DNA of 25,555 bases from positions 1-25,555 of the IMG/VR virus record IMGVR_UViG_3300021962_000587; one strand, 5' to 3'. Below, one piece after another: positions 1-25,555 of this stretch (position 1 is its first letter; each line of letters opens with the position of its first letter). Source of the DNA: a virus. The notes under the pieces are model-generated. The model ran no database searches, had not been told where the DNA came from, and worked only from the letters and a program-made list of their open reading frames with translations. Made by a program: the position numbers and the translations under genes.

Positions 1-45
1 GCGCGAATTACCCTTGAGTGTCGAACCTGTGGGAGTACCTTGCAT
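1..45 (-). CDS. 5' end of an unidentified gene cut by the window edge
   Basis: From an ATG at 45 the minus strand stays open for 15 codons to the edge (MQGTPTGSTLKGNSR). A GTG at 62, directly after the stop of the next gene upstream, opens a competing frame. Neither has a convincing ribosome binding site. In a lambda-like map the terminase small subunit would be expected near here, and the Gly/Thr/Lys-rich start would fit, but this is only positional reasoning. The start choice is undecided. Confidence 0.25.
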   Translation of the reverse strand, partial: MQGTPTGSTLKGNSR

Positions 46-62
46 AGGGTGTAAGCGTCCAC

Positions 63-707
63 TCACTTCGCACTCGCCATCGCTCTTTGTAAGTTCATCA
101 GGAACTTTGCTTGGAAGCCATCAGTTCTGGAGAACACCACGCCCTCAGCGAATGTGCCCATTGGATATTTTGGTCGATAGCCAGCCTTGTTTGTGTACTT
201 AGCGACCATCCTGATCCTTTCGCCACCAGTCTTTGACTTGCGGCCATATCGCTCCCAGATACCCTCATATTGCTCACCACTTCTGCCTTTGGGAATTCCT
301 TTGAAAAACTTTGACTTATCGTCAATCATTTGCTTCATTGTTCCTCTTGGGATGTTTCCATACTGATTCAGCTTGGATTGCTTAGTAGAGACAAGGATTG
401 CCCTGCGCTTTGGAAAGCGTGTCCCGCCATCAACCATGAACTTCATGTATTCAGCCCGAACAGGGTCAATGAACACTGTGGCAATCAGATCGCGTTTGGT
501 TGATCGTTTGTACCTGAAACCTTTTTGGGTGAATGGTGTCGCACCACCCTCGAATGTCTCTTGGGTCTTTTGTGGCAAAACTCTCTGGCTCAGATTGAAT
601 GCCAAGTCATTGAGTGTCTTGCTGGCAGCAAATGGAATCTGGTCTTTCTTGACTACATTGAGGAATCGAGTCGCGTTGTCGATGTCAATTTTTACATTGA
701 TCTGCAT
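63..707 (-). CDS. phage virion protein, possibly gpZ/HK97-gp10-like tail completion
   Basis: A 214-residue basic protein. The ATG at 707 has GGAG five bases upstream (713-716), squeezed against the T-run of a terminator. The N-terminal part (about residues 10-50) has the pattern of tail-completion/minor tail Z-type proteins: a helix, then 'IPFAASKTLNDLAF'. A 'Y..FMVDGGTRFPKRRAILV' stretch follows at about residues 87-107. No enzyme motif is visible. It lies on the far side of a terminator from the early operon, next to the presumed packaging genes, which suits a late virion role. The gene is well supported by length and RBS. The function is a weak family impression, and it could be another head-tail or scaffold-related protein. 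Confidence 0.7.
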   Translation of the reverse strand: MQINVKIDIDNATRFLNVVKKDQIPFAASKTLNDLAFNLSQRVLPQKTQETFEGGATPFTQKGFRYKRSTKRDLIATVFIDPVRAEYMKFMVDGGTRFPKRRAILVSTKQSKLNQYGNIPRGTMKQMIDDKSKFFKGIPKGRSGEQYEGIWERYGRKSKTGGERIRMVAKYTNKAGYRPKYPMGTFAEGVVFSRTDGFQAKFLMNLQRAMASAK

Positions 708-716
708 ATATTCTCC

Positions 717-743
717 AAAAAAAGAGAGGGAGTGAACCCTCTC
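717..743 (-). terminator. Rho-independent terminator ending the minus-strand early operon
   Basis: Read on the minus strand, a perfect 7-bp stem (GAGAGGG with CCCTCTC, plus-strand arms 724-730 and 737-743) with a 6-nt loop is followed by seven T (723-717). It lies 40 bp after the HNH-type gene stop and 10 bp before the next start codon, so a gene beyond it is expressed only by read-through, antitermination or an unseen promoter. Confidence 0.85.
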
Positions 744-782
744 AAAGTCTCAATGGCAACTTGGACAGTTCATTGTGATTGG

Positions 783-1115
783 TCATGGCTCGGATGTCAA
801 AGGAATTGGTACATCATGCGGCCATAGTTGGAACTTAATCAACTGCAAGACTGTTCGTTTGTGGGCTTTATGCCAGAGTGACTGCCTTGCTTCCTTGGTT
901 AAGTCCTTGCCTTGATCGATCTCCATGTGACAAGTGTGACAGAGACTGGCAATCAGATTGTCATCAGCTTTGATGGATCGGCCACGACCACCGCCCCAAT
1001 TGGAATGAGCGCCACAGACAGTGCCATCCTCGATGCCGCATATCTGGCAGGGTATCAGCCGAGCGTTTCGCATGAGGGTTTCACTGCGAATGTATTTGTG
1101 TTTGGGGAATCTCAT
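783..1115 (-). CDS. HNH-type zinc nuclease-like protein (DUF1364 family)
   Basis: A 110-residue protein with the cysteine/histidine layout of the phage DUF1364/HNH-type family. CQIC lies at residues 23-26 and C34, with 'GAHSN' at about 35-39. 'LCHTCHMEID' lies at about 58-67, and further histidines at 82 and 85. These fit a zinc-stabilised beta-beta-alpha fold of the kind found in RecA-dependent or Holliday-junction-associated phage nucleases. The family's activity is predicted from homology, and none can be shown here. The ATG overlaps the stop of the upstream gene (ATGA), so translation is probably coupled. It is the last gene of the early operon before the terminator, the position of nin-region recombination genes in lambdoid phages. 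Confidence 0.75.
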   Translation of the reverse strand: MRFPKHKYIRSETLMRNARLIPCQICGIEDGTVCGAHSNWGGGRGRSIKADDNLIASLCHTCHMEIDQGKDLTKEARQSLWHKAHKRTVLQLIKFQLWPHDVPIPLTSEP

Positions 1116-1573
1116 GTGATCTCAACGACTCGATTGCCGTTGCCTTTGATGTAGTTTCTGGTTTTCTCAACAAACTTCTCAAACTCGCTTCTGTGAATGC
1201 TTGCTTGCTGGAGATCAGCATATTCGATCAAATCCCGAATTGCCTGAATAGTGACCCCATCCAAACCCATTATGAGTGTTTCCTGATATCGCATGGCCGC
1301 TTTATGCAATCCTTCCTGAGCCTTTTCGCAGACTGGCAACACCTCAGCGCCCACTCCAGACCAACCCATCATTTGACTCAGGTTGAGCAAATCAACCAGC
1401 GTCCTCCAGTCTTGGACAGTTCCTTGACCTTTGGTCATTGACTCAAGTGCAGCCAACTCAGTCATTCTGAGTTTGTCCAAAAGGTGTCTGGGTGTGATAG
1501 ATGCTCCGACCATTGCATGACCAATCGGATTGACCAGACTCCACCTCTTTCTCTTTGTTGCCTTCCTAGTCAC
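1112..1573 (-). CDS. conserved phage protein of unknown function (GTG start)
   Basis: I place the start at GTG 1573, giving 153 residues. GGAG lies six bases upstream (1580-1583), and the GTG overlaps the TGA of a 29-codon gene (GTGA). The longer open frame back to 1672 is translated in another frame by that small gene. The product starts very basic (VTRKATKRKRW) and is then mostly helical, with 'LINP/LVNPIGHA', 'LTELAALESMTKG' and 'EVLPVCEKAQE' type stretches. The pattern resembles an uncharacterised protein common in nin-like regions of Burkholderiales phages. Being next to last before the terminator, it could be a late-gene regulator, but no DNA-binding motif is clear. Function unknown. 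Confidence 0.75.
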   Translation of the reverse strand: MTRKATKRKRWSLVNPIGHAMVGASITPRHLLDKLRMTELAALESMTKGQGTVQDWRTLVDLLNLSQMMGWSGVGAEVLPVCEKAQEGLHKAAMRYQETLIMGLDGVTIQAIRDLIEYADLQQASIHRSEFEKFVEKTRNYIKGNGNRVVEIT

Positions 1574-1659
1574 GCAAAACTCCAAACAAGTTGCAAAACC
1601 CATGACCAAAAAAGAATAAGCAACAAAAACAGTGCTGAAAAGACAACTTTGTTGCTCAT
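1570..1659 (-). CDS. 29-residue single-TM microprotein
   Basis: A very short gene (MSNKVVFSALFLLL..., ending WSFA) whose ATG overlaps the stop of the upstream zinc-ribbon gene (ATGA) and whose TGA overlaps the GTG of the next gene. Residues 5-25 are almost entirely hydrophobic with three tryptophans, which predicts one membrane-spanning helix. The SD-like GGAGC lies within the upstream reading frame. Its reality is supported by the exact double overlap, the hydrophobic composition and the explanation it gives for the GTG start downstream. Function unknown. Confidence 0.6.
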   Translation of the reverse strand: MSNKVVFSALFLLLILFWSWVLQLVWSFA

Positions 1660-1847
1660 TTTGCTCCACCATTGATTCGGTTTTGTTTGAGGTTGACCGC
1701 AGTGATTCGTTTGAGCCAGCACGATTGGCAATGCCACTTCAAGCCCATTTCAACACCTCCCTCTGGTGGTTTTGTCATTTCACAATGAGTGCAGACTTTC
1801 ATCTTGTTAGTTGAAAAAGTAGCGCCTAAATCAATTTGAGGCATCAT
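1656..1847 (-). CDS. small zinc-ribbon-like protein
   Basis: A 63-residue protein with two CxxC pairs (CTHC at 19-22, CQSC at 40-43) separated by about 17 residues. This is the spacing of a zinc ribbon or treble-clef finger, as in small phage proteins of the 'VCTHC...WHCQSCW' kind. A basic tail follows. The start codon overlaps the stop of the upstream 34-residue gene (ATGATG at 1847-1842, so M1 and M2 are equally possible), which suggests coupled translation because no good independent RBS is seen. DNA or RNA binding, or protein binding, is plausible. No function is known. Confidence 0.7.
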   Translation of the reverse strand: MMPQIDLGATFSTNKMKVCTHCEMTKPPEGGVEMGLKWHCQSCWLKRITAVNLKQNRINGGAK

Positions 1848-1948
1848 TTGTTTTTGTCTTTCAATTTAACTTCAGCCCATGCTTGCAGAAAAGGAATGAG
1901 CAATCCAAAAAAAGCGCCAATCAACATCCAACCAATAGCTTCGATCAT
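1844..1948 (-). CDS. 34-residue membrane microprotein
   Basis: Starts MIEAIGWMLIGAFFG and ends in a charged KLKDKNK tail. Residues 4-24 form one hydrophobic helix, positive-inside at the C terminus. The start overlaps the stop of the 57-residue gene upstream (ATGA at 1948-1945) and the stop overlaps the start of the next gene. The same frame relationship at both ends argues for a true translated unit. It has the look of tiny phage membrane proteins kept beside replication genes, role unknown. Confidence 0.6.
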   Translation of the reverse strand: MIEAIGWMLIGAFFGLLIPFLQAWAEVKLKDKNK

Positions 1949-2118
1949 TTGTTTCTCGCAGGGCAATCGCGCCCTTGATAGCAGTGGTTATTGCATGGAG
2001 GACAGGCTTTTTTGTCATAAATGCCGTGATAGGCTTCAACCCATCGAACGATCTCCTCAAGGCTTCGCCAAGGGCCAAGATGCTTTTTGATGTGATCGTC
2101 TGGCATTGGTTTGCTCAT
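1945..2118 (-). CDS. 57-residue Cys-rich protein
   Basis: The ATG at 2118 is preceded by an excellent Shine-Dalgarno (AAGGAG, spacer of about 6) in the short gap after the 71-residue gene. The N-terminal half is an amphipathic helix region ('HLGPWRSLEEIVRWVEAYH'). The C-terminal third carries four cysteines, C39, C42, C46 and C52 (CPPC, HC, DC), which looks like a compact metal site. This gene opens a run of five ATGA/GTGA-coupled genes ending at 783. The competing frame at 1872-2078 lacks an RBS and any recognisable composition and is rejected. Function unknown. Confidence 0.7.
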   Translation of the reverse strand: MSKPMPDDHIKKHLGPWRSLEEIVRWVEAYHGIYDKKACPPCNNHCYQGRDCPARNK

Positions 2119-2130
2119 TCTTGTCTCCTT

Positions 2131-2346
2131 TTAATCTGTATTTAGTGCGTCTTTATTCAAAGCCAACTCTTGAATTTCTCGGACTATGGAGCCACACAAA
2201 ACATCGATGATGTCCACACCTTTGACTTTTGCGCTTGTCAACTCCATCCAGTCAGTTAAAAACCCATTTTCAGGGTCAGCAGGGTAATAATCCAACTCAC
2301 ATTCGATAATCTCGTCAAGATAATGGTGTTTGTAATTGAATATCAT
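2131..2346 (-). CDS. hypothetical acidic small protein
   Basis: A 71-residue acidic protein (MIFNYKHHYLDEIIECELDY...) that looks like a compact alpha/beta domain without metal-binding or catalytic motifs. Upstream of ATG 2346 lies GAGGAAG at good spacing, inside the end of the preceding 59-residue gene, which it overlaps by 32 nt. I do not recognise the family. Placement among nin-like genes suggests an accessory role in replication or host takeover. Confidence 0.65.
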   Translation of the reverse strand: MIFNYKHHYLDEIIECELDYYPADPENGFLTDWMELTSAKVKGVDIIDVLCGSIVREIQELALNKDALNTD

Positions 2347-2494
2347 TTTCTTCCTCGATTTTGTTTCTCACCCATTTTGAGCCGCCATAATCTTTGAGTT
2401 TCTTTTTTTGTGGTTTGGTAATCACAATATTGACTCGGATTAACTCCTCTGGATATTTTTTTCGGCCAGCGCCTTCGCGTTTACCGCCTCTCAT
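2315..2494 (-). CDS. 59-residue basic DNA-binding-like protein
   Basis: Starts MRGGKREGAGRKK, followed by 'LIRVNIVITKPQKKKLKDYGGSKWVRNKI'. This matches the layout of short phage ribbon-helix-helix-like proteins: a basic GRKK arm, a beta strand, a helix with 'L...GGSKWVR', then a second helix. The ATG overlaps the stop of the 30-residue gene upstream (ATGA at 2494-2491). It is likely a small transcriptional regulator or DNA-bound accessory protein. This rests on pattern, and the dimer-forming strand (residues 20-27) is the main support. Confidence 0.65.
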   Translation of the reverse strand: MRGGKREGAGRKKYPEELIRVNIVITKPQKKKLKDYGGSKWVRNKIEEENDIQLQTPLS

Positions 2495-2583
2495 TTAATG
2501 AGGACATCAAAATAATGGAGGAGTCCGACACACAATGCCAAACCGACCAGAGTTGCTGCTGCGATATCTTTCAAAGTTTCCAT
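2491..2583 (-). CDS. 30-residue single-TM microprotein
   Basis: ATG 2583 has a strong RBS (CAGGAG, spacer 6). The product METLKDIAAATLVGLALCVG... has a 16-20 residue hydrophobic helix and a short polar start. It lies in the otherwise empty gap after ninB and is translationally coupled to the next gene by an ATGA overlap. Good RBS plus coupling make it a credible gene. Role unknown. Confidence 0.65.
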   Translation of the reverse strand: METLKDIAAATLVGLALCVGLLHYFDVLIK

Positions 2584-2626
2584 GATGATCTCCTGTTGTT
2601 GATGTTTGAAATTCTACATCACTTTT

Positions 2627-3046
2627 TCAATAAATTGGGTCATGTGTTGTTTTTATGCCGTTTTCTGCGCACCAAGCCAAAAGCCACTCTGTGAACTCGC
2701 TGGCCTCGTCTTTTGTGAAGTGTCTGGTCTGTTGGCCAAGTTGAACCACTCTCTCGCCATCAAGACTTGGAGCGACTCTGCCAGACGATCTGCCTGTTTC
2801 CTTAGCCCAAGCGTCCAATAAAAATCGTTTCCACGACTCAGTGTCCCATCTTGCTCCAGCGTGTTGCGCTTGCTTGGCAATCTCTCCAATTATGGAATGA
2901 AACATTGCATTCTGTTGGCCAGACCGAGTTTGCTTTTTTACTGTCAAACTGATTTTGTGGCCAGCCATCAACTCAGCCTTGATCTGAATCCAAGCCTCTG
3001 ACAAGACTTTGTGTCCCTGTTGAGGGTTGAATAGGGTCACATTCAT
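2627..3046 (-). CDS. ninB: NinB-family recombination mediator
   Basis: A 139-residue protein matching the lambda NinB (Orf) family. 'KQTRSGQQNAMFHSIIGEIA' lies near residues 38-57, 'W..FLLDAWAKET' at 72-84, 'PSLDGERVVQLGQQTRHFTK' at 93-112 and 'EFTEWLLAWCAENGI' at 117-131. In lambda, NinB binds single-stranded DNA and SSB and helps load recombination proteins on ssDNA, replacing RecFOR. This phage encodes an SSB and the ERF annealase on the other arm, so the parts of a recombination pathway are present. The ATG overlaps the stop of the upstream gene by 4 nt. Length is normal for the family (about 145). Confidence 0.9.
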   Translation of the reverse strand: MNVTLFNPQQGHKVLSEAWIQIKAELMAGHKISLTVKKQTRSGQQNAMFHSIIGEIAKQAQHAGARWDTESWKRFLLDAWAKETGRSSGRVAPSLDGERVVQLGQQTRHFTKDEASEFTEWLLAWCAENGIKTTHDPIY

Positions 3047-3378
3047 CCTTTTGCCTTTATTTTGGTTTCGGGCAACTTAATCGCTACTGGCTGGCCAAAA
3101 CCTACTGTGCTGACATAAGCTGTTGCGCACCAATCTCCAGCCTTCAATGTTTCGTCAAACTCATGGACAATTTGTAGCGGGTGTTGTTTGTCCCATTCCA
3201 TTGTGTGTGGCTCACTATCAGCCCAACACCTTGCAACGATCAAGCACTTTGATGCCGCATAACCCACTACATAAGATCGAGGATGAACATGGCGCGGTTT
3301 ACTAATCAACTTCCACTTCTTTTTTGCACACCATTTTTCAATTGCAGCAACAGTTTCTTTTTGCAATTTGGTTGTCAT
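3043..3378 (-). CDS. conserved hypothetical between rusA and ninB
   Basis: A 111-residue protein, basic at the start (MTTKLQKETVAAIEKWCAKKKWKL). A beta-rich middle ('SYVVGYAASKCLIVARCW', 'PLQIVHEFDETLKAGDWCATAYV') follows, then a lysine-rich end. Overlaps of 4 nt with both rusA (upstream) and ninB (downstream) show it belongs to the same coupled operon. I do not recognise a domain. The position between a Holliday-junction resolvase and a ssDNA recombination mediator suggests a DNA-processing accessory. Confidence 0.7.
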   Translation of the reverse strand: MTTKLQKETVAAIEKWCAKKKWKLISKPRHVHPRSYVVGYAASKCLIVARCWADSEPHTMEWDKQHPLQIVHEFDETLKAGDWCATAYVSTVGFGQPVAIKLPETKIKAKG

Positions 3379-3797
3379 GCTTCCCTCACTAAAATTTCAG
3401 CCTTGGCAATCTCGCCATAAGTTTTGTGAATGTGCAGACTGACAATCTGCGAGTCGTTAAGAAAAACGATCTGATCCATGCCATCGATGATCGCTTTGGC
3501 AACATTGTCAGCGTCTGGCCGCTTTATGTGCTTTTCCTGCCCAGCCAAACAAGCCTCAGCGCGTTTTTTTGAGTAAGACTGAGGAATCGGAAAGGTTAGG
3601 TGAATAAACGCCTCCAAAGCCGAATCCAGTGGCTTGGATGAACCCATTGCAGCCTTGGCCATCATTGCGACCTCGGCCTCATAAGTTCTGGTCTTTTGAG
3701 GAGTGAATGTCTGAACAAACTTTCCCCGAGTTGAGAATCTTGGACGTCCTTTTGGTACTGGTGCGCCATAGACTACAAAACAAACTTGGAATGTCAT
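3375..3797 (-). CDS. rusA: RusA-family Holliday junction resolvase
   Basis: A 140-residue enzyme expected to cut four-way DNA junctions as a Mg-dependent homodimer. The signature is intact: 'GAPVPKGRPRF' near residues 11-21 and 'RPDADNVAKAIIDGM' at 93-107. The latter carries the family's Asp cluster (D95, D97, D105), followed by 'ND115SQI'. The start overlaps the stop of the 77-residue gene upstream and the stop overlaps the next start. RusA in the nin-like part of the early operon is typical of lambdoid phages, where it resolves replication and recombination intermediates before packaging. Confidence 0.93.
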   Translation of the reverse strand: MTFQVCFVVYGAPVPKGRPRFSTRGKFVQTFTPQKTRTYEAEVAMMAKAAMGSSKPLDSALEAFIHLTFPIPQSYSKKRAEACLAGQEKHIKRPDADNVAKAIIDGMDQIVFLNDSQIVSLHIHKTYGEIAKAEILVREA

Positions 3798-4027
3798 TTG
3801 TCAGCCTTTTTGGTTTGTTTGTGAATTGTTGCCATGCGCTGTCTCAAATCCAAAGTATCGGACTCGCCTCTGATTCGTTCCAAGTCCCTTAACACACCCT
3901 GCCACCAGAGCAATGCTTTGCTTGAGCCAATCGTCAATTTCTTGGCTTGGTAGCGTCTGAGCCACTCCATTGCTTCGCAGTTTCTGAAGTGATCCAATTC
4001 CTCTGGTGTCATTTGCTGGCCAATCAA
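3794..4027 (-). CDS. hypothetical helical protein upstream of rusA
   Basis: A 77-residue, highly charged, probably all-helical protein (MIGQQMTPEELDHFRNCEAMEWLRR...). It has ATGA overlaps at both ends, with the helicase-loader-like gene before and rusA after, so it is the coupled frame. A slightly longer competing frame at 3801-4046 lacks those junctions. The 'TPEEL..FRNCEAMEWLRRYQAKK' segment resembles small uncharacterised phage proteins near replication genes. Function unknown. Confidence 0.7.
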   Translation of the reverse strand: MIGQQMTPEELDHFRNCEAMEWLRRYQAKKLTIGSSKALLWWQGVLRDLERIRGESDTLDLRQRMATIHKQTKKADK

Positions 4028-4425
4028 TTTTCATTTTTACTCCCAAATTGTTTTCTTAGTGCTGCCAACTTTGCAAGGGCTTCGGCTTTGACTTTTTCGC
4101 CAACATCGATCTCAGCCTGAGTTTTTTGTTTTGTCAGCAATAGTTCGCTTGGAGGCTGTCTTGGGATTTCAGGGCCAAGATTGCAAAAATCTCTGAACTT
4201 GATCGCGCTCGGTGGAAAGTCAGCATCGAGGTGCTTCAGGGCAAAATCCATGCTTGGCTTGTAAGTCAGGAACACACCAAGTTTTTCTTTCCAAATCTGT
4301 CTGACAAGTGCTGGCTCGACATCTTGCCAATGAGTGACAAACCTTGATCCATAGATCGCATTCATCACACCGAAAATGTAATCAAAGCCTGAATCGGCAT
4401 CACAGAAGTCGTTTTCGTTCCACAT
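4024..4425 (-). CDS. candidate helicase loader, lambda P-like
   Basis: I place the start at ATG 4425 (MWNENDFCDADS), with GGAGG six bases upstream, giving 133 residues. The frame could extend to 4443 but that start has no RBS. 'FDYIFGVMNAIYGSRFVTHWQDVEPALVRQIWKEKLGVFL' is the kind of helical segment seen at the start of lambda P-type replication proteins. An acidic/basic C-terminal helix follows ('AEALAKLAALRKQFGSK'). In lambda, P brings the host DnaB helicase to O at the origin. The gene overlaps the end of the DUF1376 gene by 26 nt, the classic O-P arrangement. No Walker A motif is present, so it is not DnaC-like. The role is inferred from position and weak pattern. Confidence 0.6.
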   Translation of the reverse strand: MWNENDFCDADSGFDYIFGVMNAIYGSRFVTHWQDVEPALVRQIWKEKLGVFLTYKPSMDFALKHLDADFPPSAIKFRDFCNLGPEIPRQPPSELLLTKQKTQAEIDVGEKVKAEALAKLAALRKQFGSKNEN

Positions 4426-5158
4426 CATCGGCCTCCAGTACATTGGTTTCGGGTTTTGCCCAGAATGGGGCTTTTGGTGTTGACAGACCTCTGGTCAACT
4501 GATTCATGGTGTTTTGTCGTTGTTCAGATTGAGTCAGCTTCTCTTTGACCCATTCGGCTTTTAGACCTTGACTTCCTCTGGTGCACCATTCAATTAAAAA
4601 CTTTTCAAGTGGCCAACCAAGTTTCCTTGCTTCTGCATAAGCACCTTCAAGAACAGTTTGAGTGATAGGCGCTTTTTTACTTTTTCTCAAAGCAACCCAA
4701 TCATTCCAAACTTGTTCAGAAACATCAAAAGGACAAGCAACTTTAGTTGCGCTCTCTCTCTTTGGTTTTTGGTTATTCGTTATTGGTTCTTGGTTAGGGT
4801 TAGTTTTGGAAACCATTTGGGTTTCATTTGGGTTTGATTTTGGTCTTCCACCAAGTTTACCAACCTCACGATTTCTTTCTGATTTTGCTTGATATGCAAA
4901 AATTGTTTCATCACATCTTTTATGAAACCAACAATCTTTTTCCATGTCAAACATAAAAAATTCTTCAAGAACTGTTTGAATTTCTTTTTCTTGTTTGGAC
5001 ATTCTTATCCTTCTGGCAACCTCATGGGTTGCGTTTGGGATAGGTTTTTCACTCGTGTAATAAAGGTCAAGCAATCTTCTAAATGCCAAATCTTCGTACA
5101 AAGACAAATGAGCAGTATCGTGAATGTAGTCACTCACATGAAAAGAGTAATAGTGCAT
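4400..5158 (-). CDS. DUF1376 (YdaU-like) replication initiator
   Basis: About 252 residues from ATG 5158, where the product begins MHYYSFHVSDYIHDTAHLS, as is usual for the DUF1376 family. A GTG at 5179 would add seven basic residues and cannot be excluded. The N-terminal DUF1376 domain (residues 1-90) has 'LSLYEDLAFRRLLDLYYTSEKPIP' and a winged-helix-like continuation to 'KLGGRPKSN'. A low-complexity Asn/Pro/Lys linker (about 105-140) comes next, then a C-terminal helical domain with 'FLIEWCTRGSQGLKAEWV'. In other phages such proteins occupy the place of lambda O and are taken as origin-binding initiators. The loader-like gene follows with a 26-nt overlap. Confidence 0.8.
   Translation of the reverse strand: MHYYSFHVSDYIHDTAHLSLYEDLAFRRLLDLYYTSEKPIPNATHEVARRIRMSKQEKEIQTVLEEFFMFDMEKDCWFHKRCDETIFAYQAKSERNREVGKLGGRPKSNPNETQMVSKTNPNQEPITNNQKPKRESATKVACPFDVSEQVWNDWVALRKSKKAPITQTVLEGAYAEARKLGWPLEKFLIEWCTRGSQGLKAEWVKEKLTQSEQRQNTMNQLTRGLSTPKAPFWAKPETNVLEADDVERKRLL
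4761..4845. other. candidate phage replication origin inside the initiator gene
   Basis: The part of the DUF1376 gene coding the flexible linker is built from repeated short words on the plus strand: TTTGGTTTTTGGTT, ATTGGTTCTTGGTT, and an exact tandem 11-mer CATTTGGGTTT at 4814-4824 and 4825-4835. The flanks are AT-rich. In lambda the origin iterons lie inside gene O at the equivalent linker. The resemblance in placement and structure is suggestive only. The low-complexity amino-acid sequence alone could also produce these words. Confidence 0.35.
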
Positions 5159-5263
5159 AAATTTCCGCTTTTTAGACACCCTTTGAAGAACTACCAGCAG
5201 GAGAAGGGTTAACTCTTTTCGATGCGCTCATGACTTCGCATCTATCTGGGTTCGAATAATATC

Positions 5264-5620
5264 TTACTTCAAAAAAATCCTCAAGTCACCCATGCGTGAT
5301 GGATATTTCAGGAAATCATAAGCGCCAGCCCGAGCCACTCTCGATTTCAACTCAGCGCCATCGTAAACACCAGAGCCGACCCATGATGGGGCTTTGACCA
5401 AATCTTTGTCATTGTGCAAGGCATCGCGGCCACTCTGGGTCAAATGCCATTGGCCACCGATCTCGACCACCAAACCGACTCGTTGCATATCTGCCAGATA
5501 TCGGACAAAGTGAACCGAAAGTTGAGAATTCACAGTGTCCATGTTGGTGAATGACTTGGATGTCCTGCCACCACCAGACAAGCGCTGCAAAAGAGATTTG
5601 TGGCCATGTGAGAGTTTCAT
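5264..5620 (-). CDS. winged-helix-like conserved phage protein
   Basis: A 118-residue protein. Residues 30-72 ('QLSVHFVRYLADMQRVGLVVEIGGQWHLTQSG') have the helix-turn-helix then beta-wing pattern of a winged-helix domain. The C-terminal part has 'VYDGAELKSRVARAGAYDFLKYPSR'. This matches a recurrent but uncharacterised phage motif (YxGxEL...RxGAxDFxxxPSR). Its ATG overlaps the stop of the Cys-rich gene by 4 nt. As the second gene after the divergent control region it sits where lambdoid phages keep Cro/CII-type regulators, so a regulatory role is reasonable. No sequence match to those families is visible. Confidence 0.7.
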   Translation of the reverse strand: MKLSHGHKSLLQRLSGGGRTSKSFTNMDTVNSQLSVHFVRYLADMQRVGLVVEIGGQWHLTQSGRDALHNDKDLVKAPSWVGSGVYDGAELKSRVARAGAYDFLKYPSRMGDLRIFLK

Positions 5621-5814
5621 TTTTTGTTTGCGATAAAAGTTTTTGAAATAAATTCTTTTTGACAGCGCGACTGGCTCACCATTTGAGCCTCGTACCTGAT
5701 AGAACAGTCAGAGCAGGGTGAACACACCTCTTTTGAGACTTTTGCCCAATATTGCCACTCCATAAACATTTTCCTGTCTGGAAAGCAGTGAGGATAGAAC
5801 TTTTCATGGAACAT
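5617..5814 (-). CDS. Cys-rich small protein, first gene of the minus early operon
   Basis: A 65-residue protein with 'CSPCSDCSIRYEAQMVSQSRCQKEF' at about residues 31-55: four cysteines spaced C-x2-C-x2-C plus a later C within 'RC', preceded by an aromatic N-terminal part. The motif resembles small zinc-binding phage proteins with 'C.DC...Y...M...RC'. The start at 5814 has only a weak RBS (GGGA next to the ATG). Internal methionines at residues 16 and 18 are alternatives, the latter with AGGA upstream. It is directly downstream of the divergent control region and coupled to the winged-helix-like gene by ATGA. An early regulator or host-takeover protein is possible. Confidence 0.6.
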   Translation of the reverse strand: MFHEKFYPHCFPDRKMFMEWQYWAKVSKEVCSPCSDCSIRYEAQMVSQSRCQKEFISKTFIANKK

Positions 5815-5835
5815 TCCCGATTGTCACCATGCAGA

Positions 5836-5849
5836 TTGCAAAAATGCAA
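5836..5849. promoter_or_regulatory. small dyad TTGCA-N4-TGCAA
   Basis: A perfect inverted repeat, TTGCA AAAA TGCAA, lies between the large palindrome and the minus-strand first gene, in the probable 5' leader of the minus operon. It could be a second operator half or chance in AT-rich DNA. Confidence 0.3.
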
Positions 5850-5877
5850 CACTTAGGGAAACTACTTACTAAAATAA

Positions 5878-5903
5878 ATTGATTAAATGCGCATATAATC
5901 AAT
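5878..5903. promoter_or_regulatory. 26-bp near-perfect palindrome, putative operator
   Basis: Arms ATTGATTA (5878-5885) and TAATCAAT (5896-5903) flank an ATGCGCAT core (5887-5894). Twelve of thirteen base pairs match, and only position 5886/5895 is mismatched. It sits in the divergent intergenic region and overlaps a TATAAT box, as expected for a repressor operator controlling both early operons. The binding protein is unknown. No CI-like gene is seen in the window. An overlapping pair GCGCAT (5889-5894) and ATGCGC (5905-5910) gives a second, looser dyad. Confidence 0.6.
5894..5899 (+). promoter_or_regulatory. TATAAT -10 box of the plus-strand early promoter
   Basis: An exact TATAAT lies 47 bp before the first plus-strand ATG. 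The region about 17 bp upstream (5871-5876) is AT-rich but not a good TTGACA, so the promoter may be weak or activator-assisted. On the opposite strand TTGATT (5902-5897) with AT-rich DNA beyond it could serve the minus operon, but no clear -10 could be assigned. Confidence 0.45.
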
Positions 5904-5945
5904 CATGCGCTGAAATCGGTCAGTGCATAACTAGGAGAACTGCAA

Positions 5946-6140
5946 ATGAGAATGATGCACTTGAACAAAGGTGGCCAAGGATGGGCAACAAAAACAGCCT
6001 GTGGTCGCAATATGCTGAGAACCCCAATGTCAACCAATTGGGAGGATTTCAAAAAAGAACCCATTGAGTATCGTTGCATCAAATGCTTATCTAGCAAGCA
6101 ATTTGAACTCAACACTCGCATGGATAAAAAAAAATCTTAA
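5946..6140 (+). CDS. small Cys-containing early protein
   Basis: A 64-residue product with RBS AGGAG nine bases before the ATG; ATGs at residues 3 and 4 are alternatives. It has 'KTACGRN' at 16-22, then 'NWEDFKK' and 'YRCIKC' at 42-47. C19, C44 and C47 suggest a small metal site, a layout seen in short uncharacterised phage proteins. First gene of the plus-strand early operon, about 40 bp behind the -10 box. Followed at once by a UUCG hairpin and a repeated leader. Function unknown. Confidence 0.65.
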   Translation: MRMMHLNKGGQGWATKTACGRNMLRTPMSTNWEDFKKEPIEYRCIKCLSSKQFELNTRMDKKKS

Positions 6141-6146
6141 TCAACT

Positions 6147-6180
6147 AGGGCTTCGGCCCTTAACTGGAGAACTGCAAATG
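6147..6180 (+). repeat. intergenic UUCG hairpin plus RBS module, copy 1
   Basis: Just after the preceding stop codon, AGGGC-TTCG-GCCCT (6147-6160) forms a 5-bp stem closed by the very stable C(UUCG)G tetraloop. TAACTGGAGAACTGCAAATG (6161-6180) follows, containing the RBS and start of the next gene. The leader before 5946 (TAACTAGGAGAACTGCAA at 5928-5945) and copy 2 at 6403-6438 are near-identical, so the module is repeated three times, twice with the hairpin. Confidence 0.75.
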
Positions 6181-6399
6181 ACTAAATTATTCAAAGCTGA
6201 ATGTTACTTTCAACAAGAGCAATATAACCCACGAATTCGCGCAACTGTTCCACCAGCTTGGGTGGTTGAGTTTGATTGCGCTTTGCCAAATACAAATGTG
6301 CCACCTGTTTTCTTTGGCATCACACGCAGAGAAGCAATCCAAAATGCAATTGATTGCTTGAAATCCCGAGGCTTGACTGGCCGTTTGATTCTTAATTAA
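6178..6399 (+). CDS. hypothetical small early protein
   Basis: The start at ATG 6178 has GGAG in the repeated leader and gives 73 residues. A longer frame upstream overlaps the previous gene and hairpin and is not needed. The sequence (MTKLFKAECYFQQEQYNPR..., 'PAWVVEFDCALP', 'GITRREAIQNAIDCLKSRG') suggests a beta-beta-alpha fold. The 'R-E-A-I..AI' helix resembles HicB-like or double-stranded-RNA-binding-like miniature folds only loosely. No function assigned. Confidence 0.65.
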   Translation: MTKLFKAECYFQQEQYNPRIRATVPPAWVVEFDCALPNTNVPPVFFGITRREAIQNAIDCLKSRGLTGRLILN

Positions 6400-6402
6400 A
6401 CC

Positions 6403-6421
6403 AAAGGGCTTCGGCCCTTTT
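6403..6421 (+). terminator. UUCG hairpin with T-tract, module copy 2 (attenuator-like)
   Basis: AAAGGGC-TTCG-GCCCTTT (6403-6420) is a 7-bp stem with a UUCG loop and continues into one more T. It starts four bases after a stop codon and is followed by the repeated leader TAACTGGAGAACTACATG. The U-run is short, so it is more likely a partial terminator or an mRNA-stabilising hairpin than a full stop, since ERF, exonuclease and SSB lie downstream. Confidence 0.6.
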
Positions 6422-6435
6422 AACTGGAGAACTAC

Positions 6436-6594
6436 ATGAACACTCGTTTCCTTCGTCATGTGCGAAAAATCTTTGCCACTTATGACGCACCACCACAAAC
6501 CATTCGACACTACCAGAGGCAGTGGATTCGATCAATTCGCAATCTTGGAGACAACTGGTTAGTGGCCAAACAAATCAAAAGGATTGAACAATGA
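6436..6594 (+). CDS. 52-residue basic protein
   Basis: Starts MNTRFLRHVRKIFATY and is very basic, with tryptophans in 'RQWIRSIRNLGDNWLVAKQ'. The RBS is GGAG eight bases upstream, within the repeated leader. Its TGA overlaps the ERF start codon (ATGA), so it is probably coupled to the annealase. The charge suggests nucleic-acid binding or partner binding to ERF. I do not recognise it. Confidence 0.6.
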   Translation: MNTRFLRHVRKIFATYDAPPQTIRHYQRQWIRSIRNLGDNWLVAKQIKRIEQ

Positions 6595-7199
6595 AAGTTT
6601 ATCAAGCAATCAATTTGATCCAAGCCGATCTTGCAAAAACTGGCATCGAGAAAAATCGAAAAAATCATCAAGGCTCTGGATATAACTTTCGAGGCATTGA
6701 TGATGTTTATAACGCACTCGCACCATTGCTGGCCAAATACAATCTTTGTGTTTTGCCAAGAATGCTCACCAGACATTGTGATGAAAGAATTTCAAAATCT
6801 GGAAGCACTTTGTTTTATGTGACGATCGATGCTGAGTTTGATTTTGTGAGTTCTGAGGATGGCTCAAAACACACTGTCAAGACTTATGGTGAAGCAATGG
6901 ACTCTGGAGACAAAGCAACAAGCAAAGCAATGTCTGCCGCTTACAAATACGCTGCATTCATGGCATTTGCAATTCCAACTGAGGGAGACAATGATGCAGA
7001 CGCTGAAAGCCATGAGGTCGTGCCTGAAGGGAAAGAGCCTATCAAAGAAAAGGTCGCGCCATCAATCACAGACGCTCGATTGTTAAAAGCAATTGCAAAG
7101 ATCAAGTCTGGTGAATACACCACAGACAAACTCAGGGCTTCATTCACTCTCACCGAGGCTCAGAATGAGAAACTGGTTTCGGAGTTGGCCAATGCTTAA
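6591..7199 (+). CDS. erf: ERF-family single-strand annealing protein
   Basis: A 202-residue protein with the ERF hallmark region. 'GYNFRGIDDVYNALAPLLAKYNL' lies at about residues 29-51 and 'SGDKATSKAMSAAYKYAAFMAFAIPTEGD' at 106-134. The latter is the family core that forms oligomeric rings on ssDNA. ERF anneals complementary single strands made by a 5'-3' exonuclease and drives phage recombination, often with circularisation of the genome. The C-terminal tail (about 140-202) is acidic then helical, as in other ERF proteins. The exonuclease gene overlaps its end by 8 nt and SSB follows. Confidence 0.92.
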   Translation: MKVYQAINLIQADLAKTGIEKNRKNHQGSGYNFRGIDDVYNALAPLLAKYNLCVLPRMLTRHCDERISKSGSTLFYVTIDAEFDFVSSEDGSKHTVKTYGEAMDSGDKATSKAMSAAYKYAAFMAFAIPTEGDNDADAESHEVVPEGKEPIKEKVAPSITDARLLKAIAKIKSGEYTTDKLRASFTLTEAQNEKLVSELANA

Positions 7200-7827
7200 G
7201 ATCAGAGCATCGAGCCTGTCACAGATAATGACCGACCCAAAAGGAAAAGGTGAAGTCTTGTCTGTCGGTGCAAAGACATTCATTGCCAAGCAAGCCAAAG
7301 AGTTTGTTTATGGCTTCGATGAAAAGATTTCCTCCAAGTATTTGGAAAAAGGAATTCAAGTCGAGGATCAGTCAATTGAACTTCTCAACTCAGTTTTGTT
7401 CACCAGTTACCAAAAGAACACAGAGCGAAAAGACAATGAGTGGCTCACTGGTGAATGTGACATTTTCACTGGAGACGCGATCGTTGATATCAAATCATCT
7501 TGGTCACTCTCAACATTTCCAGTGCTGGCCGAGCAGGGTGCAGACAAAGATTATGAGTGGCAGTTGAGGGCTTACATGATGCTGTGGAATGTTGATAAAG
7601 CATCCATTGCATATTGCCTAGTCTCGACACCCGAGGAGTTGATTAAGTATGAGGACGCAAGCCTTCATCAAGTCGATCACATCGCGCCAGAACTCAGAGT
7701 CACCAGAGTCTTTTATGAGAGGGATCAAAGCCTTGAGGAAAAGATTAAAGTGAAGGTGGAAGCCGCCAGAGAGTATTACCAACAAATCATCAACCAAATC
7801 GCCAAAGAGCATTCAGGAGAAAATTAA
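7192..7827 (+). CDS. YqaJ-like phage exonuclease (PD-(D/E)XK)
   Basis: ATG 7192 has GGAG seven bases upstream, giving 211 residues. The frame is open further back, but that part is the ERF gene read out of frame. The PD-(D/E)XK core is visible: 'EWLTGECDIF' (catalytic Asp) at about residues 83-92, then 'AIVDIKSSWS' (D-x-K) at 95-105. 'EWQLRAYMMLW' (a helix with Q, typical of YqaJ/lambda Exo) follows at about 122-132. The enzyme would resect dsDNA ends 5'-3' to make ssDNA for ERF. The placement between erf and ssb supports this strongly. Confidence 0.88.
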   Translation: MLKIRASSLSQIMTDPKGKGEVLSVGAKTFIAKQAKEFVYGFDEKISSKYLEKGIQVEDQSIELLNSVLFTSYQKNTERKDNEWLTGECDIFTGDAIVDIKSSWSLSTFPVLAEQGADKDYEWQLRAYMMLWNVDKASIAYCLVSTPEELIKYEDASLHQVDHIAPELRVTRVFYERDQSLEEKIKVKVEAAREYYQQIINQIAKEHSGEN

Positions 7828-8250
7828 ATGGCTTCAGTCAATAAAGTGCATCTAATCGGAATCGCAGGACGCGATCCAGAATTGCGTTACAGCGCATCAG
7901 GAAAAGCAATCGCCAATCTGAGTATTGCGACCAGTCAGAAGCGCAAGGACAAACAGACTGGTGAATACATTGAGGACACTCAGTGGCATCGACTCAAATT
8001 CTTTGACAAACTCGCTGAGATCGTTGGTGAATATATCAAGAAAGGCTCGACAGTTTATGTTGAGGGTCAGATCAAATATGGCAAATTCACAAACAAAGAT
8101 GGCATGGAAATCTCAACAGTTGACATTGTTTGCAATGAAATGACCATTTTAAGCAGACCAAAAGATCAAAAAGATCAAGCAGCAGAAAAGCCAAAGCAAG
8201 CGCCTCAAGGCTCTGGTTTTGACGATATGGATGATGACATTCCTTTTTAA
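7828..8250 (+). CDS. ssb: single-stranded DNA-binding protein
   Basis: A 140-residue SSB. The OB-fold covers residues 1-108 with 'NKVHLIGIAGRDPELRY', 'ANLSIATS', 'TQWHRLKFFDKLAEIVGEYIKKGSTVYVEG'. A short Gln/Pro-rich linker follows, then the acidic tip 'DDMDDDIPF' that binds host and phage repair and replication proteins. It starts one base after the exonuclease stop. It protects ssDNA made by the exonuclease and should cooperate with ERF and with NinB from the other arm. Confidence 0.95.
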   Translation: MASVNKVHLIGIAGRDPELRYSASGKAIANLSIATSQKRKDKQTGEYIEDTQWHRLKFFDKLAEIVGEYIKKGSTVYVEGQIKYGKFTNKDGMEISTVDIVCNEMTILSRPKDQKDQAAEKPKQAPQGSGFDDMDDDIPF

Positions 8251-8261
8251 TGGAGATCAAC

Positions 8262-8552
8262 ATGAAACAAGAGGGCATCGAGAGAGTTTGGAAAAACGCT
8301 GGCACTTGGTCAGATCAAGCAATGAATTTGCTTGCAAGTTTCTCAGCCAGACAGCGCGAGGAATTTACTTTGGAGGACTTCAGGCTTTATGCGTCCATGC
8401 GTTATTTGCCAGAGCCTCACCATGACAATTGCTGGGGTGCATTGTTCTCAGTTGCATCAAAGCAATTCTTGATTAAACCAACTGGAAGCATGGTGGCCGC
8501 GACAAGAGCAAAGGCTCATGGCCGATTGATTAGAACTTGGGTTAGAGCATAA
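8262..8552 (+). CDS. conserved small phage protein
   Basis: The start at ATG 8262 (MKQEGIERVWKNAG) has GGAG six bases before it, giving 96 residues. An ATG at 8250 overlapping the ssb stop has no RBS of its own. It has 'FTLEDFRLYASMRYLPEPHHDNCWGALFSVASK', then 'MVAATRAKAHGRLIRTWVR'. This H-x-N-x-WGA...HGR...W pattern recurs in uncharacterised phage proteins near recombination genes. Conserved His, Asn, Trp and Arg hint at nucleic-acid binding. Function unproven. Confidence 0.75.
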   Translation: MKQEGIERVWKNAGTWSDQAMNLLASFSARQREEFTLEDFRLYASMRYLPEPHHDNCWGALFSVASKQFLIKPTGSMVAATRAKAHGRLIRTWVRA

Positions 8553-8562
8553 GGAGAAAAAA

Positions 8563-8868
8563 ATGTCATTTGCAGAAATTGAATTACAGATTATTAGATG
8601 GGCTGAGGATCGAAAAATTATTCCAAACAGCAAACCAGAGACTCAACTTTTAAAAGCAATGTCTGAACTTGGAGAACTTGCAGACGCAACAATTAAAAAA
8701 GACAAAGCTGGCATCATTGATGGAGTCGGGGATGTTATGGTTTGCCTTGTCAATTATTGCGCTTTGCATGACATTGATCTTGTCAGTTGCATGGAGTCTG
8801 CATATTCTGAAATAAAAGACAGAAAAGGCACTCTTTTACCAAATGGAGTATTTGTGAAAGAGGCTTAA
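8563..8868 (+). CDS. MazG-like nucleotide pyrophosphohydrolase
   Basis: A 101-residue protein with RBS AAGGAG. 'LLKAMSELGELADATIK' (E35, E38) and 'IIDGVGDVMVCLVNYCALHDID' (D53, D57) form the ExxE...DxxxD metal-binding helices of the all-alpha MazG superfamily. Such enzymes hydrolyse (d)NTPs or the alarmone ppGpp to monophosphates. Phage copies are thought to clean or rebalance nucleotide pools during replication. Last gene of the plus-strand operon: its TAA overlaps the stop codon of the convergent endolysin gene. Confidence 0.82.
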   Translation: MSFAEIELQIIRWAEDRKIIPNSKPETQLLKAMSELGELADATIKKDKAGIIDGVGDVMVCLVNYCALHDIDLVSCMESAYSEIKDRKGTLLPNGVFVKEA

Positions 8869-9461
8869 CGCTTCAGGATGGCCAAGGCTTCATCGATGTG
8901 CTTGATTCGATCCTCCAGACCGATAAAGCCACCATTGATTTTCTTGGTCATCCCTTTGTAGTCTCTGGCATCAGCAAACTGGTTGAGTTTGTGGGTGTCC
9001 CAAAACCAGCCAGCAGTGAGCATCGCATATTGAGGAGTCGCCACCAAGTCTGGCTCAAGCACAAAATCAACCCCTAGAGCCTGACCAGCGTGATAGTAGT
9101 TGGCATGGCCAGTCAACTGAATGCAGCCACGGCCTCGAAAGCGCCAGCCATCATCAGAAGCCTCATCCCTGTTCCCCATCCGACCACTATAAACAACATT
9201 CGCGATCATTCGAGGATTGCGCTGACAGGCTTCAGCCTTGGCCGCATCAAATCGCTTTGGCCAAATCTTTTGGAGTGCCTCTTTTCTATAATTTAAATTC
9301 TCAACCAAGAATTTGAAGCCACCACTCTCATGCGCAACTTGGCCAATAAAGCAAGCCTGTCGAATGGGAGTTGAAATATCAAATCTTTGAAAAGTGGCAT
9401 TCAGTGGATCGAGCCATTGCTCACCAATGTGAAGTTTTGAGAGTTGTTCGTTATTGACCAT
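8865..9461 (-). CDS. GH19 (chitinase-class) endolysin
   Basis: A 198-residue soluble lysozyme-like enzyme that cleaves peptidoglycan glycan strands. Family 19 features are clear: 'IGQVAHESGGFKFLVENLNY' with the catalytic Glu at 45 and E54, 'YSGRMGNR' at 91-98, 'DGWRFRGRGCIQLTGHANY' at 104-122 and 'AGWFWDTHKLN' near 170-180. There is no signal peptide, so a holin must release it. It is the last gene of the late unit, downstream of the spanins, whose stop it overlaps by 11 nt. The stop codon shares TTAA with the convergent MazG-like gene. Confidence 0.93.
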   Translation of the reverse strand: MVNNEQLSKLHIGEQWLDPLNATFQRFDISTPIRQACFIGQVAHESGGFKFLVENLNYRKEALQKIWPKRFDAAKAEACQRNPRMIANVVYSGRMGNRDEASDDGWRFRGRGCIQLTGHANYYHAGQALGVDFVLEPDLVATPQYAMLTAGWFWDTHKLNQFADARDYKGMTKKINGGFIGLEDRIKHIDEALAILKR

Positions 9462-9948
9462 TGATCTGAGTCCTCATTGATTGATAAGCATCGATGCAAG
9501 CATTTAATTGAGCCGTGTTCCTGTCACCCTGAGCCACTATTTCTGCGATGGCTGCGAGGGTTGCTCTGTCGGAATCAGCAGCTTGGTCAGCCTCTCTGTG
9601 AGGTTGACTTCCTGTTTCTGCGCGATCTGTGGTGGCAGGGGTGGAACTTTGGGTGGTTGATGGACAACTTGAGGATTTGAGCCGCAGCCGACCATCGCGA
9701 ATGGCACGATCAAGAGCAGACTGTTTTTGATTGATGACATTTGTTGTCTCCAAAAGTTTGGTTGCATTTGTGTTGATCTCCTCAGTGAGTTTTTGCTCCA
9801 CTTTCCTTGCTTCATCATTCTTTTTTGCAATGGCAATTTTCATGTCATTGTCGCGCTCGATCCAGCCATAATGGTGGCCGACTCGATAAGTCCCAAACAG
9901 AGACACCAGAACGCCCACGATTAACCAAGGAAGTGGAATTGGTAGCAT
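9451..9948 (-). CDS. inner-membrane spanin subunit (Rz-like)
   Basis: About 165 residues from ATG 9948 (a GTG one codon earlier is also possible). An N-terminal TM helix ('LPWLIVGVLVSLFGTYRVG', residues 4-22) is followed by a long periplasmic coiled coil ('ARKVEQKLTEEINTNATKLLETTNVINQKQSALDRAIRDGRL') and a C-terminal helix 'TLAAIAEIVAQGDRNTAQLNACIDAY'. This is the layout of Rz i-spanins, which with Rz1 fuse inner and outer membranes at the last step of lysis in Gram-negative hosts. Rz1 is encoded within it in another frame. Confidence 0.85.
   Translation of the reverse strand: MLPIPLPWLIVGVLVSLFGTYRVGHHYGWIERDNDMKIAIAKKNDEARKVEQKLTEEINTNATKLLETTNVINQKQSALDRAIRDGRLRLKSSSCPSTTQSSTPATTDRAETGSQPHREADQAADSDRATLAAIAEIVAQGDRNTAQLNACIDAYQSMRTQINGQ
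9537..9740 (-). CDS. outer-membrane spanin lipoprotein (Rz1-like), embedded in Rz
   Basis: A 67-residue frame wholly inside the Rz-like gene. ATG 9740 has GGAG seven bases upstream, a good independent RBS. The product starts MSSIKNSLLLIVPFAMVGC: a basic end, a hydrophobic core and a lipobox-like end with Cys19, the expected lipid-modified residue. A Pro-rich segment 'PPKVPPLPPQ' follows, which is the hallmark of Rz1 proteins. The lipobox is imperfect (M at -3). Mature length of about 49 residues is in the usual range. Confidence 0.85.
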   Translation of the reverse strand: MSSIKNSLLLIVPFAMVGCGSNPQVVHQPPKVPPLPPQIAQKQEVNLTERLTKLLIPTEQPSQPSQK

Positions 9949-10490
9949 CACTCAGCCTCTTTTCTTGCGTTGGCCAGAATCTCCCTTTCCTCGTCATCCT
10001 CAAGGTGGTCTGGAGGTGTTGTCGGAGGTGGTGGTGGAGTCCAAGATTCATCGAGTTCTGGGTTTTTCCAGACAGGCATCGCGCCAAATGGCTGGCTTGG
10101 CAAACCATAAGCCGATTGAGGTGGTGCATAACTTGAGCCATATTGCTGGCCATAAGAGCCACCAGCGCCTTGCATCGGTTGACACATAGGTTGCATTGGT
10201 GGTGTTGGATTCATTGTGCCAAACGCTTTGGCCGCAGCGCCAGCAGCCCTTTTGGTCATAACGCCACCAATGCCACCAACAATCAAAAGAACAATGTCGT
10301 TGAGCATCTTTGTATATGCTTGGTCAATCGGGGCCATGCTCTTGATTGGCTGGGTCACAAATGTCACTGAATAAAGCAAAGCAATGACAATGAAACACAA
10401 AATGCAAGTGACAACAACAACAACAAAGCCCCAAATTCGGACTTCAAATTCTTCAGTTGTTAGGTTTGGCTTCTGGTTGCTGGACATCAT
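9948..10490 (-). CDS. two-TM protein with proline-rich acidic tail (holin-like candidate)
   Basis: The start is at ATG 10490 or 10487 (MMSSNQKPNL...), with GGAG about 10 bases upstream, giving about 180 residues. The frame reaching 10622 is occupied by the lipoprotein gene. TM1 (about 20-43, 'WGFVVVVVTCILCFIVIALLY') and TM2 (about 66-82, 'LNDIVLLIVGGIGGVM') precede a basic 'TKRAAGAAAKAF'. A long disordered Met/Pro/Gln/Tyr/Gly tail follows, with 'WTPPPPPTTPP' and an acidic end. It overlaps the lipoprotein gene by 38 nt and touches the Rz start. It may be a second holin, antiholin or membrane anchor of the lysis machinery. Not a recognised family. Confidence 0.65.
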   Translation of the reverse strand: MMSSNQKPNLTTEEFEVRIWGFVVVVVTCILCFIVIALLYSVTFVTQPIKSMAPIDQAYTKMLNDIVLLIVGGIGGVMTKRAAGAAAKAFGTMNPTPPMQPMCQPMQGAGGSYGQQYGSSYAPPQSAYGLPSQPFGAMPVWKNPELDESWTPPPPPTTPPDHLEDDEEREILANARKEAE

Positions 10491-10665
10491 TGACTTTTTT
10501 CTCCAAGATTGGTGCGACCAAATATTCAGGACATTGTTGAGTAAATAAGCACTTTGGCTTTTGGCATTGTTCAGCAGTGAAGTTGTCTGGATTCTGGCAG
10601 AAGTATCGATAACGATCCTCACAGCCAGTCAGCATCAACAGAGCAATTGCGATCAAATATTTCAT
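10453..10665 (-). CDS. conserved phage lipoprotein
   Basis: ATG 10665 overlaps the stop of the upstream 58-residue gene (ATGA). The 70-residue product has a textbook lipoprotein signal, MKYLIAIALLMLTGC, with the lipobox LTGC (Cys15). 'EDRYRYFCQNPDNF', 'EQCQKPKCLF' and 'QQCPEY' follow. The Cys-rich, 'DRYRY.C..P' start of the mature part recurs in small lipoproteins of phages of aquatic bacteria. Possible roles are superinfection exclusion or an outer-membrane part of lysis. Function unknown. Confidence 0.75.
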   Translation of the reverse strand: MKYLIAIALLMLTGCEDRYRYFCQNPDNFTAEQCQKPKCLFTQQCPEYLVAPILEKKVNDVQQPEAKPNN

Positions 10666-10838
10666 GCGTAAACATCCACTTGATTGACCTTGACCCAATG
10701 AGTTTTTATCTCTTGGACTTTTTGCTGTTGGTCAGCTTGACAATTTAGCCGTTCCAATTGCTTGAGATTTTGCTGGTGCAAAACTCTTTGTTGTTCACGC
10801 AACATTTGTGCATTGCTTTGGTAAGTTGAGATTTTCAT
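10662..10838 (-). CDS. 58-residue Gln-rich helical protein
   Basis: Starts MKISTYQSNAQMLREQQR and continues with many Gln and Leu ('VLHQQNLKQLERL', 'DQQQKVQEI'), so a short coiled coil is likely. The start overlaps the previous stop and the stop overlaps the lipoprotein start, both as ATGA. An RBS-like AGGA lies a few bases upstream in the previous gene. Not recognised. Existence rests on the two overlaps filling an otherwise empty stretch. Confidence 0.6.
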   Translation of the reverse strand: MKISTYQSNAQMLREQQRVLHQQNLKQLERLNCQADQQQKVQEIKTHWVKVNQVDVYA

Positions 10839-10987
10839 CCTAGTCCTATATAGGCCAAAAATTTATTCACAATTTTGTCTGACAAATCGTCAGGAAGGAA
10901 ACGCAAAAAACCAAGTACCCACCAAGCAACACACAATCGCACAAATATTTTGAGAAACTGGTCAAATTGTTTCTGATATTCATTCAT
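10835..10987 (-). CDS. 50-residue membrane microprotein
   Basis: Starts MNEYQKQFDQFLKIF, with one hydrophobic helix at about residues 14-31 ('IFVRLCVAWWVLGFLRFL') and a polar end 'DDLSDKIVNKFLAY'. ATGA overlaps at both ends connect it to the 166-residue gene before and the 58-residue gene after. Composition and coupling support a real gene. Membrane placement in a lysis region makes a holin-regulator role possible. Unproven. Confidence 0.6.
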   Translation of the reverse strand: MNEYQKQFDQFLKIFVRLCVAWWVLGFLRFLPDDLSDKIVNKFLAYIGLG

Positions 10988-11484
10988 CGACCACAGCGTT
11001 TTGTTGTCTGACAGAAATCCATCAATTCATTTATGCCGATACCAACGAGAAGGAGAACGAACGCGATCCCGCCAATAAGAGCCACCATCTCCATTTGCTC
11101 TCGTTCTTCTTGCTTCTGTTTTTTTTCCAAAGCCTTAAGTGCGCTAAGTTCTTTAGCATCAGCCAAATCCATTTCAGCCTGTCTAGCCTTAATCTTTGCC
11201 CACACGTCCGCACGGCCAGTGGCTTGGAATAATAGCTTCAATTCTTCTTCAAACCGACGCGCCTCATCAAGACACATCTCGATTTGTAAGGCAGCACCCA
11301 TGTTAGAGCCACCCTTGTTCTTAGCTTGAATCATTGCCTTAGTAGCAGCGCTCTTGGCATCGAACATTTTGCCAATCATCGGAGTCAGACTTTGAAGATC
11401 GCTTGCGACCTTACTGGCCTTTTTCACCATTCCAATGGCTTTTTGTAAGCCATCGAGAGCCGCCATCGGATCAATTGGAATCAT
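10984..11484 (-). CDS. helical protein with C-terminal TM segment
   Basis: A 166-residue protein. 'AALDGLQKAIGMVKKASKVASDLQSLTPMIGKMFDAKSAATKAM' forms an amphipathic, Ala/Lys-rich helix region. 'EEELKLLFQATGRADVWAKIKARQAEMDLADAKEL' and a Lys/Glu coiled coil (about 85-130) follow. A single TM helix (about 133-151, 'VALIGGIAFVLLLVGIGI') and 'MDFCQTTKRCGR' end the chain. Related-looking proteins occur in phages of aquatic bacteria, without known function. It overlaps genes on both sides by ATGA. A role in the envelope during lysis or in the virion is equally possible. Confidence 0.7.
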   Translation of the reverse strand: MIPIDPMAALDGLQKAIGMVKKASKVASDLQSLTPMIGKMFDAKSAATKAMIQAKNKGGSNMGAALQIEMCLDEARRFEEELKLLFQATGRADVWAKIKARQAEMDLADAKELSALKALEKKQKQEEREQMEMVALIGGIAFVLLLVGIGINELMDFCQTTKRCGR

Positions 11485-11609
11485 TTTCTCTCAACCTTTT
11501 TCCACTCGATGCAATAGACTTTTCGGTTGAAAACATCGCCAGTCCAACCCCATCTTATGCACCTATATTCACCAGACAACAGAAGGATTGAAAAGACAAA
11601 CTCTGTCAT
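11481..11609 (-). CDS. 42-residue microprotein
   Basis: Starts MTEFVFSILLLSGEYRCI and ends KKVERK. A short hydrophobic start (residues 3-11) is followed by 'RWGWTGDVFNRKVYCIEW', which reads as beta strands with two Cys. It overlaps its neighbours by ATGA at both ends. The hydrophobic part looks too short for a stable TM helix, so a signal-like start is possible. Not recognised. Confidence 0.55.
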   Translation of the reverse strand: MTEFVFSILLLSGEYRCIRWGWTGDVFNRKVYCIEWKKVERK

Positions 11610-11698
11610 CGCCAGTGCCAAATGATGACTGACACTGACCAGAAAATCAAACTGAACAAACAGATCGCGGCCAACAGAGCAACGATCCAGTCTTTCAT
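11606..11698 (-). CDS. 30-residue single-TM microprotein after the holin
   Basis: Product MKDWIVALLAAICLF..., ending IIWHWR: one TM helix (residues 4-27) flanked by charged ends. The ATG overlaps the holin stop and its own TGA overlaps the next start. The position directly after the holin suits an antiholin or holin partner, but that is inference from place and topology only. Confidence 0.55.
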   Translation of the reverse strand: MKDWIVALLAAICLFSLIFWSVSVIIWHWR

Positions 11699-11880
11699 TT
11701 TCTTAAATCTTTATAAATTGCCCAGACTTTGTGGCCAATGAGCAAAACTGTATAGATCAAGGTGGCCCAAAGCACCAACTCGCTGACCTGAATGCCCATG
11801 ACAGTGGCCAGTGAGACTGTGGCTGGTGGAGCAACTTTGGCAACAATTGCCGCTGTTGTTTCAGTGTGAGAATCTGTCAT
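11695..11880 (-). CDS. small holin, T7-type (class II-like)
   Basis: A 61-residue protein. The first 25 residues are polar to mildly hydrophobic ('VAKVAPPATVSLATVMG'). A strong TM helix follows ('SELVLWATLIYTVLLIGHKVW', about 33-53), then a basic tail 'AIYKDLRK'. The pattern 'L..W...A.IYTV..IG.K' resembles the T7 gp17.5 holin family. A holin would make timed holes in the inner membrane so that the signal-less endolysin can escape. It is the first of the lysis genes and overlaps the preceding gene by ATGA. Confidence 0.75.
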   Translation of the reverse strand: MTDSHTETTAAIVAKVAPPATVSLATVMGIQVSELVLWATLIYTVLLIGHKVWAIYKDLRK

Positions 11881-12152
11881 CGCTCTTGAACCTCGATCAA
11901 AAGTGTCCTGTCCTCAGTCCGAGCAGGACTGTTGTTGGTCACAATTCGATTTGTCAGACGATAGGATTTGCCAGCAGTGCCACCAGAAACCCAAACGACA
12001 GTCGATGTGTCTAATTTTGAGTTTGAATTGATAGTGATCGAATCAGGATTGATCCAACTTGAAGTTGAGATAACCTCACCACTTTGAAGCCAGTCAGACC
12101 AGTCAAATCCATAATCCAAAACTGCATTCGGGTCTTTTATAAAGTCAGCCAT
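11877..12152 (-). CDS. phage fibre-tail adaptor-like protein
   Basis: ATG 12152 has GGAGG six bases upstream, giving 91 residues (the frame is open to 12188 without an RBS). It begins 'MADFIKDPNAVLDYGFDWSDWL', then 'GEVISTSSWINPDSI', 'VVWVSGGTAGKSYRLTNRIVT' and 'DRTLLIEVQER'. This is a compact Ig-like beta sandwich typical of proteins that sit between fibre and tail or decorate virions in phages of this kind. The first residues overlap the end of the repeat protein gene. The stop overlaps the holin start, linking late structural and lysis genes. Confidence 0.75.
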   Translation of the reverse strand: MADFIKDPNAVLDYGFDWSDWLQSGEVISTSSWINPDSITINSNSKLDTSTVVWVSGGTAGKSYRLTNRIVTNNSPARTEDRTLLIEVQER

Positions 12153-13179
12153 TTGAAACCTCCAAAATTCGATCCTCGTTGGCAACATACATCACCCGAG
12201 ATTCTAGCGAAACCAAGATTTCTCTGTTTTCAGCATATACATACAAAAGATTGCTTGCAGCCGAAACCGCATAAGCCATTGCAGTCGGAGAAGTTGCCGT
12301 GACAGTGGCCAACAGTGCCTGAATAGAGGCAGTTCCAGACTGAGAAGTATTTGGAACAACCGAGCCGACAGTGTTGATATTTGCAAAGGCATTGCCATCG
12401 CCTCTGGCCGTTGCAGTCGGTGCAAGGTCTTGAACCAAAGGAATGAACACCTCAACCAAAGCAGTTCCAGAAACCGAGAACTCTGGCTCATTGGCCGCAA
12501 CAGTTCCAATCAGTGCCGATGCAGTTGCAAATCCGACAGCCGTGACACTTGGAACAGTTGCTGTGACAGTCCCAATGTTTGCTTGAGCAATGTTTGAAAC
12601 AAAAGCATTTGAACTTGGAACAGTGGCTGTGACAGTTCCAATGCTTGACGATGTGTTGCCATCACCAGTCGCAGAAAACGCCAAAACAGTCGCTGTGGCC
12701 GATCCAATGCTTGCTTGAGCAATTGCATCACCAGAAGCACTTGAATTCGGTGCAGTAGCAGTGACTGTGCCAATTGTGACCTCAACGATTGTTTGAGGGA
12801 AAGCAGTCGCGTTTGGTGCTGTGGCCGTGACAGTTGCGATCAGAACCTGAATGTTTGCTTCACCAGTTGCACTTGCATTTGGTGCAGTGGCAGTGTCTGT
12901 CAGGAAAGACGCTTGAATCAGCGCATCGGCTGTCAGATTAACATTTGGGACTGTGGCTGCGACAGTGCCAATTGTGGATGTCGCTGTGGCCTCTCCAGTT
13001 GCCGTTGCGTTTATTGCACTTATAGTAACAGTGCCAATTGTGACTTGGACTAGAGCATTAGCCAAGATCGATGCTGAAGGGACAGTCGCTGTGACTGTAC
13101 CAATGGACGCACTCGCAGTCGCATCGGATATTCCCGATGTGCTGATTGGATATTCTGAGAGTGCATAATTTCCAAACAT
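12145..13179 (-). CDS. 22-residue repeat protein, probable tail fibre or fibril
   Basis: A 344-residue protein. The 20-residue N-terminal lead (MFGNYALSEYPISTSG...) resembles the start of phage virion-attached proteins. Thirteen consecutive repeats of exactly 22 residues follow (21-306), core 'IGTVTATVP'. A 38-residue C-terminal piece has the alternating 'YVYAENREI...ESRVMYVANEDRIL' pattern. Ala, Thr, Val and Ser dominate and no enzyme motif is present, so a beta-solenoid or extended fibre shaft is likely. The start codon overlaps the previous stop (TAATG). It sits between the fibre-chaperone genes and an adaptor-like gene. Function inferred. Confidence 0.75.
   Translation of the reverse strand: MFGNYALSEYPISTSGISDATASASIGTVTATVPSASILANALVQVTIGTVTISAINATATGEATATSTIGTVAATVPNVNLTADALIQASFLTDTATAPNASATGEANIQVLIATVTATAPNATAFPQTIVEVTIGTVTATAPNSSASGDAIAQASIGSATATVLAFSATGDGNTSSSIGTVTATVPSSNAFVSNIAQANIGTVTATVPSVTAVGFATASALIGTVAANEPEFSVSGTALVEVFIPLVQDLAPTATARGDGNAFANINTVGSVVPNTSQSGTASIQALLATVTATSPTAMAYAVSAASNLLYVYAENREILVSLESRVMYVANEDRILEVSNG
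12262..13119 (-). repeat. thirteen degenerate 66-bp tandem repeats within a gene
   Basis: The DNA coding residues 21-306 of the repeat protein is a tandem array of thirteen 66-bp units in one frame with no insertion or deletion. On the plus strand the recurring words include ACAGTTGC/ACAGTGGC and CCAATTGTGAC. Units have diverged at DNA level while keeping register, so the array is old or under structural selection. Confidence 0.85.
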
Positions 13180-13322
13180 TATTCAGCCAATTCTTTAGGT
13201 AATTGTGCTTCAGCCTGTTCTTTAATTTTAATAATTAAAGGCCAAACACCTGATTTGGCAGGCATCTCACCTAACACATTCAAAATGAATTGCACTTCGT
13301 TTTGGTCAAGGTCTAAATTCAT
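13179..13322 (-). CDS. 47-residue conserved small phage protein
   Basis: Starts MNLDLDQNEVQFILNVLGEMP, then 'SGVWPLIIKIKEQAEAQLPKE'. Two helices around a short loop match a very common small protein of phage fibre regions ('NEV..IL..LG.LP...V..LI.KI..QAE.QL'). The ATG overlaps the stop of the preceding gene (ATGA) and the TAA overlaps the start of the repeat protein (TAATG). Family function is unknown. It may be an assembly helper for the neighbouring fibre proteins. Confidence 0.75.
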   Translation of the reverse strand: MNLDLDQNEVQFILNVLGEMPAKSGVWPLIIKIKEQAEAQLPKELAE

Positions 13323-13618
13323 GCTTGACTCCAAGGTGTACCAGAAGCAGTTACAGGTGCTTTCTGCAAAGCGATATTAGCCGCCAGAGCATCTTCTGTT
13401 GCTTGTTTATCAACACCATTAGCCCACACCCAACCAAGGACTGTTTCTTGTGTCAGGTTTTCGTATGGCGTATTGACTGCGCCATCTGCCCATGAGCAAG
13501 TGGAATAGATGGATGCTGTTTGTTCGCCATCTACGGCTGTGGCTTGCCAATGGGCTGTGGTTACAAAACCATCTGCTGTTTTGCGGTCAAGTTGTGATAT
13601 TGTCCAATTAGTAACCAT
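13319..13618 (-). CDS. conserved phage protein of the fibre region (DUF7936-like)
   Basis: A 99-residue protein. 'W.ISQLDRKTADGFVTTAHWQATAVDGEQTASIY' forms a beta-rich front. 'ENLTQETVLGWVWANGVDKQATEDALAANIALQK' is a helical back half, ending 'PWSQA'. Near-identical arrangements are widespread in cyanophages and freshwater phages, usually without assigned function. It may act in tail or fibre assembly. Coupled to the 47-residue gene by ATGA. Confidence 0.75.
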   Translation of the reverse strand: MVTNWTISQLDRKTADGFVTTAHWQATAVDGEQTASIYSTCSWADGAVNTPYENLTQETVLGWVWANGVDKQATEDALAANIALQKAPVTASGTPWSQA

Positions 13619-13621
13619 TTT

Positions 13622-13885
13622 TTACTCCTGATTTGGTTTAGGATATTTTGCTTTCACGGCTAAACACGCATCAATATATGATTGAATTTGCGTTTGATCG
13701 CCTTTTACTAAGCCATCAATGTAATCGTTAATTGATGGGTATTCTTTAGCACGATTGCGTTGATATTGCGTTTTCGCTAGTTCGGCTTTTTCAATTTCCC
13801 ATTGTGCTTCTTCAGCATCTCGTGCGGCTTCTTCTTCGGCAGTATATGGAACATCGCCTTCTGGTGTTGCGTGAAATCTTGCCAT
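13622..13885 (-). CDS. tail fibre assembly chaperone-like protein
   Basis: An 87-residue protein, a charged helix ('EEEAARDAEEAQWEIEKAELAKTQYQRNRAKEYP') followed by 'SINDYIDGLVKGDQTQIQSYIDACLAVKAKYPKP'. The 'YP.I.D.IDGL.KGD..Q...YI..C..VKAKYP' end is a hallmark of phage tail-assembly/XkdW-type helper proteins placed just after the fibre gene. It probably aids fibre folding or attachment. The RBS sits in the gap after the fibre stop. Confidence 0.75.
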   Translation of the reverse strand: MARFHATPEGDVPYTAEEEAARDAEEAQWEIEKAELAKTQYQRNRAKEYPSINDYIDGLVKGDQTQIQSYIDACLAVKAKYPKPNQE

Positions 13886-13894
13886 GATTATTCC

Positions 13895-16195
13895 TTAACT
13901 GTTCTTAATGCCATACAAGCGGAATGTGCCATATAAATTTCCAGTTGAAGCAAAGAATTGAATCCCTGTTAATGCACCAACTGTGTTGTGATGGCGACCT
14001 CCAACTTGTCCGTGTGTATATCTATAACCACCATCTTCAGGGGTATATGCAAGTGAACCTGAAACCATTTTATAAGTAGATGTATTTGCGGGATTTTGTG
14101 TGTACAAAATTAACATTGCTGGAGTTGTTGAATCAGCACGCATTAAAGTGTCACCACCACCTCCAATGTTTAATCGGATATATGCACCATTTGTTTCATT
14201 AGTAGCGTTTAAAGTTGTATTGGTAGCAGTCGTACCAAAATTTCCATGACTGTAACTGTTGGTTTGATATGACCCCGCAACTTTTAAACGACAGTAAAGT
14301 TGTACACCATTTGTTGAAGTGTAAAGATTGACAGCAACTAAAGCATAAAGATCATATGTGCTGTCAAAAGTATTTTCAACATTGACAGTAGCCGAATTGC
14401 TTGCAGTAACAGTTGACAAATAAGTCCATGAACCGCCACCCGCAGTTGCCCATGTAGGCGGAGAACCCGAACCCGCGCTTGTCAATACTTGACCACTTGT
14501 GCCGTAATTAGAACCATTTAGACCAAACGCGCCACTTGTGTTAATTCTAAGCCGTTCAATACTATCAGGGGCTAGAACAATAGAACGAACACCACTAGTT
14601 GTTCCTAAAATTACGGCATCGGAATAATTTGAACGCAAATAACCGCCACGGCCATTTGCCACATCATCAATAACAGAAATTCTTGTGTCTGCCGCAGTAC
14701 TAACAACCGCTAATTTTGCAGAATATGTAGAAGGCGAACTCGTACCAATACCCAACCCTGTTGAGGTGAGGCGCATACCTTCTGTCCCTGATGGATACCA
14801 AACTGCAACACCAGTAGCATCAAAAATTCTAAAATAGTTATATGTATCAGTCGAATCGTTTATAAGAAAACCAGTAGTAGAACCCGCTTTGATATATGAA
14901 CTTGCTCCAAATTTCAAAGCCACAGCACTTCCAAGTGCAAATTCTGTTGTTCCGTTAAAAGTCAAACCTGAGCCAGTAGCCAATGCGCTTGTACTTGAGG
15001 CGTAAACCACACCGCCTGATGTGAATGATGTTAGGTTTGTACCGCCATTGGCAGTTGGGAGTGTTCCTGTCACTCCAGTTGTCAGGGGTAGACCATTTGC
15101 ATTAGTCAATGTTGCGCTTGTCGGAGTTCCTAGAATTGGAGTGACCAGAGTTGGACTATTGGCAAACACCAAAGCACCAGTGCCAGTCTCGTCAGTCACC
15201 GCAGCCGCAAGATTTGCCGATGATGGAGTTCCAAGGAAAGTAGCAACGCCAGTTCCCAAAGATGTGATGCCAGTTCCACCATTAGCGACTGGAAGTGTTC
15301 CATTGACACCAGCAGTCAGGGAGACTGTGTTCTTTTCCCACAGACTATTACTTGCGTTATAAACAAGTGTTTGTCCTGTTGTAGGGCTTTGAGCAGAGAC
15401 ATTGTGCAACTCATCCATCTCATAGCCGTTTTGCACTTTGACAAACAACTTCCCCAGAGTCCCATGAGAGTGCTGAACAATGGCCACATAAACCAAATGC
15501 TGAGGCGCATAAGGCTTTGTCGCAGTCAATGTGCCAGCCGTTGTCGGGCTTAAATATAACTGCTGTCCGTCTGTATAAGCAGAGGTGTCAATGTTGCTTA
15601 CTAAGCCAATGACAGTCACATAACCATTTGAGTTGTTTGCCAGATCAGAGGTTATCAAGCCCAATGTTTGAGCAGAGGTTGAGTCACCTGTGGCCAGTGC
15701 TTTTGAGACAGTTGCATTTTGACCACTAGCACCAGAGATATAAACAGCAGTCCCTTTGGTCAAGGTCGCGCCAGTCGTGTTTCTGACAGCAGTCAAAAGT
15801 GTCGATGCTGGTGAAGCCTCAGAAACCGCCAAATCAAAGATGCTTCCATTCCTAGAAACAACAATGCTTGCGTCAGTTGATGTGATGTCAGAAACCGCCT
15901 TGTCAGCAGGGTAAGTGACAAAGACCTCTTTTGTGCCAGCCGCAAATCCAACTTTAGCGTCTGCATTGCTGGATTGCAAAACAGTTGTCCGAGCAAGCGT
16001 CAGACCATCGTTCGACAATGTGCCAAGGCCGATCTCCCAATCAGCACCATCCGCAACTGAGTAATAAGTGGTGTTATTTGCACCGACACCAGCCGCAAAT
16101 GTCTGAAAACCAGTGACTGATCCGCTTAGGACAAAATCACTGGTTCCAGTGGTGGTGGTTGATTGCTTAACTCGATCAGCAAGGATTAAAGCCAT
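13895..16195 (-). CDS. tail fibre protein, likely receptor binding
   Basis: The start at ATG 16195 (MALILADRVKQSTTTTGT) has GGAGG six bases upstream; the frame could extend six codons more, without an RBS. 766 residues. The N-terminal attachment-type domain (about 1-115) has 'LSNDGLTLARTTVLQSSNADAKV'. A shaft with repeated 'GTLPVANGGTGI'/'GTLPTANGGTNL' segments (about 300-400) follows. A 'LGIGTSSPS.YSAKLAV' intramolecular region comes next, then a C-terminal beta domain with 'YDLYALVAVNLYTSTNGVQL' and 'GTFRLYGIKNS'. The end is the probable receptor-binding tip. Coding style becomes more AT-rich towards the C terminus (see findings). Confidence 0.88.
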   Translation of the reverse strand: MALILADRVKQSTTTTGTSDFVLSGSVTGFQTFAAGVGANNTTYYSVADGADWEIGLGTLSNDGLTLARTTVLQSSNADAKVGFAAGTKEVFVTYPADKAVSDITSTDASIVVSRNGSIFDLAVSEASPASTLLTAVRNTTGATLTKGTAVYISGASGQNATVSKALATGDSTSAQTLGLITSDLANNSNGYVTVIGLVSNIDTSAYTDGQQLYLSPTTAGTLTATKPYAPQHLVYVAIVQHSHGTLGKLFVKVQNGYEMDELHNVSAQSPTTGQTLVYNASNSLWEKNTVSLTAGVNGTLPVANGGTGITSLGTGVATFLGTPSSANLAAAVTDETGTGALVFANSPTLVTPILGTPTSATLTNANGLPLTTGVTGTLPTANGGTNLTSFTSGGVVYASSTSALATGSGLTFNGTTEFALGSAVALKFGASSYIKAGSTTGFLINDSTDTYNYFRIFDATGVAVWYPSGTEGMRLTSTGLGIGTSSPSTYSAKLAVVSTAADTRISVIDDVANGRGGYLRSNYSDAVILGTTSGVRSIVLAPDSIERLRINTSGAFGLNGSNYGTSGQVLTSAGSGSPPTWATAGGGSWTYLSTVTASNSATVNVENTFDSTYDLYALVAVNLYTSTNGVQLYCRLKVAGSYQTNSYSHGNFGTTATNTTLNATNETNGAYIRLNIGGGGDTLMRADSTTPAMLILYTQNPANTSTYKMVSGSLAYTPEDGGYRYTHGQVGGRHHNTVGALTGIQFFASTGNLYGTFRLYGIKNS

Positions 16196-16207
16196 AGATA
16201 ACCTCCG

Positions 16208-16227
16208 AGCCACCCTCGGTGGTGGCT
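16208..16227 (-). promoter_or_regulatory. intercistronic hairpin before the fibre RBS
   Basis: AGCCACC and GGTGGCT (7 bp, 6-nt loop) lie between two structural genes, ending just before the GGAGG of the fibre gene. No T-run follows on either strand, so it is not a terminator. It may influence fibre translation or transcript stability. Confidence 0.5.
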
Positions 16228-16234
16228 AAAAAAC

Positions 16235-16651
16235 TCAGTTTTGGATTCGCAATGGTGAAGTGATATCGAGTGTAAATGTGCCATTTGTTGATGTCACATT
16301 GCCACCGAAATCAAGATAAGCGACCAGATTGTCTGTTGATGCAGTGCCAGTGGTCTTATAGATCACAGCAGCCGCAGCAGTCAAAGTAGCGCTTGACCAT
16401 GAAACATCCGAAAACTCGATGTCAATTCGATCATTTGCTGTGTCATTGGTAACTGTCACAGTGGTGGAAGCACCACCAGCAGTGTAGCCAGTGCCACTGA
16501 CCTCATTTGTAACATCAGAACGCTTTGTGTGCGTGTCTTTGTTTGGGGTATAACTGGATGTCACCAGTTCAATCTTGAAAGAGTTGGTGTCGAAATCAAT
16601 CGCACCAGTCGCCATGTCATTCAAGCATGAGTTGTAAATTAGAGAGGCCAT
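16235..16651 (-). CDS. small virion protein upstream of the fibre
   Basis: A 138-residue beta-rich protein with RBS AAGGAAG. 'ASLIYNSCLNDMATGAIDFDTNSFKIELVTSSYTPNKDTHTKRSDV' begins it, followed by Thr/Ser/Gly-rich strands ('GTGYTAGGASTTVTVTND', 'FSDVSWSSATLTAAAAVIYKT') and an end 'SPLRIQN'. The pattern matches conserved phage structural proteins that commonly sit beside J-like and fibre genes. A decoration or adaptor role is likely, but the exact place in the virion cannot be read from sequence. Confidence 0.8.
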   Translation of the reverse strand: MASLIYNSCLNDMATGAIDFDTNSFKIELVTSSYTPNKDTHTKRSDVTNEVSGTGYTAGGASTTVTVTNDTANDRIDIEFSDVSWSSATLTAAAAVIYKTTGTASTDNLVAYLDFGGNVTSTNGTFTLDITSPLRIQN

Positions 16652-16676
16652 TTGTGCTTCCTTTCAGGTTTGGATT

Positions 16677-19600
16677 TTAGCCGCAAAGATAAATGCAAGC
16701 AATCTGCTTGGTTTCGGTTGAATTGGCAAATGTCACATTTTCCCGAGCCTTTGCCACTGTATAACTTCTCGCAATGTCGTCAGCTTGTTTCATGCCCTTG
16801 CCAGCCATGTCAGAGGCCACGATAAAGTCACCAATTTGGATGTCACCACCTTGGCCACAGACATTGATTTTTCCCTCGCCAATGGCATTGACACCAATTG
16901 GTCGATAGGTTTGATAAATTGTGGAATATTCATCTTTTAAGACAAAGACATTCTTTGCCCCTTGAACGCCCTCGACATATTTTCCAAGTGATGCAGGAAC
17001 AAACTCATTTCCACAAACACCAGTAAACACACCAACTGCACCTTTTTGGTTTGCAGTCGTGCTTTTTGTCATTTTGGTAATTGCATCATTGATTGTTGGA
17101 GCAGCGATCAACTCAACATCAACCATGATGTCTCCAACTTCAGGAACATCCTCAGAGAGCAATTGCAAAGCATCATGGCCAGCCGTAAATGGGTAAGCAG
17201 CGCCTGATGTAATGTAATAAGCGTATGAAGTGCCGCCAGTGTAATAAGCAAGACGAATATCAGCAGTTACAGTTGACTGCAAAGTACTAGCACCACCAGT
17301 TTGGAAAGTTCCACCAGAAACGCCAGTGCCTAAATATGCAGCGTGCCTGAAAGTGCTGAAAGTTGAGTTTCCATAACCAACAGCAGCAATTGCGCCAATG
17401 TCAGCATTTGTTGTATTTCTTGTTCCAGCACCGATTGCAAATCCTGTGGATGTATTTGCAAACAAACCACCATAATAACTAACGCTTGATGATGAAAAAG
17501 CACCACCAGCAGAATATCCGCCAATTGATGAACCAGTGCCAAGACCAAAAGTTACAAATGAGTTAAAAACTGCGCTTGTATTGTCTTGGATTTTTGAAAC
17601 AGACAAAGTGTCTGTTGTGATCGAGCCACCATCAATGAATGTTGTCGTTGTTCCACCAGAGCCTTGAGAATTTGCAAGGTTTGTGAAAGTCACCAAACCA
17701 TCTAAATTTTGCCAAGTAAAAACAGAACTAATTGTTTCAGAGTATGAGCCACCAAAATCAATCTCTTGAAAAATTACCCTGACAGCCCAATATTTGTTTG
17801 TCGCTGAAGTTGCACTGACAGCGCTTGGACTGAATGTTGTTGACCAACCTGATGCAGAAATTGATGGAGTTGAAGTGCTGAAATTGTATGCAACTTGAGC
17901 AGTTGTTGGAGCAGTTGGTGCAGTTGATTGACCAGTGTTGTAATAGAAATAAACCTGAGCATTTCTTGGCCCTGTTGCACCATCAGTGACCTCGGCATCA
18001 GTTGTCGCACTTGTACCAGTAGAAAATCCTGAAACATTCCGAGAAAAATCAACAGCTTTCAACCAATAATATTTTGTTGTTGATGCAGGAATACCAGACC
18101 TTGCAAATGTAGAACTTGAAACTTCACCGATCTTTGTTGCAGTGGCTGAATTGTTTGTTGAATTTTCCCAAATCTCGTTATAAAACCAGTCAGCAGCAGT
18201 TGGATTAGTCCAAGACAACTGAATTGTTTTATAAGCACCGACAGCAGTCAGGCTTGTTGGTGCAGAAGGTGCAGTGGTGTCACCAGATAATGTGTGATTG
18301 ATTGTTGCTGAGAATGGGCCATTCTTATCAGAAAAAATTGCTCTGACTCGAATGTTGTATTGCAATGCGACCTCTTGCTGGCCAGCATAGTCATAAACAG
18401 TTTGTGACGTGAAAAGAGATTGCCAAACAGTGTCTGTTGAAAGTTTAAATTGCAACTCATAGCCTGTCACATAAGCCGATGAAACTGCATCCCAAGTGAT
18501 GTGTGCTGCTGGTAATATCGTGCCATCAGGAAAAGTGATATTCTGATTTGTAGCAGTCAAATTAGTTGGTGCTGCTTGAGGTTGAATCAGAGTCAGACTG
18601 GTGTTTGGAGCGCCATCCTGAGCGTCAGAAGTTGACCAGTCATAAGCAGTCGAGTCCTCCTCTTTGAGAACCAGATCAACACCAATGTCCTCATTGAGTC
18701 GCCACTCCATGACCCTGAAATATTTGCTCGACCATCCAAGTTGAGCAATCGTCAAAGCCACCACATCGCCAGCAGTAATGTTAAGACAAGTTGGCTTGCA
18801 TGAAATATTGACAACAATTCCTTGACGCGACTTCAAGAGGTTAATCTTTGCAAGCCTTTGAGCCTCAAGATTGTTTGTCGTGAAGTTGAGATCGAGTTGA
18901 GCAGTTAACTCCTCACCGCCATCCTGAGTCTTAAAAGTCGATGATGCAATCGCTGGATATTCAGTCGCTGAATAAAGTTTGTCAGCATCAGCAAAAACAC
19001 CAGACACTCGATTGAATAGATTGGCTTTTTCGTTCGCACATGAGAGTTGGACATCGCCTCTCAAATCATCGACTGTGATTGTTTGGACAGGACTTGAGAA
19101 TGCACCAACGATCAGCTTATATTTTCCAGAGGAATAAATAAGCATTCCAGCGCAAGTCGAGAGCATATCTTGCAATACTTCGCGAGGACTCTTTGAAGTG
19201 TCCACCACACCATTGAGTGTGTAGCGCTTCTGAGTCACAGAGCCTGAAGCCGTGACAGTCTCATCACAGATATTGGCCGCAGCAATAAATGACGCTGAAT
19301 CAATCTCATCGGCTGTCACTCGCATTCCATAATCACTCATTATGTAATCGCGAATGCAGAGAGCAGGATTGTCAGACCAAGCCGTTGTTGTCGATCTTGG
19401 GTCATAGACTAATTTGCCCTTGACCAAAGCCCTGACTGTTGGAATGCTCGTATAAATTGAGGTGTCGTATTGCATCCTCACATAAACCGAGGAAATTCCA
19501 GTGAGTTTATGGCTCGATGTCCATTTGTTTGTCAGACTCGCAGTCTCAGTCACCAGATCAGAATAAGCAGTGCCACCAGTCAGTGAGTTTTGAATTCTTG

Positions 19601-20018
19601 CTTTGCCAGAATAACGACTGCTTGAGACATTGCCCGAAACAGTGCCAACATCCTCATCGCCAAAATAAACTTTTTCAACCGATTGAATCTGGTGATCTGC
19701 CAATCCAAAGACAGTGTGCAAATATTCGTTGTTTGTGCCTGTGGTGGCCGCATAGAACATCACGCCACCGACTAGGCTTTGGCCATAGATCAGTTGCCTT
19801 GGTGCAGTTGATGATCTGACATTGATTGTCTGACCTTTTAGTTCATTGGCCGCGCTTCCACCAATCAAGCCCATGCTCTGAGCCGCTTTTGTGGTCAGAA
19901 CAAATGAACCAGCCCGAATAGCAGCACGCAAAAACATGGCTTCTTTGCCGATTGCGAAATAAGAGATCGCAGTTTCAGCAAGAAATTCACCAGCCAAATA
20001 GACTACCAGTTCAGCCAT
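16677..20018 (-). CDS. central tail fibre / tail tip attachment protein (J-like)
   Basis: A 1113-residue protein. The N-terminal 1-65 contains hydrophobic segments and 'INVRSSTAPRQLIYGQSLVGG', the entry motif of J/host-specificity proteins. Hub-type domains cover about 70-460 ('YTLNGVVDTSKSPREVLQDMLSTCAGML'). Two fibronectin-III-like domains lie at about 482-580 and 582-676. A Ser/Thr/Gly-rich shaft follows, including 'GSITTDTLSV' (about 798-807). The C-terminal block (about 960-1113) has 'GKINVCGQGGDIQIGDFIVASD' and 'AGKGMKQADD'. It should form the central spike and part of host recognition. The adjacent NlpC/P60-like gene order is classic. Confidence 0.9.
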   Translation of the reverse strand: MAELVVYLAGEFLAETAISYFAIGKEAMFLRAAIRAGSFVLTTKAAQSMGLIGGSAANELKGQTINVRSSTAPRQLIYGQSLVGGVMFYAATTGTNNEYLHTVFGLADHQIQSVEKVYFGDEDVGTVSGNVSSSRYSGKARIQNSLTGGTAYSDLVTETASLTNKWTSSHKLTGISSVYVRMQYDTSIYTSIPTVRALVKGKLVYDPRSTTTAWSDNPALCIRDYIMSDYGMRVTADEIDSASFIAAANICDETVTASGSVTQKRYTLNGVVDTSKSPREVLQDMLSTCAGMLIYSSGKYKLIVGAFSSPVQTITVDDLRGDVQLSCANEKANLFNRVSGVFADADKLYSATEYPAIASSTFKTQDGGEELTAQLDLNFTTNNLEAQRLAKINLLKSRQGIVVNISCKPTCLNITAGDVVALTIAQLGWSSKYFRVMEWRLNEDIGVDLVLKEEDSTAYDWSTSDAQDGAPNTSLTLIQPQAAPTNLTATNQNITFPDGTILPAAHITWDAVSSAYVTGYELQFKLSTDTVWQSLFTSQTVYDYAGQQEVALQYNIRVRAIFSDKNGPFSATINHTLSGDTTAPSAPTSLTAVGAYKTIQLSWTNPTAADWFYNEIWENSTNNSATATKIGEVSSSTFARSGIPASTTKYYWLKAVDFSRNVSGFSTGTSATTDAEVTDGATGPRNAQVYFYYNTGQSTAPTAPTTAQVAYNFSTSTPSISASGWSTTFSPSAVSATSATNKYWAVRVIFQEIDFGGSYSETISSVFTWQNLDGLVTFTNLANSQGSGGTTTTFIDGGSITTDTLSVSKIQDNTSAVFNSFVTFGLGTGSSIGGYSAGGAFSSSSVSYYGGLFANTSTGFAIGAGTRNTTNADIGAIAAVGYGNSTFSTFRHAAYLGTGVSGGTFQTGGASTLQSTVTADIRLAYYTGGTSYAYYITSGAAYPFTAGHDALQLLSEDVPEVGDIMVDVELIAAPTINDAITKMTKSTTANQKGAVGVFTGVCGNEFVPASLGKYVEGVQGAKNVFVLKDEYSTIYQTYRPIGVNAIGEGKINVCGQGGDIQIGDFIVASDMAGKGMKQADDIARSYTVAKARENVTFANSTETKQIACIYLCG

Positions 20019-20411
20019 TTATATGCTCCAAGCCTTTTCACAATTAAGAGTCGGTTGCATGATGATGCCAGACTCAGCGACAAAAGCCGACATTTCTCCA
20101 ACACAAATGCCAAGCAATTCACGCCCTGAATTGATTAAACAGACCACATCACCCCTTTGAGCCAACAGGACAGACTTTGATTGACCAAAGTATTTGTCAG
20201 CAGCCCCCATCATGCCGCCATGCTCGGACATCAATTCAGCCGCCCTTCTAGCAGTCTGATACTCAAAAAGATTCGTCAAATCTTTGTCAGAAATCTCTTT
20301 GACTGCATGGATCGAGAATTGCCAGCAATCATTTGAACCCCACTCGAAAGGCTGATCTTTCTTTTGGAGAATATAGTCCTCAAGCAATCGAGGCCAGTTA
20401 TCTTTTCTCAT
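20019..20411 (-). CDS. NlpC/P60-like tail tip protein (DUF6950-like)
   Basis: A 130-residue protein with 'PFEWGSNDCWQFSIHAVKEI' at about 20-40, the Cys-containing helix of the NlpC/P60 peptidase fold (C28 as candidate nucleophile). 'AQRGDVVCLINSGRELLGICVGE' and 'IIMQPTLNCEKAW' follow. The usual His appears weakly placed, so it may be structural or an active peptidoglycan hydrolase for genome entry. Next to J it matches the lambda K / RcGTA gp14 position. It abuts the J start with no gap and overlaps the DUF2163 gene by 4 nt. Confidence 0.82.
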   Translation of the reverse strand: MRKDNWPRLLEDYILQKKDQPFEWGSNDCWQFSIHAVKEISDKDLTNLFEYQTARRAAELMSEHGGMMGAADKYFGQSKSVLLAQRGDVVCLINSGRELLGICVGEMSAFVAESGIIMQPTLNCEKAWSI

Positions 20412-21031
20412 GGCTGTTCTTGAATATAACCGCCAGAATTGGGGTTTCCACCACCACCAGCATTTGCACCAGTTGGATCAGTGCGACCCCAATTGATGTC
20501 AAGATTCTCGATGGCCACCACATATTGCAAACCTTCGTCTGCGGCATCCCTGACCTTTTGCTCCTCATAAGTGAAGCGCCTGATCTTTGGCCGATTAGCA
20601 TCGATCATTTGGTGTTCCACAGACAGAGAGATTGTGGCTGTCTGGCCAAGACTGATTGACATCACATCCATTCGGCCAGTAAACATCAAAGCCGCAGCCA
20701 CCAGATCGTGATTGGCATCGAGCAAAGCAAAATAAATCTTTGCCGCCCGACCTTGATAATTCTCACCCAAAGCAATTGCAATGTGATTTGTATCAATTCC
20801 AGAGAGTGTTAGGGTTAACCCTTTAGCCTCAAGATTTGCAGTCTCTGAGATTGTGTCAATGCCGCCAAGACCACCGACTGCCAAATAAGTGTTTCCACCA
20901 TAGACAATCGATTTGCCACCATTTGTGTAATAAATATGGCCAGAGGAAAAGTCCAAATCCACCAAAAAGCAGACTGTTAGATTGTCGTCTGTCAGAGCCG
21001 ATGTGATGGCACTGGCTAGGCTTCGAGTCAT
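20408..21031 (-). CDS. DUF2163-type tail tip protein
   Basis: A 207-residue protein with the family layout. 'CFLVDLDFSSGHIYYTNGGKSIVYGGNTYLA', 'ISETANLEAKGLTLTLSGI', 'YQGRAAKIYFALLDANHDLV' and 'FTGRMDVMSISLGQTATISLSVEHQMI' lead up to 'RRFTYEEQKVRDAADEGLQYV'. Proteins of this type (like RcGTA gp13) build the tail tip hub between distal tail protein and J. The acid/Gly-rich end is short. It is coupled by 4-nt overlaps with its neighbours on each side. Confidence 0.85.
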   Translation of the reverse strand: MTRSLASAITSALTDDNLTVCFLVDLDFSSGHIYYTNGGKSIVYGGNTYLAVGGLGGIDTISETANLEAKGLTLTLSGIDTNHIAIALGENYQGRAAKIYFALLDANHDLVAAALMFTGRMDVMSISLGQTATISLSVEHQMIDANRPKIRRFTYEEQKVRDAADEGLQYVVAIENLDINWGRTDPTGANAGGGGNPNSGGYIQEQP

Positions 21032-21588
21032 ATCGCCTCCAGAAAGCCAGCAGTCACAGAATAAACGCCTTCAATCATTTTATTTATGGCCACCGATGTG
21101 CCATCAAGTCGCATGATTGCTGAAGGGTTTGTATAAGTCACAGCACTCGATGAACTTGGTTGAGTTCTAAAAGGTGGCTCGATTGTGTATGTGCTTGAGG
21201 ACTTTCCAACAATCATCTTGACTTCATAATTTGCAAACTGAATGAAGTCGCCAATTGAGAGGCTCGATGATGACAAAGTGACAGTCGATCCAGTTGAACT
21301 TGAAACAGTGATCGAGCCAGAAACAGAGCCAATCGGAGCAGTTTCACCAAATCGAGGCAAATAGACAGTGTTGGCCATGCCTCGCATTTTGTAAAACAAA
21401 GCCTGAATTGGTGCGACCTCAGCCCTTGACAGATTATTCCAAGCGACTGAGCAATACCATTTTGCACCAGCCAACTCGACTGTTTGTGATTGCTGGCTCA
21501 AAGGAGAGGTGAAAATCTGAGTGTTTGACCTCAACTCCCAAAGAGCCGATTGAGGGTTTTTGACACTAGGCCAAGCAAAGGTTGTCAT
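21028..21588 (-). CDS. distal tail / minor tail L-like protein
   Basis: A 186-residue protein starting 'MTTFAWPSVKNPQSALWELRSNTQ'. 'SPLSQQSQTVELAGAKWYCSVAWNNLSRAEVAPIQALFYKMRG' is a beta-sandwich plus helix typical of phage distal tail/minor tail proteins between tape measure and DUF2163 proteins. 'ANTVYLPRFGE' then leads into a Ser-rich small domain. It probably forms the ring closing the tail tube. Overlaps by 4 nt with both neighbours. Confidence 0.8.
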   Translation of the reverse strand: MTTFAWPSVKNPQSALWELRSNTQIFTSPLSQQSQTVELAGAKWYCSVAWNNLSRAEVAPIQALFYKMRGMANTVYLPRFGETAPIGSVSGSITVSSSTGSTVTLSSSSLSIGDFIQFANYEVKMIVGKSSSTYTIEPPFRTQPSSSSAVTYTNPSAIMRLDGTSVAINKMIEGVYSVTAGFLEAI

Positions 21589-23315
21589 GCAAACGCTCCA
21601 CCAGATTTCATTGATCTATAAATTTCAGCTTTGGCTTGCTCTTTGGCCTGATTCATTGCAGCCATGATCGATGATCTGTCAGACCTTGAGTCAATGTTAA
21701 TATTCTGAACGACAGTCACGCCACCGCCACCAAGTTTGTTGTTTGGCACGATAGAACCAGCGCCATTTGGCACAAACAACTCAGGGCCACGCTCACCGAC
21801 CATGTAAGGTGTATTTGATGAAACAGGGCCACCCAAAGCCCTTGCACCAAAGCCTTTGAAAAGGTCTGTCAGAAAACTCACGCTCGGATCAGTAATGTTT
21901 TTCTTAATCATCATCCGAATGATGTCGCGCTGGATAGAGTTCACCATGTCAGTGAAGTTCAGCTTTCCAGTCATAAACGCTTCAGTCAGAGTGCTGGTGA
22001 ATTCATTGCCAAATCCATTGATCGCGTCAGTCAAGATGTCAATGTCAGACTTGCCTTTTTCGGTGAATTTTTTGAGTTCATCATTGGCCAATCCAACAGC
22101 GCGACTGAATGTGTCAGGATCAATTAAGCCTTTGCCGAGGACAGTTTGGAGATATTGAACTCTCTCAATGTAGTTCTCCAAAGGTGTGCGAGTATCCTCA
22201 AAAATTTTCTTAATTGCATCGGCTTGCTCTTTGGCATCCTTTGTGATTTGCTCATCGAGTTTTTGCTGTTGTTTGTCTTGCTCGATCTTGGCTTTTTCTG
22301 CCTCAGTCAGATTTCTGACAGTATTCAAATAAATTTCATATTGCCTGATCTGTTCAGCGTTTGCCCCCATTCGCTCAAACTGAACCAACTTGAGTTGATC
22401 CTCACCCTCGACCAGCTTGATGATCTGATCTGAAACGGCCATATAAGCCCGAGTGATCTCAGAGATTTGCTCGACTTTTGGTGCTTCAACACCCAAAGGC
22501 TTTAGATTTTTGAGTGGTGCTTTTGGCTCAAGCGCATTGTCAATTCTCCTGACATCGGCTTGAGTTGCACCAACACCAGTCCTCATTTGTTTTTCGAGTC
22601 TGGCAGTTTCCTCAAACTTTTGATTCAAAGCCTCAAGCAAAGGCAATGATTTCTCAGCAAAAAATCCCTTGATTCGTTGACTAATCTTTGTCAGATTGTC
22701 ATTGAACATTTCAGAATTCTTTGCAAATTCATCGCCAAAACTTGCACCAAATTCTTTGATTCCTTGTTTGCCAAGATTAAGAAATGGAATTAGATCAGCG
22801 CCAGCCTTGCCAAACAAAGCCATCGCATATTGAGTTTTGGTCGCTCCATCGGCAGCACCACCAAAAGCGCTGGCCACATCGCCCAAAATGTCAGCAGTTG
22901 GCCGAATATTGCCGTTGGCATCTTTAACATTGATGCCAAGATTCCTGAATGCTTCTGATTGCTCTTTGCTTCCAGCCGCAGCCTCAGCAATGCTTTTGTT
23001 GAGTTTGACAAGAGCCGAGCCAAGTTGCTCGTTTGAAACACCAGCCAGATCAGCCGTGTTTGAAAGTGATGAAAGTTCTGCAACTGCAATGCCTGTCTTT
23101 TGCGACAGTTTGTTCATTTGGTCAGCACTATCAATCAGACCTTTTATCTGAGTGATGCCGCCAATTGCAGTCAATACCGCAGTCAGACCAGCGATCTTGC
23201 CAGTGACCATGCCAACAGCATTGCCAATTCCGTCAAGACCGCCTTTGACTGATTTGAATGCCGCGCCAGTCTTGTCCTGAGCAACAATGTCAATGCTTAC
23301 ATCTTTACTGGCCAT
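21585..23315 (-). CDS. tail tape measure protein
   Basis: A 576-residue protein starting 'MASKDVSIDIVAQDKTGAAFKSVKGGLDGIGNAVGMV', the typical tape-measure entry. A hydrophobic stretch 'GLTAVLTAIGGI' (about 41-53), long coiled-coil helices with many Lys/Glu (about 200-400) and a C-terminal globular end ('ALGGPVSSNTPYMVGERGPELFVPN', 'GGGGVTVVQNINIDSRSDR') follow. The 'VGERGPELFVP' motif is a recurrent tape-measure C-terminal signature. It sets tail length and probably forms a pore during DNA entry. At about 0.15 nm per residue the tail would be short to medium (under 100 nm), a rough rule only. Confidence 0.92.
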   Translation of the reverse strand: MASKDVSIDIVAQDKTGAAFKSVKGGLDGIGNAVGMVTGKIAGLTAVLTAIGGITQIKGLIDSADQMNKLSQKTGIAVAELSSLSNTADLAGVSNEQLGSALVKLNKSIAEAAAGSKEQSEAFRNLGINVKDANGNIRPTADILGDVASAFGGAADGATKTQYAMALFGKAGADLIPFLNLGKQGIKEFGASFGDEFAKNSEMFNDNLTKISQRIKGFFAEKSLPLLEALNQKFEETARLEKQMRTGVGATQADVRRIDNALEPKAPLKNLKPLGVEAPKVEQISEITRAYMAVSDQIIKLVEGEDQLKLVQFERMGANAEQIRQYEIYLNTVRNLTEAEKAKIEQDKQQQKLDEQITKDAKEQADAIKKIFEDTRTPLENYIERVQYLQTVLGKGLIDPDTFSRAVGLANDELKKFTEKGKSDIDILTDAINGFGNEFTSTLTEAFMTGKLNFTDMVNSIQRDIIRMMIKKNITDPSVSFLTDLFKGFGARALGGPVSSNTPYMVGERGPELFVPNGAGSIVPNNKLGGGGVTVVQNINIDSRSDRSSIMAAMNQAKEQAKAEIYRSMKSGGAFA

Positions 23316-23789
23316 TGCTTCTCTCCGACTGAAACTTAATCCAAACTTGCCATTCTAGGAACTCCTCAACTGGCATTTCCTCGATCTCACCAATTGTTTT
23401 GTGCAACTTTTCAGCGAGATAAAAAAGGAATTGTCGTTCAGGAGTCTCCCTTAGTTTTTTTCGAGTTCCTTGAAATCAACTCGCATGATTTCTGTTGAAA
23501 CTCTTTCCAAAATTGAGGCATCGACCATGTTTCGCAAAACTGGTTTGTCCTCGATGGTGAAAATCTTTCCCCCATCTTTATCGAGGCACTTCATTACCAA
23601 CAACTCAACAAGAGTGTCAGCTTCAGAGTTTCCCAATCGAGTGACCGCCTGAAGTTTAGATTTGTCTTTCAGTGTGAAAGGCTCAACATAAACAATCAGA
23701 GGGCCATTCTCATCGCCCCACTCAGGCACTTCAATCGTCTTGACTTGAAGTGACTTGAAATGGGCTTTTGCTCGATCAATTGCACTCAT
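23305..23789 (-). CDS. tail assembly chaperone long form (GT-like), by -1 frameshift
   Basis: If ribosomes slip back one base at A AAA AAC (23460-23454), the 112-residue G-like product gains 49 residues in the -1 frame: 'LRETPERQFLFYLAEKLHK', 'IGEIEEMPVEEFLEWQVW' and the end 'RSNGQ'. It ends at 23305, just inside the tape-measure gene. The extension reads as clean helical sequence with 'EFLEWQ' as in many T domains, and it has no start codon of its own needed. This is the well-known conserved G/GT arrangement before tape measure genes. Confidence 0.85.
23451..23789 (-). CDS. tail assembly chaperone short form (G-like)
   Basis: A 112-residue protein starting MSAIDRAKAHFKSLQVKTIEVPEWGDENGPLIV in two parts: 'KTIEVPEWG' and 'PFTLKDKSKLQAVTRLG', then 'LVELLVMKCLDKDGGKIFT' and a charged end 'FKELEKN'. 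The N-terminal beta strands plus 'VEPFTLKDKSKL' pattern match siphovirus G-type tail assembly chaperones, which coat the tape measure before tube polymerisation. The stop is exactly at the slippery site. It sits between tail tube and tape measure genes. Confidence 0.88.
   Translation of the reverse strand: MSAIDRAKAHFKSLQVKTIEVPEWGDENGPLIVYVEPFTLKDKSKLQAVTRLGNSEADTLVELLVMKCLDKDGGKIFTIEDKPVLRNMVDASILERVSTEIMRVDFKELEKN
23454..23460 (-). promoter_or_regulatory. -1 programmed frameshift slippery site A AAA AAC
   Basis: On the minus strand the zero frame reads GAA AAA AAC TAA, giving a canonical X XXY YYZ heptamer directly before the stop. An SD-like AAGGA lies six bases upstream of it, which can stimulate slipping. 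No strong downstream stem was seen. Confidence 0.85.
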
Positions 23790-24178
23790 CAGCTTGCAGT
23801 GCTAAGGCTCAAAGCACCAGTGCCTTGCAATGTGATGGAAGCCTCGACCATGCCATCAAAAGATGAATTCACAGTCAGACCAGTCACGATTGCTGAACCA
23901 GTGTAGTACTTGTCACCAGTTGTCGCGCCTTCTGGATAAGCCGAGAAAGTCACAGTTGAACCGACTGCCATTGCAGTCTGGCCAGCGTCAGCCTCGTCCC
24001 AAAAAACATCAACAGACGCAGTGAAGGTCTTGAGTGATGCCTTATAGGTGCGAGAAGCATCGCCCATTGATGTGTCCTCGAGAGTATCAGCAGACTCGGA
24101 AATCGAGAAACTGCGAATCTCGCCAATCGTGTCAGAACCGACTTTGAGTGTACCTTCTGAACCAGTATGAGTAGCCAT
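23789..24178 (-). CDS. major tail tube protein
   Basis: A 129-residue protein of beta-barrel type: 'THTGSEGTLKVGSDTIGEIRSFSISESADTLEDTSMGD', then 'TFTASVDVFWDEADAGQTAM' and 'GSTVTFSAYPEG.TTGDKYYTGSAIVTGL', ending 'SITLQGTGALS'. The pattern 'GT.K.G...I.E..S.S.S...D..E.T.MGD' is typical of siphovirus tail tubes. Stacked rings of this protein make the DNA channel around the tape measure. It directly precedes the chaperone pair and follows the tail terminator gene. Confidence 0.9.
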   Translation of the reverse strand: MATHTGSEGTLKVGSDTIGEIRSFSISESADTLEDTSMGDASRTYKASLKTFTASVDVFWDEADAGQTAMAVGSTVTFSAYPEGATTGDKYYTGSAIVTGLTVNSSFDGMVEASITLQGTGALSLSTAS

Positions 24179-24214
24179 AATTAAGCCCCTTTCAAGTTTT
24201 ACAATTTTGCCACA

Positions 24215-24658
24215 TTAAGCAGCAGATTCAAGATCATTTTCCTTGGTTGAGTAAGTTACCTCAACAGTGAAACGCCCAACACCGACAACTTGCTCTCCAT
24301 CCCCTGAATAATCAGATTCAAAAGCCACAGTGTTGATGTCCTTTGCTTTGCCACCAAGCGTGATGTTTGCATAAAGTGCTTCTTCCACCTCAACTGCAAT
24401 GGTGTCAATCGTATTGTCAAAATTAGTGTTTGCCATGACATAGCACTCGACCATGACTTCCAAAACTCTCAACTGAGTTCTGGGTTTGGTCATTGTTTCG
24501 TTTGTCGATGTCTCTGACTTTGTGTAAACAATCAGCGCTGGCAATTTGCCAGACTCGAATGGATAAACCCGAGACTTATAGACCCGAGAGCCAGTCGTTG
24601 TCAGACCAGTCAAAGCAGTCACCACCGCATCCCTAATCTGTTGTCTCACATGGCTCAT
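24215..24658 (-). CDS. tail terminator (gpU-like)
   Basis: A 147-residue protein starting 'MSHVRQQIRDAVVTALTGLTTTGSRVYKSRVYPF', then 'LPALIVYTKSETS', 'RVLEVMVECYVMAN' and 'DTIAVEVEEALYANITLGG'. An amphipathic N-terminal helix followed by mixed beta strands and 'E-V-E-E-A-L' helix is the layout of lambda gpU-type terminators, which cap the finished tail tube and dock to the head. It overlaps the head-tail joining gene by 4 nt, the expected neighbour. A 36-bp gap leads to the tail tube gene. Confidence 0.82.
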   Translation of the reverse strand: MSHVRQQIRDAVVTALTGLTTTGSRVYKSRVYPFESGKLPALIVYTKSETSTNETMTKPRTQLRVLEVMVECYVMANTNFDNTIDTIAVEVEEALYANITLGGKAKDINTVAFESDYSGDGEQVVGVGRFTVEVTYSTKENDLESAA

Positions 24659-24957
24659 TGTTTCTCCAAAACGATCATTGTCATGCCAGTCCCATCATCC
24701 TGAACAATTCTGGAAAGATAGTTTACTTTGGCAATCTGAAAGGCATCGCCCTCAGTGCATGAGGCCACATCCGAGGTGCGAACCATGAGTCTTGGTTGCT
24801 GAACAGCAAAGCCGACATCGCCACCAGCCTGAACATCGATGAACTGGTTGTCAAAGATTCCTCGAATTGTCTTTGGGACTCCATTTTGGATTGTGTATTT
24901 CACATCAACCCCAAAGTCCTTCAAATACATCAAGCGATCAGCAGCAGACTCATACAT
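24655..24957 (-). CDS. head-tail joining protein
   Basis: I prefer ATG 24957 (MYESAADRLMYLKDFGVDVKY), with GGAAGG upstream, giving 100 residues. The frame is open to 25020, which is covered by the preceding gene. 'IRGIFDNQFIDVQAGG', 'VGFAVQQPRLMVRTSDVA' and 'QIAKVNYLSRIVQDDGTGMTMIVLEK' are the strand pattern of lambda FII / HK97 head-tail joining proteins, which bridge portal and tail. Length fits that family. An ancestral N terminus is possible if the longer start is used. Confidence 0.75.
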   Translation of the reverse strand: MYESAADRLMYLKDFGVDVKYTIQNGVPKTIRGIFDNQFIDVQAGGDVGFAVQQPRLMVRTSDVASCTEGDAFQIAKVNYLSRIVQDDGTGMTMIVLEKQ

Positions 24958-25159
24958 TCTTTTTTGGCCTTCCACGCTTAACTGGTTTTGTCTCATCGGA
25001 CAGACCAATCGAGCGATCAACTAATTCTTGAGAGACATAAGGAACGCAACGACTTAATTTGACCAAATCTTTTGATTCTTGGTCAGGCAACTCTAGGATT
25101 TGCCCAATTCGGGCTTTTCCTGCGCTTGTAATTGTGTTTCGTATGAATTCGAGTTTCAT
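24950..25159 (-). CDS. small protein between capsid and head-tail joiner
   Basis: A 69-residue protein starting 'MKLEFIRNTITSAGKARIGQILELPDQESKDLVKLSRCVPYV', ending with a basic 'KRGRPKKNV' tail. Short proteins with 'A.GQILEL.D.E...LVKL..CVPY' follow major capsid genes in many siphoviruses; function is unclear, and some are head-tail connector accessories. The SD is poor: GGGG eight bases before the ATG is inside the 3' arm of a terminator hairpin. It overlaps the next gene by 8 nt. Confidence 0.7.
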   Translation of the reverse strand: MKLEFIRNTITSAGKARIGQILELPDQESKDLVKLSRCVPYVSQELVDRSIGLSDETKPVKRGRPKKNV

Positions 25160-25166
25160 ATTAAAA

Positions 25167-25192
25167 GCCCCGAGAGGTTTCCCCCTCGGAGC
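25167..25192 (-). terminator. Rho-independent terminator after the major capsid gene
   Basis: The minus-strand stem GCTCCGAG / CTCGGGGC (8 bp including one G-T pair; arms 25167-25174 and 25185-25192) carries a GC-rich inner part, and TTTT follows (25166-25163). It lies 10 bp after the capsid stop and 8 bp before the next start. A partial terminator here would lower tail gene transcripts relative to capsid, as in many phages. Confidence 0.75.
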
Positions 25193-25202
25193 ATTTTAGA
25201 CA

Positions 25203-25555
25203 TTAGGCAATGTCTGCGTCACCATAGCAGAAGGAAACTGCATTGCGAACTGCAATGTCGGTGTCCTGCAAAGCAACCACGCGAACTGTGCCGCTTGTGC
25301 TGTTGCTATAAGGATCAACAGTCAAGTCCAAACCAGACCAGAAGCCGATCAACAAGTCAGCAAAGTTGCCAAAGAACACATCGCCAGCAGTCACTTGATT
25401 AGAGACTTCGGTGCGATAGCCATTGACAGTGTTGCCAGCTTCCCAAACGAACTGACCAGCAGAAGTGGAGGACTTCTCAGTTGTTTTCAATGCACCGCGC
25501 TGGGCAGGATTGAACAAATAAGTCATCGCGCCAACATCAGCGTTGTCAGTGGCCA
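25203..25555 (-). CDS. major capsid protein, HK97 fold, C-terminal part
   Basis: The frame is open to the window edge, so the N-terminal part is missing. The visible residues read 'ATDNADVGA', 'MTYLFNPAQRGALKTTEK', 'FVWEAGNTVNGYRTEVSNQV' and 'FFGNFADLLIGFWSGLDL', then 'VDPYSNSTSGTVRVVALQD'. These are the A-domain and P-domain end of HK97-type capsid proteins ('NP..RG.LK.T', 'NGY...VSNQV', 'FGNF.DLLIG.W.G.DL..DPY', 'V..L.D.DIAVRNAVSFC'). It forms the icosahedral head. A methionine at 25526 is internal, not the start. Confidence 0.9.
   Translation of the reverse strand, partial: ATDNADVGAMTYLFNPAQRGALKTTEKSSTSAGQFVWEAGNTVNGYRTEVSNQVTAGDVFFGNFADLLIGFWSGLDLTVDPYSNSTSGTVRVVALQDTDIAVRNAVSFCYGDADIA

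Follow-up and report, generated by a model that had tools for sequence, protein, structure and literature searches.

A protein of thirteen 22-residue repeats encoded beside a Gp77 adaptor as the probable shaft of a flexible phage filament

We have examined a 25,555-nucleotide stretch of viral DNA (positions 1 to 25,555 of IMG/VR record IMGVR_UViG_3300021962_000587; hereafter the window) that encodes a long repeat protein, here called the rope (Table 1). The protein is built in three parts. A short N-terminal segment (residues 1-20), which starts M-x-x-YALSE-x-PI, is followed by the repeat array and then by a C-terminal tract (residues 307-344) composed of a second repeat type, in which E-x-R recurs about every nine residues. 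The gene directly downstream encodes a protein with a domain named 'Podophage GP4 fiber-tail adaptor protein gp77' (PF23148), and its nearest solved relative is chain 8jou_D of podophage GP4. This gene begins at an earlier ATG (12188) in the list of open reading frames; its likely start is MADF at 12152, so placed that the rope stop and the Gp77 start share eight nucleotides (ATGGCTGA, 12145-12152). The holin comes next, followed by a glycoside-hydrolase-like lysis protein named from its sequence only. Upstream of the rope, in addition to the J-like tail gene, are genes for a phrog_644 protein, a 772-residue fibre protein, an 87-residue protein and a DUF7936 protein.

Table 1. Features of the rope locus and its surroundings in the window
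Feature	Position	Strand	Remarks
Repeat ('rope' or shaft) protein	12145..13179	minus	344 aa; stop codon included
Rope N-terminus, 20 residues, MFGNYALSEYPISTSGISDA	13120..13179	minus	Likeness to BcepIL02 gp56/BcepMigl gp57 by eye
Thirteen exact 22-residue units (rope residues 21-306)	12262..13119	minus	
Rope C-terminal tract, E-x-R repeats of ~9 residues, ENREILVSLESRVMYVANEDRILEV	12148..12261	minus	Putative role
Gp77-domain adaptor gene	11877..12152	minus	PF23148 E=4.1e-25; PDB 8jou_D E=4.6e-8
Holin	11695-11880		Borders rope/Gp77 region; lysis genes
J-like tail protein	16677-20018		Upstream of rope
phrog_644 beta-rich protein, 138 aa	16235..16651	minus	Candidate bead; putative role

The initial annotation divided the array into thirteen consecutive units without a single insertion or deletion, and this division is borne out by comparison of the protein with itself. 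Self-identity is 0.36 at a lag of 22 residues, 0.41 at 44 and 0.42 at 66, against a lag-22 identity of 0.115 +/- 0.019 in 1000 residue shuffles, which did not exceed 0.19 at any of the lags tested. The thirteen units have a mean pairwise identity of 0.38 at the protein level. The most constant columns of the unit are I6, T8, V9 and P14 (11 of 13 units each), followed by A11 (10 of 13), T10, T12 and A18 (9 of 13 each) and G7 and G20 (8 of 13 each), and the array frays at both ends. The composition of the rope is bland, with A, G, S, T and V together accounting for 62% of its residues. At the DNA level the units are on average 49% identical, indicating that the array is old and does not reflect recent slippage.

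The repeats match no Pfam or NCBIfam entry, in agreement with the earlier remark that they were not recognised as a named fibre repeat. A Pfam Sigma_reg_N match to the rope (E=0.025) falls below the cut-off and is dismissed as chance. Searching the PDB with the rope sequence gave no match, and neither the full-length protein nor its C-terminal tract found one among known phages by tblastn, a result to which low-complexity filtering may contribute. Long open reading frames overlap the repeat gene on both strands between 12204 and 13168, antisense or out of frame to it (for example 12793-13053 on the plus strand and 12204-12509 on the minus strand); these are probably by-products of its composition.

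Other IMG/VR contigs carry the rope gene at the same locus. Counting the repeats in these relatives, as the initial annotation had suggested, shows that the number of units is quantal, with 9, 13 or 18 exact 22-residue units. Five further proteins, including that of L107, have thirteen units, those of L017, L031 and L034 have nine, and a single sequence present on four contigs (L003-L006) has eighteen. The 18-unit form contains exactly five extra units, several of which match units 3 and 4 with 76-85% DNA identity. Orthologous units among the 13-unit proteins are 0.78 identical, compared with the 0.38 of paralogous units, and the dN/dS of the rope is 0.19-0.37 (about 0.25), corresponding to purifying selection. 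These unit identities, the dN/dS values and the five-unit difference together show that the gene is real and that the length of its unit is constrained, and the combination of whole-number unit counts with a dN/dS near 0.25 indicates that unit length is under selection, with units gained and lost whole. The earlier proposal of structural selection on unit length is thus upheld. The accompanying expectation of exact unit length in homologues holds at the same locus and breaks down in the L045 protein (35% identical), where a few units differ in length.

The fibre genes upstream vary among the relatives, and the rope, adaptor and phrog_644 genes stay. For example, different genes lie between phrog_644 and the repeat gene in L002 and L004, both of which retain these two genes as well as Gp77. 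The exchangeable region of L004 also encodes an upstream repeat protein (2156-3535) with GNYAxTNPxTG and YNPYVPGN repeats, and fibre-region proteins of L045 (8953-9993) and L032 (8427-11966) display strong multiple periodicity of 17 residues.

A repeat protein accompanies most of the Gp77 genes examined, which came from 59 dereplicated loci in IMG/VR and known phages. Two rules were applied to these loci. The looser required a candidate open reading frame no more than 3 kb from Gp77 with a 17-30-residue period and a score of at least 4.5; the stricter considered periodicity only and required an open reading frame of at least 150 residues within 2.6 kb with a 17-30-residue score of at least 6. 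Given as descriptive counts and not as a significance test, since both thresholds were set after examples had been seen, loci are compared with open reading frames and the 59 loci share descent, the looser rule finds a periodic neighbour at 39/59 loci and one with both periodicity and tandem E-x-R at 34/59 (distant open reading frames passing both, 1/237), and the stricter rule selects 36/59 loci against 2/165 open reading frames lying more than 3 kb away. The 20/59 loci without a periodic neighbour under the looser rule include some that are incomplete and some scored in the wrong frame; because the scorer took out-of-frame frames in L023 and L025, the looser-rule count is conservative there. 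The commonest periods are 22 residues (14 loci) and 20 residues (11 loci), within a range of 18-28 residues for the wider set of repeat proteins near Gp77. Searched with a 44-column profile of the window unit, most of these other proteins proved dissimilar to it in sequence, and the E-x-R tract from Microcystis found no match in the PDB. What the repeat proteins near Gp77 have in common, across diverse phages, is period and context, not sequence.

Three of the loci (L133, L134 and L135) possess two Gp77-domain genes each, and in L134 and L135 each of these genes comes directly after one for a repeat or E-x-R protein, which gives the appearance of a duplicated cassette. At H2 and H3 (Rhodococcus phage REQ1, 25168-25428) the Gp77 match lies under a 'primase/polymerase' annotation, which is possibly a misannotation or an overlap.

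The exact length of the unit and its alternation of hydrophobic and small residues would suit repeats that fold alone, as a beta-solenoid or stacked hairpins and perhaps as a trimer, producing a rigid accessory fibre anchored by Gp77 and carrying no bead. The AlphaFold2 model of the rope monomer does contain two predicted strands per unit. The same model has a mean pLDDT of 45 and a pTM of 0.40, with 0 residues at or above 70, and this tells slightly against the self-contained beta-solenoid first suggested for the protein; the alignment behind it holds 11 sequences, so that a poor model says little. Such a model fits a strand that would become ordered only on a partner and is also compatible with a solenoid. 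More difficult to reconcile with self-folding repeats is that the repeats of related proteins are wholly different in sequence and yet keep their 18-28-residue periods. In addition, the authors of a study of Alishewanella phage LSH1 observe that AlphaFold renders a region of this kind only as a poor beta-helix (PMC13243795). We regard repeats that fold alone as unlikely, and favor a strand whose order would depend on a partner.

The BcepIL02 genome provides a structural context for such a strand. Its adjacent gp55, gp56 and gp57 are all annotated as virion-associated. The first of these is equivalent to the GP4 fibre-I protein gp80 (PF23140, E=2.2e-33; PDB 8jou_a, E=2e-48, 10 chains) and the last carries a Gp77 domain. 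Directly between bead and adaptor lies gp56, a member of phrog_19041 ('virion structural protein') with a C-terminal ENR motif, repeats of about 20 residues and a YALNETPI start. The full start sequences are MNLYALNETPI in gp56 and MDFYALNVTPI in BcepMigl gp57, and the Y-A-L-x-E-x-P-I pattern at the rope N-terminus resembles both by eye. Comparison of gp56 with the PDB, alone and as a two-sequence profile, yielded no match; judged by its position, it would be a GP4-type rope. In the 2023 description by Zheng et al., each GP4 fibre I reportedly has five gp80 dimers threaded along an elongated 'rope' protein, with a gp77 ring as the point of attachment. By eye, gp56 has about eleven units, a number near the ten gp80 chains, and this is the one slender basis for proposing one unit per bead subunit.

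A gp80-type profile search of the window gave no sequence match, and the candidate partner is instead the phrog_644 protein. In the window its gene lies 3 kb from the rope and adjoins the J-like gene. All rope-bearing relatives with contigs extending that far possess it, and it is the only small non-lysis gene seen to be kept in them. Across the Gp77 loci, a phrog_644 or gp80-type gene occurs at 29/59 (18 and 11, respectively), and at 18/29 of those having long flanks. The phrog_644 protein is predicted to be a beta-rich domain (pLDDT 96, pTM 0.89). Foldseek returned no match to this model at E<=0.001. A second fold comparison ranked the baseplate chains 9f4a_A0 (Z 12.8) and 5iv5_BJ (Z 12.4) at the top and also aligned the model with Bxb1 9d93_Ra ('tail wing arm gp31'; Z 9.6, rmsd 2.0, 97 aligned residues, 24% identity). 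Bxb1 gp31 is in addition the best PDB sequence match of the protein, at a non-significant E=0.25. The GP4 bead chain 8jou_a is not listed among the fold matches, an absence that is compatible with a shared fold, and an hhalign comparison of the phrog_644 and gp80 profiles gave a probability of 0.3%. Many phages encode phrog_644 with no repeat protein beside it, and it may therefore be a general tail domain. We put it forward tentatively, and with some doubt, as the bead of the window filament.

A second line of comparison leads to the head filament of the Caulobacter phage phiCbK. The rope repeats match phrog_11583 (E=2e-5), with residues 13-295 aligned to profile positions 2269-2562 of 2796 in a repeat-to-repeat match of partial length to which composition bias possibly contributes. 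This family corresponds to phiCbK gp76 (5439 bits), which Gill et al. (2012) consider the most probable protein of the flexible, ~200 nm head filament and which was undetected in phiCbK virions (PMC3556154). Like the rope, gp76 has IGT[IV]-x-V..P-like repeats of 22-24 residues; those of the IGT[IV] type lie in residues ~1717-2490, mostly 22-24 apart. Furthermore, the gene that precedes gp76 encodes a phrog_644 protein. The 44-column unit profile identifies 5 domains above 4 bits in gp76 (best 15.0), compared with no more than 1 per shuffle in 200 shuffles; it is the domain count only that exceeds the shuffles, the whole-sequence score not being significant. Unlike the rope, gp76 is 2799 aa long and has glycine-rich and Laminin_G domains. 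The window rope has neither type of domain and is for this reason not filed as a phrog_11583 member. Inspection of the gp76 region, made without a Gp77 profile search, revealed no Gp77 gene or E-x-R tract. The sequence evidence for a relationship between the window rope and the gp76 filament candidate is accordingly no more than suggestive. In the satellite phage MiniFlayer (L187), gp6 is a phrog_644 gene, and two genes further on stands gp8, whose product has 1376 residues, Laminin_G domains and a 22-residue periodicity that is only weak; this arrangement, through gp6 or gp8, might contribute to attaching the satellite to its helper.

The place of the rope in the virion of this phage is something that we infer from indirect evidence, and the rope gene borders lysis genes, both of which would be in keeping with an assembly ruler or scaffold, or with a non-virion protein whose repeats are retained for some other reason. 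Such a role is improbable, given that the counterpart BcepIL02 gp56 is annotated as virion-associated and classed as a virion structural protein, and that the adjoining adaptor is of a type whose GP4 representative has been solved as part of the virion. It is highly improbable that the repeats of the rope touch the host surface and make it an adhesin or a receptor-binding fibre, as in the second receptor-binding protein once envisaged for this gene: it lies within the fibre region and its longer relatives phiCbK gp76 and MiniFlayer gp8 have lectin (Laminin_G) domains beside similar repeats, but it leaves no space for a receptor-binding domain, has bland units, persists where adjacent fibre genes are exchanged, and ends in an adaptor-type tract adjoining the adaptor gene.

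Our preferred reading is that the rope is the shaft of a flexible, Gp77-anchored filament, which we consider reasonably probable. The C-terminal E-x-R tract would engage the Gp77 adaptor, whose gene comes next. The 22-residue repeats would not fold into a globule of their own; probably, each unit would contribute one beta segment, docked on or covered by a single copy of a small partner protein, for which phrog_644 is the candidate, and the number of units would set the length of the filament. Any action of the rope beyond anchoring we likewise infer. Among the suggestions of the initial annotation, an accessory fibril has fared best, and the idea of an elongated virion appendage is supported.

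The rope most likely belongs to a widespread and mostly uncatalogued type of appendage that links the solved GP4 fibre and the proposed phiCbK filament. A bolder generalization, which we place on the unlikely side, is a filament cassette common to several morphologies and phiCbK, in which a repeat strand is combined with a swappable bead (gp80 or phrog_644) and Gp77, with units and bead subunits in a 1:1 ratio and the strand serving as a length ruler. Pfam covers Gp77, the adaptor, and Gp80, one of the beads, and the rope repeats matched none of its entries in our searches. Recognition of the strand would let many low-complexity 'hypothetical' or 'minor tail' proteins be named and would account for the failure of structure prediction on regions of this kind. 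It also provides a subunit model of the phiCbK head filament that can be tested. If unit number does set filament length, the natural 9-, 13- and 18-unit variants would form a ready test series.

Several other phage appendages invite comparison with this proposed filament. The neck fibre of Anabaena phage A-1(L), gp80-gp81-gp82, is also flexible and resembles a chain of beads; its beads are trimers joined head to tail with no repeat strand, so that it works alike only, and the gp80 name that it has in common with GP4 is a coincidence (PMC10966104). In LSH1, compared here by description only, gp34, gp35 and gp36 are three co-occurring virion genes. LSH1 gp34 has a poorly modelled C-terminal region, gp35 matches 8JOU_g, described in that 2026 paper as a dimeric fibril protein joining adhesin to collar, and gp36 is a small Ig-fold protein for which the authors propose a role in fibril attachment (PMC13243795). 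LSH1 gp34 has in addition an N-terminal lyase-like domain, which is lacking from the window rope. The window is like GP4 fibre I (beads gp80, adaptor gp77; PDB 8JOU) in that the Gp77 adaptor gene adjoins the shaft gene, and like the GP4-type relatives in the regular short repeats and E-x-R tract of the shaft, a feature deduced from these relatives and not from GP4 itself. It differs from GP4 in having no gp80 (PF23140) homologue recognizable by sequence and in belonging to a phage that has a J-like tail-tip gene and is not a podophage, and its repeats are unrelated in sequence to those of BcepIL02 gp56. The kind of structure to which we assign the rope is known from one solved podophage fibre, of which the window would hold a version that differs in its repeats and, probably, in its bead.
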